A DNA stretch of 64,000 nucleotides, from positions 1 to 64,000 of the forward strand of contig CALMUT010000277.1 in NCBI GenBank assembly GCA_937872925.1, read 5' to 3'. Source of the DNA: an uncultured Myxococcales bacterium (GTDB taxonomy: Bacteria > Myxococcota_A > Polyangia > Polyangiales > Polyangiaceae). Under the pieces are notes generated by a model. It was not told the origin of the DNA. It did not search any database and saw only the letters and a list, made by a program, of their open reading frames with translations. Made by a program: the position numbers and the translations under genes. Within the stretch, counting starts at the first letter, position 1, and each line of letters begins with the position of its first letter. This document shows, in pieces, positions 1-64,000 of the stretch.

Positions 1-166
1 CGCGGGGGTGGGAACAAATTTCAAAACGCCGCGCGCAACTCGATCCATCGTCCCGCCGACACTGGGCCCACCCGCGGGGGTGGGAACAAATTTCAAAACG
101 CCGCGCGCAACTCGATCCACCGTCCCGCCGACACAGGGCCCACCCGCGGGGGTGGGAACAAATTTC
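1..166. repeat. 72-bp tandem repeat with hairpin core, running off the left edge
   Basis: The unit is 72 bp: CGCGGGGGTGGGAACAAATT begins at 1, 73 and 145. Copies 1-72 and 73-144 differ at two positions, and the third decays after about 166. Each junction carries a perfect 7-bp inverted repeat CCCACCC-GCGG-GGGTGGG (67-84 and 139-156) followed by a short AT-rich patch, AACAAATTTC. Because 72 is a multiple of three, one frame stays open through the array and on to 379, but its later part is low-complexity Gly/Arg and lacks a convincing RBS, so I call no protein. Bases 167-392 are GC-rich leader with no gene or clear promoter that I can see. Confidence 0.9.
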
Positions 167-392
167 GAGACGCCGGGCGCGCAAGAGAGGAGGCGCGGCG
201 GCCCGGGGCGGGGTTGGGCGCGGCGGCGGGGGGGCGCTGGGGTGTTGCGGTTGGCGACTTTGTTTTGGGGACGTGCGGGGGAGACCGGAATGGGCGGGAA
301 AGCCGCGCAGGGGGTGGGATCTGGCTTGGCGAGGGGTCCTGACGGAGATCTGACAATCGGGGCCTTGCTGGCAGCGTAGGCTGAGAAAAGTC

Positions 393-1187
393 ATGAGTTT
401 GCCGCTTCCGGTCATTGCGTTCTTCTTGGGTCACTGGTGGGTGAGCGTCTTCTTCCAGACGTTCTTCCTCCATCGCTATGGCGCACATCGCATGTTTACG
501 ATGAGCGCGAAGTGGGAGCGGTTCTTCTACTTGTGCACCTATTTGGCTCAGGGCTCTTCGTATTTGAATCCGCGGGCGTACGCCATCTTGCATCGAATGC
601 ACCACGCCTATTCGGACACTGAGAAGGATCCGCATTCGCCGGTGCAGATCCCGAATCCGGCGCGCATGATGAACCACACTCGAGACATTTATCGTGGGAT
701 CCAAAGCGGGGAGTTTCCCATCGAGGAGCGTTTCGACGGTTGGTCCCCTCAATGGCCGGCCCTCGACCGGGTCGGCCGCAGCTGGGTGTCCAGCTTGAGT
801 TGGGGAGCGGGATACACCGCGGTCTACGCCCTGCTCGCGACCGAGTGGTGGCATCTACTGTTTGCGCCGATCAGCTGGTTCATGGGACCGATCCACGGCG
901 CCATCGTCAATTGGTGCGGGCACTGGGCGGGGTACCGGAACTTCGATACCAAGGATGCGTCCCGCAACACACTGCCCTTCGACTTCGTCACCTTTGGTGA
1001 GCTGTTCCAGAACAACCACCACCAGCACGGCTCGCGGCCCAACTTTGCGGCGCGGCGCTGGGAGCTCGACCCAGCGTGGCCGGCGATTTGGCTGTTGGAT
1101 CGACTGGGCATCATCGAACTCAAGGATCGTCCACGCTCAGCGCACGCCTCCCTCGAGCCGGAACACGCTCCGGGGCCCGCTACGTAG
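393..1187 (+). CDS. Acyl-CoA / fatty acid desaturase family protein
   Basis: Membrane-bound diiron desaturase of the fatty acid desaturase superfamily, expected to insert a double bond in acyl chains at the inner membrane using O2. The 264-residue protein has the three histidine clusters of the family: HRYGAH at 27-32, HRMHH at 67-71, and a third box reading QNNHH at about 206-210, where many family members have HNNHH. Hydrophobic stretches occur near 5-26 and around 135-170. The length is short compared with eukaryotic stearoyl-CoA desaturases but normal for compact bacterial ones. The ATG at 393 follows a weak purine stretch (GAGAAAAG). It stands alone downstream of the repeat array. Substrate and double-bond position cannot be read from the sequence. 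Confidence 0.85.
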   Translation: MSLPLPVIAFFLGHWWVSVFFQTFFLHRYGAHRMFTMSAKWERFFYLCTYLAQGSSYLNPRAYAILHRMHHAYSDTEKDPHSPVQIPNPARMMNHTRDIYRGIQSGEFPIEERFDGWSPQWPALDRVGRSWVSSLSWGAGYTAVYALLATEWWHLLFAPISWFMGPIHGAIVNWCGHWAGYRNFDTKDASRNTLPFDFVTFGELFQNNHHQHGSRPNFAARRWELDPAWPAIWLLDRLGIIELKDRPRSAHASLEPEHAPGPAT

Positions 1188-1254
1188 CACGGGCGCAGGC
1201 CCTCATCTTCTCGCGGACTCGACGCTACGCGCGGCAACTGGCACGCTCTTGGGC

Positions 1255-3483
1255 ATGCGGGTGCGCCTGACGGCGATGTGCGTCGCGCTGCTGTGCAGCG
1301 GCTGCGGTGAAGACGAACGCCTGCAGGGCGGCACCCCGGTGCCCTTTGCACCGGCGGCGGCTGGCGCCACGTCCTTCGGAGCCATCCCTTGGCCGAGTGA
1401 TCTGTATCTGGACGGAAGTGGCAGAGTGGGCGAGGTGCCGGGGCTGTCTCGGATCGCTGCAAGCTCCGCCTCCATCCAAGCCGGCCTCTCGGAAATGGAT
1501 GGCTTCGGACGCGCAACAGGCGCGCTCTTCTTCTTGGAAGCGGAGATTGCCGCCACCAGTCTTCCACGCCTCTGGGAAGACGCGACCAGCGCAAGCGCGT
1601 CGGTGTTCATCGCGGATGTCGACCCGACCTCCGCACGCCAGGGCACACGCTACCCCGCGTTCGCCAAGCCGCTACCGAGCCTCGGCTGCATTGCGGTCAT
1701 CCCCGTGCCCGGCGTTGTGCTGCCACCCGGGGTCCAACACGCGGCCGTGCTCACGACCCGAGTGCGCACGATGGCTGGAGCCTCCCTTGGCCCAGACGAA
1801 CCCCTGCGCGAGATCGCCAACACGCCCGCTTCGCAGCGGAACACAGCCGCTGCAAAGCTGTACGGGGACGCCATCGATCGCCTTGTTGCGGCTGAGCTCG
1901 TCGCGAATTCTGAAGAGGTGGCTAGCCTGGCGGTATTCACAACCACGCGACAGGTATTCGAGTTGCCAAAGTTGCGGGCGGTCTTGCGCGCGCAGCCGGT
2001 GCCGAAGCTGCTGCTCAATCCAACCGAGGCAGTGCCGTACACCGTGGCCGCGTTCCAATCAGGAGGCAGCCCGAGCCTGGACGATTGGCTTGGCGCTCCG
2101 GAGCCGGACGAAAACGGCGTCGCATGGCCCGGCGGAGACAATCCGGGCGGCATTGCTCACGACGCCATCGCGGCCGTGGTTTCCGCGGCCTTCGTGGCGC
2201 CGAGTTTCCTGGACCCGAAAAGTGGGCACTTCGCCACCAGCCCAACGGGGGAGTTCAGCCTCGCAAATCCAGACGCCACCATTCCAGTCACCATCGTCAT
2301 CCCGAAGCAGCCGCCGCCGACGGATGGGTATCCCGTTGTGATCAACGGTCACGGCCTGTCGAACAATCGCGGCAGCATGCTGTCCGTGGCCAATGAGCTT
2401 GCGCGTGGGGGATTTGTAGTGATTGGAGTTGACGACGTATTGCATGGCGCGCGGCAGGGCGTGAAAGACACAGAGAACAACTACCCCGGAACTTTCCTTG
2501 GGCCCGACGGCATCCCGGATAGCGCGCCGTTTCCCGTTGCGTTCTTTTCCGATTTTGCGGACTTCGTGGCGGTTCGGGACAACTTCCGCCAAACGGTGCT
2601 CGACCACTGTAGCTTGGTGCGGCTGATCCAAAGCGGCCCGCTCGATCTCTCGTCGTTGCTCGGCGCTGCCGCGGGCGCGACACTGCCTCTGGACCCCAGT
2701 CGCGTATTCTGGAGCGGCGGCTCTCTAGGCGGCATCATGGGCGCCATGACTGCAGCGGTGGAACCGGACATCCGCGGCTTCGCGCTGCAAGTCCCCGGCG
2801 CCAGCTTCGTGCAACTGATCACCACCAGCTCGGCGAAGATCGCCCCGCTGGTGAACCTCCTGGCCACAACTGCCTTCGGCATCCAAGGCGACGAGGTCCG
2901 GGACGAATTCCACCCGGTGGCCACCCTCCTGGCGGCCATCACCGAGGCCGGAGATCCCATTGCGTACGCGCCCCACGTGATGCGAGACGCCCTGCACGGA
3001 GGGGAACCGCCGGATGTTCTGTTGACCTATGCCGCAGGAGACGAGGTGTTGCCCAACATCGCGACCTTTGCGCTGGTGCGCGCGCTGGGCATTCCGCGCG
3101 CCGGAGCTGCGATCGTGCCGCTGCCCGGTGTTGCCAGCGCGCCATCGCCCGTCAGCGCCAATTTCGGGGGACGCACCGGCGCTGTGGTCGAGTATGCCCC
3201 AGCGAACCACGGCCTCGGCTACGAACGCTTCGACACGCGAGAGTTCTTGCCGGGCATTCCCTTCGAAGACGGAGAGCGCTTTGTTGCGCTCCCGAAGTCC
3301 TTCCAAATCGAAACGCCAATTCGTGAACATGCTGCCCAGTTAGTCGAGTTTCTTCAGACCTCGGGCGGCGGCAAGGCGACGATTCGAGTCACGGCGCCGG
3401 CGCGCGCGGATTTCGACGCCGACGGCGTGCTCGACGCGGACGAGGAAGCAGCGGGCACGGACCCCACGGATCCAAGTCAATGA
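1255..3483 (+). CDS. Lipoprotein with alpha/beta-hydrolase (lipase-like) domain
   Basis: A 742-residue exported protein. The ATG at 1255 is chosen because it gives a lipoprotein signal ending in CSGC near residue 18; the frame is open further upstream, but only through the desaturase gene. The central and C-terminal part looks like an alpha/beta hydrolase: a strand followed by NGHG near 360, and a nucleophile elbow GGSLGG with the serine at about 490. It resembles the 'virulence factor lipase' type of bacterial esterases. The last 25 residues form a Asp-rich DxDxDGxxD motif, a thrombospondin type-3/EF-hand-like calcium loop often found at the ends of secreted myxobacterial proteins. Likely an outer-membrane-anchored or surface esterase; the substrate is unknown. 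Confidence 0.75.
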   Translation: MRVRLTAMCVALLCSGCGEDERLQGGTPVPFAPAAAGATSFGAIPWPSDLYLDGSGRVGEVPGLSRIAASSASIQAGLSEMDGFGRATGALFFLEAEIAATSLPRLWEDATSASASVFIADVDPTSARQGTRYPAFAKPLPSLGCIAVIPVPGVVLPPGVQHAAVLTTRVRTMAGASLGPDEPLREIANTPASQRNTAAAKLYGDAIDRLVAAELVANSEEVASLAVFTTTRQVFELPKLRAVLRAQPVPKLLLNPTEAVPYTVAAFQSGGSPSLDDWLGAPEPDENGVAWPGGDNPGGIAHDAIAAVVSAAFVAPSFLDPKSGHFATSPTGEFSLANPDATIPVTIVIPKQPPPTDGYPVVINGHGLSNNRGSMLSVANELARGGFVVIGVDDVLHGARQGVKDTENNYPGTFLGPDGIPDSAPFPVAFFSDFADFVAVRDNFRQTVLDHCSLVRLIQSGPLDLSSLLGAAAGATLPLDPSRVFWSGGSLGGIMGAMTAAVEPDIRGFALQVPGASFVQLITTSSAKIAPLVNLLATTAFGIQGDEVRDEFHPVATLLAAITEAGDPIAYAPHVMRDALHGGEPPDVLLTYAAGDEVLPNIATFALVRALGIPRAGAAIVPLPGVASAPSPVSANFGGRTGAVVEYAPANHGLGYERFDTREFLPGIPFEDGERFVALPKSFQIETPIREHAAQLVEFLQTSGGGKATIRVTAPARADFDADGVLDADEEAAGTDPTDPSQ

Positions 3484-3529
3484 ATTTGGCGAAGCCTGCC
3501 GAAAGCATGGCGTCGGCGATCGCTGCGGT

Positions 3530-3551
3530 TCGACGCGAAAACTCGCGTCGA
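3530..3551. terminator. Perfect 9-bp hairpin between convergent genes
   Basis: TCGACGCGA (3530-3538), loop AAAC, TCGCGTCGA (3543-3551). It lies between the ends of two convergent genes (stops at 3483 and 3693). No T-run follows directly on either strand, although a leftward transcript meets a T7 run opposite 3589-3595 before reaching the hairpin. It could end transcription in both directions or simply protect 3' ends. Confidence 0.4.
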
Positions 3552-3692
3552 GTCGGGACGGGGTCGATGACGACTAGGACGCCACATCAAAAAAAGAACA
3601 AGCCGAGAGCCAAGCCTCATAGAATGAGCCGCGATGCGAAATCGAGACGGGCACGATGAAAAGGTGTTTGAGCGTGGTGCGGAAGGCGCCAC

Positions 3693-5006
3693 TCACACTG
3701 CGTCAATGACGACAGCGCGCTGATACCAGCCGAGGTCGAGCCGCTTCTGGGGCACCGCCGCGCCTGCAACGCGAAGATCCATGCTGTACTTGCCGGGCGT
3801 CGTGGGCGCGAAGGAATGGGTCCACAAGGTCCAGGTTTGGTTTTGGGTATGGGGCGGGCAAACGTTTACGGGTTCGAAAGCGCCGCCTGCAAAGCGGATC
3901 TCAAGCTTGTCCGTCGGTGCACTGCCGCCCCATAGGATCCCGACGATGCGGTAGCGGATCTTGCCGCCAACGCTCCACTTCTCCACTCGCACGGGCATCG
4001 CGGCTTGATCCATAGTGGCGGGTAAGTAGTCCTTGGAAAGCGTGGGCACGCCGTTCTGATGGGTGCGCGAGGCGTACTCCTGCATTTGTGCGGTGGCCGG
4101 TTCCGATTCGTCCACCAGGCGGATCTCGTCCACCCATTTGATGCAGGTGCATCCGTACCATCCGGGCACGTATAGACGCACGGGCTTGCCGTGATCCTCC
4201 GGCAAGGGCACGCCGTTCATCTTCAACGCGAGGAACGCACCGGCGGCTTCCAATTGCTGGAAGGTGAAGACCCAGCTCGCACCGGGTTTGCTGTGACCGC
4301 CCACACTGGGCACGGAGTGGCCGTCAAAGCCAGAGATCAACACACGCGTGGCAGAACTGTGTACGCCAATCAGACCTAAGACGTCTTTGATACTCGCGCC
4401 TGTCCATTCGGCTGCGCTGAGCAGCCCAAAGTGACCGCCTTTGGAATTGCCGGAGCACTCGAGAACATGCGCGCCTTGCGGTTGCTCGAGGGCCGTCAGA
4501 TCCGCCATGGAAAGCTCGAACTCTGAATCCACCAGGCCGCGCACCCGGACCGTCCACGGTGCATTGGGATCGATCTGATCCGGGTAGCGTGTCCGGATAT
4601 AGAAACGATCGTTTTCAATGATCAGGGCGCCCGGGTCGAGCTTGGACAAGTCTGTGTACAGCCGCCCGTCCCAGCCCTGGCCGGTGGGCGTGTCGAGGGG
4701 CAGGTTGCCCTCGCCGTCAAAGGGCACTTGTTGGAGCAGTGTGCCTCCCGCGAACGGGTCGCTGCACAACGCGGCGTCGGTGCCTGCATCCAGCCCCGCT
4801 TCGGCGGCGGCATCCGCTCCGGACGTGCCGCCGGAACCCGCACCGCCATCGGCATCCGGCGCGCCGCTAGGATCGTCTGCGCATCCTGGAATAAGCGAGC
4901 TGAGGGTCGCCAGGGAGCCGCCCAAGAACGCGCGGCGTTCCAAAAGCGATAGCCCACTGAGCAGCATTGGCTTGGTGCGCATCTGACGAGGATCTACGCG
5001 AGGCAT
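3693..5006 (-). CDS. Molybdopterin-dependent oxidoreductase, sulfite oxidase family, Tat-exported
   Basis: A 437-residue protein of the sulfite oxidase/YedY-type molybdenum cofactor family. It begins with a twin-arginine signal (ERRAFLGG) followed by a hydrophobic stretch ending in LIPGC, so it is probably a Tat-exported lipoprotein. An Ala/Gly/Asp-rich linker follows, then the Moco fold: LECSGN with the molybdenum-ligand cysteine at about residue 184, PGWYGCTCIKWVDEI downstream, and a C-terminal dimerisation-like domain. Several in-frame ATGs exist (5039, 5006, 4982, 4967); 5006 gives a Tat n-region of ordinary length, and none has a strong RBS. No cytochrome or molybdenum cofactor gene lies nearby, so the electron acceptor and substrate are unknown. 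Confidence 0.85.
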   Translation of the reverse strand: MPRVDPRQMRTKPMLLSGLSLLERRAFLGGSLATLSSLIPGCADDPSGAPDADGGAGSGGTSGADAAAEAGLDAGTDAALCSDPFAGGTLLQQVPFDGEGNLPLDTPTGQGWDGRLYTDLSKLDPGALIIENDRFYIRTRYPDQIDPNAPWTVRVRGLVDSEFELSMADLTALEQPQGAHVLECSGNSKGGHFGLLSAAEWTGASIKDVLGLIGVHSSATRVLISGFDGHSVPSVGGHSKPGASWVFTFQQLEAAGAFLALKMNGVPLPEDHGKPVRLYVPGWYGCTCIKWVDEIRLVDESEPATAQMQEYASRTHQNGVPTLSKDYLPATMDQAAMPVRVEKWSVGGKIRYRIVGILWGGSAPTDKLEIRFAGGAFEPVNVCPPHTQNQTWTLWTHSFAPTTPGKYSMDLRVAGAAVPQKRLDLGWYQRAVVIDAV

Positions 5007-5126
5007 CGTGCTTTCGTTTCTCGTGCCGCATTTGCTCATCTTTCCGAGGGCTTAGTCGCAAGAACTTCCGCAGGCGACGCGCGCGCCCGGAGAGCACAGA
5101 GCCTGGGCGCAAGGAAGCCTCGCCGG

Positions 5127-5549
5127 TCAGCTAGCGCCGGAAAACATGGCGAACACTTCTGCTTCGGTGATGCGCTGACGATCCCCTTCAAAGCTGTACG
5201 CTGCGGGCTTCTTGTCGATGAACCACTCTTTGCTGAGGCTGATGCCGCTCTGATCGTCGAGACTGCCCAGGGAAACGGACGTCACGCCGTGGTACTTGCC
5301 CTCTGCGGTCAAACGGTAGAACAGACCCGTGCCACAGCGACTGCAGAAGCCACGTTCGGCCCACTTCGAGGACTGAATCGTGGCCAGGCCGTCTTGCTTC
5401 TGCCACTCGATGGACTCAACGCTAACGCCGATCCAGGGACCACCGGCCCAGCGGCGACACATACCGCAGTGACACGCGCTGCCCTCAGCGCTGACGCCCT
5501 TGGCTGTGAAAGTGACAGCTCCGCACAAACAGCTTCCATTGCGATCCAT
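5127..5549 (-). CDS. GFA / CENP-V family zinc-binding protein
   Basis: A 140-residue protein of the GFA family (glutathione-dependent formaldehyde-activating enzyme/CENP-V fold). The zinc-ligand pattern is clear: CxC at residues 7-9, CHCGMC at 26-31 and a later CSRCG. Family members have been proposed to bind glutathione adducts, but most bacterial homologues have no proven reaction, so the 'formaldehyde-activating' name should not be taken as function. It lies about 100 nt downstream of the MFS transporter stop on the same strand and could be co-transcribed with it. Confidence 0.85.
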   Translation of the reverse strand: MDRNGSCLCGAVTFTAKGVSAEGSACHCGMCRRWAGGPWIGVSVESIEWQKQDGLATIQSSKWAERGFCSRCGTGLFYRLTAEGKYHGVTSVSLGSLDDQSGISLSKEWFIDKKPAAYSFEGDRQRITEAEVFAMFSGAS

Positions 5550-5654
5550 GCGCGCAGCATGCCTTCGGCTCAGAGAACGCGCAAGCCGCCGACACTGCGG
5601 GCCACCCGCCCAAGCAACCGCGGCGCACGCGAAACCGGGGTGCGCCGCCGCGGG

Positions 5655-6914
5655 TCAGGCTCGAAGATTGGCAGGCGCAGCGGCGCGCACCGCTTGCCGC
5701 TGCGGGTCGTCTGCGCGAAACCAAACGGTGAACAGTGCAAATGCCAGCCAGAGCAGTGCCAGGTGATAGAGCATGGCTGCGCCACTTTGAGTTTGGAAGA
5801 TGAAACTCGAGATGGGCGGCCCAATCAGCATGCCCGCTGCGTAGAACACGTTGTAGACGCTCGTGGCCCGTGCCAAGTCTTGCCGCGGACAAACCACGCC
5901 CTGCAATGCCAGGCTAACCGGCGAAATGCTCGCAAGACTGGCGCCAGCGACAAATACGGCCAGACACATGGCGATGTAGCTATCCAGCAAGACGAAGCCG
6001 AGCACCATGCTCAGTCCCACCAGCGACAAGATGCGCATCACGAGCAAGTGCCCGATGCGATCGCCAACGCGGCCCGCGATGTTCGAAAACAGCAGCATGC
6101 CGCCCGCAAAGAATGCAGGGATTACGATGGTCTGCTCCTTGAGCAGTCCTTTGTCCGCGATGAGAAAGAGCGGCAGGAACAGCACGACGCTGGACTGAAA
6201 GTATCCGTAGGTGAAGGTCGCCAGACAGCTTGTTTTGATCTTCCACGCGACATGCCGGAAAGATCCGCTGTCTTCCGTCGACTTCGTGTCGGCCTCAGGA
6301 AGTGGAAGCGCCGGATCCCTTTCGAGTCGTGCCGCCACAAACAGCGCGGCGAGCAAGGCCAACAGCGCAGCGACGAAGAAGTTGGTCGAAAGCGGCAGCA
6401 CGCTCGAAAGGCCGCGCGCCAGTAGCGGACCGGCGACGTAGCCGACCGCCAGGGACACCGCGTAAAGACTAGTGACGAAAGCCTTCTGGCGGTTGGGCGC
6501 TCGGCTCAGGAGAATAGTCTCAGAGCTGACCCAAACGCCAACGCTGAAGCCTCCGTCGAAGAACCGCGCCAGGGCCACGCTTGGATAGTCGGACAAGAGG
6601 GGGAACACCCCGACGGCAATCGCGTATCCGATGAGGCTAGCAACGAGCACACCCTTGGCGGACAGACGTCGGATCAGCGCGCCCACGGGGAGCGAGAATG
6701 CAACGATGCCCGCAGCGAACCAGGCGGCAAGGGCTCCGATGGCGGTCTTGTCGAAGCCTCGGTCGTCCAGATGCAGGGCGAGCACAGAAAGCGCAGTGCC
6801 GTAGGCAACACCCAGAGCGAAAATCGTTGCGTAGATCCGCCACACGTTTTCGTCTGGGATCCGCCTTTTCAACCCTGAGAGCACGCTGGTTCCTCGATTC
6901 GAGTGGCGCGGCAT
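5655..6914 (-). CDS. MFS transporter
   Basis: A 419-residue major facilitator superfamily permease with about twelve hydrophobic helices. Family signs include a Gly/Arg-containing loop after the second helix (LIRRLSAKG, near residues 75-85) and a related motif in the second half (GRVGDRIGH). The reading frame is open back to 7013, but that would overlap the divergent epimerase gene; the ATG at 6914 places the first charged residues (GLKRR) directly before the first helix and is preferred. No substrate can be inferred. The two neighbours, GFA downstream and the epimerase divergent, give no clear clue. Confidence 0.85.
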   Translation of the reverse strand: MPRHSNRGTSVLSGLKRRIPDENVWRIYATIFALGVAYGTALSVLALHLDDRGFDKTAIGALAAWFAAGIVAFSLPVGALIRRLSAKGVLVASLIGYAIAVGVFPLLSDYPSVALARFFDGGFSVGVWVSSETILLSRAPNRQKAFVTSLYAVSLAVGYVAGPLLARGLSSVLPLSTNFFVAALLALLAALFVAARLERDPALPLPEADTKSTEDSGSFRHVAWKIKTSCLATFTYGYFQSSVVLFLPLFLIADKGLLKEQTIVIPAFFAGGMLLFSNIAGRVGDRIGHLLVMRILSLVGLSMVLGFVLLDSYIAMCLAVFVAGASLASISPVSLALQGVVCPRQDLARATSVYNVFYAAGMLIGPPISSFIFQTQSGAAMLYHLALLWLAFALFTVWFRADDPQRQAVRAAAPANLRA

Positions 6915-6991
6915 AGCACGAAGCCAGGGCCGGCAGCCATGCGCAGCCGTGTCTCTCGAAAACCGCTCCAAAATTTGCGAGAGTCCCCATC

Positions 6992-7987
6992 GTGAACGCA
7001 ATGAAACGTGCACTAGTCACGGGTGGGTGTGGATTTTTGGGAAGCTCCATCGTTCGGGCGTTGCTCGACCGCAACGTCGAGGTACGCGTACTGCTCCTGC
7101 CGGGCGAGCGGACGGACAACGTGGATGGCCTCGATGTGGAATTGGTCACCGGCAACGTGCTCGACCGCAGCGCAGTAGAGGGCGCCGTCCGCGGAATGGA
7201 CACGGTCTTCCACGCAGCTGCGATCTACCAGGCGTGGTGCCCGGATCCGACACAGATGTATCGCGTGAACATGAGCGGGACGTTCAACATGTTGGAGGCA
7301 TCTCGGCGTGCCGACGTGGCGCGGGTCATCTACACCGCGAGTGTGGTGTCCTTGGGGCGGCCTGAGGCGGGGCGTCTTGCCACCGAGGACACAGCCTACG
7401 ACGCCTGGGATCTCGATTTTGCCTACAGTCGCAGCAAGTATCTGAGTCGCGAACTCGCCGAAGACTTCGCGCGCTGGGGCTTGGACGTACGTGTCGTGTG
7501 CCCCGGTGTTGTGCTCGGCCCCGGTGACATCGGACCGACGCCAAGCGGGAAGCTGATCATCAACACCCTCAAGACTCCCACACCTTTCTACACGGAAAGC
7601 GGGGTGAACTACGTCGACGTTCGGGACGCAGCGGAGGTGCATGTGCTCGCTGCGGAGAAGGGTGCTGCGGGAGAGCGCTACTTGGCGACGGGGCACAACA
7701 TGACCACCAAGGAACTCATGGAAGGCACGGTGCAGGCCGCCGGCAAGAGCAAGCGCTTCTATCGCATCCCCGTCCCGGTCGCGCGCGCTGCGGTAAAGGC
7801 CTTCGATGCCAAAGCGCGACGCACGGGCATCGAGCCTCCGGTCACTCGGGAGTTCTTCGAATACAGCTTGAAAGCGGGCTATTACGACAACTCGAAAACC
7901 CGCGACGCGCTCGGTTCCAGTACCCGCCCCATCACGCAGACGTTGCGTGATGCAGTCAACTACTTCCGCGGTCGCGGACTACTCTGA
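6992..7987 (+). CDS. NAD-dependent epimerase/dehydratase, HpnA-like
   Basis: A 331-residue extended short-chain dehydrogenase/reductase. It has the Rossmann glycine motif TGGCGFLG at residues 10-17 and the catalytic YxxxK as YSRSK near 146-150. The phrases GPGDIGPTPSGKLI and the final GLNYV-type motif (SGVNYVDVRDAAEVH) are characteristic of the hopanoid-associated sugar epimerase (HpnA) group and its dihydroflavonol-reductase-like relatives. The start is GTG 6992 or ATG 7001; neither has a strong RBS. The MscS gene follows 35 nt later on the same strand, so they may share a transcript. No squalene/hopene cyclase is in the window, so a role in hopanoid side-chain formation is only suggested by similarity. 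Confidence 0.8.
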   Translation: MNAMKRALVTGGCGFLGSSIVRALLDRNVEVRVLLLPGERTDNVDGLDVELVTGNVLDRSAVEGAVRGMDTVFHAAAIYQAWCPDPTQMYRVNMSGTFNMLEASRRADVARVIYTASVVSLGRPEAGRLATEDTAYDAWDLDFAYSRSKYLSRELAEDFARWGLDVRVVCPGVVLGPGDIGPTPSGKLIINTLKTPTPFYTESGVNYVDVRDAAEVHVLAAEKGAAGERYLATGHNMTTKELMEGTVQAAGKSKRFYRIPVPVARAAVKAFDAKARRTGIEPPVTREFFEYSLKAGYYDNSKTRDALGSSTRPITQTLRDAVNYFRGRGLL

Positions 7988-8022
7988 GGCTCCGAGCATT
8001 GCTCGCTGCTAGTTAGGACAAC

Positions 8023-9714
8023 GTGTTTTCTAGATCCGCCGTCTGCTTACTGATCACCCTCGCCTGCGCTCTTGTTTCGGGCAACCTGCGGGCTCAGGAA
8101 GACCCCGGGCCTTGTGCTTCGCCGCAGAGCGCGACGAACTCCGTGTTTCACTGGCAGCAACCCAAGCATCGTGATGTCACGCGCGCGAGTGAGTGCCTGG
8201 AACCCGGCGGACGTGATGCGGCTGCCCTCGCAGAGTCCGCGCGGCGTATCAAGGCCATCTACGACTCGCGCGCCATCTATGTCGTGATGGACGCCTTGAG
8301 CGCAGATCCGAACTTTGTGGATCCGAATACGGGCGCGGCGCTCGTCACACCGCACAAGGACTTGCCGGAGATTGTCGTTGCCAAGCGCGGCGACAAGTGG
8401 CTGTGGACCAGTGCCTCCTTGGACCGCATCGACGACCTGCACGATCAGTCCCTGGGCATGATCAGCCGAGTGGTCGCGCACCGCCTGCCGGAAAGCCTGC
8501 GGGGCAAGGTGTTGAATGTTGAGATTTGGCAATACCTGGCGCTCTTTCTGGCGTTCATTGTGGGCCTTCTGCTGCGGCGATTGATTCAGCTTCTTGTAGG
8601 TCACCGCATTCGGAGCATGGTGGAACGCACCGGCGAGTCCTGGGCAACGTACGCGGTGGACGTATTCGCCTCGCCGGGCGCAACGCTAGTGATGGCGGGT
8701 GTGATCCGCGTCGCCTATCCGGAGTTGGGGCTGCCGCTCACTGCGGCCACCATCATGAGCGTGGCCGTGCGCACCCTGGTGGTGGTCAGCGTGGTGTGGG
8801 CCGTCTACCGCATGGTGGACGTGCTGGCCATGCGCATGGCCGAAAAGGCCGCGAAGACGGAGACCAAGCTCGACGACCAACTGGTGCCGCTGCTGCGCAA
8901 GTCCCTAAAAGTATTCGTCGTTGTAGCGGGCGCGTTGTTCATCCTACAGAACCTCAACGTCAACGTCGGCTCGCTACTCGCGGGACTCGGTATCGGTGGG
9001 CTCGCCTTTGCTCTTGCCGCCAAGGACACGATTGCGAACTTCTTTGGCAGCGTGACCATCTTCGTGGATCGCCCTTTTCAAATCGGCGATTGGGTCGTCG
9101 TGGACGGAGCGGAAGGCATCGTCGAAGAAGTGGGTTTTCGTTCCACGCGCATTCGTACCTTCTACGAATCCGTCGTCACGCTTCCCAACGCGCGCTTCAT
9201 GGAGACCAAAATCGACAACTACGGCGCGCGCCGCTACCGCCGCACCTTTGTCACCTTGAATCTGACCTACGATACGACCGCCGAGCAAATGCAGGCGTTC
9301 GTGGAAGGCATCCGCGCCATCATTCAGGCCAACCCCCACACGTGGAAAGACAAATACGAAGTGCATATGTCCGGCTTTGGCGCGTCCAGCCTGGACGTGA
9401 TGCTGTACTTCTTCTTTGACGTCAGCTCCTGGTCCGACGAACTGAGAGAGCGACACAACGTGTATTTGGAGATCATGGGGCTCGCCGAGGACCTCGGAGT
9501 TGCCTTCGCTTTCCCAACCCAGACGCTGCACCTGGACAGCGTGGCTGCCCCTGGGGCCGAGCGCACGCTGCCAACGCCTGCACAGAGCGCTCAACTTGCG
9601 GAAGTGGTGCACGCCTTTGGACCTGGAGGAAAGCGCGCGCGGCCCGAAGGCCCCAAGCTGACGCACGGCTACGTGCCCGGCAGCAGCGCCCGTGGTTCCG
9701 CGGAAGAGGGCTAG
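8023..9714 (+). CDS. Mechanosensitive ion channel, MscS family
   Basis: A 563-residue MscS-type channel. It begins with a signal peptide (about 1-24) and a periplasmic domain of about 140 residues, then transmembrane helices near 168-190, 222-240, 245-270 and 298-320. The pore helix rich in Gly/Ala (GSLLAGLGIGGLAFALAAKD) and the beta domain (DRPFQIGDWVVVDGAEGIVEEVGFRSTRIRT region) are typical. A C-terminal cytoplasmic alpha/beta domain and a charged tail follow. It opens under membrane tension to release solutes on osmotic downshock. The GTG at 8023 has a TTAGGA ribosome-binding site a few bases upstream. It lies 35 nt after the epimerase gene. Confidence 0.92.
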   Translation: MFSRSAVCLLITLACALVSGNLRAQEDPGPCASPQSATNSVFHWQQPKHRDVTRASECLEPGGRDAAALAESARRIKAIYDSRAIYVVMDALSADPNFVDPNTGAALVTPHKDLPEIVVAKRGDKWLWTSASLDRIDDLHDQSLGMISRVVAHRLPESLRGKVLNVEIWQYLALFLAFIVGLLLRRLIQLLVGHRIRSMVERTGESWATYAVDVFASPGATLVMAGVIRVAYPELGLPLTAATIMSVAVRTLVVVSVVWAVYRMVDVLAMRMAEKAAKTETKLDDQLVPLLRKSLKVFVVVAGALFILQNLNVNVGSLLAGLGIGGLAFALAAKDTIANFFGSVTIFVDRPFQIGDWVVVDGAEGIVEEVGFRSTRIRTFYESVVTLPNARFMETKIDNYGARRYRRTFVTLNLTYDTTAEQMQAFVEGIRAIIQANPHTWKDKYEVHMSGFGASSLDVMLYFFFDVSSWSDELRERHNVYLEIMGLAEDLGVAFAFPTQTLHLDSVAAPGAERTLPTPAQSAQLAEVVHAFGPGGKRARPEGPKLTHGYVPGSSARGSAEEG

Positions 9715-9929
9715 AACGCCGCCGCCGGCGTGGTGCTGAGACAGGCGTGACGGATCAGGACCACGCTGTCGTTGGGGTAGCCGACAGAAAAAGCTACTTA
9801 GCATACATATCGATTTTCATGAGCGTCCCCCCCTCACACCCTCGAACGGTTCTCCCCAAGTGCTCGTTGAGGCCGCTCCGCGCGCGCGGCCGAGCGGTGA
9901 CTGGGCTGCCGTTCCCACGACCACTACTA

Positions 9930-10151
9930 CTAGTAGTGCGGCGGGCGGTCTGCCTCGGGATCCGGTGGCTCAGCGCCGCCTTCGCCGCCGCCCCGCTTCT
10001 CTTGCGCCTCAAGGCGCGCCTTGAGGGCGTCGATCGTTCGTTGTTGCTGATAAAGCGCGTCCGAGAGCTTTTCGATCACATCCTGTTGATGGGTGTAACG
10101 CACCTCGAGCTCGACCAACCGACGCGCAAGCTCTTCGACCGATTCCGACAT
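9930..10151 (-). CDS. slyX: SlyX family protein
   Basis: A 73-residue coiled-coil protein matching the SlyX family: a heptad pattern through residues 1-50 (VEELARRLVELEVR, then LYQQQRTIDALKARLE) and the hallmark C-terminus PPHY. The start at 10151 is set by AGGGAG about ten bases upstream, inside the end of the preceding gene whose stop is 2 nt away, so the two are co-translated. SlyX was named from E. coli, but its biochemical role is unknown. The 215 nt downstream (9715-9929), which separate it from the convergent MscS gene, include an AT-rich patch at 9790-9825 with no gene that I recognise. Confidence 0.9.
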   Translation of the reverse strand: MSESVEELARRLVELEVRYTHQQDVIEKLSDALYQQQRTIDALKARLEAQEKRGGGEGGAEPPDPEADRPPHY

Positions 10152-10153
10152 CT

Positions 10154-12004
10154 TCAGCCGCTCCCTTTCTTGTGGGCGACCCACTCGCCAATCAGCGTTC
10201 GAAGCGCTGGCAAGCTGACAGCGCCGTAGCGAAGCACTTCGTCGTGAAACTCTGAGAGCACGAAGTCGTCCTTCAGCTCCGCTTCGGCCATGCCGCGCAG
10301 CTTCCGGATCTCAAGCTGCCCCAGTTTATAGGCCAAGGCTTGGCCCGGCCAGGTGATGTAACGGTCTACTTCGTTCTTGATGTTGGCCTCGGTGAGCGCG
10401 GTGTGGTCCAGCATGTACTGCTCTGCTTGTTTGCGGGTCCAAGAAAGCGCGTGCAGTCCGGTGTCGACGACCAGCCGACTGGCGCGCCAGGCATCGAAGC
10501 TGAGCATGCCCATGCGATCCAGATCGCCGGAATACAGACCGATTTCGTCGGCCAGACGTTCGGTGTACAGCGCCCAGCCTTCGACGTAAGCCGTCATGCC
10601 TGCGTGCTTCAAGAATGCGGGCACGGCCGTCAATCCCTGCGCAACGCCAATCTGCAAGTGGTGCCCGGGAATGCTCTCATGGAATGCCAAGACCTCGGCT
10701 TCGAAACGCGGGCGCGTTTCGGGCTGGAATACGTTGACGAAGTACTCGCCTGCCTTGCTGCCGTCTGGATTCGGCTGACGGTAGTACGCAATGGTTGAAA
10801 AGGGCGCCTCGTACGCGGGGATCCGTTGCACAACGCAGTCCGAGTTGGGACGCAGGCCCAGGTAGCTCGGCAGTTTGGCTTTCGCCGCGGAGAGCGCGCG
10901 CTCCGCGGCCTGCACGATCTCGTCTGCGGACGCGAAGTAGAGCTTCTTGTCGGTGCGCAGCCGACCGCGGATCTTGGCGAGATCGTCAGTCCCGAGCGCG
11001 CGTTTGCCCAGCTCTCGCATCTCCCTCTCGATTTTTGCGATTTCCGCCACACCGATGTCGTGGATTTGCTTGGGGTCCAGCGTCAGCGTGGTGTGCTCCC
11101 GGGAAAGCGCTCGGTAGCACGCGGCGCCATCCGGAAGCGCGCCCACCCCAACCTTGTCCTCACCACGCGCGCGCGGCCCGATTTCGTCCTTGAGCACTTT
11201 CAGGTAGCGCGCCGTCGCTTCCCGGATTGCGAGGGCAGCCGTCCGAAGACTCGTGCCGAAGGTCGTACGCTCCGGCTCCGAGAGCCCCTTCGCGGACTGG
11301 ATCGGCGACAGCAGCCCCCACTTTTCATCGGCTACCTTTAGTTCTTGCTCGAGCATCTGGGTAGTGCGGAGGACGGTCTCTCGATTGGCGAACAGGCCTC
11401 GCTTTGCACCGAGACGGAGATTCTCGATGTCCTGGTCGATGGCAGCGGGAGCCGCGCGGTAGCGGGTCAACAGGTTCTCCGCATCCTGGGGCGATCGCAC
11501 CGCGTGAGATTCCGCGAGTCGGTTCCATTCCGTCACTGGATTGTTGCGAGGCGACACCGACCAAAGGTCCAGCTCGCAGACTTCCGCGTCGATCTCCGAT
11601 TGGACGTACTCCGCAAACAGACTCGCGGTCAGGCGCTCCCGGGACGCCAGTTCGCCAGCGAGGATGGCAGTCACTCGAGCGCTGTGCTTGCGCCGAACCT
11701 GCCGCCTTGCCTCCTCAGCCTTGCGAGAGCGGTCTCCGATCTTGTCGTCGAAGCGCTTGATCCCGAGCCGAGTTGCCCAGACTGGGTACTCCTTCATGGT
11801 CCACTGCCAGTGCTCACGCAGCAGCGTAGCCAATTGCTCATGCTGAACGCCGGCTGCGGCGTCCGGCGTCCAGTTGTCCCGTGCGGGCGTTGTCTCGACA
11901 GTGCTGTTTTCGGCTTTGGGCTGCTCAGGCATGGCGACTTGACTGCGGGGCGAGCCGCACGCAAAGGCAAGCGCGGCGGATGCCCAGAGTAGTTTGCGCG
12001 TCAT
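10154..12004 (-). CDS. DUF885 family lipoprotein (putative metallopeptidase)
   Basis: A 616-residue protein with a lipoprotein signal (lipobox LAFAC near residue 17) chosen with the ATG at 12004; two extra in-frame codons groups exist upstream to 12022. The body is a DUF885 domain, a mostly helical family with a zinc-peptidase-like motif, here HESIPGHH at about 440-447. The HExxxGHH arrangement resembles the metal site of M32-like carboxypeptidases, so a peptidase role is plausible but unproven. It ends 2 nt before slyX and shares its transcript. It lies about 60 nt downstream of the diiron protein gene. Confidence 0.8.
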   Translation of the reverse strand: MTRKLLWASAALAFACGSPRSQVAMPEQPKAENSTVETTPARDNWTPDAAAGVQHEQLATLLREHWQWTMKEYPVWATRLGIKRFDDKIGDRSRKAEEARRQVRRKHSARVTAILAGELASRERLTASLFAEYVQSEIDAEVCELDLWSVSPRNNPVTEWNRLAESHAVRSPQDAENLLTRYRAAPAAIDQDIENLRLGAKRGLFANRETVLRTTQMLEQELKVADEKWGLLSPIQSAKGLSEPERTTFGTSLRTAALAIREATARYLKVLKDEIGPRARGEDKVGVGALPDGAACYRALSREHTTLTLDPKQIHDIGVAEIAKIEREMRELGKRALGTDDLAKIRGRLRTDKKLYFASADEIVQAAERALSAAKAKLPSYLGLRPNSDCVVQRIPAYEAPFSTIAYYRQPNPDGSKAGEYFVNVFQPETRPRFEAEVLAFHESIPGHHLQIGVAQGLTAVPAFLKHAGMTAYVEGWALYTERLADEIGLYSGDLDRMGMLSFDAWRASRLVVDTGLHALSWTRKQAEQYMLDHTALTEANIKNEVDRYITWPGQALAYKLGQLEIRKLRGMAEAELKDDFVLSEFHDEVLRYGAVSLPALRTLIGEWVAHKKGSG

Positions 12005-12065
12005 CGACGCGATACTATCCATCGAAGCGATGGGTAGCTAGTGCGGCGTGTCCTGCGGCGAACCG

Positions 12066-13034
12066 CTAGTTTTGCAGCTTCAGCCCTAGGGCGTCCTGGG
12101 CCATCTCGTCGAAGCTCATTTTCTGGGTTCGTTTGACGTCGTCCTCGGAATACAGCCGGGAAATCAGCGAGGCGTCTACGCCCAGAATCCGACGAATGAT
12201 GCGTCCGAATACCACCCGCGCAACGAGATGGTCGTTGTAGACCTCCTGCAACCCCGTCATGAAGCGCGTGAAGGGATGCTCCTTCACTTCGTCCTTGGTG
12301 CCGAGCAGTTGGATGCGCTTGAACGCCTGGCGCATGCGCTTGCCGCTGGGGTCCACGCGCCGCATGGGCTCGAAGAAAACATCGCGAAAAAACGGCGCGC
12401 CGTAGTAGAGCACATTGGCAAATGCCCACGCCGCTGCCAGGCGGCGCGGCAGTGGCGCCTTGGGACGGTTCGCCTGCGCCTCGCGATACTCTTGGGTGGC
12501 GTAGAACTCGACCATGTGAAAGTCCATGGCGATGTGTCGCGACTCGTCGCGATTGATCAGCTCCATGGCTTGGTCACTCATCTCGTCTTTGACGTGATCG
12601 CTAATCGAACGCAGCAGCGCGACGTCCAAGATCAGCTCACCACTGGTGATATAGGTGTTCGCGATCTCGGGGGGCAGGAAACGGATCGCATTGATGAAGT
12701 GCGGCGTGAAGCGCATGAGCGCCGCGTTGGGCTGGAACAAGCGGTACTTGTGCACGTCGTAATAGTCCGCCAGCATCTGCGCTGCATGCGCGTGGCGCAC
12801 TTCGTCTTTGACGAAGGTCTCGAAGATCTCTTTGAGGGTCTCGTCGTCGGTATTCTTGCGCTGCTGCTCGAAGAGTGCACCAGCCAGGCGTTCAATGCCC
12901 GCCATATCCGTGAAGTACTGCACAATGGCAATTTCGTCCGCGCGGCTCATTTCTCGCGGACGCGTATTCCAATCCAGATCCCCGACGCGCCACTGCTCAC
13001 GCCGGCACTTTTCCAGCATTGTCTGGAGATCCAT
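12066..13034 (-). CDS. Ferritin-like diiron protein (AurF/long-chain diiron oxygenase type)
   Basis: A 322-residue alpha-helical protein with two ExxH iron-binding motifs, KDEVRHAH near 76-83 and RDESRHIAMDFH near 164-175, plus further helices carrying isolated Glu residues, as in ferritin-like oxygenases of the AurF/diiron type. Such enzymes use a carboxylate-bridged di-iron site and O2. It has no signal peptide and is expected to be cytosolic. Translation starts at ATG 13034, with AAGGAG seven bases upstream. A TGCTATACT extended -10 element lies just before it. Substrate unknown; the DUF885 gene follows downstream on the same strand. Confidence 0.75.
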   Translation of the reverse strand: MDLQTMLEKCRREQWRVGDLDWNTRPREMSRADEIAIVQYFTDMAGIERLAGALFEQQRKNTDDETLKEIFETFVKDEVRHAHAAQMLADYYDVHKYRLFQPNAALMRFTPHFINAIRFLPPEIANTYITSGELILDVALLRSISDHVKDEMSDQAMELINRDESRHIAMDFHMVEFYATQEYREAQANRPKAPLPRRLAAAWAFANVLYYGAPFFRDVFFEPMRRVDPSGKRMRQAFKRIQLLGTKDEVKEHPFTRFMTGLQEVYNDHLVARVVFGRIIRRILGVDASLISRLYSEDDVKRTQKMSFDEMAQDALGLKLQN

Positions 13035-13053
13035 GAGCAGCTCCTTCGTCAGA

Positions 13054-13062
13054 AGTATAGCA
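13054..13062 (-). promoter_or_regulatory. Extended -10 promoter element for the diiron gene
   Basis: On the minus strand the sequence reads TGCTATACT, a TGn extended -10 with five of six consensus bases. No good -35 hexamer lies 17 bp upstream, which is tolerable with an extended -10. Transcription would begin near 13047, leaving a leader of about a dozen bases that contains AAGGAG (opposite 13041-13046). Confidence 0.4.
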
Positions 13063-13121
13063 CCGACGCCCGCTAGCAGCCCAGCCTGACGGTTTTTTCC
13101 GGGGTGGCGCGCGGGAAGCGC

Positions 13122-13673
13122 TTACTTCTTTGGCGGCTGCTTCGGCGCCTTGCGTTTGTGCACAACCGTGCTGATCAAATGCAATCGGTAGCGGATCACC
13201 CGGTGAGTGGCCTCGTCCGCTTTGCACCAGCGGTTTTCCTTCGGATGATTCTTGCCTTGATAGCTGGCCAGCCACTGCGGGAACCACGCCGTGCCCGTCT
13301 TCTCCTTGCACAGCTTCCGGTTGTCGGTGATCAACTGGCCCATGGTCTTGAGATTGGTCTCCGCGTCGAGTAGCGATTTCTTGACCGCCTTGCACTCTTC
13401 GCTCGGGTCGTTGAGGGGGTCTGCGTCCTTGCGACACGCCCCGATGTAGCGGGCGCGGATCTGACCCAGACCATGGTCCTCGCCATTCTCGCTGACCACA
13501 TGAGGCAACCACGCGCTCTCGAAATGCACCATGGCCACGCCGGTGAGCGGGTCGAAGTTGTGCTCCTTGGCCACGTTGTTGAGCGCACGAGCAAAGCGTT
13601 CGGCCTCTTCTACGGGCATCTCGGGCCGCGACAGCATGATGGCTGCCACGATGATCGCGATTGGTCGAACCAT
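13122..13673 (-). CDS. Lysozyme-fold (SLT/transglycosylase-like) protein
   Basis: A 183-residue protein with an N-terminal hydrophobic stretch (residues 3-14, signal or anchor) and a lytic-transglycosylase-like fold: the catalytic-type glutamate in HFESAW (Glu52) followed by GLGQIR about 18 residues later. Four cysteines in the middle may form disulfides outside the cytoplasm. The C-terminus is Lys/Pro-rich. Likely role: cleavage or remodelling of periplasmic peptidoglycan, but the catalytic domain is short and divergent. It stands between the diiron gene and the divergent TerB-like gene and appears monocistronic. Confidence 0.65.
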   Translation of the reverse strand: MVRPIAIIVAAIMLSRPEMPVEEAERFARALNNVAKEHNFDPLTGVAMVHFESAWLPHVVSENGEDHGLGQIRARYIGACRKDADPLNDPSEECKAVKKSLLDAETNLKTMGQLITDNRKLCKEKTGTAWFPQWLASYQGKNHPKENRWCKADEATHRVIRYRLHLISTVVHKRKAPKQPPKK

Positions 13674-13845
13674 GACGAAACGGTTTCCGCCTTAGCAAAC
13701 TGCGCAGCTTCGTGCCAAACCCCTGCAGCCCAGAATCGAGTCGACTTCCAGGATAAGCGGGTGATCTCCACAGCTTAGGACAAAGTTCGTTTCGATCTGC
13801 AACTCGGGCGTGGCGGGCCAGGTCGGCTCTGATAGCCTCGCCGCC

Positions 13846-14172
13846 ATGCTTTCCGAACTCGACGCGTCCGAGCGCATGTTGCTGCTGAAATTCGTATGTT
13901 CCTTTGCCTGGGCAGACCTGGAGATACGCGGCGCTGAACGCAAGATGGTCAAGCGCCTCGTCAAGAAGCTAGAACTTTCGAGCGCGGAAGCCGAGCAGGT
14001 AGAAGAATGGCTGAAGACACCGCCCACCGCGGACGAAGTCGACCCCAATCGAGTGCCACGGGCGCACCGCAAGCTGTTCCTCGACGCCGCGCGCCAGATG
14101 GCGGCAGCCGACGGCGAGATCGATCCCGCTGAACAAGAGAACCTCGAGCTATTCGAGGCGTTGCTCAAGTAA
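13846..14172 (+). CDS. TerB-like helical protein
   Basis: A 108-residue cytosolic, mostly helical protein resembling the TerB/DjlA N-terminal fold. It has two acidic loops typical of the family, ADLEIRGAE early and ADGEIDPAEQ near the end, in the 'xDGxIxxxE' pattern proposed to bind metal ions. The ATG at 13846 is used; a GTG at 13810 would add twelve residues with no family similarity. No other ter gene is present, so a tellurite-resistance role is not implied. It converges with the next gene, the stops being only 3 nt apart. Confidence 0.7.
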   Translation: MLSELDASERMLLLKFVCSFAWADLEIRGAERKMVKRLVKKLELSSAEAEQVEEWLKTPPTADEVDPNRVPRAHRKLFLDAARQMAAADGEIDPAEQENLELFEALLK

Positions 14173-14175
14173 CGC

Positions 14176-15171
14176 TCAGCGTTTGGTCACGTTCACTTCG
14201 CTCTGCATGCGAAGCGACGCGGCATCCATTCCCGGAATGGAGACCTTCATCGCCTTGTCCATGGTGGAGCGACCCGTCGGGTAGAACTGGCCCAGAGTAA
14301 AGGAAAGAGTGCCCTGGCTGGAGCCTGCCCCGGAGGTTCCACCCACGGGCTGTTGGGTTCGGCGCACTTTCACCTTGAGGGTGTTCCCGGCAAAGCTCAG
14401 CAGCTCGTAGACGCTGCTCTGGTTGATGGGACCGTCCTTTTCGTCCAGCGTCACGTCGACTTGCCATTCGGCGCCGACGCCGATTGCCTCACTGGGAAAC
14501 GCGTCACCCACTTCGACGGGCGCGTTGCCATCTTGGCCCCCCTGCTCCACATTGAATTCCCGCACGATCCCCTGGGGCGTGACCCACCCGCTGGCCACCA
14601 CCCGCTCGGGCATCTTGTTCCCCAGCCCACCGGCAAGTCCCCCCAGCATGCCACCCAGACCGCCTCCGCCCGCGCCCTGACTGACGGCGAAGGGCCCCGC
14701 CGAATAGCTGAACTTGGCGTCGCCGTTCTTCTGAACCTCGAGGATGCGAATGTCGATGGGCGCCTTCATCTCAATGTTGGGAAGCGGCAGCGAGATGCCC
14801 GTGATTTTCGAGGTGGATGCGAACTTCACGCTCTGTTTGGCGCCCTTGCGAAATGTGTGTTTGGCGATACGACGCGGTTCGGAACCGGGCTTGAGCAACG
14901 TGACTCGCGGTGCTCCTCCCGCTGGGATGGGCGTTGGACCCTGAGTCTCTAGGGGTTTGGGCCCTTCGCCCGCTGGCACCGGAACGGGCGGCGAGTCGTT
15001 GCCGCCCTGGGGCGGCGGCGTGCTCACGTCCCCTTGCGCGATATCTGTATCGTCGCGCTGGCCACCGACGTCAGCGGCCTGGGTCTCGATCATCGGGGGC
15101 GGTGGTTTCTTGGCGGCGCACGCGGTTGCGCAACCCAAGACCCATACAAATGCCCATTTGCTCATCGACAT
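14176..15171 (-). CDS. Lipoprotein of unknown function (DUF6263-like)
   Basis: A 331-residue exported protein. ATG 15171 is used, with a second ATG two codons on; the ORF extends upstream only as Arg/Gly-rich non-signal sequence. A short signal ends in a cysteine (LGC or ATAC), followed by a Pro/Gly/Gln-rich linker to about residue 95. The rest is beta-rich with a Gly/Leu-rich segment (GGGGLGGMLGGLAGGLG) and phrases such as GVGAEWQVDV and LSFTLGQFYPTG. The general pattern (a mean exponent of 'apply treatment, compare, integrate over surface') resembles DUF6263 lipoproteins, but I am not certain of the family. No operon partner. Confidence 0.6.
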   Translation of the reverse strand: MSMSKWAFVWVLGCATACAAKKPPPPMIETQAADVGGQRDDTDIAQGDVSTPPPQGGNDSPPVPVPAGEGPKPLETQGPTPIPAGGAPRVTLLKPGSEPRRIAKHTFRKGAKQSVKFASTSKITGISLPLPNIEMKAPIDIRILEVQKNGDAKFSYSAGPFAVSQGAGGGGLGGMLGGLAGGLGNKMPERVVASGWVTPQGIVREFNVEQGGQDGNAPVEVGDAFPSEAIGVGAEWQVDVTLDEKDGPINQSSVYELLSFAGNTLKVKVRRTQQPVGGTSGAGSSQGTLSFTLGQFYPTGRSTMDKAMKVSIPGMDAASLRMQSEVNVTKR

Positions 15172-15383
15172 GCGTCGTTTCTCGCAACGCGCGCCGACAG
15201 CGTCAACTCGCGGGGGGCGGCCCCGGTCATGCCAATGCGGCGGAACCCCGAGGCTCGGTCCGGTCCTGCGCACACTTCGGGCGCGTCCCGCTCACCGTAT
15301 TCCCCCAATACAATTCGGCACTTGCGGCTCGGTCCGGGAGTGCGACGCACCTGCACCACGCAGTTGCGCGTACACTAGGAGTG

Positions 15384-17708
15384 ATGAGTCGCCAATGCGC
15401 GCCCCCAGTCGCTCCGGCTTTGCTGAGCACTCTCTTGGCGGCGTTCACCCTTGCCCCGCCCGCAGAGGCCCAGCTCATCCGCAGTCCGTATCTGCACCAG
15501 GGCACGCCCAACTCCATGACCGTGGTCTGGACCACCGGCGCCAGCTCCGAAAGCGTCGTGAAGTATGGCAGCAGCCCGACGGCGTTGAGCCAAACCGCCA
15601 CTGGCCCCTCGGGCACACAGCACGAGGTCAAGGTCACGGGACTGACTCCCGGTTCACGCTACTTCTACAGCGTGGGCACTTCGACCCAAGTTTGGGCCGG
15701 TGCAGACGGCGATCACTACTTCGACACGTCACCCCCAGTGGGTACCAAATCCAAGTTCCGCACTTGGATCGTCGGGGACTCCGGCACGGGCGGGTCCCAG
15801 CAAGCAAAAGTCCGCGACGCGATGCTGACCCATGTCGGAGCGTACCGGCCGCAACTGTATTTGCATATGGGGGACATGGCATACAGCGACGGAACAACAG
15901 CCGAGTTCACGTCCAAGTTCTTCGCGATGTACCCGACGGTGCTCCGCAACACGGTCATTTGGCCCACCCTAGGCAACCACGAAGGTCACTCGTCAGATTC
16001 GGGAACCCAATCCGGCCCCTACTACACGGCGTACGTGCTTCCCAAGGCTGGCGAGGCGGGTGGCCTGCCGTCGGGCACCGAAGCCTACTACTCCTTTGAC
16101 TACGCCAACGTGCACTTCATCGTGCTCGACTCCCACGACTCGAACCGTTCGCCGACGGGCGCCATGCTCACCTGGGCGAAGAACGACATCGCCGCGACCA
16201 AACAAGAATGGGTCGTCGCGTACTTTCACCATCCTGCCTACACCAAGGGCAGCCACGACTCCGATACCGAGGGGCAACTGCGAGACATGCGTGAAAACGC
16301 CCTGCCAATCCTGGAAGCGGGAGGCGTGGACCTGGTGCTGGCGGGTCACTCCCACATCTACGAGCGGTCGTTCCTCGTCGACGGCGCGTACGAGACGCCC
16401 ACCACGGCGGCAGGCAAGTTGAAGGATCCTGGAGACGGCAAGGTAGACGGTACCGGCCCGTACCAGAAGCCGGCGGGCATCACCGCGCGCAACGGCGCGG
16501 TGTACATTGTGGCCGGCCACGGTGGCACGGGCGTTTCTGGGCCGGGCAACCACCCGCTTATGTATTTCACAGAGGTGCAGAACGGCTCATGCGTTCTCGA
16601 CGTGCAAGGCAATCGCCTCGCGGTCTTGAACATCCGCCATGACGGCGAAGTGACGGACCGCTTCACGATGGTCAAGGGGGAAGCACTGGTCATCGCTTCG
16701 CCGGACGGCGGCGAAACCCTGCAGCCCAATCAGCCGCATACCATTCGCTGGGCCAGCGTCGGCACCATCCCGAACGTCAACTTGGAGTACTCCATCGACA
16801 ACGGCCAGAACTGGACCAGCATTGCATCGAACATCCCCAACAGCGGCGCGCATGTCTGGGCGGTGCCAGCGGTCACCACCACTCAAGGGCTCGTCAAGGT
16901 CACCGCATCAGCCAAAAGCGCCGTCTTCGACGAAAGCAATGCCGGCTTCAACATCGGCAACGTCGGCCCTCAAGTCGCCATCGGTTTCGGCGACGAGTGG
17001 CGCTACCTCGAAGCGGGTCCGGACCCCTCCGCAAGCTTCGTGGATGCCAGTTTCGACGATTCGAGTTGGAAAACTGGCAAGGCGGAGCTCGGCTACGGCG
17101 ACGGGGATGAAGCCACGCTGCTGACCGACGCCGACCCGAATATTCCGACGGCATACTTTAGGAAGAAGATCACCCTTTCCGGCCTGGTCACCGACGCCGC
17201 GCTCAAGGTCCTCCACGACGACGGCGTGGTCGTGTACGTCAACGGCACGGAGGTCCTGAACAAGTACGTCACAACTACGGACTACGCGAGCTACAGCGGG
17301 AGCTCCCAAGACAACGAGCTTTCCACTGCTGCCGTGCCCACCAGCGCCTTCGTGAGCGGAGAGAACATCATTGCCGCACTGGTCAAACAAAGCAGCGCTG
17401 GTTCGAGTGACCTGTCCTTCGACCTGGAGCTGAGTGTGACGGTTCAAGGCACCTCGGGTCCGGACGGCGGCGTCGCTGGCAGCGGAGGCAGCGGAGGCAG
17501 CACGGGCAGCGGCGGAGCGAGCGCCGGCAACGGCGGAAGTGCTGGCAACGCCGGCAGCGGCGCGAACGCATCGAAGGACTCCGGAACCGACGAGAGCGGC
17601 TGTGGCTGCAAAATTCCGGCAACTCCGACCTCGCCCAGCGCGTGGCTCCTGAGTTTGATCGGCCTCGGGCTCCTGCGTCGGCGCGCGCCACGGGCACTTT
17701 CGCGCTGA
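15384..17708 (+). CDS. Purple-acid-phosphatase-like metallophosphoesterase with MYXO-CTERM tail
   Basis: A 774-residue secreted protein. ATG 15384 precedes a signal peptide cleaved after APPAEA (about 29). A fibronectin-III-like N-domain (30-115) leads into a calcineurin-like phosphoesterase with the metal motifs GDSGTG (~131), GDMAYSDG, GNHEG, FHHPAYT and GHSHIYER (~320). A Ser-Thr-rich/GPI-type beta domain follows (~440-515), then a jelly-roll-like region beginning DEWRYLEAG (~540-685), a Gly/Ser linker, and a C-terminal CGC, hydrophobic helix and RRR tail. That last signal is MYXO-CTERM, processed by myxosortase and known only from Myxococcota. Expected to be cell-surface linked; it probably hydrolyses phosphate esters. 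Confidence 0.9.
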   Translation: MSRQCAPPVAPALLSTLLAAFTLAPPAEAQLIRSPYLHQGTPNSMTVVWTTGASSESVVKYGSSPTALSQTATGPSGTQHEVKVTGLTPGSRYFYSVGTSTQVWAGADGDHYFDTSPPVGTKSKFRTWIVGDSGTGGSQQAKVRDAMLTHVGAYRPQLYLHMGDMAYSDGTTAEFTSKFFAMYPTVLRNTVIWPTLGNHEGHSSDSGTQSGPYYTAYVLPKAGEAGGLPSGTEAYYSFDYANVHFIVLDSHDSNRSPTGAMLTWAKNDIAATKQEWVVAYFHHPAYTKGSHDSDTEGQLRDMRENALPILEAGGVDLVLAGHSHIYERSFLVDGAYETPTTAAGKLKDPGDGKVDGTGPYQKPAGITARNGAVYIVAGHGGTGVSGPGNHPLMYFTEVQNGSCVLDVQGNRLAVLNIRHDGEVTDRFTMVKGEALVIASPDGGETLQPNQPHTIRWASVGTIPNVNLEYSIDNGQNWTSIASNIPNSGAHVWAVPAVTTTQGLVKVTASAKSAVFDESNAGFNIGNVGPQVAIGFGDEWRYLEAGPDPSASFVDASFDDSSWKTGKAELGYGDGDEATLLTDADPNIPTAYFRKKITLSGLVTDAALKVLHDDGVVVYVNGTEVLNKYVTTTDYASYSGSSQDNELSTAAVPTSAFVSGENIIAALVKQSSAGSSDLSFDLELSVTVQGTSGPDGGVAGSGGSGGSTGSGGASAGNGGSAGNAGSGANASKDSGTDESGCGCKIPATPTSPSAWLLSLIGLGLLRRRAPRALSR

Positions 17709-17738
17709 TCCCGTGAACGAGTCGACAATTGCGCTACA

Positions 17739-17751
17739 CTACGGACCGTAG
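17739..17751. promoter_or_regulatory. Perfect 6-bp palindrome upstream of the Cys-rich lipoprotein gene
   Basis: CTACGG-A-CCGTAG, 44 nt before the ATG at 17795 and 31 nt after the phosphatase stop. It overlaps the 3' end of a TTGCGCTACACTA string that also occurs, with one extra G, just before the phosphatase ATG (15364-15377). It could be an operator or a small hairpin; no T-run follows. Confidence 0.3.
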
Positions 17752-17794
17752 CGTCCTGTGGGCGCGCCGAAGCTTGCTGCCTGGAGACTTCACG

Positions 17795-18805
17795 ATGAAA
17801 CCCTCGCCGTTCCGCCGCGCGTGCAGCGCACTGCCTGTCCTGGTTCTTAGCGTCGCGTGCGGAGGAAGCGACGACGGTGGACTCTTCGGTAGTTCGGGTG
17901 GCGGCGGGTCCCCCAGTGGTGGCAGCGCCGGCGTCGGTGGCGGGGCGGGTGTTGCGGGTGCTTCAGGCGGCGTTCCCGGAAGTGGCGGCACCGGCACGGG
18001 CGGCCAGGCGGGCGGCGCGGGCACCCCCGGCTCTGGAGGGACTCCGGCCAGCGGCGGCGCCGCAGGCAGCGCCGGGTCCGCGGGAACAGGCGGCGCGCCT
18101 GGCTACACCCTGGACAATGTCTGCGCGAAGTTCTCGACGGAAATCTGCAAGCTGCGCCAGGGCTGCTGCACGTCCCAGTTTGGCTACGAAGAGACCACCT
18201 GCATCAAGAACGAAACCGCCGACTGTGAGGAAAAAGTCAAAGCAGTGAACGCGGGCAGCGCGACCTTCAATCCGCAGAACATCGATGTATGTCTCACTCA
18301 GGCAGCGCCCATGCTGCAAGCCTGTCAGTTCCATTCCAAGGCCTTGGCTGAGTATTTGGAAGTGCAAAATAGCTGCCGCAGCATCTTCAATCCCAAGAAG
18401 CAGCCCGGTAGCTCGTGCCAAGAAGACTCCGAGTGTGCTGCGGCGCCGACGCCGCACGGTGTATCCGGCTGCGGCGACCAATCCGGCAAGTGCTACCAGA
18501 GCTCGGTCGCACAGGCCGGGCAGAAATGTGATCAGACGGTTTACTGCGCAGCGGGCACGCGCTGCGCCAACGGCGGCGGCAGCGGCGGCAGCGTGTGTTC
18601 ACCGGTAAAGGTTGGCGACAATTGCTTTGGCGGGTCTTCAAGTTGCGGCTTCGGGCTGTATTGCTCGGGGGGCAAGTGTCAAAACGCCAAAGAGACCGGT
18701 ACTTGCTACTCAAGCTACTACTGCCAGTCGTTCTCGTGTCAGAGCTACCAGTGCGTAGCGCCCTGGCCCGTCGTGAGCGAGCGCAGCTGCGGCAAGTCCG
18801 GCTAG
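17795..18805 (+). CDS. Cysteine-rich lipoprotein with Gly/Ser linker
   Basis: A 336-residue protein with a lipoprotein signal (lipobox LSVAC, cysteine near 23). ATG 17795 has GGAG nine bases upstream. A Gly/Ser/Ala low-complexity linker covers residues 30-105. The remainder is cysteine-rich with about 24 Cys, in the pattern CxxDSECAAxxxGxxGC... and CaxGtrCxxG, as in many myxobacterial surface lipoproteins of no known function ('EB-like' or Dickkopf-like Cys modules). Probably exported and disulfide-bonded. It follows the MYXO-CTERM phosphatase on the same strand with an 86-nt gap, and converges with the small repeat protein. Confidence 0.7.
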   Translation: MKPSPFRRACSALPVLVLSVACGGSDDGGLFGSSGGGGSPSGGSAGVGGGAGVAGASGGVPGSGGTGTGGQAGGAGTPGSGGTPASGGAAGSAGSAGTGGAPGYTLDNVCAKFSTEICKLRQGCCTSQFGYEETTCIKNETADCEEKVKAVNAGSATFNPQNIDVCLTQAAPMLQACQFHSKALAEYLEVQNSCRSIFNPKKQPGSSCQEDSECAAAPTPHGVSGCGDQSGKCYQSSVAQAGQKCDQTVYCAAGTRCANGGGSGGSVCSPVKVGDNCFGGSSSCGFGLYCSGGKCQNAKETGTCYSSYYCQSFSCQSYQCVAPWPVVSERSCGKSG

Positions 18806-18865
18806 AGGAGTCCGCGCTCGCGACTTTTGTCACGGTTTCTGGCGCCGCACTCTGAAATGAAGAAA

Positions 18866-18895
18866 CGGCCGCGACACTCTATGGTGTGGCGGCCG
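18866..18895 (-). terminator. Rho-independent terminator between convergent genes
   Basis: Stem CGGCCGCGACAC (18866-18877) pairs with GTGTGGCGGCCG (18884-18895) with one mismatch and a 6-nt loop. On the minus strand it is followed by TTTCTTCATTTC, so it best fits as the terminator of the repeat protein gene; it also lies 60 nt past the end of the Cys-rich lipoprotein gene and may act in both directions. Confidence 0.7.
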
Positions 18896-18917
18896 CGTTA
18901 CGAGACCCTCGACAAGC

Positions 18918-19238
18918 TCAAGCGGGGCTTGGCTGCTTCTTCTTCTTGTCGTCGCTATCCGGCTTCTTGACGTCTTTGCTGCCGCCACAAGCGGGGCTTG
19001 GGTTCTTGCGGTCCTTCTTCTTAGAATCGTCCGCCTTCTTGCCGCCGCCACAAAGGGCCGCCGGGCTCGGGTTCTTGCGGTCCTTCTTCTTGGAATCGTC
19101 CGCCTTCTTGCCGCCGCCACAGAGGGCGTCAGCCTGAACCCCCGACGTGGTGGTGGAAGCGGCCAAAGCTGGAAGACTGACGAGCAAACTGGCCGCAGCG
19201 AGGCCGGAAACGAGGATTCTGAGAGACTTCATGGTCAT
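18918..19238 (-). CDS. Small exported Lys/Asp-rich repeat protein
   Basis: A 106-residue protein (ATG 19238, or ATG 19232 which has GGAA at better spacing). A clear signal peptide ends at ALAA near residue 30. The mature part is built from three units of about 23 residues: two near-identical units starting LCGGGKKADDSKKKDRKN and a third variant (CGGSKDVKKPDSDDKKKK), each ending PSPA and each with one Cys. It is highly charged and probably disordered in the periplasm or outside the cell. I do not recognise the family. A strong terminator follows at 18866-18895. The upstream frame, open to 19631, is only a shadow of the next gene. Confidence 0.75.
   Translation of the reverse strand: MTMKSLRILVSGLAAASLLVSLPALAASTTTSGVQADALCGGGKKADDSKKKDRKNPSPAALCGGGKKADDSKKKDRKNPSPACGGSKDVKKPDSDDKKKKQPSPA
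18994..19125. repeat. 69-bp-period direct repeat inside the small exported protein gene
   Basis: Two 63-bp blocks, 18994-19056 and 19063-19125, start 69 bp apart and differ at three positions. All three changes are synonymous in the minus-strand reading frame (Pro, Ser and Leu codons), so the repeat unit appears to be maintained at the protein level. Confidence 0.85.
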
Positions 19239-19364
19239 TCCGTTTTGGGGCATCGCCGCCTTCACGTCAAGGTCTAGGGCGCAATCGCGGGATTCTCGGC
19301 GTCCGCAAAGGGTTTTTCCTCCACTCTCGACCCCAGAGCGCCACGGTGCAAAAAGGCGATGGTC

Positions 19365-21620
19365 ATGAAGATCGTATGCATTGGGGGCGGCCCGGCGGGT
19401 CTGTATTTCGCGCTGCTCATGAAGCGGGACGGGGCGGACCACGATGTGCACGTATACGAGCGCCACCGTGCGGGCGACACCTTCGGCTTCGGCGTGGTGT
19501 TCAGCGATCAAACCATGGGCTACCTCGCGGACGCGGACCCAGAGAGCCACGCCGAGATCCGCAAAGCCTTGGCGCACTGGGATGACATCGATACCCACAT
19601 CCATGGCGAAGTCATACGCTCGACGGGGCACGGTTTCTCAGGGCTTTCGCGTCAGACGCTGCTGAATATCTTGAGCAAACGCTGCGACGACGTGGGGGTG
19701 CATTTGCACTTCGAACATGAGGTGAGCGCCGACGTCACGCAATTCGCCGACGCCGATCTGATCGTCGCCTGCGACGGAGTGAACTCGGCGGTGCGCGATC
19801 GGTATGCAGACCGTTTCCAGCCCGAAGTCGACTTTCGCCCGAATCGATTCGTGTGGCTCGGCACGGACTATCCCTTCCAGGCCTTTACGTTCTACTTTAA
19901 TGAAAACGTCGATGGCTTGTTCCGGGTGCACGCCTACCGCTACGAAGAGGGGACGAGCACCTTCATCGTCGAATGCACCGAGGAGACGTGGAGAAAAGCC
20001 GGGCTGGACAAGACCTCCGAAGACGAAACCGTCGCATATTGCGAGCAGTTGTTCGCGAAGGAGCTCGCCGGCCACCGGCTGTTGAAGAACAAGAGCGTTT
20101 GGAGACAGTTTCCCACAGTGCATTGCGCGAAGTGGCATTTCGACAACGTCGTGCTGCTGGGCGACGCGGTGCATACGGCCCACTTCTCCATTGGCTCCGG
20201 CACGAAACTCGCGATGGAGGACTCCATTGCGCTCCGCGACGCTCTGGCCGCGCACAGCGAAGTCGGGGCGGCCCTCGACGCCTACGAAGTCGAGCGTCGA
20301 GGCACTGTGGAGAGCCTGCAACGCGCAGCCCAAGTCAGCCTGGAGTGGTTCGAAAATACGGAACGCTACCTGCGGCTTCCCGCCCTTTCCTTCACCTTTA
20401 GCATGCTCACTCGCAGCCTCCGGGTGACCCACGAGAATCTGGCGCTGCGGGATCCGGCGCTGATCGCTCAGGTGGATCGAGCCGTTGCCGAAACGGCGGA
20501 AGTGCAATCCGGGCGGGCAGTGTCACAAGATACGGTGCCCCCTCCACTCTTCACTCCATTCAAGCTGCGGGACCTCGTGCTCGAGAACCGCATCGTCGTG
20601 TCTCCCATGTGCATGTACTCCGCGGAAGACGGCACGGTCGGTGACTTCCACTTGGTGCACCTGGGCAGTCGGGCAATCGGCGGCGCCGGCCTAGTGATGG
20701 CGGAGATGACCAACGTCTCAGCCGATGCTCGCATTAGTCCCGGCTGCGCCGGCATGTACGCCCCGAAGCATGTATCTGCCTGGAGGCGCATCACTGAGTT
20801 CGTGCACACGCAATGTCCCGCGCGCATTGGGATCCAAATCGGGCACGCGGGTCGCAAAGGCGCCACGCACCGGCTCTGGGAAGGCCCCGACGTGCCTCTC
20901 GACGAAGGCGCCTGGCCCTTGCTCTCTGCGTCGGCGCTGCCCTACCTCCCGGGCAGCCAGGTGCCCAAAGCCATGGACGCGGGTGACATGGCACGGGTCG
21001 TTGCGAACCATGTTCGCGCGGCGCAAATGGCCGACGAAGCCGGCTTCGACCTGTTGGAGTTGCACTGCGCGCACGGCTACTTGCTCGCGAGCTTTCTTTC
21101 CCCCCTGACCAACCTTCGCAAGGACGCCTACGGCGGTGACGTGCAGGGGCGCCTGAAGTTCCCCTTGGAGGTCTTCGACGCAGTCCGCAAAGCCTGGCCC
21201 AAAGGGAAGCCCATGAGCGTCCGGATCTCCGCTTGCGATTGGGCGCCCGGAGGACTGACAGCGGAAGACGCCACGAGCATCGCGCGCGCACTTGCCGAAC
21301 ACGGCGCAGACATCATCGACGTTTCCGCCGGGCAGACGGTGCCCAATCAAAAACCCATCTACGGACGCCTATTTCAAACGCCGCTGTCTGAGCTGATTCG
21401 ACTGGAAACAGGGATCCCCACAATGACCGTCGGTAACATCCAGAGCTACGCGGACGCCAACAGCATCATTGCGGCCCAGCGCGCCGATCTCTGTGTGATC
21501 GCACGTGCGCATCTCTACGATCCTTATTGGACGAAGCACGCGGCCAACGCGCTCGGATACGACGCCCCCTGGCCGGAGCAGTACCGCACGGTGCAAAAGT
21601 ACAATTTCCGCTTTTCCTGA
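19365..21620 (+). CDS. Bifunctional salicylyl-CoA 5-hydroxylase/oxidoreductase
   Basis: A 751-residue fusion. The N-terminal half is an FAD-dependent aromatic hydroxylase: the dinucleotide motif [10 protein letters not shown] at 5-14 and [14 protein letters not shown] near 265-278, matching the SdgC-type salicylyl-CoA 5-hydroxylases that form gentisyl-CoA. The C-terminal half (from about 390) is an old-yellow-enzyme-type NADH:flavin oxidoreductase, with [24 protein letters not shown] and QIGHAGRKG. This fused architecture is known for the family. ATG 19365 is preferred to 19359 because AAGG lies eight bases before it. No salicylyl-CoA ligase, gentisate dioxygenase or thioesterase is adjacent, so the physiological substrate may differ. 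Confidence 0.85.
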
Positions 21621-21637
21621 TCGGGTATAGTCCACGG

Positions 21638-22012
21638 ATGGACGAGTCGATGGGCATGGGGTTGATGGTGGTGATGATTGGGGGCTCGCTCCTGATCACC
21701 TTCGTTGTGGTCGGCTTCAGTGCGTACATGTTCTACAAGGTGTTCAAGAAGATGGGGGACACCTCACGCTTGCGGCAGACCGGTCTCCCCGGCACCGCGC
21801 AAATCTTGTCGCTCAGCGACACGGGCATGACCATCAACGACAATCCCCAAGTCGCGCTCTCGCTCACCGTCACATCGCCACACCATGGATCGTATCAGGT
21901 GCAAACCACTTCGATCATTTCGAGGCTCTCGATCCCACGGGTGCAGCCCGGAATGAGCGTGCCGGTGAAGATCGATCCTCAGAACCCCATGAACGTCGTT
22001 CTCGACATTTAG
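21638..22012 (+). CDS. Single-TM membrane protein (DUF3592-like)
   Basis: A 124-residue protein with one transmembrane helix at about residues 5-35 (IGGSLLITFVVVGFSAYMFY) and a soluble domain that is mostly beta, ending in VPVKIDPQNPMNVVL. The small beta domain resembles DUF3592-type modules. ATG 21638 lies 17 nt after the preceding stop and only 6 nt after TATAGT (21626-21631), so it could be leaderless or read from the upstream message. The CBS gene follows 14 nt later, suggesting a common transcript. Function unknown. Confidence 0.6.
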   Translation: MDESMGMGLMVVMIGGSLLITFVVVGFSAYMFYKVFKKMGDTSRLRQTGLPGTAQILSLSDTGMTINDNPQVALSLTVTSPHHGSYQVQTTSIISRLSIPRVQPGMSVPVKIDPQNPMNVVLDI

Positions 22013-22026
22013 ACCCGGAGTATCCC

Positions 22027-22440
22027 GTGAAGACCGTCGCTGACATCATGACGCGCGAAGTGTTGACCCTGCGGCCCGAGGCCCCAGTGGAACAGGCCGC
22101 GCTGGAATTGATCTTGAGCGGAGTGCACGGCGCGCCAGTAGAGGATGAATCGGGTCGCGTCGTCGGCGTGCTGTCCACCACGGGTCTACTCTCCGCTGGG
22201 GGTGGCAAAGCGGTGGAAGACGCCATGACGCCGATACTCTTTGCGGTGCTGGAGTCCGATCACGCGCTCTACGCAGCCAAACGCATGCTTGAGACGGGCA
22301 GCCACCGCGTGGTCGTGCTGGCGGCAACGGGGCGCCTGGTTGGCGTCGTAACGCCTATGGACGTCATGAAGGCGGTGTTGCGCGGCGACGACTTGCACGC
22401 CGAGTGGGACGGCTGGGAAGAGCGCAACGAGCGACTCTGA
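22027..22440 (+). CDS. CBS-domain-pair protein
   Basis: A 137-residue protein made up of two CBS motifs: residues 1-60 (VADIMTREVLTL, then GRVVGVLSTTGLL) and 62-125 (VEDAMTP, then GRLVGVVTPMDVMKAV). Stand-alone CBS pairs bind adenine nucleotides and act as regulatory modules or partners. It starts at GTG 22027, with CGGAG seven bases upstream. It follows the small membrane protein and converges with rfbC (10 nt between stops). Ligand and partner are not evident. Confidence 0.9.
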   Translation: MKTVADIMTREVLTLRPEAPVEQAALELILSGVHGAPVEDESGRVVGVLSTTGLLSAGGGKAVEDAMTPILFAVLESDHALYAAKRMLETGSHRVVVLAATGRLVGVVTPMDVMKAVLRGDDLHAEWDGWEERNERL

Positions 22441-22450
22441 CTGAAGAGTC

Positions 22451-23002
22451 CTAAAACCAGCCCTCTAGCTCTTGCAACAGCGGCGCCTCCCGATCGCGTG
22501 CGTTCACAGTCATCTCGTTCTCCGACACCGGCCACGGGATCTTCAGCTCCGGATCGTTGAATCGGAGCGTGCGTTCGTGATCCGGAGACCAGTAGTCCGT
22601 AACCTTGTAGGCAAGGATCGTGTCCGGCTCCAAGGTGCACACGCCGTGGGCAAAACCCGCCGGAACCCAGAGTTGTCGCGCGTTTTCGGCACTCAATTCC
22701 ACGGCGACGTGCCGACCGTAGCTCGCGCTATGCCGACGCAAGTCCACCGCCACATCGAGCACCGAGCCGCGCACCACCCGCACCAGCTTGCCTTGCGCGC
22801 GGGGGGGGATCTGGAAGTGCAGCCCACGCAGAGTCCCCGCAGCAGCGGAGAGGGACTCATTGTCCTGAACGAAAGGCTCCTGAATACCAGCATCGTCCAG
22901 AGCGGCGCGCCGGAAGGTCTCCATGAAGTAGCCGCGAGCGTCGCCATGCCGCTTGCTGGCAAGCACGATCACCTCGGGGATTTCCGTGGGCTGTATCAAC
23001 AT
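22451..23002 (-). CDS. rfbC: dTDP-4-dehydrorhamnose 3,5-epimerase
   Basis: A 183-residue RmlC/RfbC cupin that epimerises dTDP-4-keto-6-deoxyglucose at C3 and C5 on the way to dTDP-L-rhamnose. Typical sequences are present: HGDARGYFMETF, FVQDNESLS, the catalytic histidine in LRGLHFQ, and WVPAGFAHG. Length matches the family. It lies 12 nt after the DUF4139 gene and may be co-transcribed with it. No rfbA, rfbB or rfbD is in this window, so the rest of the pathway must be encoded elsewhere. Confidence 0.95.
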   Translation of the reverse strand: MLIQPTEIPEVIVLASKRHGDARGYFMETFRRAALDDAGIQEPFVQDNESLSAAAGTLRGLHFQIPPRAQGKLVRVVRGSVLDVAVDLRRHSASYGRHVAVELSAENARQLWVPAGFAHGVCTLEPDTILAYKVTDYWSPDHERTLRFNDPELKIPWPVSENEMTVNARDREAPLLQELEGWF

Positions 23003-23014
23003 CGCGAGGGAGCC

Positions 23015-24970
23015 CTAACTTGACTCGAAGCTGAGTTCCCGCACCTTCTTTTGCAGGTCCGCCAGCAACCGCTCGCGCTCACGCTGCGCCTGCGTCGTGG
23101 CGCTGGAGAGGTCTTTGAGTGCGTCTTCGTCCTGCCCCAGCTCCAAGACGTAACGTTCCCGCAAGGACCGCTCGTCCTTGGAATCCCCGAGAGCCTGAAG
23201 GTTCTGCCGCACGCGTTTTTGATTCTCTTGAATGCGTTTCAGTTCGCGCTCCTGCTGCACCAGCACCGAATTCAGATCCCGTGCCAAGTCGTTCAGAGCC
23301 AAGATTTCCTCCAAGGCGGCGCGGGTTTTGGCGTCAATGGCATGGCTATCGACCCACACTTCCACTTGTTCACGGGTCAACGTCGCAAGGCCGACGGTCT
23401 GCCGTTCATCGCCGCGCTCCTTGACGGGGAATGAGTGCTCGCTACGCGCAGGCACGGAGAATCGAAAGCGTTGGTAGTTCTCCGTGACCGCGATCGGCTC
23501 GGCAGTTTCCGTCAATTGGTAACCACGCTGAAAGCGATGATCCAGGAAGAAGTCCAGGGCAGCGTCGGACCGGTTGTGGATCCGATACACGGTCAATAGC
23601 TCACGGAATCGGTGCAACTCCAGAACGCCGCCGGCGATCTTCGTGCGCTGTACGGCGCTCAAGCCCGACTTGTTGTCGAGACTCACATTGCACGATAGTT
23701 CCACTGAAAAGGGCACAATGCGCTCATCCCCCGGCTTCACGAGTTCGAGCATGGATTCGCCAAGATAGCGGTCCCCTTCCAGCACCGTCACCGGCCCCCC
23801 TTCAAGCGTGAGCCCGGTTGTGTTCTCGAAAAGCACCGCGGACATTGGATTCTCTTCCCGGGTATCGCGGTTGTACAGCGCCACGCGCTTGCCCTTGAAC
23901 TCGGACGCCAAGATGGGCACAAGCGCCGACTCCCCGCGCTTGACGGTGACGGGGCGCTCAATGGCGTATTCGAATAGGTCCCCGACCTTGGTGGTACGCG
24001 CCTGCACTTTGGCCGTCTGCACCATGGCGGCTGCGCGACCGCGTCGAGGCGCGGGCCGCGGCGCGGCAGCCGGTGGCGGCGGCATGCCAAAAGCGGCCGG
24101 CGCGCCCGCGGCGACCGGCGCATCTTCCGCAGCCGACTCGTACAGCGCGTCTTCGACCATCGGCGGCGCGTAGGCCGCGTCTTGTTCGACTGCTACTTCT
24201 GGCCGCGTGCGATAGCGCGGCGAGTACAGGTCGTGCACGAAGGACACCGGAAGCCCCGCCACCAGCGAGAGTTGCACGTCGCTCCAGTCTTCGTCCTGGG
24301 TGTTGTCGATCAAGGCCCAGCCCTGAATGAACGGTGCCGGCTCGGAAAGCAGCATGCGGTACGAAGTCTTCCACACCGGAGTCTCGACAACGTAGTTGGC
24401 AACGAGGGGCCGCTTGCCTTTGCCACGACCGAAAATGGTCAGTCGCTTGACGTCCTTCTTCTTGCTGCCAATCAGAACGTCCAACAAGTGTTGCAGATCC
24501 TTCTTGACGCTTTCGTCTAGAAGTCGCACCTGCTTCAGTTCTTGGAGGTCGAAGGCGCGCATTGCGGCGTCATCGCCCATCAGCACCATGCGGTGGCTGC
24601 TGTAGTTCTCTCGATCTACCCGACGCCATTCCGTCTCAAGTCCAGCGACCGTGCCCACGACGCTCTGGCTTCCGATCTCAACCTCCACCCGCGCGCCCTT
24701 CAGCTGTTCGAGCAGCCCGCTCAAACTGCTGCCGTCTGGCAGTCGAAACGCAATCTCTTCAAGACGCTTTTCCGTGGGCAGAGTGGACTCGTAGCTGATG
24801 CTCGCGATGTGCCCGTCGGCGAGATCGAGCACGGTGAGGGACTTCAAGACGTCATTCATTTCAGACGCCTTGAAGTGCAAGTCCACGGCAACATCGCCAT
24901 CAACTTCACCCTCACGTTCGAAGAACCCCACGCCGTGTTTGAACAGCACAACCTTACGTATTTGCAGCAT
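23015..24970 (-). CDS. DUF4139 domain protein
   Basis: A 651-residue protein. ATG 24970 is chosen because the family N-terminus begins there (LQIRKVVLFKHGVGFFE); the frame is open to 25009. The N-terminal beta region (1-200) is followed by a DUF4139 domain (WKTSYRMLL near 225, then DWSDVQLSLVAGLPVSFVHDLYS). An Ala/Pro-rich linker at about 285-335 interrupts the domain, and a coiled coil (550-650, rich in Arg/Glu/Gln) ends the protein. No signal peptide is seen. Relatives are annotated as mucoidy-inhibitor-like, with no known biochemistry. The rfbC gene follows closely. Confidence 0.75.
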   Translation of the reverse strand: MLQIRKVVLFKHGVGFFEREGEVDGDVAVDLHFKASEMNDVLKSLTVLDLADGHIASISYESTLPTEKRLEEIAFRLPDGSSLSGLLEQLKGARVEVEIGSQSVVGTVAGLETEWRRVDRENYSSHRMVLMGDDAAMRAFDLQELKQVRLLDESVKKDLQHLLDVLIGSKKKDVKRLTIFGRGKGKRPLVANYVVETPVWKTSYRMLLSEPAPFIQGWALIDNTQDEDWSDVQLSLVAGLPVSFVHDLYSPRYRTRPEVAVEQDAAYAPPMVEDALYESAAEDAPVAAGAPAAFGMPPPPAAAPRPAPRRGRAAAMVQTAKVQARTTKVGDLFEYAIERPVTVKRGESALVPILASEFKGKRVALYNRDTREENPMSAVLFENTTGLTLEGGPVTVLEGDRYLGESMLELVKPGDERIVPFSVELSCNVSLDNKSGLSAVQRTKIAGGVLELHRFRELLTVYRIHNRSDAALDFFLDHRFQRGYQLTETAEPIAVTENYQRFRFSVPARSEHSFPVKERGDERQTVGLATLTREQVEVWVDSHAIDAKTRAALEEILALNDLARDLNSVLVQQERELKRIQENQKRVRQNLQALGDSKDERSLRERYVLELGQDEDALKDLSSATTQAQRERERLLADLQKKVRELSFESS

Positions 24971-25052
24971 CGCCCAGGGATTGTCGTTGCAGCCGGCGCG
25001 CTTGTCCAACCCGGCCGGACCTCAGCGGAGGCCCAAGGCTATGCAGCTGGGC

Positions 25053-26498
25053 TCAGAGGCGTGCCGCCACGACCTTGGTCCCCCCGGGCAGGACGTGGAC
25101 GCCACGTACGGCGCGTTGGTCTCCGTTGATGAAAACCACGGTGTGGCGCCCGGGACTGACGCGGACGCCGAGCTGTGGCGTCTGCCCCAAGGGGCGACCG
25201 TCCAGCACAACGTGAGACGTCGGAATGGAATTGATATTGAGGCGTCCCGGCGCCAGTGCCGCCGGCCGTGGGTTGCTCGGCGCCAACTTCGCTTTCGGTT
25301 GTGGCACCGGAACCGCGATGGCCGCGACCGGTTCGGCATGGGACGGGGCCTCGGTAGCTCCGGGCTGCTGTGGAACCGCGGCCAGAACCGGAGCCGGGCT
25401 CACCGGCGCCGCAGCCGGTACGGATTGGCTCCGCGCTACGTGCTCCGCGGGCAGCGGCGGCAGCACTCGCGCCACGCGTTTCAACTCCAAGTGCACTTGC
25501 GCGACTTGTGCTTCCGCATCCAGCATGCGGGCGGGTGGCGCTTCGTGGTTGGGGGAACGCACCGTGAGCCAGTGGCGCTGGCGATCCAGCCTGAGTTCGC
25601 AGGGCAGCTCGAAACACCGCGCCACGCCGTCGACGAATACGGTTGCCTGCACGACGGCGAACCCCTGGTCGTCGGATGCGGATACCGTGCGTGTATTGTC
25701 CGCACTGCGATCGTCTGAAAAGCGCGAGGCCAAGGCCACGGCGCAGACCACGATCATGGCGAGCAGCCCGGCGGCGAACCCGAATAGCATGGTGCGACGC
25801 ACATCGCGGTCATTGCCGATCAGCCGAAGGATCCTGCTTGGCGGACGGCTCGCTCCGGGCAGCACGATCGACTCAGTTTGCATCGGCTCCCGCGGCGGCG
25901 GCCCCCAGCCCTTTGCAAATGTGATCAGAGCCTCCGACTTCGCGGGCGGCTCAGGCCAGGGCGCGTACGCTTCGACGTATCCGGGACGGCGTGAGTCCGG
26001 TTGCTTCCTCGGGTCAAAGACTTCAAATTGTGCCGGCGGCTCCGACGCTGGCTGTGGCAGGACTTCCAACAGGTCACTCGAGAGTGACGGCAACACCGGG
26101 CGGGGCGGCAGCGTCGAGCGGCGCGGCGCAGGCGACGAGTTGAGGCGTGGCGCTGGAACCGGAGATGCACGATCTGCAGACGTCGTCACGGGATGCTCGG
26201 CATCCGGCAGCGAAGGGAAAACGGGAACCGGCGGCAGCGTGTACTGCACCGCGCGCGGCGGCGGCAGGTTCGGCAGCGGCGGCAGCGTCTTGCGCGAGCC
26301 ACCCGGCGCGAAGGCGCGGGGAACTGTCACCGCGGTATCCGAGCGCAGCGGCCGAGTGAGCTGCTTGGTAAAGATGAACTCTTCCTCGTCATCGTCGACG
26401 GGAATGACGCTGTCGACGTTCACGAAGAGCGCATGGGGATCCGTGGAAAGCGCGTTGCGAGGCGCAGATCTCCTCCGCAAACCACGCGGCACGCTCAT
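25053..26498 (-). CDS. PEGA-domain membrane protein
   Basis: A 481-residue protein. ATG 26498 is chosen (the frame runs to GTG 26573), but no strong RBS marks it. Residues 1-245 are Pro/Ser/Arg-rich and likely disordered and cytoplasmic; a transmembrane helix (LFGFAAGLLAMIVVCAVALA) lies near 255-275; a linker with Pro/Val repeats follows; the C-terminus (410-481) is a PEGA domain (GRLNINSIPTSHVVLDGRPLG, then VRVSPGRHTVVFING), a module usually attached to envelope proteins. A second PEGA-like strand (VFVDGVARCFELPCELRLDR) sits directly after the membrane. It may be a cell-surface or kinase-substrate-like protein; function unknown. Confidence 0.75.
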   Translation of the reverse strand: MSVPRGLRRRSAPRNALSTDPHALFVNVDSVIPVDDDEEEFIFTKQLTRPLRSDTAVTVPRAFAPGGSRKTLPPLPNLPPPRAVQYTLPPVPVFPSLPDAEHPVTTSADRASPVPAPRLNSSPAPRRSTLPPRPVLPSLSSDLLEVLPQPASEPPAQFEVFDPRKQPDSRRPGYVEAYAPWPEPPAKSEALITFAKGWGPPPREPMQTESIVLPGASRPPSRILRLIGNDRDVRRTMLFGFAAGLLAMIVVCAVALASRFSDDRSADNTRTVSASDDQGFAVVQATVFVDGVARCFELPCELRLDRQRHWLTVRSPNHEAPPARMLDAEAQVAQVHLELKRVARVLPPLPAEHVARSQSVPAAAPVSPAPVLAAVPQQPGATEAPSHAEPVAAIAVPVPQPKAKLAPSNPRPAALAPGRLNINSIPTSHVVLDGRPLGQTPQLGVRVSPGRHTVVFINGDQRAVRGVHVLPGGTKVVAARL

Positions 26499-26622
26499 GG
26501 TGACGGTCTGTTCTTCGGGCTCGGAGAGGAGGGAGGAGTGCACGGCCAGACACAAGCCTACATCGTCCCACACTGGAGCACAGACAGATAAATACCTGAA
26601 ACTAAAAAGATTTTACGAGTGG

Positions 26623-26638
26623 GCTGCAATCGTGCAGC
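26623..26638 (-). terminator. Candidate terminator of the efflux operon
   Basis: On the minus strand, 15 nt after the TolC stop: GCTGCA-CGAT-TGCAGC, a perfect 6-bp stem, followed within 10 nt by TAAAATCTTTTT. The AT-rich stretch that follows (26585-26615) may also hold the promoter of the downstream PEGA gene. Confidence 0.55.
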
Positions 26639-26652
26639 GTCACTGTCGGGAC

Positions 26653-28146
26653 TCAACGGCCCAGCGCGTGGTCGAGCCGAACCCGGGCGGAATAGAGGTC
26701 GACCCGTGCGTTCACGCTGGCCAGGCGCGCACTCAGTAGCTCGGTTTCCGCGTCCGTCAGCTGCACCGAGGTTGCACGGCCAAAGCGAAACAACTCCGCG
26801 TGCACGCGGTAGGACTCTTCCGCCGCGGTCAGACCACGCGCAGCCGTATCAACGGCCTTCGTTGCTTCGACCACGGCGCCGTGCGCGCCGATGACCTCTG
26901 TGCGGATCGCGTCTCGGAGCCGCGCTGCCTGCGCAACTACGGCGCTGCGACGGGCCTGCAACGCCTGAGCACCCGCAGAGGAGGATGCGAGATCGTTGGG
27001 CGTCCATGAAAGCTGCACGCCGATGTCCCAAGTGGCGTTCCATTCACTCGACTGCGGCACGTAGCGCTGATTGGGATTGGCGTAGTAGACGTTTCCGAAC
27101 GCATCCAGACGCGGGTAGCCAGCCGACCGAGTCGCCTTGGCGCGCGCAGCCAGCGCAGCACTCGTGCGCTCGAGCACGCTCAACTCCGGCCGGTTCTTCA
27201 TGGACTCCGCCACCAGCGCGGACGTGCTCTGGGTCGGCGCCGGGGGCAGTCGCGCGTAGAGATCTTCCCCGATGGCATAGGGCTTGTTCGAATTGTCGTG
27301 AAGTGCGGTGCGCAGTCGGTCTTCGCTGAGCCGGGCGACCGTGTTGGCCCGCGTCTCCATCAGTTCGGCCCGAGCGAGTTGCGCCTGAACGCGCAGAACG
27401 TCGCCCTTGGACGCGCGCTCCGCCCCAACCAAGGCCTCCACGACAGCAAGATGCGACTGGGATTGGGCAACGGACTGTTCCGCGGCGAGCCGTGACAACT
27501 TCGCACGTACCCACTCGTAGTAGAGCAATTGGCCGTTAGCGCGCGCGGCGCGCTTTTCCACCAGCACCGCTAGGCTGGCGCTCTGAGACTGCCGAGCGCT
27601 CGCCGCACGGGTCTCGGGCAGGCGGCTGAAATAGTCGGACACGGGCACCACGAGACCGGCCTGGAGCGTGTATTGGTCCAAGATCACCGGAAAGGACAGC
27701 GCCGACCCGGGCACGGCGACCAAGGGAGCGCCTGGTGGCAGCGGTCCCGCGGCAGCCGGCGTTGCCACCAAATTCGCTCCGTCGGGTCCGAGGCCCTGAG
27801 CGTCAATAGGCGACAGCCGAACGTACCTTGCGGTGAGCGTCAGTCGCGGCGCGTAGGCCACGACCGCTTGATCGAGCTCGGCCTCCGCAGCGGAGAGTTC
27901 TGCGCGTTTCGCTTTGACATCCAGACTGGTCCGCTCCGACATTCGGGCGGCAGTCGCGGCTGTCATGCCGTTCGGACGCGCCACCATCGAACGGATCTTG
28001 GCCTCGAAATCTGTGGACTTCGGCAGGGACTCCGTCATCGTTTCGGCGGCCGTGGGGGGTGCGGGTGCTTCTTGGGCGGCGACAGGCCAGGCGAGGACCA
28101 CGGCGCTCACCAAAAGCCGAGTGCTCAGCCGATTGGGATGATTCAT
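26653..28146 (-). CDS. TolC-family outer-membrane efflux protein
   Basis: A 497-residue outer-membrane factor. The signal peptide ends at about VAAQ (25). Two outer membrane efflux protein repeats follow, rich in Ala/Arg/Gln coiled-coil heptads (SAAEAELDQAVVAYAPRL early, and TVQLTDAETELLSARL near the end), as expected for the periplasmic tunnel. It is the last gene of the operon; its ATG overlaps the TetR stop by 4 nt. It should form the exit duct for the ABC pump encoded upstream. Confidence 0.92.
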   Translation of the reverse strand: MNHPNRLSTRLLVSAVVLAWPVAAQEAPAPPTAAETMTESLPKSTDFEAKIRSMVARPNGMTAATAARMSERTSLDVKAKRAELSAAEAELDQAVVAYAPRLTLTARYVRLSPIDAQGLGPDGANLVATPAAAGPLPPGAPLVAVPGSALSFPVILDQYTLQAGLVVPVSDYFSRLPETRAASARQSQSASLAVLVEKRAARANGQLLYYEWVRAKLSRLAAEQSVAQSQSHLAVVEALVGAERASKGDVLRVQAQLARAELMETRANTVARLSEDRLRTALHDNSNKPYAIGEDLYARLPPAPTQSTSALVAESMKNRPELSVLERTSAALAARAKATRSAGYPRLDAFGNVYYANPNQRYVPQSSEWNATWDIGVQLSWTPNDLASSSAGAQALQARRSAVVAQAARLRDAIRTEVIGAHGAVVEATKAVDTAARGLTAAEESYRVHAELFRFGRATSVQLTDAETELLSARLASVNARVDLYSARVRLDHALGR

Positions 28147-28775
28147 ACTTCAGCCTCCTTTGCTTTCGTTCCGGGCGCCGCCGCACCGTGCATCAAGATG
28201 TCCACGAGCTGACGCGCCATGCCTTCGCCGCTGGAAACGTCGGCGAACGGGAAGTTTTCCCCCATGAACTGTCGCAAGATTTGTGGCATTCCGCTGATCG
28301 CGAGGGTGGCCAGGATCAAGATCCCGGGATGCGGCCCCGGAGCAATCACGCCCGTCGACATTCCCTCACCCACTGCGCTCGCGATGAGCCCGATGTGACC
28401 CCGCTTGAAACGTTCGACCAGCCGCGGCACACGCTCGCTGGAAACCATCGCCTCACGGAGGACGAGCTTGAGGGTGGTCAGTTCCAAGGCCGAAAGGTTG
28501 CCGATGCGCGTCGACATGCGCACCAAACGCTCTTCAAAACTACCCGGCCCTTGCAGCGCCGCTTCCAGGTCTGCGATGGCGCCCTCGTAGTGTTCTTCCA
28601 CGACGGCCAGGAACAAGTCGTCCTTGGTTTTGAAGTAGTAGTAGATCATCCCGATGCTGGTTCGGGCCCGTCGCGCTATCTCGCGAAGGGACGCGCCACG
28701 CACGCCGTGCTCCAAAAAGCTCTTGCGAGCTGCGCGCAGGATGCGGGGGCGGATGTCACTTCGCGGGCGAGGCAT
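28143..28775 (-). CDS. TetR/AcrR family transcriptional regulator
   Basis: A 210-residue TetR-type repressor. The N-terminal helix-turn-helix (residues 5-50) reads SLREIARRARTSIGMIYYYF, with the typical YYYFxxKxxL following. The C-terminal ligand/dimer domain is generic. ATG 28775 overlaps the final base of the permease stop; the longer frame to 28943 would run through the permease gene. It lies within the efflux operon rather than divergent from it, so it would be made with the pump and probably controls the operon through the promoter region near 31793-31870. Confidence 0.92.
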   Translation of the reverse strand: MPRPRSDIRPRILRAARKSFLEHGVRGASLREIARRARTSIGMIYYYFKTKDDLFLAVVEEHYEGAIADLEAALQGPGSFEERLVRMSTRIGNLSALELTTLKLVLREAMVSSERVPRLVERFKRGHIGLIASAVGEGMSTGVIAPGPHPGILILATLAISGMPQILRQFMGENFPFADVSSGEGMARQLVDILMHGAAAPGTKAKEAEV

Positions 28776-29896
28776 CAGGCAAGCTTCTTTGTGAAGCGCA
28801 TGGACGCGAGGGTCACCAGCGCAGCCAAAATCCCCACCAACCACACCAGCTCCATCTGCATATCCGCAAAATCTGCCCCGCGCAGGGTGATACCGCGCAC
28901 GATGCGTAGGAAATGGGTGAGTGGCAGCCCTTGCGCCAACCACTGTGCGGGCACCGGCATGGCTTCGAAGGGAAACATGAACCCGGAGAGCAGAATGTTC
29001 GGGAGCAAGAAGAAGAAGGACATCTGCATGGCCTGCTGCTGGGTCTTGGCCAAGGTCGAAAAGAACAGCCCAATCGCGAGATTGGCCGCGATGAACACGC
29101 TGGCCAGGGCATAGAGCAGCGGCAAGGAACCACTGATAGGCACGTCGAATACGAGACTGCCAATCACCAAGATCAGCGTCATCTGCACGTAGCCGATAGC
29201 GATGTACGGCACGATCTTGCCCACCACTAGCTCTAGGTTCTTCACAGGAGAAACGATGAGCTGCTCCAAGGTGCCGCGCTCGCGTTCCCGCGCGATCGCC
29301 ATGGACGTGAGCATCACCATCGTCATCGTCAAGATGACACCTACGAGACCGGGCACGATGTACACGGCCGTACGTAGGTCTGGGTTGTACCAGGTGCTGG
29401 TTTCGAGCTGAATCGGTTGTGCTCGGGCCGCGCCCTGACCCAGACGCTGCACGGTGAGCTCACCCGCCCGAGCGGCAACCAGTGAAGCGGCCGTATTGGT
29501 CGCACTGGCCACAGTCTGCGGGTCGGAACCGTCGACGATGAGTTGCACTTGCGTGGGTCGAGAAAGCTTCAAGTCCGACGAGTAGCGAGTTGGGATCACC
29601 ACGGCGACGCGGGCCCGGCCGCCGCGCAGCGCACTTTCAATTTCCTGATAGTTCCGGACGTTTCCCAGAACGTCGTAGAAGCCCGTCGCCGAAAGCCCCT
29701 GCACCAGATCCCGAGACGCCGCGGTTTGGTCCTGGTCGTACACGACCGTCGGGATGTGGCGCACATCCGTGTTGATCGCGTAGCCAAAGAGCAGCAGCTG
29801 CATCACCGGCAGCGCGACCATCATGGCCAGCGTCAGTCGGTCCCGACGGAGCTGCAGCAATTCCTTGCGCGCAATGACCCAGGGACGAGAATTCAT
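28775..29896 (-). CDS. ABC-2 type transporter permease (YhhJ/YbhR-like)
   Basis: A 373-residue ABC-2 permease. An N-terminal helix (LALPVMQLLLFGYAI region, 24-45) precedes a large periplasmic domain (45-180), then five helices from about 180 to 365, including the conserved ERERGTLEQLIVSPV loop and the GFMFPFEAMP signature region. It pairs with the ATPase upstream (4-nt overlap). Only one permease gene is present, so a homodimeric channel is expected, whereas E. coli YbhSR-type systems use two. Confidence 0.92.
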   Translation of the reverse strand: MNSRPWVIARKELLQLRRDRLTLAMMVALPVMQLLLFGYAINTDVRHIPTVVYDQDQTAASRDLVQGLSATGFYDVLGNVRNYQEIESALRGGRARVAVVIPTRYSSDLKLSRPTQVQLIVDGSDPQTVASATNTAASLVAARAGELTVQRLGQGAARAQPIQLETSTWYNPDLRTAVYIVPGLVGVILTMTMVMLTSMAIARERERGTLEQLIVSPVKNLELVVGKIVPYIAIGYVQMTLILVIGSLVFDVPISGSLPLLYALASVFIAANLAIGLFFSTLAKTQQQAMQMSFFFLLPNILLSGFMFPFEAMPVPAQWLAQGLPLTHFLRIVRGITLRGADFADMQMELVWLVGILAALVTLASMRFTKKLA

Positions 29897-30840
29897 GCGG
29901 CTGCTTCCTGCTGCTTGTGTTCGGCGCGCACCATGCTCACGAAGGCGTCCTCGACCGTGGCCCGGGCACGGCGCACCCGGTCGACGGGGATCCCTTGCTC
30001 GTCCAACACCGCGCGGATTTGCGGCTCGGCTGCGTCACCCGCATAGGTCGCGACGCGGAGCACATGGCCGTAGGGCGCCACTTCATCCACGAAGGAGTGC
30101 TCCCGCAGGCAATCCGCAGCGGCGACGGCCTGCGGCGTGGTGAGTTCCACGACGGATAGGTTTCGGCGTTCTACGATTTCATCCGGGCTACCGATGTCGA
30201 GCAGCGAACCGCGGAAGATGAATGCCAAGCGGTGGCAACGCTCGGCTTCGTCCATATAGTGCGTGGTCATGAGCACGGTTGTGCCTTCGGCGCTCAGACG
30301 GTGGATCTGCTCCCAAAACTCGCGCCGGCTCACCGGGTCTACGCCGGCTGTCGGTTCGTCCAGAAAAAGCAGCGGGGGATTGTGAATCGTGGCGCTGGCG
30401 AGAGCGACTCGCTGCTTCCAACCGCCGGACAAGGTGCCAGCGAGTTGTTTCTTGCGCTGCGTGAGGCCCGTCGCCTCCATCACCTCTTGTACCCGCTTGC
30501 GTCTGCGACCAAAGGGCACACCGTAGATGCCGGCGTAAAAGGACAGGTTCTCTTGAACTGATAGATCCTCGTACAGGCTGAAGCGCTGAGTCATGTAGCC
30601 GATGCGCTCTTTGATGCGCTCGGCCTCACGCTGGATATCGAAGCCGACCACGGTGCCCCGGCCACCACTCGGGTCGAGAATCCCGCACAGCATGCGAATC
30701 GTCGTGCTCTTGCCCGCACCGTTGGGACCGAGCACGCCAAAGATTTCGCCCTTCTGAACGCTGAGGTTCAGATCACGCACGGCGACGAGGGCCCCGAAGG
30801 AGCGCGATAGGTTCTCCGTGTGCACGATGGGCTCAGTCAC
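29893..30840 (-). CDS. ABC transporter ATP-binding protein
   Basis: A 315-residue ABC ATPase with Walker A GPNGAGKST (~37-45), Q-loop TQRF (~90), signature LSGGWKQR (~142-149), Walker B LLFLDEPTAGVDP (~162-174), and the switch histidine in MTTHY (~198). The C-terminal extension is the type found in CcmA/YbhF-like drug exporters. ATG 30840 overlaps the stop of the membrane fusion gene by 4 nt, and its stop overlaps the permease start by 4 nt. It drives export by the tripartite pump. Confidence 0.95.
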   Translation of the reverse strand: MTEPIVHTENLSRSFGALVAVRDLNLSVQKGEIFGVLGPNGAGKSTTIRMLCGILDPSGGRGTVVGFDIQREAERIKERIGYMTQRFSLYEDLSVQENLSFYAGIYGVPFGRRRKRVQEVMEATGLTQRKKQLAGTLSGGWKQRVALASATIHNPPLLFLDEPTAGVDPVSRREFWEQIHRLSAEGTTVLMTTHYMDEAERCHRLAFIFRGSLLDIGSPDEIVERRNLSVVELTTPQAVAAADCLREHSFVDEVAPYGHVLRVATYAGDAAEPQIRAVLDEQGIPVDRVRRARATVEDAFVSMVRAEHKQQEAAA

Positions 30841-31817
30841 GGCGCAGATTCCAAGCTGACAAAGGCTGGAACTCCGGCGTGCAACTTCTGTTCGGGATCC
30901 TCGATACGCATGCGTACGCGAACCACCAAGCTCGGCCGTTCCTGTTCGCTGAACAAGAAGCGCGGAGTAAACTCCGTGCGACGCGAGATGTGTTCCACCT
31001 TGGCAGCGAAGGGCTGAGCTTGGGAATCCACCTTGACGCTACCGACCGCTCCAAGCTTGACCCCCTCGAGCTTCCCAATGGGCACAAACACATCCGCATA
31101 GGGCGAGCGCACATCACCGAGCGTGACCACCGGCATCCCGGTTCCCACCACCTCGCCGGGGTCCTTGTGCACGTCCAGCACAGTCCCGTCGATGGGTGCG
31201 CGCAAGCTGTGCCGTAGCAGGCGCTGGTTTTCGAGGAGGACCGCTTGCTGGGCCACGTCAGCACGCGACTCGACGGAATCGACGTCGGAACTGCGTGCGC
31301 CGCGCGCCAGTCCTTTTGCTTTCTGCTCGAGGGCCTCACGCTCAGCTTTGGCGCCTGCGAGCTGATCTTGCAGATCGTAAACGGCTGACTTGGGCGTGAT
31401 ATTGCGCGCGGCCAGCGAGCGTTCGCGCTCCAAGTTGCGCTTCAAGAGTGCCTCGCGCGCCTTGGCCGCACGCACTTGTGCTTGGGCCGCGCGGATTTCT
31501 TCGCTGCGGTTGCCAGCTTTCACGCGTTTGACTTCGGCCTGCGCGGCGCCGACCTCAGCCTCGCGCACGCCCTTCGCGGCCGACTCCATCGACTCGTCAA
31601 TGGACGCCAACAGCTCGCCCGACTTGACCTGATCCCCCCGCGCGACTTTTACCAGCTTGAGGCGGCCCGGAAGTTCGAAAGCCACGTCGCGCTCTTCGAG
31701 TTCGACGACGCCCTGAAAGGCCTGACGCTCTCCGTTTTCGGCCGTGCTGCATCCGGCGGCGAGGAAAAGGAGCAGCCAGCTCGGCGCATTCTTTATCATT
31801 CGACTGATAATATTCAC
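30837..31817 (-). CDS. HlyD-family periplasmic adaptor, lipoprotein type
   Basis: A 326-residue membrane-fusion protein. Signal peptide with lipobox LAAGC (cysteine near 23), so it is likely lipid-anchored. A biotinyl-lipoyl-like motif (GDQVKSGELLASID, then APIDGTVLDVHKDPGEVV), a long coiled-coil hairpin at 75-170 and a beta-barrel C-domain follow. It links the inner-membrane ABC permease with TolC. Start is GTG 31817 or ATG 31799; the former is taken, but neither has a strong RBS, and the palindrome at 31793-31810 overlaps both. It is the first gene of the operon. Confidence 0.9.
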   Translation of the reverse strand: MNIISRMIKNAPSWLLLFLAAGCSTAENGERQAFQGVVELEERDVAFELPGRLKLVKVARGDQVKSGELLASIDESMESAAKGVREAEVGAAQAEVKRVKAGNRSEEIRAAQAQVRAAKAREALLKRNLERERSLAARNITPKSAVYDLQDQLAGAKAEREALEQKAKGLARGARSSDVDSVESRADVAQQAVLLENQRLLRHSLRAPIDGTVLDVHKDPGEVVGTGMPVVTLGDVRSPYADVFVPIGKLEGVKLGAVGSVKVDSQAQPFAAKVEHISRRTEFTPRFLFSEQERPSLVVRVRMRIEDPEQKLHAGVPAFVSLESAP

Positions 31818-31870
31818 CTTCGACCGGCTTGCAAGTCACAGAATATTTGTTAATCATTACCGCATATTAC
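31793..31870 (-). promoter_or_regulatory. Promoter/operator region of the efflux operon
   Basis: An AT-rich island in GC-rich surroundings. It contains a perfect 6-bp inverted repeat TTATCA-TTCGAC-TGATAA at 31793-31810, overlapping the first codons of the adaptor gene, and two copies of TGACTTGYAA on the minus strand, 36 bp apart (within 31829-31838 and 31868-31877). Together with the TetR gene in the operon this is a plausible autoregulated operator. I cannot fix the -10 and -35 boxes with confidence. Confidence 0.45.
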
Positions 31871-32014
31871 AAGTCAGGACCCCTGCCCGCCGCACAAGCC
31901 AACCCACGACATCTAGGCAGTGACATGCCGGCGCCTGCCTGCGCCGGGGCGTGTGACGGACGGACGGCCAGGCGTGCAACCCGGCTCGGATAGGCGCTAA
32001 GCTCTGAGAGCCTC

Positions 32015-32689
32015 ATGCGAAGACTGTTCGCTGCGCTTGCGCTCCTCCCCGTGGCCGGAGCCACGGGAGCCCACACTGCCGACGCCGCAGCGCTGAGCTT
32101 CGCCAAGGGGTTGAGCGAAGTCGCGTCAGTCCTGAGGCCATCCGCTGCACAGCCAGCACTGGTGTACCTAGAATCCGACGCTGATTTCGCGCCCGCCGAC
32201 CCAGTGCCGGTCACGCACGCCGCTGCAAAGCACGGGGGTGCCGCTGCCCCGAAGACGATTGCACGCAAAGGCGTGCGCGTCAGCGCGGAGCGAGTGCTGC
32301 GCCTCGCCAATGCCGGCGCTCGTCCAAGCGGTGTCTTCGTTTCGGCGCGGGGAGACCGACCCGCTGGCCTGGCCCTAGTCGGAGTGAGCGGCCTCGGCAT
32401 TGGACTCATCGACGGTGACGTGCTGACCCATGCAGGCGGCAGACCCGCTACCAGCGCGGGAGCTGTGATCGGCATGGTCATCGGCGCGCGCGCCAAGCGC
32501 ACGCCAGAACTCTCCGGCCGTTTCTGGCGCAAGGGCGAGAGCTGGAACCTACTCGTTGAGCAGCCCTACGTGAACTCGGCCCGACGCGCGGACGAACTCG
32601 TCTTGGCTACGGTTTCCCGCGAGCCTTCGACAAGTACTGGAACAGGTCCGAGCCCGTCGACAGCACGAGCGTACTCTGCTCGCCCATAG
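32015..32689 (+). CDS. Exported protein with PDZ-like domain
   Basis: A 224-residue protein with a signal peptide (cleavage near ADAAA, about 26). A low-complexity Ala/Pro/His region precedes a PDZ-like segment at about 85-195, where RPAGLALVGVSGLGIGLIDGDVLTHAGGRPA resembles the carboxylate-binding loop and 'GDxI..vnG' of GspC/HtrA-type PDZ domains. No protease domain is present. Its last 83 nt overlap the 3' end of hflC on the opposite strand, and the final 20 residues are low in structure (Ser/Thr/Pro). Function unknown. Confidence 0.65.
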   Translation: MRRLFAALALLPVAGATGAHTADAAALSFAKGLSEVASVLRPSAAQPALVYLESDADFAPADPVPVTHAAAKHGGAAAPKTIARKGVRVSAERVLRLANAGARPSGVFVSARGDRPAGLALVGVSGLGIGLIDGDVLTHAGGRPATSAGAVIGMVIGARAKRTPELSGRFWRKGESWNLLVEQPYVNSARRADELVLATVSREPSTSTGTGPSPSTARAYSARP

Positions 32690-33470
32690 CCTTTTCGTAG
32701 GTATCTAGGCTACGGGTGAAGGCATAGAACTCCGGATCCTTGCCGTAGGCATCCGCGTAGATCTTCGTGCTTTCCGCGTCGCCTTCGCCCCGCGCCTTCT
32801 GCGACGTCTCGTAGGCTTTCGCGAGCAAAATCGTCTTTTCTTTATCGGTGTCGGCGCGGATCTTCGCGGCTTCTTCTTCGCCCTCAGAGCGATACTGTTT
32901 TGCCACTCGATCGCGCTCGGCGCGCATTCGAGCAAACACGCTCTCCTGCACCTCTCGAGGGAGGTCGGCGCGCTTGATGCGCACGTCGACGATCTCGATA
33001 CCGAACTCTTTGGTCTGGCTCCGGGTCGCAAGGGCCACCCGCTGCATCATTGGATCACGAGCATTGCCGATGATGTCGCCGAAGTTATGACTGGCAAGCT
33101 CACGACGTAACTCACTGTTGATGATGTCGTCGAGACGCGCCTTAGCACCGCTCTCGTCGTGCACGGTCTTGAAGTACATCAGCGGGTCCACGATACGCCA
33201 ACGGCTGACGGGGTCGGCCACCAGGCGCTTCTTATCCAGGCTCAAGTATTCGGCCGGTGGCGTATCGCTGCCCATGATGCGCCGCTCCATGCTGTCCACG
33301 GTTTGCACGAAGGGCGTCTTGAAATAGAGGCCAGGGGTTTCGGCACTGCGCTTGTACTCACCGAACTGGGTGACGATCGCCAACTCGCCTTCGTCTACGA
33401 CAAAGACACTAGACCATCCGACGCTGATCAGCGCGAGAAGCAAGACAACGATTCCGGGTTTCATCTTCAC
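32607..33470 (-). CDS. hflC: Protease modulator HflC
   Basis: A 287-residue SPFH/band-7 protein. N-terminal membrane anchor (6-25), then the SPFH domain with VVDEGELAIVTQFGEY and the conserved DVRIKRADLP motif, and a C-terminal coiled coil with EGEEEAAKIRADTDKEKTIL. With HflK it forms the large periplasmic complex that encloses and regulates the membrane protease FtsH. The start overlaps the hflK stop by 4 nt. Length is close to the family norm. Confidence 0.95.
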   Translation of the reverse strand: MKMKPGIVVLLLALISVGWSSVFVVDEGELAIVTQFGEYKRSAETPGLYFKTPFVQTVDSMERRIMGSDTPPAEYLSLDKKRLVADPVSRWRIVDPLMYFKTVHDESGAKARLDDIINSELRRELASHNFGDIIGNARDPMMQRVALATRSQTKEFGIEIVDVRIKRADLPREVQESVFARMRAERDRVAKQYRSEGEEEAAKIRADTDKEKTILLAKAYETSQKARGEGDAESTKIYADAYGKDPEFYAFTRSLDTYEKAMGEQSTLVLSTGSDLFQYLSKARGKP

Positions 33471-34468
33471 TTCCCTCCTGCCACGACCGCGCCGGCGGCT
33501 TGGGGCCCCAGCTGCAAGATGGGCAGAGCGCCCTTGGCCAGCTCTTTGTCCACGACGACCTTCTTGTCGATCTTGCCCAATATGCGCTCCATGGTTTCCA
33601 GGTAGAGCCGCTCCCGGGTCACTCGCTCTGCTTTGGTGTACTCCGCCAAAACGGATTCGAATTTGCTCGCGTCACCGTTGGCGCGCAGCACCCGTTGCTC
33701 TTTGTAACCTTCTGCTTCGCGCTCGATCTTGCGAGCCTCCCCGCGTGCGCGGGGGATCAGATCGGCTTTGTAGCCCATGGCTTGGTTGATCAGCTTCTCT
33801 TTTTCTTCGCGGGCGCGCACCACATCATGAAACGCTTCTTTGACTTCGTCGGGCGCGTCGACGGTTTGAAGCTTCACCTCCGTGACACTGATGCCACTTT
33901 GGTATTCGTCCATCAGCTTCTGAAGCCAGCTGCGGGTCTCGCTCTGTACCTTCTCGCGACCCGTGGTGATCACTTCATCGATACTGGTGCGCCCGACCAT
34001 ACTGCGCAGCGCCACTTCGGCGGTTGCGCGCAGGGTGTCTTCGGGATCCCGGATGCGGAACAAGAACTTGCTGGGATCGGTCACTCGGTACTGAACGATC
34101 ATTTGCGCCTCGACGATGTTTTCATCCCCCGTGAGCATCAACGCCTCATGCGGCACGCGCTGATCACCTCGAAACCCCACTTCGATACGCCGGATCTTCT
34201 CGATGTTGACCACGTCTTTGCGCTGAACGAAGGGAAAGCGATAGTGCAGTCCCGGACCCGTCTTGCCGGATTCCCGACCGAATGTACGCACCACACCCTG
34301 CTCGCCGGGACCTACGCTGTAGATCCCAGTCGCGAGCAGAACCAGCACCACGACACCCGCGATAATGGGTCCGAGGTTGCGCATATTGCGCCGGAACGCA
34401 TCGGAAACTTGATTCACCACTTCGCCCACGTCGGGGCGTCCACCGGAATCGTCGAATTGGCTACGCAT
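33467..34468 (-). CDS. hflK: FtsH protease activity modulator HflK
   Basis: A 333-residue SPFH protein and partner of HflC. A short cytosolic N-terminus, a transmembrane segment (32-52), then the SPFH domain with SVGPGEQGVVRTFGRE, PGLHYRFPF, and AFHDVVRAREEKEKLINQA. The Gly-rich N-terminal tail found in E. coli HflK is reduced to a few residues (GGRPDVGEVVNQV). ATG 34468. The pair hflK-hflC is an operon transcribed leftward and is not preceded here by hfq or hflX. Confidence 0.95.
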   Translation of the reverse strand: MRSQFDDSGGRPDVGEVVNQVSDAFRRNMRNLGPIIAGVVVLVLLATGIYSVGPGEQGVVRTFGRESGKTGPGLHYRFPFVQRKDVVNIEKIRRIEVGFRGDQRVPHEALMLTGDENIVEAQMIVQYRVTDPSKFLFRIRDPEDTLRATAEVALRSMVGRTSIDEVITTGREKVQSETRSWLQKLMDEYQSGISVTEVKLQTVDAPDEVKEAFHDVVRAREEKEKLINQAMGYKADLIPRARGEARKIEREAEGYKEQRVLRANGDASKFESVLAEYTKAERVTRERLYLETMERILGKIDKKVVVDKELAKGALPILQLGPQAAGAVVAGGK

Positions 34469-34540
34469 TGCGAGAGTTCATGGCCCCGCAAGGACCAAAT
34501 CGCAATGCGAATCGGACATGGACGCCCGGGATTTGGGGTT

Positions 34541-35008
34541 TTACTGGCGAACGCGCCAGTTTCCCGAGTACGTCTTGCCGATCTCGTCGCAAGTCGGGTC
34601 CGTCACGATCAGCTCGGGACGCGCTTCGCGGCAGTAGATGATCGTGTTCTGGCGGAAAGTCCGACCGAAGTAGATGGCCTCATCCCGCTCAATGCCGTGC
34701 ACGAGCCATGCGGGCTCCCGCCACACGCCGTCGGGCTCTTCGTCGTAGCCAACGCAGTGTTCCACGCGGTAGCAGCCCAAAATCAGCAAGTCGCGCATGA
34801 CTTGGTGGCGACCTTCATTCACGCGCCGCGGTAGCAGCATGGACCGCGGGTTGTAGGCCGTCAGCACCGCGAAGCTCTTCTGCAGCAGGTCCGGTAGCCC
34901 CGCTACATCCTTGACAATTTCGCCGTCCATGGAGACACGAAGCAGACCCGTCTCCACCGGCAATTCGTAGACGGTCGCAAAGTAGGAACGGAGTTGGTTC
35001 TGATCCAC
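34541..35008 (-). CDS. DUF3293 family protein
   Basis: A 155-residue cytosolic protein. The middle has the pattern of DUF3293: VLTAYNPRSMLL, then the neutral helix NEGRHQVMRDLLILGC, EPAWLVHGI and the late FRQNTIIYC. GTG 35008 starts the protein. Function of the family is unknown. It is separated from hflK by 72 nt and may be the first gene of a small transcript including hflK-hflC. The 170 nt to its right (35009-35178) hold nothing that I recognise. Confidence 0.75.
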   Translation of the reverse strand: MDQNQLRSYFATVYELPVETGLLRVSMDGEIVKDVAGLPDLLQKSFAVLTAYNPRSMLLPRRVNEGRHQVMRDLLILGCYRVEHCVGYDEEPDGVWREPAWLVHGIERDEAIYFGRTFRQNTIIYCREARPELIVTDPTCDEIGKTYSGNWRVRQ

Positions 35009-35178
35009 GGCAGAAATGCTCTTAGCTCAATTGGGGGCGCGCGTTAAGTTCCGAGAAAATCGCCGAACCCGTCCGTCTTGGCGCTCTGCGGGGGTGCTTT
35101 GAGGTTCCGAGCAGCCGTGACCCGCACCACCCGATCCGGCAGGTGGGGTTCCGCGCAAACGTGACGGAAGCGCACAAA

Positions 35179-35874
35179 CTAAGGCTGGAAACGATATCCC
35201 ACGCCTCGCACGGTCAAGATGTGGCGCGGAGCCGTCGGATCCTCTTCCAACTTGCTGCGCAACTGGAGCACGAAGTTATCGATGGTTCTGAGCGTTCCGT
35301 GGTGCCCAGGGCCCCATACCTTGCCCAAGATCTCATCACGGCTGAGCACCCGTCCTGTGGCTTCCACCAGACACAGCAGCAAGTCGAACTCCGTTGCGGT
35401 CAACTCCACAAGAGTTCCCTCACGGGAAACTTCGCGCGTGTCCATGTTGATCTGTAGCGGGCCCAAGGCGAGCTTTCGGTCCGGTTCCGGACGAGCAATC
35501 GCATCGCGGCGAAGCACGGCTTTCACGCGCGCGAGAAACTCCGCCAAGCTGAAGGGCTTGGTGATGTAGTCCTCGGCGCCGAGCTCCAGACCCATGACCT
35601 TGTCGATTTCCGCGCCGCGCGCACTGAGCATCACCACCGGTACGCGATTGCCCACGCCGCGAAGGCGGCGCACAACTTCGAATCCGTTCACCTTCGGTAG
35701 CATCACGTCCAAGACTACTAGGGCGAATGCATCCTTGGCCAATGCGTCGAGCGCGGACTCGCCGTCGGCGGCGATCGCCACATCGTAACCTTCGGCCTCA
35801 AGGTTCATGCTGAGTCCGAGCGTGATGCTCTCGTCGTCCTCGACGAGGAGAATTTTCTTGCGGGCATCGGTCAC
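35179..35874 (-). CDS. Two-component response regulator, OmpR/PhoB family
   Basis: A 231-residue regulator: receiver domain (1-118) with the acidic pair at 12-14, phosphoacceptor Asp56 (VLDVMLP) and the Lys of ITKPFS, followed by a winged-helix DNA-binding domain (about 130-231; ELTATEFDLLLCL, then RTIDNFVLQLRSKLE, RGVGYRF). GTG 35874 gives a GTGA overlap with the sensor kinase stop, so I prefer it to the frame start at 35895. It should be phosphorylated by the kinase immediately upstream. Its targets are unknown. Confidence 0.93.
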   Translation of the reverse strand: MTDARKKILLVEDDESITLGLSMNLEAEGYDVAIAADGESALDALAKDAFALVVLDVMLPKVNGFEVVRRLRGVGNRVPVVMLSARGAEIDKVMGLELGAEDYITKPFSLAEFLARVKAVLRRDAIARPEPDRKLALGPLQINMDTREVSREGTLVELTATEFDLLLCLVEATGRVLSRDEILGKVWGPGHHGTLRTIDNFVLQLRSKLEEDPTAPRHILTVRGVGYRFQP

Positions 35875-36800
35875 GCTTCGGCCTCCCTTTCCCATTCCGC
35901 AGGCAGCACCAGAGTGAATGTACTCCCTTCGCCGGGCGCACTGTCTACCTCTACACGACCACGGTGAGCGCGCATGACGTGTTTCACGATCGCCAGGCCC
36001 AAGCCCGAACCCTCGCGTTCTCGGGCCAATCGGTCGTCGACTCGGTAGAACTTCTGGAAGATGTTCTGGTGTTCCCCAATTGGGATGCCAGCGCCATTGT
36101 CCGCCACGGAGAGGCGCACCTCGTCGGATGTGCGTTGCAGACTCACTGTGATCTTTGGGGGATCTCCGCCGTATTTGTAGGCGTTCGTGAGCAGGTTGAA
36201 TACGGCATCCACAAGCGCGGCTCGGTCCGCATGAACCTCGACGCTTTCCTTGGGAAAGTCGCAGCGCACTTCAGCGGCCCGCCGCTCGCCAACGGGCGAG
36301 AATGCCGCGACCGCCTGGCGCACGGCCTGGCGCGCGTCCACAGGCTTGAGCACGAACTCTCGGCGTCCGCTTTCCATGCGGCCCCAGTCCAGTAGGCGAT
36401 CAATCAGCTCCTGCAGCCGAACGCTCTCCTTGGCGAGCCCCTCGATGCACTTCTCTTCGGCCACCGGGTCCCCGCGACGGAGCGCGAGAGTCTCCGTAAA
36501 GAGACGAATGGAAGTGAGCGGCGTGCGCAGCTCATGGGAAACTTTCGAGACGAAGTCACTTTGGAGCGCCGACAGATTCGCCTCACGTCGAACGAAGACC
36601 CACACCAAGATGACGCCAGTGGCAGCGGCGCCGCTGAGAGAGATAACCAAGATCCCCATCAAGATGTTGACCTGCGCTTCGCCGAGGAAGAGCAGAACCG
36701 CGCCCACGGTCAGCAGGGAGAAGCTGGGAACAACCACCAGCGCCACCAGCAGGATGACGATGCGCCGGTAGCCCAGCATCGAAAGATCCCGGGGCTTCAC
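35871..36800 (-). CDS. Sensor histidine kinase
   Basis: A 309-residue kinase. Two transmembrane helices (about 15-35 and 45-65) with almost no periplasmic loop; no PAS or HAMP domain is seen. The dimerisation/phosphoacceptor helix reads VSHELRTPLTS with His89, followed by the ATP-binding domain: N-box NLLTNAYKYG, G1 DNGAGIP, and G2 GSGLGLAIVKH. GTG 36800 overlaps the debranching-enzyme stop by 4 nt; the next internal start is ATG 36779. The long open frame up to 37532 is a shadow of that gene. The short sensor region suggests it detects membrane state or works with another protein. Confidence 0.9.
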   Translation of the reverse strand: MKPRDLSMLGYRRIVILLVALVVVPSFSLLTVGAVLLFLGEAQVNILMGILVISLSGAAATGVILVWVFVRREANLSALQSDFVSKVSHELRTPLTSIRLFTETLALRRGDPVAEEKCIEGLAKESVRLQELIDRLLDWGRMESGRREFVLKPVDARQAVRQAVAAFSPVGERRAAEVRCDFPKESVEVHADRAALVDAVFNLLTNAYKYGGDPPKITVSLQRTSDEVRLSVADNGAGIPIGEHQNIFQKFYRVDDRLAREREGSGLGLAIVKHVMRAHRGRVEVDSAPGEGSTFTLVLPAEWEREAEA

Positions 36801-38809
36801 GGCCCCCCGTCGAGGCGGGTTTGCCCACTTTCGAGGCTGAGTTCGAGGCGCATGAGGGCGCGCAGGAGCTCTGTTTGGCTCCACGCTTGTGCGGGGCAGC
36901 CGCGCAGGCGATGCGGCGCTTCGCCATCGGCAATTTGACCCAGATGCCCAAGCACCTGGCCGTCCGACAAGGCGGCGTCCAGAAGATCCCACAGGCGTGA
37001 CTCGTCCACGGCATCCTCGCGCGCCGCGGTGCGCGCATAGGTCCCGAGCAAATGCGTCCAGGCGGTGCCTTGATGCAGCGCAGCGGAGCGGGCGTCTGCA
37101 CCGCCCTCGAAAACCGGCTGGTAGCGCTCGTCGCTGGGCGCAAGGGTCCGGAGCCCTCGGGGGGTCAACAACAACTGCTCCACTCGCTCCAGGATCGCCG
37201 AGCTCTGCCACGACTCGAAGCACTCGGGCGCGACCGAGAGGGCAATGAGCGCGTTGGGGCGAATCGTCGCGTCGGCCCATGCCGCCGCGGTATCGCCGAC
37301 AGAACTGATGCAGTCGAAGGGGTAGTCGGTCTCGTTGCACCAAAACCGTTCTTGGAAACTGACCCGGGCGGCCCGACTTGAGTCCGCGGCGTCTCGAGCG
37401 ACCTGATCGTGACCCAGAGTGCCAGAAAGCTCGCTCAAAAACGCCGTGCCACGCACCCATAGCGCCTGGTGTTCCACAGCGACTCCCGCACGAACGGTCA
37501 CGGGTTTGCCAGCGCTGTACGCGTCCATCCAAGAAAGAGGGAAGCTATCCGCCGAGACCGTGGTCAAGAGCCCCTCTGGGGACGTCCACACCCAGGGGCC
37601 CGACGGGCGGCGCAAACGCAGGTAGGCGCGCACCAGAGCAGGCATCAGCACCTCCTGGACGAACACGTGCTCCGCGCCTTCGCGTTCCACGAACGCCCGG
37701 GCAGCTTCGAACAACCACAGCGTCGCATCCGGACTCGGATGCGTGCGGTCTGCGTGCTTGAGATTCAGCGGGAGCAGACCTGCGCGCTGTCGGCGACAGC
37801 AGGTCGCGAGCAGTTGCCAAGCAATGTTTGCGGATTGCTCGAATAGGCAGAACGCCGGAACGGCAAGCAGGTGATCTCGCGTTGACGCCCCGAGATCAGG
37901 GTAGCCGGCAACCAGGAAGGTCTCGTTCCTGGAGCCGGTTGCGACGTACTCTTGAGCCCCCACGCATGCGATCCGCACCAGGGGTGCGTACTCCGGCCCA
38001 GGGTCTGCCTTGGCCAGGGCATCGATCGTCTCCTGCATCAGCGCGGCAGGCTGGGCCCGGGGCATTTCCCCAAGCGCGGTGACGAGGAAGCAAGGTTTTC
38101 CCGGTTCGAGCCTTAATTCGAAGGTCCCAGGCGTCCATAGATCTTCTTCGAAGGCGCGATCCTGCGCGCGGTCCTCCGTGTATTCGAAGCGACGCCACCA
38201 GTCCGGGGAACCCATGAAGATCCCGTCATGAGTAAAGTGCACTGGCGGCAGGTCCCGCACTGGCTGCACTTCTACGGCGCCGGTGCGAAGCGTCACACGC
38301 TGTACCATGGCACCGTGCTCATGCATCAACTCGCCCGTCGGCCTCATGGAAAGCAAGGGAGTGAGACTGAGCTGCACAGCGTTCTTACCGAACCAATCGT
38401 AACGGACGACAAGTGCATTCTTGCGTCGCACCAGACAGAGCTGGCGTTGTAAGATGTGCTTGCCTAGTCGATACGTCCAACGCGGGATGGGATCTTGATC
38501 AAAGCGCACCAGCGAGCGGTAGCCCGGCGTTGGAGCCACGCCGGGGAATCTATGGGTTGAGAGGCGGTGCCGCTTGTTCCCTACCGTGAGGGTCGTCTCC
38601 GCGTGGCTCAGCACAACAACGCGTTTGTTCGGCGGGTCCAGACTGGCAACGAGCAGTCCGTGCTCCCGCCTGGTGTGCATCAAAGCCAAGGTGCTCATGG
38701 AGTAAGCACCGGCGCCATTGGTATGCAGCCATTCGCGCTCGCAGCGATCGAAGTCGCCGTCTGTCTCGACGGCGGCTCTTGAAAGCGCCGTGGCAGCCAC
38801 GGGCTTCAT
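36797..38809 (-). CDS. Glycogen debranching enzyme (archaeal/bacterial GDE type)
   Basis: A 670-residue protein with the bacterial-archaeal glycogen debranching architecture: an N-terminal beta domain (about 20-260; EWLHTNGAGAYSMSTL, then the motif RRYHGLL-like RREHGLLVASL) and a C-terminal (alpha/alpha)6 amylo-alpha-1,6-glucosidase domain with SWMDAYSAGKPVTVRAGVAVE (near 425-445) and LHQGTAWTHLLG (near 605). It should cleave alpha-1,6 branches in glycogen or a related glucan. ATG 38809 has GGAGG about five bases upstream (opposite 38814-38818) and overlaps the aroE stop (ATGA). The frame to 38866 is not needed. Confidence 0.85.
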   Translation of the reverse strand: MKPVAATALSRAAVETDGDFDRCEREWLHTNGAGAYSMSTLALMHTRREHGLLVASLDPPNKRVVVLSHAETTLTVGNKRHRLSTHRFPGVAPTPGYRSLVRFDQDPIPRWTYRLGKHILQRQLCLVRRKNALVVRYDWFGKNAVQLSLTPLLSMRPTGELMHEHGAMVQRVTLRTGAVEVQPVRDLPPVHFTHDGIFMGSPDWWRRFEYTEDRAQDRAFEEDLWTPGTFELRLEPGKPCFLVTALGEMPRAQPAALMQETIDALAKADPGPEYAPLVRIACVGAQEYVATGSRNETFLVAGYPDLGASTRDHLLAVPAFCLFEQSANIAWQLLATCCRRQRAGLLPLNLKHADRTHPSPDATLWLFEAARAFVEREGAEHVFVQEVLMPALVRAYLRLRRPSGPWVWTSPEGLLTTVSADSFPLSWMDAYSAGKPVTVRAGVAVEHQALWVRGTAFLSELSGTLGHDQVARDAADSSRAARVSFQERFWCNETDYPFDCISSVGDTAAAWADATIRPNALIALSVAPECFESWQSSAILERVEQLLLTPRGLRTLAPSDERYQPVFEGGADARSAALHQGTAWTHLLGTYARTAAREDAVDESRLWDLLDAALSDGQVLGHLGQIADGEAPHRLRGCPAQAWSQTELLRALMRLELSLESGQTRLDGGP

Positions 38810-39642
38810 ATTTCCTCCAAAACCGCGCGCAACATGTCCTCGCGCGGCGGGTCTACCCCAAGCCACAGACCCAGGGCATGCGCTGCCTGCCCCGCAAGCA
38901 TCTGAGCGCCACCTTCGGCTCGATAGCCACGGCGCCCCGCTTCCCGCAAAAACTCAGTAACTTTAGGCACATAGACAACATCGAGGGCGAGGGCCTCAGG
39001 TCCGAGCCGTTCCCAGGGCACCCAGCCGAGCACGGCTGCGGCCGCGCCCGGGTCCACCATCTCCGTACTCGTCGCTTGGACCACCGCGCTGAGGGGGGCC
39101 CCGTCAAGCACCGCACGCACCTCCTCGGGAGGGACCGCGCGGGCCGAGGGGAGGTCGAACGCCGCGCGCCCCGCGGCAGCTCGAAAGCCGCGCGCCGTGA
39201 CGATCACAGACGGCACGCCCACCTCGACGAGCGCACAGACAGCGGCCCTCGCCGCTCCGCCATTGCCGAGTACGAGCGCTGCACCGGAGGAGAGGCCATG
39301 GGCGTGAAAGCGCTCGACCAACGCAATCATGTCCGTGTTGTAGGCGACCGTCTGGTCGCGCTGACGCACCAGGACGTTCGCCGCCCCAACCCGCTCAGCG
39401 CTCGCGTGCAGGGAGTCGACGAACGAAAGCACACTGCGCTTATGAGGGATGGTGACGTTTGCACCGTGCAGTGTGCCATCCGCAAGCTGCCGCACCGCTT
39501 GCGCAAGGCTCGGCGCGTCAGGACACTCCAAAAGCCCATAGCGATGTGGCAGTCCGAGCGCAGCAAACGCAGCGTGCATCAACCGCGGCGAGAGCGAGTG
39601 CGCGACGGGATAGCCCAAGAGCGCAAACGAGAGTGCAGTCAC
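38806..39642 (-). CDS. aroE: Shikimate dehydrogenase
   Basis: A 278-residue NADPH-dependent shikimate 5-dehydrogenase. The substrate-binding N-domain has HSLSPRLMHAAF and NVTIPHK (catalytic Lys); the nucleotide site reads GNGGAARAAV, and the C-terminus QAAHALGLW. It reduces 3-dehydroshikimate in aromatic amino acid synthesis. It overlaps xseA by 4 nt upstream and the debranching enzyme by 4 nt downstream. No other aro gene is nearby. Confidence 0.95.
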   Translation of the reverse strand: MTALSFALLGYPVAHSLSPRLMHAAFAALGLPHRYGLLECPDAPSLAQAVRQLADGTLHGANVTIPHKRSVLSFVDSLHASAERVGAANVLVRQRDQTVAYNTDMIALVERFHAHGLSSGAALVLGNGGAARAAVCALVEVGVPSVIVTARGFRAAAGRAAFDLPSARAVPPEEVRAVLDGAPLSAVVQATSTEMVDPGAAAAVLGWVPWERLGPEALALDVVYVPKVTEFLREAGRRGYRAEGGAQMLAGQAAHALGLWLGVDPPREDMLRAVLEEI

Positions 39643-40985
39643 TCCTCCCCCTCGTGCTTGCGGACCGCGGTGACTTGGGCATCGAAGCTGCCTCGATGCA
39701 CCCGCACTCGCAACGGCTGCCCAATCTGCAACTCCGCCGCATCGCGCACGGCGCGCAGTTCTTGGTCGGTGGCAATGGCGTATCCGCGGCTGAGTATCGA
39801 TAGCGGCGAGAGGCCATGCAGGCGCGCCGCCTCGCGGGCCAAATCCGCGCGCAGTCCGCGCAGCAGTAGCTTGTTTTGATGCAGCAATCCCTCGCGGAGG
39901 GGCCCCAGCCGACCGCGACTGTCTGAAAGCAATACCCGGGGGTGCCGTGCGGCAAGGCGTGCCCGCAACGCATCGATCTCTCGGCGCGACCGACCCACGC
40001 GGCTTCGCAGCAAGTTTCCTAGGGAATGGCCGAGTTCGTCCAAGCGCTGCTGCCGCTCGGCAATCAGGAAACGCGGGTCAGCGAGGCGCCGCTCTATGCG
40101 TACGAGTCGTGCGCGGTGTTCCGCCGCAAGCGCCTGCGCCGCTCGAGCCAGTTGGCGCGTCGTCTTGGCGAGCATGGCCTGCTGCGCCAGCGCGTCCGGG
40201 ATCACCAACTCTGCTGCTTGGGAAGGAGTGGCCGCGCGTACATCCGCAACTAGATCTGCGAGGGTTGTATCGATCTCGTGGCCGACGGCGCTGACGACCG
40301 GCATGCGCATGCAAGCTAGCCGTCGCACCACCCGTTCGTCGTTAAAGGCCATCAAGTCTTCGAAAGAACCACCGCCGCGACCCACGATGGCAACGTCCAC
40401 GAAGGGGTGCCGGTCGAGCAAATCCAGGGCGTCGAGCAAGCTGCGCACGGCGCCCTCTCCCTGAACTTGTGCCGCTGCAAGTATGAGATGCCCGCCCCCA
40501 CGCCGGAACGCGACACTGCGAATGTCGTGGAAGGCCGCGCCCGCGGAGCTGGTCACCACACCGACAGCGCGCGGCTGGGCGGGCAGTGCGCGCTTCCGCT
40601 CCGGGGCGAAAAGACCCTCGGATTGGAGCTTTTCCTTCAGGCGCTCGAGGGCTTCGAGTAGCGCGCCGCGGCCAGCCGGACGCAGACGAGAGCCGACCCA
40701 CTGCAAGCGTCCCCGAGGCGCCCACACCGTCGCTCGGCCGGCAATTTGCACCCGCGCCCCATCGACGAGGTGTTTGCGCGCGCGCGTGGCGTCCATCCGA
40801 TACAGAACGCAGTCAATCACGGCGTCTTCGTTCTCGTCCTTGAGCACGAAGTATGCGTGCCCACTGGCAGCGATTCGGAGCGAGCCGATCTCGCCCTCCA
40901 CCCACGTTTCGGTGGTGGCACGCTCGACAGCACGGCGAAGCCTCCGATCGAGCTCCGCTACGCCAATGACCTCTTCCGTGTTCAT
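39639..40985 (-). CDS. xseA: Exodeoxyribonuclease VII large subunit
   Basis: A 448-residue ExoVII catalytic subunit. The N-terminal OB-fold binds DNA (WVEGEIGSLRIAASGHAYF, then LKDENEDAVIDCVLY), the catalytic core has VGVVTSSAGAAFHDI and VDVAIVGRGGGSFEDLMAFND, and a long coiled-coil arm occupies 290-420. It degrades single-stranded DNA with XseB. ATG 40985 is preceded by a GCGGGG; a TATAAG sits only about ten bases upstream, so the leader may be very short. No xseB is visible next to it. It is the first gene of the five-gene chain. Confidence 0.95.
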   Translation of the reverse strand: MNTEEVIGVAELDRRLRRAVERATTETWVEGEIGSLRIAASGHAYFVLKDENEDAVIDCVLYRMDATRARKHLVDGARVQIAGRATVWAPRGRLQWVGSRLRPAGRGALLEALERLKEKLQSEGLFAPERKRALPAQPRAVGVVTSSAGAAFHDIRSVAFRRGGGHLILAAAQVQGEGAVRSLLDALDLLDRHPFVDVAIVGRGGGSFEDLMAFNDERVVRRLACMRMPVVSAVGHEIDTTLADLVADVRAATPSQAAELVIPDALAQQAMLAKTTRQLARAAQALAAEHRARLVRIERRLADPRFLIAERQQRLDELGHSLGNLLRSRVGRSRREIDALRARLAARHPRVLLSDSRGRLGPLREGLLHQNKLLLRGLRADLAREAARLHGLSPLSILSRGYAIATDQELRAVRDAAELQIGQPLRVRVHRGSFDAQVTAVRKHEGEE

Positions 40986-41135
40986 CCCCGCGCGGCTTAT
41001 AGCGCAGCTTTCAGCCTGGGCGCGCGGAGCCTTTGCCTCGGCCCCCGGCCCGGCTGCGTTTCGCCACGTGCCGCTGAGCGCGGGAGCCCCCATCCGGCGA
41101 GAAGCAAGCGGCAGGGGTTCTGCAAAAACAACCAC

Positions 41136-41170
41136 TTGTCCCTGACAAAGGCGCTAGAACTGCCTATGGC
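41136..41170 (+). promoter_or_regulatory. Promoter with overlapping palindrome, sulfur gene cluster
   Basis: CTGACA (41142-41147), a 17-bp spacer and TATGGC (41165-41170) form a reasonable sigma-70-type promoter ending 24 nt before the ATG at 41195. The -35 box lies in an inverted repeat TTGTC-CCT-GACAA (41136-41148), a good candidate operator. The divergent xseA gene begins 150 nt to the left. Confidence 0.5.
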
Positions 41171-41194
41171 CATTGGGACGCGAGGCAAACGGCA

Positions 41195-41344
41195 ATGAGT
41201 CAAAGCATTCCCTACATCGCTGCCTGCGTCCTGGTACCCGCGCTATGGGGCGTGCTGATGTACTTCGTTTTCGGTTGGTGGCAGCGGCGCCGCCAAGGCA
41301 AAGCGCTCGAAAACCGCCCGCCACCCATCGATTACTCAATCTAG
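41195..41344 (+). CDS. 49-residue small membrane protein
   Basis: An ORF of 50 codons ending 3 nt before the TauE/SafE transporter start. The protein has one transmembrane helix (residues 6-28, IPYIAACVLVPALWGVLMYF), then WWQRRRQGK, a positive cytoplasmic boundary, and a short Pro-rich tail (NRPPPIDYSI). Size, position directly upstream and membrane character make a real gene likely; GAGG precedes the ATG by 11 nt. It could help in assembly or regulation of the transporter, which is inference. I do not recognise a family. Confidence 0.65.
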   Translation: MSQSIPYIAACVLVPALWGVLMYFVFGWWQRRRQGKALENRPPPIDYSI

Positions 41345-41347
41345 GCC

Positions 41348-42244
41348 ATGTACCTCGACGTCGCGGGACAGCCCGTGAGCATTCTCGCTCTGGCCGGCCT
41401 TGGGATCGTGGTCGGATTGATCGCCGGCATGTTCGGCGTGGGTGGCGGCTTCGTATTGACTCCGCTGCTGGCGACTGTGCTTGGGGTTCCCTTGCCAATC
41501 GCAGTGGGCAGCGGGCTGTGTCAGATGATCGGGACCGCTACGGTATCGGTGCTGCGACACCAGCGGTTGGGTCAGGGAGAATTGCGCTTCGATTGGCTCA
41601 TGCTGCTGCCCAGCATCATCGGCACGGCTGCGGGTGCCAAAACCGTCGAAGCGCTGGCCGGCGCGGGCAGCGTGCAGCTCTTCGGCAAGACCATGCCGCT
41701 AGTAGTGCTCGTTTTGTACGGCGCGTACGCCCTCTTCCTTTTTGGAAGCGGGGGCGCGCTGGCCAAGCGCGCAAACTCGAAGGTGGAGGAGCTGGGCTAT
41801 GTGCGGCGCGGCCCGCTGGCGCGGCTGGCGGTGCCACCATACGTCGACTTTCCGCGCGTCCCGCTGTCGCGCGTGTCCGCAATCGTCGTGGCGTACGTCG
41901 GACTCGGGCTTGGTTTCCTCAGCGGACTGCTCGGCGTGGGCGGAGGGATCGCCCTGATGCCCGCGCTCTTGTTCGGGTTTGGCTTCCCGCTGCGGCAGGC
42001 CGCCGGCACGGGTATCGTCGTCTTGTTGGTCACCAGCGCCTCCGGCACCGTTTTCCACGCTTACCAAGGCAATGTGCACCTGGGGCTGTCCATGGTCTTG
42101 GCGGTGGGGGCTAGCTTGAGCGCTCAGGTGGGCGCTCTGCTGACCGCAAAACTTCCTCCACGCTTCCTCCGCGCGGGCCTCAGTTGGCTGATCCTCGGGA
42201 CGCTCGTCACCATCGCATACGATTTCGCCGCCCAGTTCTGGTAA
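41348..42244 (+). CDS. TauE/SafE (TSUP) family sulfur/anion transporter
   Basis: A 298-residue inner-membrane permease with seven to eight hydrophobic helices. The two characteristic repeats are visible: GLIAGMFGVGGGFVLTPLL (about 24-42) and GFLSGLLGVGGGIALMPALL (about 190-210). The family exports or imports sulfite, sulfonates, thiosulfate or related anions. With cysK 11 nt downstream, transport of an inorganic sulfur source is the natural reading, but the substrate is not provable from sequence. Overlapping or minimal spacing indicates one transcript with the small protein upstream. Confidence 0.9.
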   Translation: MYLDVAGQPVSILALAGLGIVVGLIAGMFGVGGGFVLTPLLATVLGVPLPIAVGSGLCQMIGTATVSVLRHQRLGQGELRFDWLMLLPSIIGTAAGAKTVEALAGAGSVQLFGKTMPLVVLVLYGAYALFLFGSGGALAKRANSKVEELGYVRRGPLARLAVPPYVDFPRVPLSRVSAIVVAYVGLGLGFLSGLLGVGGGIALMPALLFGFGFPLRQAAGTGIVVLLVTSASGTVFHAYQGNVHLGLSMVLAVGASLSAQVGALLTAKLPPRFLRAGLSWLILGTLVTIAYDFAAQFW

Positions 42245-42255
42245 CTGCTTCTGCC

Positions 42256-43182
42256 ATGCTGCTCTCGAACATCGCCGACGTGATCGGCGGCACGCCGCTC
42301 ATCTCGCTTCAGCGTCTCTCCGCAGAAGTGGGCGCTACGTTGCTGGCGAAGCTGGAGGGAGTGAACCCAGCGGGCAGCGTCAAAGACCGCGTCGCACGTT
42401 CGATGGTCGAAGACGCAGAACGGCGGGGCGTGCTCGAACCCGGGGCGACCTTGGTGGAGGCGACGAGCGGCAATACCGGCATTGCTCTTGCAATGATGGC
42501 CGCTGCTCGAGGCTACCGCCTGATCTTGACCATGCCTGAGGCCATGAGTCGCGAGCGCGTGCAACTGCTGCGCGCTTATGGGGCCGAGGTTGTGCGTACG
42601 CCCGGCACGCTGATGCAGCCCGCGGTGGAGCAAGCGCAGCTCCTGGCGGCAAGCACGCCTGGTTCTTTCGTACTCGGACAGTTCGACAACCCTGCGAACC
42701 CGATGGCCCACGAACTCACCACGGCCGAAGAGATCCTCGCGGACACGGACGGCGCGTTCGACTACTTCGTGGCCGGCATCGGCACCGGCGGCACCATCAC
42801 TGGCGTCGGGCGCGTACTGAAGCGTCGCTCGCCCGACACCACCGTGGTTGGCGTGGAGCCCGAGGGCGCGGCGGTGCTCAGCGGCTCAAAAGCCACGGGG
42901 CATCACCTGCAAGGCATCGGTGCCGGCTTCATCCCCAAGGTGTTGGATCGGCGCGTGATCGATCAGGTCCGGGTAGCGACGGAAAAAAATGCGCTCGCCG
43001 CTGCGCGGCGACTGGCTCGAACCGAGGGCATTCTTGCAGGGATCTCAAGCGGGGCTGCGCTGAGCGCAGCATTGGAAGTCGCCGCGAGCAGCAAAGGCCA
43101 GGGCAAACGCATCGTGGTGGTCTTGCCGGACGGCGGTGAACGCTACGCCTCCACGGCGCTGTTCGAGGCCCTCGCGCTGTGA
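42256..43182 (+). CDS. cysK: Cysteine synthase A
   Basis: A 308-residue PLP enzyme (O-acetylserine sulfhydrylase) that makes cysteine from O-acetylserine and sulfide. The PLP lysine lies in NPAGSVKDR (Lys43), the substrate-binding loop is TSGNTGIAL (~71-79), and the phosphate loop is GIGTGGTITG (~175-184). ATG 42256 lies 11 nt after the transporter stop; the frame is open 24 codons further but only within that gene. Length matches the family. Confidence 0.95.
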   Translation: MLLSNIADVIGGTPLISLQRLSAEVGATLLAKLEGVNPAGSVKDRVARSMVEDAERRGVLEPGATLVEATSGNTGIALAMMAAARGYRLILTMPEAMSRERVQLLRAYGAEVVRTPGTLMQPAVEQAQLLAASTPGSFVLGQFDNPANPMAHELTTAEEILADTDGAFDYFVAGIGTGGTITGVGRVLKRRSPDTTVVGVEPEGAAVLSGSKATGHHLQGIGAGFIPKVLDRRVIDQVRVATEKNALAAARRLARTEGILAGISSGAALSAALEVAASSKGQGKRIVVVLPDGGERYASTALFEALAL

Positions 43183-43215
43183 ACGTCTCCGGTTTTGGGG
43201 TATGAGCCGGGCGCC

Positions 43216-44712
43216 ATGTTCCAAAAGGTGCTGATCGCAAATCGGGGAGAAATAGCCGTACGCATTGCACGCACGCTGCGAGAAATGGGGATCGGCGTTG
43301 TCGCGGTCTACAGCGAGCCCGACAAGGACGCCTTGCATGTGCGCTTCGCCGACGAAGCCTACGAGATTGGGCCTGCGGCTGCATCCGAGAGCTATCTGCG
43401 CATCGACAAGCTCATGGACGTGGCCAAACGCGCAGGCTGCGACGCTTTGCATCCCGGATACGGGTTCTTGTCCGAGAACCCCGAGCTACCCGACGCCTGC
43501 GAGAAAAACGGCATCACCTTCATAGGGCCTCCAGCCAGCGCGATGCGCGCCATGGGGCTCAAAACCGCAGCCCGGGAGAAGATGGCGGCGGCGGGCGTCC
43601 CCGTCGTGCCCGGCGGCGCGGCGGACAGCATCGAGGAAGCGAAGGCCACTGCCGCTCGCATCGGATACCCTGTCATGCTCAAGGCGACCGCTGGCGGCGG
43701 AGGCAAGGGGATGCGCCTGGTGCACGCCGAGTCCGAACTGGCAGCCGCGTTGGAGCGCGCCCGCAGCGAGGCGGGCAAGGCCTTCGGCGACGCCACGGTC
43801 TACATTGAAAAAGCCATCGTCAAACCACGGCACGTCGAAATCCAGATCCTGGCGGATCAGCACGGCGCGGGCGTGCACCTCTTCGAGCGCGATTGCAGCA
43901 TCCAGCGACGCCACCAAAAGGTAGTGGAAGAGACGCCTTGTCCCGCCATTGACGACGAGACGGTGGCAAAGATGGGCGCGCTGGCAGTGAAAGGCGCCCT
44001 AGCCGTGGGGTATCACTCGGCGGGCACCTTCGAGTTCTTGATGGGCGCGGATCGCTCCTTCTACTTCCTGGAGATGAATACGCGGCTGCAGGTGGAGCAC
44101 CCGATCACGGAGCTGATCACCGGGCTCGACCTGGTGCGCGAAATGGTGCGAATTGCCGCGGGAGAGCCCCTGGGATTCGAACAGGCCGACATGCAACGTC
44201 GCGGCGCTGCCATCGAATGCCGCATCTACGCCGAGGACCCCGCGACCGGCTTCTTGCCGAGTCCGGGGAAGATCCACACATTGCGCACGCCGTCCGGCCC
44301 GGGTGTTCGAGACGACGGAGGCACCTACGCCGGAGCAACTATCAGCGCGAACTACGACCCCTTGATTTCCAAGCTGTGTGTGTGGGCACCGAATCGACAG
44401 CGGGCCGTTGAGCGGATGCGACGCGCGCTGAGCGAATACGTGGTCGGTGGCATCAAGACCAATCTCGTGTTCCACGACCGACTGTTCCGGCACCCAGAGT
44501 TCGTCGCGGGCAGATACGACACGGGCTTCATCGATGCCCACAAGGAAGTGCTGCTCATGGGCGAGGCCGAACCAAGCGACGCAGAGGCCACGGCGATGGC
44601 CCTTGCGGTCGTCGCCTACCACGGCGCGCAAAGCCCCCTACCAACTCACGGCGACAACGGAAGCGGGCTCGCCCCCTGGGTCGCCACACACCGGGCGCGA
44701 TTGGGACGCTGA
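43216..44712 (+). CDS. accC: Acetyl/propionyl-CoA-type biotin carboxylase
   Basis: A 498-residue biotin carboxylase subunit: N-domain (FQKVLIANRGEIAVRIARTLRE), the ATP-grasp glycine loop KATAGGGGKGMR (~156-167), EMNTRLQVEHP (~286-296) and the C-terminal biotin carboxylase domain with AEDPATGFLPSPGKI. It ATP-dependently carboxylates biotin on a carrier protein. It is about 50 residues longer than E. coli AccC but has no biotinyl domain, so the carrier must be encoded elsewhere. The gene could serve acetyl-CoA or another acyl-CoA carboxylase. ATG 43216 is preceded by a GAGCC. The CaiB/BaiF gene follows after 13 nt. Confidence 0.88.
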   Translation: MFQKVLIANRGEIAVRIARTLREMGIGVVAVYSEPDKDALHVRFADEAYEIGPAAASESYLRIDKLMDVAKRAGCDALHPGYGFLSENPELPDACEKNGITFIGPPASAMRAMGLKTAAREKMAAAGVPVVPGGAADSIEEAKATAARIGYPVMLKATAGGGGKGMRLVHAESELAAALERARSEAGKAFGDATVYIEKAIVKPRHVEIQILADQHGAGVHLFERDCSIQRRHQKVVEETPCPAIDDETVAKMGALAVKGALAVGYHSAGTFEFLMGADRSFYFLEMNTRLQVEHPITELITGLDLVREMVRIAAGEPLGFEQADMQRRGAAIECRIYAEDPATGFLPSPGKIHTLRTPSGPGVRDDGGTYAGATISANYDPLISKLCVWAPNRQRAVERMRRALSEYVVGGIKTNLVFHDRLFRHPEFVAGRYDTGFIDAHKEVLLMGEAEPSDAEATAMALAVVAYHGAQSPLPTHGDNGSGLAPWVATHRARLGR

Positions 44713-44725
44713 GGAGCAAGAAGTA

Positions 44726-45901
44726 ATGGCGGCACTCGACGGCGTACGCATCCTGGATCTAACCCGCCTCTTGCCAGGCCCCTTCGCGACCTTGGTGCTC
44801 GCCGATCTGGGCGCCGTGGTGGACAAAGTTGAAGACGTCGGAGCCGGGGACTATCTCCGTCACACGCCGCCAGTGGTCGGCGAGATGGGAGCGGCGTTCC
44901 ACATCTTGAACCGCGGCAAGCGCAGCTTAGCCTTGGACCTCAAGACCCCCCAGGGCGCCGCGGCGTTTCGACGCCTCGTCTCTAGCTACGACGTTGTTTT
45001 CGAGCAGTTCCGTCCGGGTGTGATGGATCGCCTTGGGCTGGGCCACGGAGATTTGTTGCGGGAAAACCCCAGGCTGATCCTCTGCGCCCTCACGGGTTAC
45101 GGACAAGAGGGTCCGTTGCGAGACCGTGCCGGTCACGACCTCAACTACATGGCGCGCGCAGGGCTGCTCGGATTGCAGGGGCCCGCTGACGACAAACCCA
45201 CGTTACCCGCGTTCCAATTGGCCGACGTGTCCGGCGGCATGTGGGCGATCATCGCGATCCTTGCCGCGCTGCGGGAGCGCGACCAGACCGGCAAGGGCCA
45301 GATCCTCGACATCGCCATGATCGATTCTGTCATTCCCTTCGCAACCATCGGCCTCAGTCGGCTGCTCGGAGGCGAGATCCCCACGCGCGGGCAAGAGCTG
45401 CTTTCAGGTGGCGTCGCGCCCTACCAGACCTATCGCACGAAGGACGACGCTTTCATGTCCTTGGGCGCGCTAGAGCCAAAATTCCTGATGCGCTTTTGCA
45501 CGGCCGTTGGTTTGGAGGTCGACATGACCGCGCTCTTGCCCGGTGAGCACCAGCAAGCACTGCAAGGGAGGTTCTCGGAGGTATTCGCGTCCCGCACGCG
45601 TGCCGAATGGGAAGCCTTCAACGCCGAACACGACTGCTGCCTCGAACCCGTCCTGCGACCCGACGAGCTGCAGGACGACGCCCACATCCGCGCGCGAGAG
45701 TTGTTCCAGACGCTGCCCCTTGCCGAAGGCAGCGTTGGGGTCTACCGAACCCCCGTCACGCCAAGAGACTTCCCGAAATCCCCTGGCCCCAGTCAAGGGC
45801 AGCATAGCGTCGGTATTCTTCGAGAAGCGGGCTTTTCCGGCCAGGAAATCCGCGATCTGGCCGAGTGCGGGGCGCTGCGGTCCGCGGACAATTCGGCCTA
45901 G
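44726..45901 (+). CDS. CaiB/BaiF CoA-transferase family protein (alpha-methylacyl-CoA racemase-like)
   Basis: A 391-residue member of the class III CoA-transferase family. N-terminal LPGPFATLVLADLGAVVDKVE and RGKRSLALDLK (~69-79), then GHDLNYMARAGLLG, the part that in alpha-methylacyl-CoA racemases includes the catalytic Asp; GVAPYQTYRTKD follows. Length and the GHDLNYMA motif fit the racemase branch, which epimerises 2-methylacyl-CoA, rather than formyl-CoA or carnitine transferases. ATG 44726 has GAGGAG about ten bases upstream. The earlier open frame (44447) is a shadow of accC. Together with accC this suggests branched or methylated acyl-CoA metabolism. Confidence 0.85.
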   Translation: MAALDGVRILDLTRLLPGPFATLVLADLGAVVDKVEDVGAGDYLRHTPPVVGEMGAAFHILNRGKRSLALDLKTPQGAAAFRRLVSSYDVVFEQFRPGVMDRLGLGHGDLLRENPRLILCALTGYGQEGPLRDRAGHDLNYMARAGLLGLQGPADDKPTLPAFQLADVSGGMWAIIAILAALRERDQTGKGQILDIAMIDSVIPFATIGLSRLLGGEIPTRGQELLSGGVAPYQTYRTKDDAFMSLGALEPKFLMRFCTAVGLEVDMTALLPGEHQQALQGRFSEVFASRTRAEWEAFNAEHDCCLEPVLRPDELQDDAHIRARELFQTLPLAEGSVGVYRTPVTPRDFPKSPGPSQGQHSVGILREAGFSGQEIRDLAECGALRSADNSA

Positions 45902-45929
45902 AGCAACCGATTCATTGGAATCGATGCTC
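45901..45929. terminator. Hairpin exactly between two convergent stop codons
   Basis: GAGCAACCGATTC (45901-45913), loop ATTG, GAATCGATGCTC (45918-45929): 11 base pairs with one mismatch and one bulge. It begins with the last base of the CaiB stop and ends at the last base of the opposite gene's stop. Likely a shared bidirectional terminator; T-rich sequence follows on the plus strand only. Confidence 0.5.
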
Positions 45930-46900
45930 TAGATCTTCTTGTATTCCTCGACGAACTCCCAGTCCGCGATCAGGTGTTTGCGCAACAGCACGTTGAGCAG
46001 TGCGGCAAACATCGCTTCCCAGTGCACGTCCTGACCGAGGATCTCGGTCGCGTCTGCCCCATGAGAAACCGCGCGGAGTGCGGCCACGAGATCGCGCGCT
46101 GTCAACACGTCTTCACTGCTCTTGGCCTCTTCTTTCTTCTTGCCGGCGCGCGCAGGCAAGTTGACTTGAGTTCCATCAAGCAGTGTCAGCGTGATCATCT
46201 TTGAGGTCCCGCCACGTTTCGGGCGGGGCATTTCGATCTCGCGCGCAGAGATCGCCGGACCACTCTCCGGCGGTGGCGTCTCCCGGCGAGGCGCCGGATC
46301 CGGCTCGTGCTCCGCCGCTGCCTCCGCGGCAACTGCAGTCGCTGCGACTGGTTCCGGTGCTCGAACCTCCGGCGCTTGCGGTTTGGGCGGTGGCGTCAAC
46401 ACGCGCTGAGGCGCGGCCGGCTCTGGTGTCGGCTCCAGCACGTCGGCGGGCTCCCCGCCGTAGTAGACGCGAATGGCCGAACGTATGTCCGCGGGAGGCG
46501 CAATCATGGAGCGCACGGGAAGTCCCGCGAACGTCGACACCTCTTCCTGCGCTTGAGCGTTCGCCGGATCGTCCATGGCAACGTACAGCGTGTTGCCCTG
46601 GCCACGCACCCGGCGCACGAAGATCGGAACCAAGCAGTGGCGTTCCGCAAGGTCCCGCGGCACCAGATCCAAAAGCTGTCTGGAAAAATCGATGTGATAG
46701 AGCGACACCCAGGGCACGCTGAGCTGCTGGCTCAGGATCTGGGTCACTTGAGTCTCCGTGACCAGTTCCAACTCAACCAGGAGCGTGCCGAGCCTCCGAC
46801 CGTCCTTCTTCTGCAGTGCCAGCACCTCTTCGAGTTGCTCGCGGCTGACGATCTGCGCCTCGACGAGCATTTCTCCGAGCAGGACACGCGGGGCAGTCAT
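45929..46900 (-). CDS. Orphan MshEN (GspE N-terminal)-domain protein
   Basis: A 323-residue protein whose N-terminal 150 residues match the T2SSE/MshEN domain of type II secretion and pilus ATPases, but with no ATPase following. Two 24-residue blocks (7-30 and 36-59), separated by five residues, have the MshEN layout of c-di-GMP-binding domains: LLGEMLV...L...L..Q and RLGTLLV...V...L..Q. The first block lacks the leading Arg and both lack the family Gly. A Pro/Ala/Glu-rich linker (155-225) leads to a conserved C-terminal helix region (MITLTLLDGTQVNLP, then LVAALRAVSHG). Likely a c-di-GMP receptor or adaptor; the partner is unknown. No signal peptide. Confidence 0.7.
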   Translation of the reverse strand: MTAPRVLLGEMLVEAQIVSREQLEEVLALQKKDGRRLGTLLVELELVTETQVTQILSQQLSVPWVSLYHIDFSRQLLDLVPRDLAERHCLVPIFVRRVRGQGNTLYVAMDDPANAQAQEEVSTFAGLPVRSMIAPPADIRSAIRVYYGGEPADVLEPTPEPAAPQRVLTPPPKPQAPEVRAPEPVAATAVAAEAAAEHEPDPAPRRETPPPESGPAISAREIEMPRPKRGGTSKMITLTLLDGTQVNLPARAGKKKEEAKSSEDVLTARDLVAALRAVSHGADATEILGQDVHWEAMFAALLNVLLRKHLIADWEFVEEYKKI

Positions 46901-47102
46901 GACCGCGGAAGTCTAGCCCAATCCCGCGGTGCGCCCGAAAAACTGGGGATCTGGGATGGGGGGGCGGCGCCGCAGAAGCCGCGATTCGCCTGCACGCCGC
47001 TCCCGGTGTAGGGGCAGCGCCCACCTCGTGGACCCTTTTCTTCGACGAAGATCCGCCTAATACTTGCGGTCACGCGGCCTCCGGCCCGATCCCATAACGA
47101 AA

Positions 47103-49766
47103 ATGGTTAGCTCCCCTGAAGCCGTGCGCCCATGTCCACAGTGTGGGTCTTCGTGTTCCACGGAGCATCATTACTGCCCGGCGTGCGGCTTCCCGGTAGG
47201 AACCGTCGGCAAAGCGGGAGAAGATCGCCTGATCGGAAGGTCGCTCCCCGGCGGCTACCACGTCATCGACTTGATCAGCGTCGGCGGTATGGGGCGGGTG
47301 TATCGAGCCGAGCAGAGCGTGCTCGGTCGCACCGTCGCCGTCAAAGTGATCCATCCGCATTTGCTCGCGGATGAAAACTCCGCGGTACGCTTCATGACCG
47401 AAGCGCGCGCAGCGAGCCAGCTGAACCATCCGAACTCCGTCGCCGTTTTCGACTTCGGCCGTACGGACGACGGCCAGCCGTACCTGGTGATGGAGTTCCT
47501 GCGCGGCAAGGACCTCGCGCGCGTCGCGTGGGAAGAGGGCCCCCTGCCCTTCACCCGGGTCGTGGATGTGCTGCGCCAAGTCTTGGCGGCACTCGGAGAA
47601 GCCCATGATCTGGGGATCGTGCACCGGGATCTCAAACCCGAGAACGTGATCCTCGAGCCGCTGCGGCGGGGCGGTGATTTCGTAAAGGTCGTGGATTTTG
47701 GCCTCGCCAAGCTCAGAGCCGGTGACGAGCATGCGACCAACGTCACCAGCCCAGGAATCGTGTGTGGAACTCCGGACTACATGGCCCCCGAACAGGGTCG
47801 TGGGGATCCCATCGACGGTCGGAGCGATCTGTACGCCGTCGGCGTGATCTTGTTCCAATTGCTGACGGGCCGGCTGCCCTTCGAGGCCGACAGTCCGACG
47901 CAGGTCGTCATGATGCACCTGTCCATACCGGTGCCGGATCCACGCCAAGTCGCTCCCGAGCGCGACATCCCGGACCCCCTGGTGGATGTGTGCCTGAAGT
48001 CCCTGAAGAAAGACGCCAAAGAGCGCTATCAAGACGCCCACGAGTTTGCGGACGCCCTCAAGCACGCCCTTGCCCTAGCCGAGAGCGGTCCCCCGGACAG
48101 CTCGTCGCTACCGCCAACGTCGCTGCTGCCGGGCACCACCACGGCCTGCCCCTCGTGCACCTTGAACGTGCCTGTGGCGCGCTTCTGCTGTGAGTGTGGT
48201 GCCCGCTTGCCCATCCGCAGTTCTTCCCCAGACACCACAAGCTTCCCCATGGCCTTCGTGGGGCGGGACGACGACTTGGCTTGGCTCGAAGATCGGCGCC
48301 GGCAGGCAACCGAGCAGGTCTCCGGCGCACGGGTGGTGGGGGAGCCGGGCAGCGGCAAGACACGCTTGCTAACGGAATTCCTGACGCGGGCCTCGGCAGA
48401 AGGGGATCGCGTCGTTCAAGTCGGCCCGGACCTATTCTGGGCGGAGGTCGCACTGTCGAGCGTGCGCGCGGCCATCAGTTCTCTGGCGCAGCTGGACGCC
48501 GACGTGAACGTCACTGACATCAAGGGCGTCAATCCCGAAGCCCGACGGGGTCTCGAAGATATCTTCAGCCGCGGTCGCAATGGCGACGAACGCACGCCGG
48601 CGGAACGCAGGTTCGCCGTGGCCGAGGCCTTGCGCTGGGCCATTGGGACTGCCGCCAGTGCGGAGCCGAACCGTCGCATTATCCTATGCATCGACGAGCT
48701 CCACCGTGTCGATCCGCCAAGTCGCTTCGCGTTCGCGGACACCCTGAGCGAGCCACCTGAGGGCGTCCAGCTTCTGATGCTGTGCAGCCATGTGCCAGGC
48801 TTCGAGTCCGGCTGGGGCGCCGCCCACGGTGCGCGCTTACTGGGTGGGCTGCCTCCGCCGGCGCTGTCGCGCCTGCTGCGGCGGGTTCAGGGCTCCCCCA
48901 GCCTGAACGACGACGACAACCGCGGCGTCTTGCCGATGTACGTGGAGCAGCTGACCCGTTTTGCCGCCGACGGTGGCCAGGATCCGCCGCCAAAGCTGGG
49001 CGACATCGTAGCGCTACGCATCGATACGTTGGAGCCGGAACCTCGCCGTGCGCTGCAAGCGCTGGCCGTGCTGGGCGACGGCGTGTTCTCGGCAAGCGTT
49101 ACGGAGCTGCTGACAGGCAATACCAACGTAGAAGAAGCCTTCGACAGCCTTGAGCGCGCCGGCATGATCACCCGCAGCGACGGTCGCACCCACACCTCAC
49201 ACCCGCTGCTGCGCGAAATCGTGCTGGCAGGTCTCCCTGCTGCTGTGCGCAAGGAACTGCATTCCAAGGCGCTTCGCAACGCCGACGAGCGCGGCGCACC
49301 CATCGAGGCCAAGGCCAACCATGCCTTCGAGTGCGGAGACTCTTTCCAGGCGCTCTTGTTGCTCGAACAAGTCGCCGACCGCGCCTCGACTCGGGGAGAC
49401 AGCGCTACGGAGGTCGAAGCACTGCGGCGCGGACTCGAAGTGGCGCGGCGAGAAATCGCCCGCGGCGAGCTCGACGACCCGATGCGCGCGGTGCTGATCT
49501 TCGCCCGCAAGCTCGGCATGGCGCTCACCCGTGGTGGCAACTTCGCTGATGCTGAAGGTGTGCTGCGCGAAGCCTTGGATTTTGCCGGGCCCAGCGGCGC
49601 GGACCGAGCGCGTGTGCTTTCCGGATTGGCTCACGTCGCGCATGGCAGACGCCGCTCCGACGAGGCTATCGGCTTCATCAATCAGGCCATCGCAACCGCC
49701 ACCGAGTCCGGCGCGTTCGATTTGGTCGACAAGCTCAACGATACCCGCCGCGCCTGGGCGTCGTGA
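47103..49766 (+). CDS. Ser/Thr protein kinase with zinc ribbons and a STAND-like ATPase/TPR region
   Basis: An 887-residue protein. Domain order: N-terminal zinc ribbon (Cys11/14/25/28), Ser/Thr kinase (about 45-310; GGMGRVY, AVKVIHPH, HRDLKPEN, DFGLAKL, APEQGRGD), a second zinc ribbon (CPSC...CCEC, ~347-364), an ATPase module with Walker A GEPGSGKT (~413-420) and CIDEL (Walker B) near 525, and a C-terminal helical/TPR-like region (~690-887). All catalytic kinase residues are present. ATG 47103 is chosen, as the added 13 residues upstream have no domain. Its stop overlaps the next start (GTGA), coupling it to the HAD protein. A transmembrane helix is not seen, so it is cytoplasmic. Confidence 0.88.
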   Translation: MVSSPEAVRPCPQCGSSCSTEHHYCPACGFPVGTVGKAGEDRLIGRSLPGGYHVIDLISVGGMGRVYRAEQSVLGRTVAVKVIHPHLLADENSAVRFMTEARAASQLNHPNSVAVFDFGRTDDGQPYLVMEFLRGKDLARVAWEEGPLPFTRVVDVLRQVLAALGEAHDLGIVHRDLKPENVILEPLRRGGDFVKVVDFGLAKLRAGDEHATNVTSPGIVCGTPDYMAPEQGRGDPIDGRSDLYAVGVILFQLLTGRLPFEADSPTQVVMMHLSIPVPDPRQVAPERDIPDPLVDVCLKSLKKDAKERYQDAHEFADALKHALALAESGPPDSSSLPPTSLLPGTTTACPSCTLNVPVARFCCECGARLPIRSSSPDTTSFPMAFVGRDDDLAWLEDRRRQATEQVSGARVVGEPGSGKTRLLTEFLTRASAEGDRVVQVGPDLFWAEVALSSVRAAISSLAQLDADVNVTDIKGVNPEARRGLEDIFSRGRNGDERTPAERRFAVAEALRWAIGTAASAEPNRRIILCIDELHRVDPPSRFAFADTLSEPPEGVQLLMLCSHVPGFESGWGAAHGARLLGGLPPPALSRLLRRVQGSPSLNDDDNRGVLPMYVEQLTRFAADGGQDPPPKLGDIVALRIDTLEPEPRRALQALAVLGDGVFSASVTELLTGNTNVEEAFDSLERAGMITRSDGRTHTSHPLLREIVLAGLPAAVRKELHSKALRNADERGAPIEAKANHAFECGDSFQALLLLEQVADRASTRGDSATEVEALRRGLEVARREIARGELDDPMRAVLIFARKLGMALTRGGNFADAEGVLREALDFAGPSGADRARVLSGLAHVAHGRRRSDEAIGFINQAIATATESGAFDLVDKLNDTRRAWAS

Positions 49767-50800
49767 CAAGCGCCGAAACACAGCTGCGACTCGTCGCGCG
49801 TTGGGACCTGGACAAGACGTATCTGCGCACAGAGTTCGACACGGCGCGGGATCTGATCCGCACCGCCGTGGAACGTCCCGATCGCAAGCGCAGCGTCCCC
49901 GGCGCGGCCGCGCTCCTGCGCGAACTCTCTGCCACCGGCGCGCACATCCACATCCTTAGCGGCAGCCCGCGCCAGATGCGCAGTCGGCTCGAAGAAAAGC
50001 TTCTCATCGACCGTGTGCGTTGGAACGAACTGACCCTCAAACCCAATCTGAGCAACTTCGCTCGGCTGCGCTTTCGCGCCATGCGCGATCAGCTTGGATA
50101 CAAGCTGCCCACGCTGCTGACGGCACGGGCGCGGGATCAGCGGCTGCACCCGAGCAGCGATACCGCCGAACTCTTGGTGGGCGACGACGCCGAAGCAGAC
50201 GCGTTTGTCTATTCGCTCTTTGCCGACATCTGTGCTGGGCGCGTGACGCGGTCTGAGTTGGTGCGGATCTTGGAGCGCGGTCGACTCTATGCCGATCAAG
50301 CGGAACGCGCGCTGACGGCAGTAGACGACTTGGTACGCGCCCCGGTTGTGCGCAGGATCCTGATCCATCTCGACAAACAAAGCCCGCCGAGCCGATTCGA
50401 TCTGTACGGCGCTCGGGTCGTACCCTTCTACAATTATTTCCAGGCCGCTCTCGTCTTGGGTGAGGACGGCCTGCTGCCTGTGGATGGCATCCTGAGAATA
50501 GCGGCGGATCTGGTGCGCGAGCATCGATTCGATGCTGACGCCCTGGCGCGGAGCTACGCGGAGCTGATCCGCCGTGGCCACGCACAAGGCTCACTGGTCA
50601 GCGAGCTGTGCGCGGCCCAGGAGGAGCTGCGGGCCAGCGGGCGCTCTACGGCGCCGGAAGAACTCACACGCCTCACTTCGGGTCTCTCCGACGTCGTGGG
50701 CAGCACAGCGATGGGAACCCCCAGCGCGCCAGCCCTGGACTACCTCGCGCTGGCGGAGAAACACCGCGCTGGCAAGAACCGACGCTCGCGGCTGCACTAG
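49763..50800 (+). CDS. HAD-superfamily phosphatase-like protein (App1-like)
   Basis: A 345-residue cytosolic protein. The N-terminal part is a HAD-like domain: DLDKT (Asp15, Asp17, Thr19), motif II LSGSPRQMR near 65-73, and motif III/IV GDDAEADA near 140. The pattern LSGSP resembles the phosphatidate phosphatase App1/LNS2 type, although the second catalytic Asp/Lys context needs checking. The C-terminal half is helical with no recognised domain. GTG 49763 overlaps the kinase stop, so the two proteins should be made in proportion. The substrate could be protein, lipid or sugar phosphate; this is not decided. Confidence 0.7.
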   Translation: MTSAETQLRLVARWDLDKTYLRTEFDTARDLIRTAVERPDRKRSVPGAAALLRELSATGAHIHILSGSPRQMRSRLEEKLLIDRVRWNELTLKPNLSNFARLRFRAMRDQLGYKLPTLLTARARDQRLHPSSDTAELLVGDDAEADAFVYSLFADICAGRVTRSELVRILERGRLYADQAERALTAVDDLVRAPVVRRILIHLDKQSPPSRFDLYGARVVPFYNYFQAALVLGEDGLLPVDGILRIAADLVREHRFDADALARSYAELIRRGHAQGSLVSELCAAQEELRASGRSTAPEELTRLTSGLSDVVGSTAMGTPSAPALDYLALAEKHRAGKNRRSRLH

Positions 50801-50977
50801 TACGAGTCGGCTGTCTCGCGACGGAACAATGCTTGGGGTTCCGAGACACCGGCCTGCGGGCCGAGTGCTAGTATTTTCTTCGTTTCGTCGCTAGGCTTCG
50901 CCCACTCACCCGCATGGCGCCGAGGTGGGCTCCTTCTTTTTACGTAGCCGGAGCAGATCCGGCCGGAGGTATCCACG

Positions 50978-51586
50978 GTGGACAGCGATCTCGCTGAAGC
51001 GTTAGCCGATCTGAAAGGCGTTTTCGAGCGCCGAGGTGTGGTCGCGACGTTTGGGAAGGCCGATGCGGCCCTGATCGACACGCTCAAGTCCAAGCTGCGC
51101 ATCCCGCGCAGGTACCGGGAGTTTCTGCTGGCGATGGATCCTCTAGACGTGGAATCCCGAACGCCCTCGGAGCGGGTGCGCTTGGTGCCGTCTGCCGAGC
51201 TGATGCAGGAGCAGAAGGGCTTTGCCCTCAAAGAGGACGGCAGCCCGCGGGAGGGTGCCTCGCCTCAGGGTTGGCGCCAAGCCTGGGTCATCGTCGGGCA
51301 TAGCACCCTCTTGGGTGATCCGTATTTCTTGGATGTCGCGAGCCCCGATGCGGAAGGCGATTGCCCCGTCTACACGGCGATGAGTGGTACCGACACCTGG
51401 AAGCCTCGACTCTGTGCCTCCAGTTTTGCGCTCTTCATCCGCATTTTGGCCCTCGGGATGGAGCTGGCCGAGGGCTTCGCCGACGAAAACGTCGACATGG
51501 ATGACGAGCAGGTGTTCCGCGACACCTTTGGCCCGAAGATCCGCCAGTACGATCCCGCTGCTGTGAAGGCCGGCCACTGGACGTGA
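50978..51586 (+). CDS. SMI1/KNR4 family protein
   Basis: A 202-residue protein of the SUKH superfamily: IPRRYREFLLAMDPL near 42-56, GHSTLLGDPYFLDVASPDAEGDCPVY near 107-132, and an ending region with ASSFALFIRIL. SUKH proteins act as immunity proteins against polymorphic toxins in many bacteria, but also as stand-alone regulators. No toxin gene is adjacent. GTG 50978 has GGAGG ten bases upstream. It overlaps hisD by 4 nt (GTGA). The 177 nt upstream hold a short hairpin (50850-50863) and a TGCTAGTAT extended -10 (50866-50874), so it may have its own promoter. Confidence 0.8.
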   Translation: MDSDLAEALADLKGVFERRGVVATFGKADAALIDTLKSKLRIPRRYREFLLAMDPLDVESRTPSERVRLVPSAELMQEQKGFALKEDGSPREGASPQGWRQAWVIVGHSTLLGDPYFLDVASPDAEGDCPVYTAMSGTDTWKPRLCASSFALFIRILALGMELAEGFADENVDMDDEQVFRDTFGPKIRQYDPAAVKAGHWT

Positions 51587-52881
51587 GCCCGCGCGCCGAG
51601 CTCACCACGCTACGAGACGGGAGCGACGCCTTCGTCGCCACTCTGAAGCAACTCGAACAGCGCGGCGAAGGGGATCTGAGCCGGGTGGAACCGCGCGTGC
51701 GCGCGATCTTGGATAGCGTGCGTGCCCAGGGCGACGACGCCCTGCGCCAATGGGTCCAGGAGCTGGAAAGCCGGACCCTCGGGCAGATCATCGAGAGGAA
51801 CTACGGCGGAAAAGCCGCCCTCGACGGGCTATCCCAGGACGTGCGCGGCGCGATGGAGCACGCCGCGAAGCGTATTTCCAACTACCACGAACGCCAAATG
51901 CGCGACCTGGTCGGCTTCGATCTCGAAGCCGAGGGCGTACGACTGACTAGTCGCGTTACGCCACTAGCCCGGGTGGGTGTCTACGCACCTGGCGGCAAAG
52001 CGCGCTACCCGTCTAGCGTATTGATGAGCGCGCTGATCGCTCGGGTGGCCGGCGTAAACGAGATCATCGTGGCCACCCCGGACGCTTCTGCGGAGGTACG
52101 CGCCGCATGTCACTTGTCCGGCGTATCCGCAATCGTCAACGCCGGTGGCGCGCAAGCAATCGCCGCGTTGGCCTATGGCACAGCGTCCGTGCCACGCGTG
52201 GACAAGATCGTGGGCCCGGGCAACATCTATGTCGCCGCCGCCAAGCGCTTGGTCTTCGGTCAGGTGGACATCGACAGTATCGCGGGGCCAAGTGAAATCT
52301 TGGTCGTCGCGGACGCTTCTGCAGACCCGGAACTATTGGCAGCGGACCTGCTGTCCCAGGCGGAGCACGACGAGGCGGCCTATCCACTGTTGCTGAGCAG
52401 CGAGGCCAGCCACGTCCAGAGCGTCCAACGGGCTCTCGACGCGCAGTTGGAGGGTCTCCCCAGGAACGCCATCGCCAGAGCGTCTTTGACTAACAATGGC
52501 TTCCTGCTTCTGGTGGAAAACCGCGATCGCCTGGTGGAGATCGCAAACATGCTCGCCGCCGAGCATGTTGCACTGCACGTCGACCGTCCCCGGGACATGG
52601 CCAACGCCATCCTGCGCGCGGGGGCGCTGTTCATCGGGCCCCAGACGCCCGAGGCCGCGGGGGACTACCTGGCTGGCCCCTCCCATGTGCTGCCCACCGG
52701 CGGCGCGGCGCGCTACGCCGCGCCCCTGGGCGTGTACGACTTCGTCTCGCGCTCCTCCCTGATCGAGTACTCCAGGAGCGCCCTTCAGGCCCACGGGCCG
52801 GACATCGCGAATTTTGCCCGGGCCGAAGGCCTTGAAGCTCACGCCCGTGCCGTCACGCGACGCACGTCACACACGGAGTGA
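51583..52881 (+). CDS. hisD: Histidinol dehydrogenase
   Basis: A 432-residue zinc/NAD enzyme catalysing the last two oxidations of histidine biosynthesis. Signatures: ARVGVYAPGGKARYPSSVLM, AYGTASVPRVDKIVGPGN, and the active-site region SIAGPSEILVVAD followed by LLSQAEHDE, the latter giving the zinc-ligand His. C-terminus HVLPTGGAARYAAPLGVYDFV. GTG 51583 overlaps the SMI1/KNR4 stop. No other his gene is nearby. Confidence 0.96.
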   Translation: MSPRAELTTLRDGSDAFVATLKQLEQRGEGDLSRVEPRVRAILDSVRAQGDDALRQWVQELESRTLGQIIERNYGGKAALDGLSQDVRGAMEHAAKRISNYHERQMRDLVGFDLEAEGVRLTSRVTPLARVGVYAPGGKARYPSSVLMSALIARVAGVNEIIVATPDASAEVRAACHLSGVSAIVNAGGAQAIAALAYGTASVPRVDKIVGPGNIYVAAAKRLVFGQVDIDSIAGPSEILVVADASADPELLAADLLSQAEHDEAAYPLLLSSEASHVQSVQRALDAQLEGLPRNAIARASLTNNGFLLLVENRDRLVEIANMLAAEHVALHVDRPRDMANAILRAGALFIGPQTPEAAGDYLAGPSHVLPTGGAARYAAPLGVYDFVSRSSLIEYSRSALQAHGPDIANFARAEGLEAHARAVTRRTSHTE

Positions 52882-52918
52882 CGCACTGCGTCATCGGTGT
52901 GCGACAATGTCGTTGCGA

Positions 52919-52972
52919 GTTAGTCCTCTAACGGTTAGGTTCCCCGCCGCCTTCCCGCCTGGGGGGAGTTAG
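52919..52972 (+). promoter_or_regulatory. Clustered GTTAG motifs, candidate activator binding sites
   Basis: GTTAG occurs at 52919-52923, 52934-52938 and 52968-52972, and its reverse complement CTAAC at 52928-52932; the latter two form the palindrome CTAAC-G-GTTAG (52928-52938). They lie about 60-115 bp upstream of the expected sigma-54 start site, the usual place for enhancer-binding-protein sites. A second short palindrome CGACA-A-TGTCG is at 52902-52912. Confidence 0.4.
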
Positions 52973-53007
52973 AACATAAAACCGCAAAAAACAGCTTTGC
53001 GATGTTC

Positions 53008-53022
53008 TGGCTCGGCTCTTGC
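53008..53022 (+). promoter_or_regulatory. Candidate sigma-54 promoter of the metalloprotease gene
   Basis: TGGCTCGGCTCTTGC: the -24 GG (53009-53010) and the -12 GC (53021-53022) are separated by exactly ten bases, and eight of the nine most conserved bases fit TGGCACG-N4-TTGC. Initiation is expected near 53034, leaving a leader of about 90 nt with AAGGAG (53113-53118) before the ATG at 53125. An A-rich stretch (52977-52990) lies just upstream. Confidence 0.6.
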
Positions 53023-53124
53023 CTAAGTGGTGTCGGCTCAGATTCTGTCCTCGGGAGGCTGCGCGCTTTGGCGCACCGTCCGACGGCATAGGGATGACAA
53101 AGCAACTTGTTTAAGGAGAACGGC

Positions 53125-56100
53125 ATGGACCTGAGGTGGACCAGAAGGCTTGCAATGGGCCTTTCACTCGTCGCTCTGAACGTGGTCGGCTGCGCTGAAG
53201 AGCGCGATCCGATCAACCGCGTTCAGGCTGACGCACTTTCCAAGGATTTCTTCGTCGGCAAGCTGGCCGACCCCTCGGACGATCCAGAGTTCTTCTGGCG
53301 CAACTTCGTCGTCGACGGCTCCGAAGCCCAGTCGATGGTGGGCATCGGTTCCTGGGGCGCGGTTGACCGCATCCGTTGGGAAATCACCGAGGACCTGCTG
53401 ATCGCCCGCAAGGCCTACGCCATCTCCGATGGCGCCGACAACAAGGGCAACATCGACAACGGTCCCGCGGACGGCCTGATCATGGCCGCCTACCCGATCA
53501 CGAAGCACTTCGACGTGAAGAAGGCCTACAACCCGCAAACGGGCGAGGACCTGAACATCGTCGAGGAAAACACCTCAGATCGCGTATGGAACCAGCGCAC
53601 GCATATGCGCGTGAACTGGTCGATCAACATCGTCGAGAGCCCCATCTGGTTCGACATGTTCCTCGGCAAGATCTTCGGCGACATCACGGTAACGCCCATC
53701 GCGTACTACGTGAACGACCCGAACCACCCCGATGCGCCGCACTTCGACGCAAAGCAGGGCTACTTCGACATCACGAACAAGTTCTGGGTCGAGCCCGAAG
53801 CAACCTACATGTGGGGCCAGAGCATCCCCGCCTGCATCATCATGGGTCTGTACACCGGCGCCGCCGTGGACAGCTGCGACAAGCAGGAAGCCGTGGTGCG
53901 TAGCTCCTACTGGAAGGTCGACAGCGTGCCGTCAGCGGCCGACTTTGAGCCCTTCGAGAACACCTACGCCAACCTGGACATCATCGGGAACCCCGGCGGT
54001 CTCGGCGACAGCTTCCAGGTGGGCATCGTGACGCCACCGCGCATCGATTGGGATCCGCAGTACGGCTACACCGACGCCAGCATGAAGCGGCACATGCACG
54101 TGCACAACATCTGGAAGCAGAGCCACACCCTCACGGGTAGCTGCACCACGGACGCACAGTGCGGCGGCGGCGCGTGTTTGCCCGTTGCGGACGGTGGCGG
54201 CGCCAAGGCCTGCACCATCCCGTGTAACTCAGACAACCAGAACGAGGGCGGCGTTGCTGGCACCAACCAGCAGTGCGAGCAGGTGACCCAGAGCCTCGTC
54301 GGCAACGGTGGCAAGGTGGAGACCATCCAGCTGCAGCCCGGCTCCCAGTGCAGCACCCGCAACTGGTGCACCCTGCCCGTGCGCAGCCGTACCGTGAAGC
54401 CCATCGGCTACTGGATGAACAAAGAAACCCCGGCAGAGCTCTCGGATCCCTTCCAGAGCAACGACCCGGAGTTCACCAGCAAGAACGGTGAAGACGTCCG
54501 CCAAGGCCAAGGCCCGACGGAAAACATGATCGAGAGCTGGAACCAGCTCATGCGCTTCTCCGTCGCCAAAGCCCGCGAGGTGGAGTGCCGCCGCACCGGT
54601 GGCGAGCGCCAAGCGTGCATGGATCAGTACTTCGAAACCACTGGCGCGCTGCAAGCGAACCAGGAAATGGTGCAGTTCGGTGGCTGGTCGATCGATCAGG
54701 TCAAGCCGATGGAAGACGTCGTCGTCACCTGCCACAACCCTGTGCGTAGCTACGACAACCCCATCTGCGGCGAGCGCGGTTACGAAGCCCGCGTCGGCGA
54801 CATCCGGCACAACTTCCTCTACTACTGGCCCTACGCCTCCCGGGCGCCCTGGGGCGGTATCGCCAACTGGAACGCGGATCCCCTCACGGGCATGATCCTC
54901 GGCGCGTCGGCCACGACCATGGGTCGCTCGGCCACTTACGCCGCAGCCATGGTGCGCGACATCATCATGGTGGCCAACGGCGAACTCACCTTCGACGACA
55001 TCACCGACGGCACGCCGGCGCAGCTCTACGAGCGCCGCCTGCAGAACGGCCACACCCCGCAGACCTTCACCAAGGCCGAGCTCAAGCAGCGTCTCGATAA
55101 TATCGATCCGCTGCATGCCGCGGCCCAGGTCGCGGGCAAGCCCCTCGCCGGTGCGACTCCCAGGGAGAAAACCCACGAGTTGCTTGAGATGCGCAACAAC
55201 CGCATTGCCGGCCTCGGCCCGGCAAGCACGTCGCATCTGGAGTACGAAGCCATCGCCGACAAGGTGCGTGGCTCCGTATACGAAGCCCAGATGATCACCC
55301 CGAACTGGGTGCTCGACGCAGCCGGTATGAACCCGAAGGACACCAAGCTCTCGGACGTGATGGACATCGTGTCCCCGCTCCGCGGCATGGATCACGCTCA
55401 GACGGAGTCCCTGAAGCAGCTCATCGACCTGCGCATGCAGGCGCGCGGCGTCTGCTTCCCGGACATCTACGCCGGCAACGTCGGCAACATGGACGTGCAG
55501 GGCGTCGCCAAGTTCTTCCTCCAGAAGTACAGCGACGAAGCCATCATGGCGAATTTCCCGGACCTGGCGGGCGCGGACGCGCTGACCATCTCCCGGAAGC
55601 GCGCCGACCTGATCTACACGCAGCTGTGGAAAGAGACCTACAAGGGCATTCAGCTCCACGAGGTCGGTCACTCCCTGGGCATGTTGCATCAGTTCGCCTC
55701 GAGCTACGACAGCTTGAACTTCCTGCCCCAGTACTGGCAGCTGCGCGCCAACGAGACCGCCCTCACCGGCGAGGCCTCCACAGGCGCAGCGGCCAACTGC
55801 AAGGGCAACCCGACGCAGGACGGCAACGCTTGCATGGGTCCGCGCTACCTCGATCCGGAGACGGACGACGAGCTCGGTCAAGGCAATGAGTCGCGCCCAG
55901 GCATCTCCTACTTCGGCCACACGTCGACCATGGAGTACCAGAACGAGCGTTTCTTCGAGACGGTCGGCCTGGGTCAGTACGACATGCTCACCATGAACGT
56001 GCTGTACGGACGTCTGCTCCAGTCCTTCGACCGCGACCGGGGCTACTCGGACGCCGAGACAGCGCCCTTCGCGTATCGTAACTGGACGCAGCTGACCGAA

Positions 56101-57894
56101 GACAACTTGGTGGTCTGGTCCAACCCAGACATCATCAAGGACATCAAAGTCACCTCTGGTAAGGGCCAGCCCCTGCCCGGCGGCGGCAACGGTCTGCCCG
56201 GCCAGAACATCTTCGGCACCGGAGAGTTCCTGCAAGGCATGCACTACACGGAGCAGGCTCGACGCCTCAAGGCCTTCGATCCCGCCCGCTGCCGTGAAGC
56301 CACGCAAGAAGAGAAGGACAAGGCCGAGTGGCGCATCGTGCACGGCAAAGTCTGTGCAGCTCCGCCCAAGGACTACGCCTTCTGGCGCGATTTCGAGAAC
56401 GGCACCCCGCCGTCCAATGAAATCAGCGAGCCGCTGCTCAAGTGGCGCGTAAACCCGAACGTTTCGACGGCTCCGGGTGCCATTCGCTGGCCCTTCCGCT
56501 GGGGTGTGACGAGCAACTCGTATCCCCACACCAACCCGTCGGACGCGGGTGCGGACATCTACGAGGTCACGAAGTCGACCATCGAGAAGTTCGATTACCA
56601 GTACCCCTTCACCTACTTCCGCCGGAAGAACCGTGACTGGGCCTACTTCAACATCCCGTCCCGCGTTTCCCGTGGCTTCTATGAGCGCCTCCGCGCGTTC
56701 CACTGGAGCATGGCCATCGACGCGGGCCGCCTGGGTGCTCTGATCTCGCCTGACGAGCCCTTTGCAACCCAGTTCGGCTTCAGCCCGAAGGACGTGGACG
56801 AAGTCAACGCTGGCATCTACAAGATTTTGGGTGAGTCCGATGACTGGGGTCGTCCCCAGGCCATGGCCGCCAACGAAATCTTCGGTGCCATCACCCGCGC
56901 CTTCTTGATGCCGCAAATCGGCAACTACGGCACGTGTGACGTCGCGCCGGGCGCGACCACGGCCCTCCTCGACGCGGACTGCGGTAGCGGCGGCAACAAG
57001 TCGCTCATCGTGGACGCCTCGACGGGCCGCTACATCGACCCGGACTTCAAGGGCGACGCAGACGGCGGCGGTTCCTGGGACTACCAGAACTACGTCAACT
57101 GGGCCGGTTACACCTTCGAGAAGTCGGATGCGTCCCGTGCGCTCACCGACGGTCGCGCGGTGTTCTTCACCATCTCCCGCGAGAACTACCTCGATGGTCG
57201 TAACGTCAACGTGAACTTCCGTACCGACATGCCGCAGGCCATCGACCGCCTCTTGGGTGGTGTGTTGTCCTCGGACTTCGAGACGGTTGCACCCTACGTT
57301 GTCGGCGGAAGCGCTATCGAGACGTCCCCGGTGTTGACCACCAACCTGTTTGGAACCAACCCGACTCGTCCCGCTGGCGCCCGCGCTCTGTTCCCGAACG
57401 TCGGTTACAAGCAGCAGGTGGGCACCTTGGTGTTCGCACACATCTTCGCTCGCTTGAACGGCGACCTGACCCTGTCGAATAAGATGCGTATCTGGATCGA
57501 CGGCCAGGCTTCCCCCGGAGCGAACATCCCGGACGCACAGCAGGCCCGCTTCTACAACCCAGAGAGCGGCTTCACCTACATCGCCAAGAAGTACGGCGAC
57601 GATGTGGTGATGGGCAAGACCGTCGACAAGGGCATCGCCTCGCGCATGCTGCGCACGGCGAACTTGCTCTTGGCGCGGGCGTACGAAGTTGATGGTGGGG
57701 ACAAGAACCCGACCCTCGACCAGTACGGCGCGGTCAACGTCATCCTTGACGCCAACGGCCAGCCCATCCTGCGCAGCGCCGCCTACGCCAACGAGTACCG
57801 CGCCTTCGTGGGACTCTTGGACGCGGCGACCCAGCTGAGCAGCATGATCGGCTACGGCCCGTTCAATGGCTGGGGAGGCATCGACCTGAACTAA
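53125..57894 (+). CDS. Very large zinc metalloprotease lipoprotein
   Basis: A 1589-residue protein; ATG 53125 has a consensus AAGGAG (53113-53118) six bases upstream. A lipoprotein signal with lipobox VVGC (Cys near 23) is followed by a long domain with repeated aromatic/Asn-rich segments, a Cys-rich insert (about 331-400), and the zinc site HEVGHSLGMLH (845-855), a full HExxHxxGxxH metzincin-type motif. STMEYQ near 935 is a possible Met-turn. The C-terminal 600 residues look like further beta/alpha domains without a membrane anchor. Codon use is strongly C-ending, consistent with high expression. Probably an outer-membrane or secreted protease; related to large bacterial zincins of unknown target. 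Confidence 0.85.
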   Translation: MDLRWTRRLAMGLSLVALNVVGCAEERDPINRVQADALSKDFFVGKLADPSDDPEFFWRNFVVDGSEAQSMVGIGSWGAVDRIRWEITEDLLIARKAYAISDGADNKGNIDNGPADGLIMAAYPITKHFDVKKAYNPQTGEDLNIVEENTSDRVWNQRTHMRVNWSINIVESPIWFDMFLGKIFGDITVTPIAYYVNDPNHPDAPHFDAKQGYFDITNKFWVEPEATYMWGQSIPACIIMGLYTGAAVDSCDKQEAVVRSSYWKVDSVPSAADFEPFENTYANLDIIGNPGGLGDSFQVGIVTPPRIDWDPQYGYTDASMKRHMHVHNIWKQSHTLTGSCTTDAQCGGGACLPVADGGGAKACTIPCNSDNQNEGGVAGTNQQCEQVTQSLVGNGGKVETIQLQPGSQCSTRNWCTLPVRSRTVKPIGYWMNKETPAELSDPFQSNDPEFTSKNGEDVRQGQGPTENMIESWNQLMRFSVAKAREVECRRTGGERQACMDQYFETTGALQANQEMVQFGGWSIDQVKPMEDVVVTCHNPVRSYDNPICGERGYEARVGDIRHNFLYYWPYASRAPWGGIANWNADPLTGMILGASATTMGRSATYAAAMVRDIIMVANGELTFDDITDGTPAQLYERRLQNGHTPQTFTKAELKQRLDNIDPLHAAAQVAGKPLAGATPREKTHELLEMRNNRIAGLGPASTSHLEYEAIADKVRGSVYEAQMITPNWVLDAAGMNPKDTKLSDVMDIVSPLRGMDHAQTESLKQLIDLRMQARGVCFPDIYAGNVGNMDVQGVAKFFLQKYSDEAIMANFPDLAGADALTISRKRADLIYTQLWKETYKGIQLHEVGHSLGMLHQFASSYDSLNFLPQYWQLRANETALTGEASTGAAANCKGNPTQDGNACMGPRYLDPETDDELGQGNESRPGISYFGHTSTMEYQNERFFETVGLGQYDMLTMNVLYGRLLQSFDRDRGYSDAETAPFAYRNWTQLTEDNLVVWSNPDIIKDIKVTSGKGQPLPGGGNGLPGQNIFGTGEFLQGMHYTEQARRLKAFDPARCREATQEEKDKAEWRIVHGKVCAAPPKDYAFWRDFENGTPPSNEISEPLLKWRVNPNVSTAPGAIRWPFRWGVTSNSYPHTNPSDAGADIYEVTKSTIEKFDYQYPFTYFRRKNRDWAYFNIPSRVSRGFYERLRAFHWSMAIDAGRLGALISPDEPFATQFGFSPKDVDEVNAGIYKILGESDDWGRPQAMAANEIFGAITRAFLMPQIGNYGTCDVAPGATTALLDADCGSGGNKSLIVDASTGRYIDPDFKGDADGGGSWDYQNYVNWAGYTFEKSDASRALTDGRAVFFTISRENYLDGRNVNVNFRTDMPQAIDRLLGGVLSSDFETVAPYVVGGSAIETSPVLTTNLFGTNPTRPAGARALFPNVGYKQQVGTLVFAHIFARLNGDLTLSNKMRIWIDGQASPGANIPDAQQARFYNPESGFTYIAKKYGDDVVMGKTVDKGIASRMLRTANLLLARAYEVDGGDKNPTLDQYGAVNVILDANGQPILRSAAYANEYRAFVGLLDAATQLSSMIGYGPFNGWGGIDLN

Positions 57895-57908
57895 GAGGTC
57901 ATTGCCAT

Positions 57909-57966
57909 GACGCGCCGCAACAGCGGCGCGTCGCGAAGGGCCCGGACCACATGGTTCGGGCTTTTT
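57909..57966 (+). terminator. Double-hairpin rho-independent terminator
   Basis: First hairpin: GACGCGCCGC-AACA-GCGGCGCGTC (57909-57932), a perfect 10-bp stem. Second: GCCCGGACC-ACAT-GGTTCGGGC (57940-57961), nine pairs with one G-U, followed by TTTTTGCTTTTG. It begins 15 nt past the metalloprotease stop, and the next gene lies on the opposite strand. Confidence 0.9.
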
Positions 57967-58104
57967 GCTTTTGTGCTTTAGCGACGCCACAGGGGAGAAC
58001 ACAGAGACGCCCCTCGGGTTGCCCCGGGGACGAGCCCGGGCGCAATACGCGAGATGAGTGCGGCCGCGACGCACCGCGCCCCGACCCAACCAAACTCAAG
58101 GCCG

Positions 58105-59127
58105 TCAGCTCGCGACTTGCAAGTAGCCGCGCTTGATCAGGGACTGCACGATTTCGGCGGTCTGCAGATCCGTGACCTTGCTGCGATCGAAGAGCGAAGC
58201 GAGCGTCGGTGAATTGAGGGCGGTCTGGAGCAGATCCAAATGCGTCGGCTCGAGCTCGTGTAGCGGGGCCTCCAAGGGAGTGCGCAAGATGAGACGAGAC
58301 TCTACCGGCGGCAGTCGGTCGAGCAACGCATTGAGTTCGTCCTGCTGCCGAAAGCCTTCCATGAGGCCTTCCTGGACGCTCATGTTCATGGGCTCTGCAA
58401 ACTCCTGCTCGGAGGGGGGCTCGAGTTCGAACTGACCCTGTTGGTAGGTCAGCATGCGGTAGAACGCCTTCGGAGGCGGCAGGTGCTCCACGCCTTCGAT
58501 CACTGCGAAGGTGAGGATGCCCTTGTCTAGGTAGATGCGACCGACTTGGTCCCCGCTGCGCAGCACCAGGACGCCGGTCTTCCGCGAGGTGCCAAAGAGC
58601 TGCAGCAGATCCGGCAGCGGGATTTCTTCGAGGTTGCCGCTCATGCGCGGCGCCTCGCCACGGACTTGAGCCTCACGTTTCGCAGCCACGCCTTCCAAGT
58701 CGCTCTTGGATGAGGGCGCGTCGCCTGCGACGGTAACGACTTTGAGAATGCTGGTGCCCACCAAGACGCGATCACCCTCGCGCAGCACGGCGTTCTGGAT
58801 CTTCTCGCCGTTGACGAACGTGCCGTTGGTGGACCCGAGGTCTTGAATCGAAATCACACCGCCACGCATTTCAATCTGCGCGTGTCGCCGGGACACCATC
58901 TCCTCGACCAGCACCATGTCGAGCTCACTGGAGCGGCCGATGACGATCGGACGCGCCTCTTCGATGGGGAACTCCCCGCCCTGGTACTTCCCAGAGATGA
59001 ACCGCAACGCGAGTCGCGCACTACCAGCGTGGACCATGCCGAAAATGTCGCCGCTAAGCCCGTGGGCTTCGGCAGGCTCTCCCGTTTTCGGATGGTGAAG
59101 CTCCACAAGCGCCTGGGTCGCAGCCAT
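58105..59127 (-). CDS. FHA and DUF4388 domain signalling protein
   Basis: A 340-residue cytosolic protein. The FHA domain lies at about 45-125 (GRSSELDMVL, SRRHAQI, GSTNGTFVN), a phosphothreonine-binding fold. A DUF4388 domain occupies about 165-270 (GNLEEIPLPDLLQLFGTSRKTGVL, then GRIYLDKGIL), a module common in myxobacteria and often found with receiver or kinase domains. A C-terminal helical tail ends it. ATG 59127 is preferred to a TTG at 59157. Likely an adaptor downstream of the Ser/Thr kinases of this organism. Its promoter seems to lie at 59258-59287. Confidence 0.85.
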   Translation of the reverse strand: MAATQALVELHHPKTGEPAEAHGLSGDIFGMVHAGSARLALRFISGKYQGGEFPIEEARPIVIGRSSELDMVLVEEMVSRRHAQIEMRGGVISIQDLGSTNGTFVNGEKIQNAVLREGDRVLVGTSILKVVTVAGDAPSSKSDLEGVAAKREAQVRGEAPRMSGNLEEIPLPDLLQLFGTSRKTGVLVLRSGDQVGRIYLDKGILTFAVIEGVEHLPPPKAFYRMLTYQQGQFELEPPSEQEFAEPMNMSVQEGLMEGFRQQDELNALLDRLPPVESRLILRTPLEAPLHELEPTHLDLLQTALNSPTLASLFDRSKVTDLQTAEIVQSLIKRGYLQVAS

Positions 59128-59257
59128 TGGCGGCGGACACGTACTCGCAAGCGACAAGCGGTTTTCGGGACGCAGGAATTGGCATCGGGTGCTCGTGGGC
59201 GAGATGGGTCCTACCCCGGGGGCGGCGGGCAGTCAGCAGGGCTCTGTTTTGCCTAAA

Positions 59258-59287
59258 AAGATAGGGCCTTCGCGGATATAGGGTCAA
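59258..59287 (-). promoter_or_regulatory. Sigma-70-type promoter of the FHA-DUF4388 gene
   Basis: On the minus strand TTGACC (opposite 59282-59287), an 18-bp spacer and TATCTT (opposite 59258-59263). The expected start near 59250 leaves a 5' leader of about 120 nt before the ATG at 59127; no other gene or riboswitch is apparent in it. Confidence 0.5.
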
Positions 59288-59354
59288 GCAAAGCCGCAGA
59301 AATACAGCGCACTTGGCCCTTCTGGGCTGACCTCTGTCAGAGGCCCGGGGCCGG

Positions 59355-61463
59355 TCAGGCCGGTTTGGGTTCGGGTCCGCTGGCGGAACTGATGCTCGGC
59401 AGCTCTTTACGGCCTGCCCGGGCGGGCAATTGGGCGGGCAGAACCACGGTGAAATTGGCGCCCTGCCCTGGCTGGGAGTTGACCTCGATGCGGCCTCCCA
59501 TCTCCTCGACCATGCGCTGGCTGATCGCCAGGCCGAGACCGGTCCCCCGGTCTTTGGTGGTGAAGAAGGGCACAAACAAATTGCTCAGCACCTCGGGCGA
59601 AATGCCGGGACCATTGTCCTTGACGCTGATCTCCACCCATTTGGCGTCGGAGAGCCCCAGGCGATCCCGCAGGGCGGTGCTGACCCAGATGCGCGACGCG
59701 CCGCTATCTTGAGCGTTGAGCACCAAGTTGATCAGCACCTGACGCAGTTGTTCGGCGTCAGCTCGCACGGCGGGCACGTCGTCCGCGAGATCCACGTCCA
59801 TGCTGGCAGCGTCCCCTTCGGTGCGCAGAACCTGCAGTGTGCGGGTGACCACCGCATTGGCATCGATCACACCCGGGTTGCCCTTGGAGGGGCGCGCATA
59901 GTCCAACACCGAACCGACAACTCGATCGAGGCGATCAACCTCCTCCAGGATGATCCCAATGAACTCGCGCGCGTTGGGCTCAAGCTCGGTTCCGTCCTCA
60001 GGATCCCCCAGTAGCTGCGCCGCACCCTTGATCGCGCCCAGAGGGTTCTTCACCTCGTGGGCAAGACCGGCAGCCATCTGCCCCAGCGCCGCCAGGCGGT
60101 CACGCTCCTGTAACCGACGGTACTGCTTGGAGTTCTCCACGACGACGGCGATCTGCACGCAGAGCGCGTCCAAGAGCGCGACATCGTCGGGCGAAAACGC
60201 GTCCCGCACGCGGTCGTCTACGACCAACAGCAGACCAATCACTCCCTTGTTTTCGCCCCGAATGGGCGTCACGACGCTGTCCTTGAACGCCGCCAAGACT
60301 TCCGCGGCCGCCAGCACACGCTCGTCCGCCTCCAGCGCGGTGGTGTTGCGCAACTTGCGATGCTCCAAGATGTCGTCTGCCAATTCCTCGATAACCAAAG
60401 GGCCCTTTTCCAGGCGGTCCAGTAGGGGCCGCGCCACGGACCCGTCGATGCGCGGAGGAGCCGGCGGTCCGAAAGAAAGCCCCAGCTCGAAGTCCTGGCC
60501 GATAGGATCGCGCAGGTACAAGGCAGCGCCGGTTGCGCGACGCGATGCCTCTAGCTCCGTCATCACCACCTGGACCATTTCGCTGACTTGGAGCACGTGC
60601 ACCAGCTGTCGCCTGGCGTTGAGCACGGCGCGCTCCAAGTCGACGCGCTCAAGGAAAAACGCGCGATGGATGTACTGCTCGACCTTGTCGCGTAGGGGCT
60701 CGAACAGCACCAGGATGACGATCGATGCCAAGATCGCGTTGAGGTACATGGTGGAAAAGCCACCCACCAACACCACAAAGACATAGAAGATCCCGGCGAG
60801 GCAGAACGCCAAGGCCGTCGACACCACGAGCTGGCCCAGGATGTCGTAGAGATCGACCAGTCGCTCTCGAATCATCGACTCGGAGAGCATGAACAGAAAC
60901 ACGATGGCAAGCACGGCGCCCACCGGTGGCAGCGGAGCGCCGATGAACCAGAGGAAATCCGCCAGGGAGAACAGCGCCGCGGAGGCACCGGTGAACACCA
61001 AGAAACGCACGCGACGCTGCGTGGCGCGCGACTGACTGCGTTCTCCACGCACGGCCAAGCTGTACAGACCAGCCGCAAAAAGGCCGAACACGTAGAGCAT
61101 CACGGCGCCACGCACGAGCCCGTGCCGATGCTGCGGCGAAAGCACCAATACGAGCATGGGCACCAACAACACGCCGGCAACGCGCACCAAGGTCGAGCGC
61201 CGCTCGAGTCGCGGCACGATAGCCTCGAAGAGATTCACGGCCAGTTGGGGCAGAAGCACCGCCAAGATCGCGGTGAAGCGCACCCACACGTCGGCCTGCA
61301 TGAAGTGATAGAGCCACTGCGCGATGTACCAGAGACCGATATCCGCAGCGAAGGCGGCGAAGAACAAATCTGCACGCCGGCGCCGACCGCGCAGCAGGAA
61401 CGAGCCGGCAATGGCCAACGCGAGCGCGCCGCAAAACAGGCTGGTGCGCGTGCGAAGATCCAT
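59355..61463 (-). CDS. NtrB-type sensor histidine kinase with 7TM-like and GAF domains
   Basis: A 702-residue kinase. N-terminal half: about seven to eight helices (residues 5-260), a membrane sensor region of 7TM type. A GAF-like domain follows (~300-440; ATGAALYLRDP, then VVTPIRGENKGVIGLLLVVDD). The phosphoacceptor helix has GLAHEVKNPLGAIKGAAQ with His469, followed by N-box NLVLNAQDSG, DNGPGISPE and GTGLGLAI. The HEVKNPL box is characteristic of NtrB/AtoS-type kinases that act on sigma-54 response regulators. No receiver-domain regulator lies next to it. Ends in a short Pro/Ser tail. It lies 62 nt after a small lipoprotein gene. Confidence 0.9.
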   Translation of the reverse strand: MDLRTRTSLFCGALALAIAGSFLLRGRRRRADLFFAAFAADIGLWYIAQWLYHFMQADVWVRFTAILAVLLPQLAVNLFEAIVPRLERRSTLVRVAGVLLVPMLVLVLSPQHRHGLVRGAVMLYVFGLFAAGLYSLAVRGERSQSRATQRRVRFLVFTGASAALFSLADFLWFIGAPLPPVGAVLAIVFLFMLSESMIRERLVDLYDILGQLVVSTALAFCLAGIFYVFVVLVGGFSTMYLNAILASIVILVLFEPLRDKVEQYIHRAFFLERVDLERAVLNARRQLVHVLQVSEMVQVVMTELEASRRATGAALYLRDPIGQDFELGLSFGPPAPPRIDGSVARPLLDRLEKGPLVIEELADDILEHRKLRNTTALEADERVLAAAEVLAAFKDSVVTPIRGENKGVIGLLLVVDDRVRDAFSPDDVALLDALCVQIAVVVENSKQYRRLQERDRLAALGQMAAGLAHEVKNPLGAIKGAAQLLGDPEDGTELEPNAREFIGIILEEVDRLDRVVGSVLDYARPSKGNPGVIDANAVVTRTLQVLRTEGDAASMDVDLADDVPAVRADAEQLRQVLINLVLNAQDSGASRIWVSTALRDRLGLSDAKWVEISVKDNGPGISPEVLSNLFVPFFTTKDRGTGLGLAISQRMVEEMGGRIEVNSQPGQGANFTVVLPAQLPARAGRKELPSISSASGPEPKPA

Positions 61464-61525
61464 AGTTCAGGCCTAGCACCAGCGAGCTCGCCCCCGCGCA
61501 AGTGCGCGATGGGCGTCGGCGGGAC

Positions 61526-61912
61526 TCAGCCGCCGTTGGACGTCTTGCCGTCGCTACCGCTGGCAGCGCCGGATTCCGTGCCTTGCTTGGTCTCCGCTTC
61601 TTCGGAGCCGTTGCCGGCGCCGCTGGAACTCTCGGTTTCGCTCTCCCAGGGATAGGGGGAGGGGCCACCGGGGCCGCTTTCTTGGGCGATCCACGGGTAG
61701 GGCGAGGGGCCGTTGGGATCGTCGTCAGAGCTCGACAGCACCGGGTCCCGCATGGGGTCGAGGGCGACTGGCTGTTCTCCGGGCCCTTCCTCGGGCTCCC
61801 CGGTGACACTGAGATCGTATTCGTCTTCTTGATAATCCGGGTCCACCAACTGCGCGGAGCAACCGCCCAGAGCGAACAACGGAATTGCGAGGTACAGGAT
61901 GCGTCGCATCAC
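61526..61912 (-). CDS. Small lipoprotein with GPSPYPW repeats
   Basis: A 128-residue protein with a lipoprotein signal (LFALGGCS, cysteine near 18). The mature part is acidic and Gly/Ser/Glu-rich, with two copies of GPSPYPW (about 69-75 and 83-89) and no cysteine besides the lipid anchor. It probably is a disordered surface or periplasmic protein; I do not recognise a family. ATG 61912 overlaps the sigma-54 activator's stop by 4 nt, so both are translated from the same message, and the sensor kinase follows. It may belong to the sensory system. Confidence 0.65.
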
Positions 61913-63957
61913 GATGCCTCCTCCGTCGAGAGCTCGTATTGTTTTACGAGCTGGCTAAGTCGCGGCCGCTTCATGCCAAGAAGGCTCGCGGCGCGAGTGA
62001 TGTTGCCCCCGGTCTCGGCAAGAGCCCGGGCGATGCACTCTTTTTCGATACTGCGTTTCAAGTCAGAAAGGCTGGTCCCGCCGTGGCGGATTTCGCGGTA
62101 CACGACGCTGCTGACGGGATCCTGATCACAGGTCGACAGATCGCTCAGCATTTCCGGGGCGGGTGGCAGCGTCGAGCGGCGCACAGACTCCGGGGGCGCG
62201 ATGCTGGGCTCCGAAGCCACGCGACGCAGTGCCTCTACGTGCTCCACCAAGTCGGAGACGCCGATCACTTCGCCGTCGCTGAACAGCGAAGCCGCGCGAA
62301 GCGCATTCTCTAGCTCCCGCACATTGCCGGGCCAGCGGTAGCGCACGATGAGCTGAAGCGCCTCGGGCGAGACGGACTTGCACGGCTCTTCGCGCTCCTT
62401 GGCGACGCGGACGAGCAGCGCGTCCACCAGCTGGGGTAAGTCGTTGCTGCGCTCACGCAGAGCCGGGATCTCCAGAGCAATCCCAGCGAGGCGGTAGTAG
62501 AGATCTTCGCGGAACTGCCCCGCTTCGACCATCTTCTTGAGGTCGCGGTTCGTCGCGCAGACAATGCGTACATCCACGGGGATAGACGCCGTCCCCCCGA
62601 CACGCTCGATGCGCCGCTCTTCGAGGACGCGCAACAAAGCCACCTGGGTGCGCGGAGAAATATCGCCAATCTCGTCGAGGAACAACGTGCCGCCGCTGGC
62701 GCGCTCGAAGCGGCCGCGCCGACGGGACGTGGCTCCCGTGAAGGAGCCCTTTTCGTGGCCGAATAGCTCGGAGAGCAGCAAGCTCTCCACCAGCGCCGCG
62801 CAGTTGACTTTGACGAGGGGGCCACTGCTGCGCCGGCTTGCGTTGTGCACTAGCTCTGCGATCAGTTCCTTGCCAGTGCCACTCTCGCCAAGAATGAGCA
62901 CGGTGGCATCCGTGGGTGCCACCCGTGCCGCCGCCGAAAGCAGGGAGCGCACCGCTGGGTCGCGGCCGACATAGCTGCGCTCCGACTTGGTCGCGGGCTT
63001 GCGCAGCGCCGAAGCCGCGGCAAGCACCGCTTTCGGGACGGGCATGCTGGCGTTCTCCAAGCGCGCCAAGCGCACCAGGTCCGGCCGCGCCAGGTAGGCG
63101 TCGCGCAGCGTGCCCGAGAGCCCGTCTGCAATGTGATCCCGCAGCGCGGCGGCAAGGCGAGTGTGCTCCGCGGCTGTGGATTCGTCGCTGTTGGCGAGGG
63201 CAACCTCCGCCGCAGTCAGATGGGCCTCGCGGCAAAGCTCTTCGTCTCCGCTCTGCCGCGCGGCGTCGACGGCAGCGTCCACCAGGTCCTCGGCGGGTTC
63301 GCCGGAGGCGCGTGCGATGAGCGCCCGTAGCAATGCCACCTCCGCGCGGTCGAATACTGAAGCAGACAGCGCCTCGGCCGCGTCCGTGGCCTTCGCTGCT
63401 CGGGCCAGCATGCCGTCTTCAAGGGCTACGCGTGCCCCAAGGCGGTGGCACTCCCCAGCTTTGTCGCCGTCTGAAGCGTGCGCGGCCGCTCGCAACGCGG
63501 CGCCAAGCTCGCGCTCGGCATCCAAGGTCCGTCCACGAACCAAATGCAGGCGCGCCGTCGCGAGGGAAAGCTCCGTGAGCCGAGAGGGAGGAGCGCCGGC
63601 ACCGAGTGCTTGACGCCCGAAGCGCAACCCCTGTTCCGCGTGGTCGATGAGACCCAAACGCAGCCGCAACTCGACAAGGTTGGCGACGTCGCGCGCAAAG
63701 CCGAGGCGGTCGCCCAGGCGTCGGTGCACACTGGTCGTTTGCTCCAAGAGCTCCAGCCCCTTGGCGTGTTCGTGGCGCTCGATGGCAAGCACTGCAAGGT
63801 TGGAAAGCGCGAATGCGACCGCCCGCGGTTCGCGGCGCGCTTTTCCGTCGCTGAGCACGCTCTCGAGCAGTGACTGTGCTTCGTCTCGGCTGCCCCGGGA
63901 CAAGAGCGCGATGGCGCGATTGACCCGTGCGCGCAGCTCCGACGTGCTTGCGCCCAT
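61909..63957 (-). CDS. Sigma-54-dependent transcriptional activator with TPR-like input domain
   Basis: At least 682 residues. The N-terminal 320 residues are helical repeats of TPR type (repeated A/L/E patterns of about 35-40 residues), instead of a receiver domain. The AAA+ domain has Walker A GESGTGKE (~356-363), the sigma-54 contact motif GSFTGA (~403-408; usually GAFTGA), Walker [10 protein letters not shown] and R-finger region. A Fis-type HTH ends it (residues 640-682). It should activate sigma-54 promoters in response to a protein-protein signal. The ATG at 63957 has GAGG eight bases upstream, but the same frame has no stop up to the window edge (64000), so a longer N-terminus outside the window cannot be excluded. 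Confidence 0.88.
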
Positions 63958-64000
63958 GCCGATGGCCTCGCAAACGTCCGTGGCGAAGTGCCGGTCCGCT

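Follow-up and report, generated by a model that had tools for sequence, protein, structure and literature searches.

A lineage-restricted Polyangiaceae family of predicted exported charged repeat proteins with one cysteine per unit and a tentative role as thiol carriers

The nearest known kind of protein to the one described here appears to be the exported, cysteine-motif precursors of the MNIO enzymes; most of these precursors carry Sec signals and cysteine motifs, some of them in repeats (PMC12452194, PMC12668002), and a loss of 4 Da per unit is reported for EGKCG repeats (PMC12668002). Bufferin and oxazolin/captophorin precursors share with our family predicted Sec export, short length, Cys and Gly content and a variable number of Cys units. 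In contrast to them, the family has CGG/CGD/CGP contexts followed by charged tails in place of EGKCG or a BufA-type match. It further differs from the MNIO-modified RiPPs, in a comparison based on the MNIO gene rather than on its DUF2063 and DoxX partners, in that no MNIO gene was seen in its loci and one member genome has no detected MNIO. A second point of comparison is Asr (acid resistance repetitive basic protein, NF033636), which is likewise exported, low-complexity, charged and repetitive; unlike Asr, the family has an invariant cysteine and its members may be strongly acidic. Literature searches showed no published description of this exported single-cysteine charged repeat family among the results listed.

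The window, i.e., the whole stretch of 64,000 nucleotides analyzed here, belongs to a contig (G000:C277) of an uncultured Polyangiaceae bacterium, whose genome comprises 9,389,512 bases in 377 contigs. The region singled out in a preliminary description of this DNA corresponds by translation to one gene on the minus strand (18918–19232), a strand which that description had left unstated; its parts are as follows:

18918–19232, minus strand: coding sequence, with the ATG at 19232 preferred and that at 19238 also in frame, and the stop codon at 18918–18920 (from translation, promoter spacing and in-frame orthologues)
19161–19232, minus strand: predicted Sec signal peptide MKSLRILVSGLAAASLLVSLPALA, with K/R, a hydrophobic core and ALA (heuristic call, no SignalP run)
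19053–19121, minus strand: unit 1, CGGGKKADDSKKKDRKNPSPAAL (from unit comparison)
18990–19052, minus strand: unit 2, CGGGKKADDSKKKDRKNPSPA, the same protein sequence as unit 1 with silent differences only (from TRF and unit comparison)
18921–18989, minus strand: unit 3, CGGSKDVKKPDSDDKKKKQPSPA, corresponding to unit 2 of the orthologue from the same genus
19266–19271, minus strand: CTTGAC, a −35-like promoter element conserved in the family
19242–19247, minus strand: CAAAAC, a weak putative −10 element after a 17-nt spacer (placed by eye from the spacing across members)
18865–18896, minus strand: probable terminator, a hairpin followed by TTTCTT (from a folding test), shared with the convergent gene at 17729–18805

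The protein reads, in order, MTMKSLRILVSGLAAASLLVSLPALA-ASTTTSGVQADAL-CGGGKKADDSKKKDRKNPSPAAL-CGGGKKADDSKKKDRKNPSPA-CGGSKDVKKPDSDDKKKKQPSPA. Of the two possible starts, the ATG at 19232 (MKSLR...) is more likely than that at 19238, given a promoter-like −35 element 38 nt upstream of the former. The gene stands alone, between a convergent gene for a Cys-rich protein (17729–18805) and a divergent gene (19359–21620) that a Pfam scan identified as an FAD-monooxygenase/FMN-oxidoreductase fusion (PF01494 and PF00724). The convergent product (17729–18805, plus strand) is Gly/Ser-rich with a long cysteine-rich C-terminal part and gives a weak, below-cut-off match to the EB module. Beyond it, a long frame (14910–17708, plus strand), metallophosphatase-like by eye, ends in CGC, a hydrophobic stretch and an Arg tail, reminiscent of a MYXO-CTERM sorting signal. 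The terminator had initially been called strong; the hairpin is indeed stable (z −1.94, with 10 of 200 shuffles folding at least equally well), but its T-run is modest and a scan for consensus terminators did not list it, so that the adjective was generous.

A tandem period of 69 bp is evident at 18994–19127 (TRF; 1.9 copies, 95% matches). Units 1 and 2 encode the same protein sequence and differ by four silent changes over a 63-bp CGGG...PSPA stretch of 21 codons, with a fifth difference in the preceding Leu codon; all of these are at silent third positions. The preliminary description had counted three such differences: their silent nature holds, while the number is four over the 63 bp. The open frame also bears out its third unit with the CGG..PSPA pattern and its single cysteine per unit in a Lys/Asp-rich context, seen in all three units. 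The probability that all the differences between units 1 and 2 would be silent is 0.002 under an equal-rate site model that ignores mutation bias; as with the other unit-pair P values, which assume equal rates over sites, this figure is indicative only. The window contains two copies of the DNA pattern coding for CGGGKK, where shuffles give an expectation of 0.00. Across 108 Polyangiaceae genomes it is not enriched, with 17 places in 15 genomes against about 27 for a reversed control. Its places in G000, G001 and G007 belong to the repeat family and the other 12 do not, these being, by eye, five lipobox 'AC-GGGKK' lipoproteins, two SEC-C-like tails and five other frames.

With the window included, the family has at least 16 members in the 108 genomes, 15 of them complete; the count is a minimum because the anchor neighborhood was taken for only part of these genomes. 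Sequence and profile searches recovered three members in a set of 59 genomes (G001, G007, G010), two in one of 183 (G100, G103) and eight in 317 genomes of the class (G022, G067, G072, G073, G097, G099, G102, G104). Inspection of 40 stretches chosen by synteny, of which 39 had the DUF3293 gene as their anchor, added G036 and G101. The filter applied to candidates required one Cys or more, a start resembling a signal peptide and at least 25–28% K/D/E; these traits were thus partly selected for in G036 and G101, with the remaining members first found by sequence. Among the anchor loci of the best 80 of 81 relatives, eight have a member (G001, G007, G022, G036, G100, G101, G102, G103), none of them new, and seven of the 48 loci with at least 6,300 nt downstream do so; the flanks of these loci end at 10 kb, so that a gene 15 kb away, like that of the window, would escape. 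The preliminary description had suggested looking for the same unit and its copy number in related genomes, and had named frameshifted copies in close relatives as counter-evidence. The relatives recovered, including those from other genera, are in frame, with one to seven units in the 15 complete members. No frameshifted copies were seen: in the relative from the same genus, the gene is intact and in frame, has two units and sits in a matching neighborhood.

Several matches were set aside. Four of the 18 genomes matched in the class search (G011, G130, G135, G236) yielded no candidate under the signal/charge/Cys filter, and three of nine matches in the search of 183 genomes were dropped (G122, G150 and a G067 place at 2839294), G122 and the G067 place on the filter alone. 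G090/L041 is a larger lipoprotein and L033 did not fit. A phylum-level search matched 32 genomes, four being known members and three having lookalikes; L173, a poly-Asp protein that got through the filter, was also set aside, and the remaining phylum-level matches among the loci read, along with G001:C24, held no candidate. The lookalikes (L187:1051–1536, L172:1501–1701 and L176:159–359) are signal-bearing proteins of the same build from other families of the phylum, with five, two and one units, respectively, of the type CPGHDK, CPGKDH or CGGGKKK; the 120 nt upstream of each is devoid of CTTGAC. Within the genome of the window, a single-sequence search found no second copy (seven other matches, E of 0.148 or worse). 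A scan of genome contigs with profile A2 turned up 586 pattern stretches, none of which led to a confirmed relative. By profile, however, the window's genome has one matching gene on contig C67 (E 1.5e-4; L278:5341–5535, minus strand), whose 64-aa product bears a signal, LCGGGKCDCPHC and a tail rich in Lys. It resembles the family in its signal-like start, LCGGGK and Lys-rich tail, and differs in being single-copy, in having a CDCPHC cluster and in lacking CTTGAC in the 120 nt upstream. It is possibly a metal-binding distant paralogue.

Unit number varies widely across the family: seven of the 15 complete members have a single unit (G022, G073, G099, G101, G102, G103, G104), G001, G067 and G100 have two, the window, G007 and G010 have three, G097 has five and G036 seven; the G072 gene, cut by a contig end, has at least two. 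Units 1 and 2 of the window gene resemble the first unit of the G001 protein and unit 3 its second, which points to an in-frame gain of a unit here or a loss in the other lineage; a gain in the lineage of the window is favored, as units 1 and 2 are near-identical. In the eight multi-unit members, mean unit identity is 0.81 within a protein (43 pairs) vs 0.43 between proteins (308 pairs), a mark of concerted evolution. Silent-only pairs recur: the four silent and no replacement changes between the window's units 1 and 2 are paralleled by five and none in units 2 and 3 of G007, and by three and none (units 3 and 5) and two and none (units 4 and 6) in G036. Other pairs have both silent and replacement changes (G010 units 2 and 3, four and three; G036 units 2 and 5, four and five; G097 units 4 and 5, three and two). 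The silent-only pairs of the window gene and G007 are best read as purifying selection on the protein.

The signal-like N-terminus suggests that the product is Sec-exported, in line with the signal peptide noted at the outset: a hydrophobic N-terminus is present in frame, and by the heuristic a Sec-signal-like start precedes a Cys-containing mature part. The call is heuristic, and the same heuristic served as a filter for some members, with others read by eye. Lipoprotein status was rejected by eye as no lipobox directly precedes the first Cys, Cys40 of the window protein lying 13 residues after the ALA site; lipobox-like motifs are found only in G010 (ALAC) and G097 (VLAC). The Cys of the first unit and the Gly following it are invariant in 15 aligned members, in a CGG, CGD or CGP context. 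With cleavage placed by a simple rule, the mature parts of 15 members have a charged fraction of 0.35–0.54, with net charge ranging from +10 (window) to −35 (G036), and single-unit members have 24–39 mature residues. The spread in net charge argues that charge density and the thiol, rather than the sign of the charge, are what matter. Because that sign is free among members, DNA binding, one of the options floated earlier, is unlikely as a shared role. AlphaFold2, run on a six-sequence alignment, returned a mean pLDDT of 53 and no listed helix or strand, suggesting that the protein is disordered in the cell.

Database scans left the initial impression of an unfamiliar family intact: neither Pfam (four members) nor NCBIfam (eight members) gave a match over cut-off, and PHROGs (three members), PDB sequences (one) and plasmids (one) gave no convincing relative. 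We took as compositional both a match to phrog_2690, of unknown function (E 0.0013, over signal and repeats), and a below-cut-off match of G022 to JUQZ_fam_ocin of NCBIfam (E 0.0065, mostly over the signal).

A shared neighborhood was found at 10 of the 15 loci examined (G072 left out); the fair count is eight of 13 loci found by sequence alone, since G036 and G101 came through the anchor. The shared block lies upstream on the same strand and comprises a DUF3293 gene and a response-regulator-like gene (labeled by eye), with a further PDZ-like gene (also labeled by eye) in eight of the 10 syntenic loci. The DUF3293 gene of the window is 15 kb away (G000:C277:34547–35008). The divergent monooxygenase gene is common to G000, G001, G036 and G067, and the G010 locus shares the 720-aa gene of the block; those of G097, G099, G104 and G073, the last on a 4.3-kb contig, are non-syntenic. 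Plasmid-borne cargo was rejected given the shared chromosomal-type neighborhood and the lack of a plasmid match for the one member searched. Five of the 16 member loci have an Fe(2+)-trafficking gene (PF04362, one copy scanned): it is directly downstream of the family gene in four loci of one genus (L211, L219, L233, L234) and 3.6 kb from it in G036 (L131), and none shows up in the window or elsewhere on its contig. This neighbor is a weak hint of a metal or redox context.

In 14 of the 16 members (all except G097 and G073), TTGAC begins 32–38 nt before the start codon; a binomial figure for this would overstate independence, as the members are related. By comparison, six of 234 genes have TTGAC in the wider −60 to −23 region of their called starts, and it is present in 599 of 32,000 random 37-nt windows. 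In a second control, which accepted starts anywhere in frame up to codon 80 as called starts are unreliable, CTTGAC at −39 to −32 was found in four of 239 genes, three of them family members, leaving about one in 236 non-members. Members outside the shared neighborhood (G010, G099, G104) also have the CTTGAC/TTGAC element. With a −10 element about 17 nt after the −35, transcription would begin no more than a few bases from the ATG, implying a near-leaderless mRNA.

From these comparisons, we regard the gene and the lineage-restricted Polyangiaceae repeat family as real, and the anatomy of the family as well supported. As to function, we prefer a reading in terms of metal/thiol chemistry, namely an extracytoplasmic disordered thiol carrier, a sponge for soft metals or oxidants with its capacity set by unit number, to which we assign a probability of roughly 0.35. 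In such a mechanism, a small chromosomal gene would be transcribed by itself, and its promoter would lie near enough to the start codon to leave the mRNA almost without a leader. The protein would be exported via Sec and the signal removed, leaving a polyampholyte tail that stays unfolded and offers, in each unit, a single cysteine within CGG, CGD or CGP. Whole units would be gained and lost in frame and remain alike within a gene, as is seen in the unit comparisons. Between lineages the unit sequence would drift with the cysteine, the Gly and the high charge density kept, as is also seen, with two members entering via the charge/cysteine filter. The charged spacer would keep the thiols soluble and exposed, and these could capture soft metal ions or oxidants. 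Against this reading, the promoter is housekeeping-like and does not suggest a metal-induced gene. The family is probably dispensable, being lineage-restricted (found in 16 of 108 genomes). The conserved cysteine could instead serve for modification or attachment.

Of the alternatives, an exported hydrophilin-like or Asr-like disordered stress protector, with the cysteine incidental or used for dimerization, seems unlikely. Disorder and extreme charge would suit it, as would a weak match of the G067 member, the one member concerned, to the Asr acid-shock model NF033636 (E 0.033), which at 15 bits falls short of the 50-bit cut-off. It leaves unexplained, however, why the feature best conserved in members of one to seven units is the single Cys of each unit; Asr-type proteins are not known to need a cysteine.

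More doubtful is a role as precursor for an MNIO enzyme (PF05114) acting in trans, in bufferin or oxazolin/captophorin style, with each unit a core whose cysteines become thiooxazole-type copper ligands. MNIO genes are present in 15 of the 16 member genomes, and an MNIO-linked precursor of the window's own genome has K/D/T-rich spacers (SCGAGGCGGDKKAADTKK...). Yet this co-occurrence is uninformative, because MNIO is found in 90 of the 108 family genomes (15 of 16 members and 75 of 92 others). Moreover, G072, 93% complete and with its contig-cut member, has no detected MNIO; among 18 member and lookalike genomes without G072, MNIO is found in 17, the miss being a lookalike genome that is 58% complete. 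No MNIO was found in the member loci: tblastn with two MNIO queries from the genome (E 1e-5) against 284 loci with few-kb flanks and the window, a search that divergent MNIOs could escape, matched only the MNIO loci themselves (L063–L066). The genome's own MNIO loci lie on other contigs (C136 and C308), each with its own adjacent precursor-like gene. The units also lack EGKCG, which is absent from the translations, and no BufA-type model was matched over the NCBIfam cut-off in the eight members scanned. Of the exported precursor-like genes beside these MNIOs (L066:4592–5026 and L065:4982–5251, both minus strand), one has a product with CGAGGCGG/CGAGTCG ends and a K/D/T-rich spacer, and the other gives a below-cut-off BufA2 match (E 0.0036).

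We consider it improbable that the protein is a structural part of the extracellular matrix or spore surface held together by disulfides. The multi-cysteine disordered repeats of G036 (seven units) and G097 (five units) could cross-link, but a single cysteine in seven of the 15 complete members permits no network, and with nearly half of the members so built, such a role is unlikely to be shared; the structural option raised earlier is thereby weakened as regards a cross-linker. That the frame is open by chance, or is low-complexity sequence in decay, is highly improbable: the composition is low-complexity and Lys/Asp-rich frames arise easily, but the restriction of unit divergence to silent changes, the orthologues that are in frame and have signal-like starts, and the conserved neighborhood and promoter placement speak against it.

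Returning to the thiol-carrier reading, its fullest form casts these proteins as lineage-specific exported disordered 'thiol sponge' peptides, with a capacity for binding metals or oxidants tuned by recombination-driven unit number (one to seven), a conserved near-leaderless promoter and independence from a linked modification enzyme, and in that form it is more tentative still. Low-complexity exported proteins are easily dropped by annotation, and the fixed promoter-to-start distance of 32–38 nt offers a handle for seeking more such genes; the single-unit members are small enough for synthesis and direct testing. The neighborhood and promoter placement indicate that the family has been retained although orthologues have had most of their unit sequence replaced. 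It exemplifies concerted evolution in a disordered protein, with the thiol and the charge density kept.

Follow-up and report, generated by a model that had tools for sequence, protein, structure and literature searches.

In the PEP-CTERM regulon, single-gene units coding for exported proteins are preceded by a sigma-54 box and, separated from it by 63 nt on average, a further motif upstream (PMC1569441, Haft et al. 2006). The profile of motif and sigma-54 box agreed with that of PrsR, PrsK and PrsT (PMC1569441). Nla28 of Myxococcus xanthus uses the half-site CT(C/G)CG(C/G)AG with variable spacing, and its regulon contains more than 100 genes (PMC9765219).

We have analyzed a stretch of 64,000 nucleotides, referred to as the window, from an uncultured Myxococcales bacterium (assembly GCA_937872925.1, contig CALMUT010000277.1, positions 1 to 64,000 of the forward strand). 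The genome of this organism, a polyangial myxobacterium with Polyangiaceae and other Myxococcota as relatives in GTDB, comprises 9.39 Mb in 377 contigs and was probably assembled from a metagenome. The window contains a gene for a large metalloprotease, and the best explanation of its upstream region, to which we give a probability of about 85%, is that a sigma-54 promoter and a phased palindromic enhancer drive this gene, the likeliest activator being the protein coded at 61909-65367.

The protease gene and its upstream region

Positions 47064-65367 of the contig form an old conserved Polyangiales gene block. It codes for a Ser/Thr kinase with AAA-TPR, an APP1-like protein, a SUKH-like protein, HisD, the metalloprotease, an FHA-DUF4388 protein, a GAF histidine kinase, a lipoprotein and a sigma-54 activator. 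The hisD gene ends at 52881 on the plus strand, 243 bp before the ATG of the protease gene (53125..57894, plus strand). The genes beyond the protease lie on the minus strand: The last gene of the run, convergent to the protease, is that of the FHA-DUF4388 protein (58105..59157), and the gene for the membrane GAF-HisKA histidine kinase (59355..61463) belongs to the same run as the lipoprotein gene (61526..61912).

The target of the promoter would be a predicted metzincin-like lipoprotein metalloprotease of 1589 aa. Its residue 23 is the Cys of the lipobox, and the zinc site HEVGHSLGMLH and the Met-turn STMEY are found at residues 845 and 934. A previous reading of the sequence alone (the sequence-only reading) had called it a giant metalloprotease, which agrees with the rest of the family: HEXXHXXGXXH is found in 51 of the 53 members, and HEXXH is present in all 53, as are the Met-turn methionine and a third His. 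Members of this family are common in Polyangiales, with open frames of 1432-1962 aa, often in tandem or in several copies per genome. In Pfam and NCBIfam no family matches the protease over its cut-off, while DUF4953 (Met-zincin) and M66 match it weakly, at the zinc site. The best structural matches of a model of residues 395-1240 (pLDDT 78, pTM 0.83) are ADAM22, mirolysin and ulilysin, with a Z of only about 5, so that the metzincin relationship they indicate is only suggestive. Foldseek gave nothing significant with this model; a model of residues 560-1005 was poor, and its structural comparison gave no useful match.

The gene appears to be a well-delimited unit. Its ATG is preceded by the ribosome binding site AAGGAGA (53113..53119, plus strand), and a double-hairpin terminator (57909..57968, plus strand) follows it, with hairpins at 57909-57932 and 57933-57968 and a T-rich tail after them. 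These features had all been described in the sequence-only reading, together with the isolation of the gene, which we count within the strongly supported core of our reading. Its further suggestions, that the gene is highly expressed and that the protease may be induced in a developmental or predatory state, have found no support here.

Sigma-54 promoters are characterized by GG-N10-GC, with the -24/-12 consensus TGGCACG-N4-TTGC, and transcription, which depends on rpoN, starts 11-12 bp after the GC. The putative promoter TGGCTCGGCTCTTGC is found at 53008..53022 on the plus strand. It reads TGGCTCG-GCTC-TTGC (-24 TGGCTCG, -12 TTGC), with exact GG-N10-GC spacing and 10 of 11 consensus positions matched, and the predicted transcript start is near 53034. 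The window contains one 10/11 match that includes the GG/GC pair, against 1.8 per shuffled window: The promoter string alone is within chance for 64 kb. A single rpoN gene is present in the genome, together with about 54 strong domains of sigma-54 activators.

On the other hand, the cluster of GTTAG motifs upstream of this string is beyond chance. The motif and its complement CTAAC are found at 52919 (plus), 52928 (minus), 52934 (plus) and 52968 (plus), which places them some 62-115 bp before the start predicted above. None of 100 shuffles had four GTTAG in 54 bp, and GTTAGN4CTAAC was absent from 100 shuffled windows. Elsewhere in the window GTTAG is depleted (15 seen, 39 expected), and the whole 9.39-Mb genome contains a single exact copy of GTTAGN4CTAAC, compared with 10 copies of the reversed control pattern.

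The first two motifs form a palindrome with the core GTTAG-TCCT-CTAAC (52919-52932), which together with a conserved G makes up the upstream activating sequence GTTAGTCCTCTAACG (52919..52933, plus strand), a predicted enhancer site at which an enhancer-binding protein would bind as a dimer. The third GTTAG (52934..52938, plus strand) is loosely kept in orthologues, as GGTTAC or GGCTAG, and its role is doubtful. The fourth (52968..52972, plus strand) is not conserved in orthologues and is probably incidental. The four motifs of the sequence-only reading are all present, but we have rejected their interpretation as four independent sites, since only the palindrome pair is conserved. Judging from this conservation, the unit is a single 5-4-5 palindrome, extended to GTYAG-N4-CTRACG. 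Sigma-54 enhancer sites are usually inverted repeats, about 80-200 bp from the start. The palindrome is a phased, conserved inverted repeat. Its centre precedes the T of TGGC by 82.5 bp, and is at about -108 from the predicted start.

The region between palindrome and promoter also contains an inverted repeat, CCGCAAAAAACAGCTTTGCG (52981-53003), which looks like a terminator on the minus strand and is not conserved in the nearest orthologue. An A-rich block (52976-52995) was rejected as a shared element, as it is missing in the closest orthologue, and no common bend site was found in this spacer.

Conservation and spacing in Polyangiales

The sequence-only reading had made its promoter depend on the presence of the GG/GC pair upstream of orthologous genes. 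The promoter has withstood this test: At 78% and 63% protein identity, the two nearest orthologues both retain CGTTGCGAGTTAG-N4-CTAACGG and the -24/-12 boxes, with a diverged spacer between them, and the pair and the palindrome are also retained in dozens of distant homologues. For example, the Minicystis rosea homologue bears GTCAGACCGCTAAC and TGGCCAACTTCTTGC. In the same genome as the window, a paralogue of the protease (C9) carries GTTAATCTCCTAACGG and TGGCCCGACACTTGC upstream; another paralogue (C329) has neither palindrome nor sigma-54 boxes in its upstream region.

These observations bear on another explanation, that transcription of the gene comes mainly from a vegetative promoter or continues into it from hisD, the sigma-54 promoter being minor. 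The end of hisD is indeed only 243 bp away and on the same strand. Nevertheless, no sigma-70-like site was found between hisD and the protease gene in a crude scan, which fits myxobacterial promoters poorly, and the promoter character of the 5' region has been preserved, likewise in the C9 paralogue. We consider this explanation improbable.

In order to quantify conservation, family members were defined by tblastn and those with upstream regions that could still be aligned were grouped, which left 79 independent clusters. Sigma-54 sites with at least 9 of 11 positions are found in 25 of the 79 clusters (shuffle mean 1.7, maximum 6), and sites with 10 of 11 in 13 clusters (0.18 in shuffles). 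The palindrome is present with at most one mismatch in 14 clusters (shuffle mean 0.2, maximum 2), and with at most two mismatches in 34 (shuffle mean 3.7, maximum 9). The consensus over 45 distinct sites is G-T-Y-A-G-N4-C-T-R-A-C-G. Its final G, which was outside the search pattern, is a G in 42 of the 45 sites.

The distance between both elements is also characteristic. In the 27 promoters with both of them, palindrome centres, measured from the T of TGGC, are found at -46.5, from -56.5 to -59.5, from -67.5 to -71.5 and from -79.5 to -84.5, with a single case at -101.5. These bands are about 11-12 bp apart, about one helical turn, and the gaps between them are empty. Phasing in these promoters (R=0.76 at a period of 11.7) was not equalled in any of 5000 uniform or jittered nulls. 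When the phase was fixed on this first set, 23 held-out promoters from other genomes gave V=0.74, with 0 of 20000 nulls as large (p<5e-5); for these values the null is uniform spacing, identical site-and-distance pairs are counted once, and members of the same genus are not fully independent.

One genus (G114-G118, loci L235-L237 and L251) has palindromes at -96.5 to -97.5 and at -105.5 to -106.5, near phase. They sit one or two turns further out.

The family-wide conservation of both elements rules out a chance resemblance as far as sequence can do so. A GC-rich intergenic region might have brought together a sigma-54-like string and a cluster of rare pentamers, and about two 10/11 strings are in fact expected by chance in 64 kb, but family-wide enrichment and phasing in upstream regions which can no longer be aligned make this extremely improbable. 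The palindrome might also be the operator of a repressor or some other regulator, merely overlapping a region regulated by sigma-54: GTYAG-N4-CTRAC is a generic site for a dimer. This would have to be reconciled with a helical phase that stays strict with respect to the -24 box while the distance varies over 50 bp, and with positions where enhancers typically lie and from which a bound protein would be too distant to block the polymerase, so that we find it very hard to accept. The action of the palindrome as an enhancer, together with the sigma-54 promoter, is strongly supported by these comparisons. What they show is a sigma-54 box and a palindrome which are paired, phased and specific to this family. 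The core of the sequence-only reading, a sigma-54 promoter with enhancer sites upstream, is likewise strongly supported. From the phasing, the loop would be short and stiff, and the activator would have to face the polymerase. That the phase is kept in many genera indicates, with a clarity unusual for natural sequences, that this activator must lie on a single face of the helix with respect to the sigma-54 polymerase.

The regulon appears to be small. A search of 183 Polyangiales genomes for GTTAGN4CTAAC followed by a sigma-54 box within 40-70 bp gave 9 matches, compared with a total of 2 for the reversed control pattern. Seven of them precede this protease family, although they are not all independent, as some share one genus; one precedes another exported protein (G066), and one is probably due to chance. 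Since most of the matches lie before the protease family, the regulon seems to be centred on it. The genome of the window gives no indication of a wider regulon: If up to one mismatch is allowed, it contains 13 palindromes, and a good promoter in phase accompanies those at C277 and C9 alone. Twelve of the genome's palindromes have one mismatch, and the one with a phased 10/11 promoter precedes the paralogous protease at C9.

Two other loci may be mentioned. The G066 locus (L064, G066:C399:3164-3241) belongs to another genus and has a perfect palindrome and a sigma-54 box before its different exported protein: It is a possible member of the regulon. In the second (L150, G000:C152:43297), a one-mismatch palindrome lies 44 bp from a 9/11 sigma-54 box and precedes a lipoprotein. 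It is off phase and doubtful.

The candidate activator and its companions

The candidate cognate enhancer-binding protein has 1152 aa. Its gene occupies 61909..64000 on the minus strand and goes on to contig position 65367. The protein has a TPR-like N-terminal part, a sigma-54 AAA+ domain (PF00158, 1.1e-69) with Walker motifs and a GSFTGA loop, a variant of the GAFTGA type, and a Fis-type HTH (PF02954, 35.7 bits, cut-off 22). No receiver domain was found in it. The region of the recognition helix, which starts GNITRAA, is nearly invariant across families of the order, which would fit a DNA site conserved to the same degree.

The profile test, which was run for this protein alone, with a threshold of E<=1e-100 for orthologues across the order, detected an orthologue in 28 of 28 motif-bearing genera, compared with 11 of 19 genera in which the protease is present and the motif absent (Fisher test: p=2.4e-4 when genera are counted, p=1.4e-6 when genomes are). 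The association is weaker with the stricter one-mismatch palindrome (15/15 versus 24/32 genera, p=0.03). The match is not perfect: Besides the 11 genera with an orthologue and no recognisable motif, no full orthologue was found in two motif-bearing genomes, G060 (82% complete) and G130 (64% complete). A third genome, G112, has a weak site, and its activator is seen as a fragment, cut by the contig end.

Of 27 copies of the protease gene located no more than 40 kb from the activator gene, 21 have the motif, compared with 3 of 25 other copies of the same genomes (p=1.7e-6). This comparison is confounded, because the order kinase-APP1-SUKH-hisD-protease-FHA-kinase-activator is an old block and the linked copy is the ancestral one, which weakens linkage as proof of a protease-activator pair. 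Joint natural losses are more telling. Several genomes (G008, G010, G018, G065, G090-G096) retain the protease, while activator and motif are both absent; some of them retain the surrounding genes, including the kinase. In the protease tree, the rows without both activator and motif require at least 8 separate changes.

From this distribution, the TPR-type protein at 61909-65367 is probably the activator of the protease promoter. Promoter and enhancer could be real and the activator another of the approximately 54 enhancer-binding proteins of the genome: The profiles of motif and orthologue do not match perfectly, the old gene block accounts for linkage, and the large number of strong activator domains leaves many candidates. 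We regard this possibility as less likely, given that every motif-bearing genus has an orthologue of the 61909-65367 protein and that several lineages have lost motif and orthologue together, keeping the protease and sometimes the kinase and FHA genes too. Two other ideas concerning the activator were rejected. An enhancer-binding protein is rarely the immediate neighbour of a gene of the protease family, so that this is not a general rule. No palindrome is found within 600 bp upstream of the candidate activator gene, which argues against autoregulation.

In the mechanism we propose, the protease gene would be transcribed from the sigma-54 promoter. An AAA+ enhancer-binding protein, as a dimer or a higher oligomer, would bind GTYAG-N4-CTRACG on a fixed face of the helix. 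Looping of the DNA would carry it to the closed sigma-54 polymerase complex, which would be opened through ATP hydrolysis by the activator. Dimer binding, looping and ATP-driven opening are steps that we infer from what is established about how sigma-54 activators work. The most likely activator would be the TPR-type protein, which is encoded together with the PxPxPW lipoprotein and the membrane histidine kinase.

The lipoprotein has 128 aa and a repeated P-x-P-x-P-W, with two GPSPYPW copies. The start of its gene overlaps the stop of the gene for the enhancer-binding protein, to which it is translationally coupled. No match was found in NCBIfam. A small exported protein with a similar motif occupies the same place in 20 of the genomes examined, and is otherwise dissimilar; examples are KPQPDPW, DPNPLPW, GPTPYPW and MPEPLPW. 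In related families the companion has P-rich variants without W, and no clear candidate was recognised in four cases. In genomes without the activator, no companion protein was found in the longer loci.

The lipoprotein looks like the precursor of a peptide or surface signal, and may be part of the input of the system, for which it is a concrete candidate. A more speculative view, which we consider unlikely, is that activator, lipoprotein and membrane kinase make up a signalling unit of an undescribed kind: After export, the lipoprotein itself or a peptide cleaved from it would report an extracellular state and set the expression of the protease via GTYAG-N4-CTRACG and sigma-54. In such a unit, the controlled protease itself might perhaps cut the peptide from the lipoprotein.

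Comparison with known systems

The protease shares HEXXHXXGXXH and the Met-turn with metzincins such as DUF4953, M66 and pappalysins (ulilysin, mirolysin), but it differs from them in its size, nearly 1600 aa, and in staying below every Pfam and NCBIfam cut-off. Polyangiales are myxobacteria with few genetic tools. For a large family of their secreted proteases, we provide a complete set of regulatory elements which may be tested: DNA site, promoter, likely activator and target. A literature search of open papers found no published description of the GTYAG-N4-CTRACG site.

Nla28 is likewise a myxobacterial enhancer-binding protein, with TGGCACG-N4-TTGC promoters and paired half-sites. In our case, on the other hand, the site is a fixed palindrome, GTYAG-N4-CTRACG, and the apparent regulon is very small. 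Paired CT(C/G)CG(C/G)AG sites of the Nla28 type were rejected, as the conserved site is GTYAG-N4-CTRACG.

The PEP-CTERM system is more similar, and the GAF-HisKA kinase of the window aligns end to end with PrsK. Nevertheless, we have rejected membership in the PrsR/PrsK system, since motif, activator architecture and model scores are different. The PEP-CTERM motif ends in TTTACA, instead of the GTYAG-N4-CTRACG found here, and the targets here are a single metalloprotease family. Unlike PrsR, the candidate activator lacks a receiver domain and has a fused TPR-like region. It scores 329 bits with TIGR02915 (cut-off 502.6), the best stretch covering the AAA+ part only, while the kinase scores 124 bits with TIGR02916 over its full length (cut-off 300). 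In summary, the PEP-CTERM regulon is the closest precedent for the locus we have described, which by analogy would work alike.
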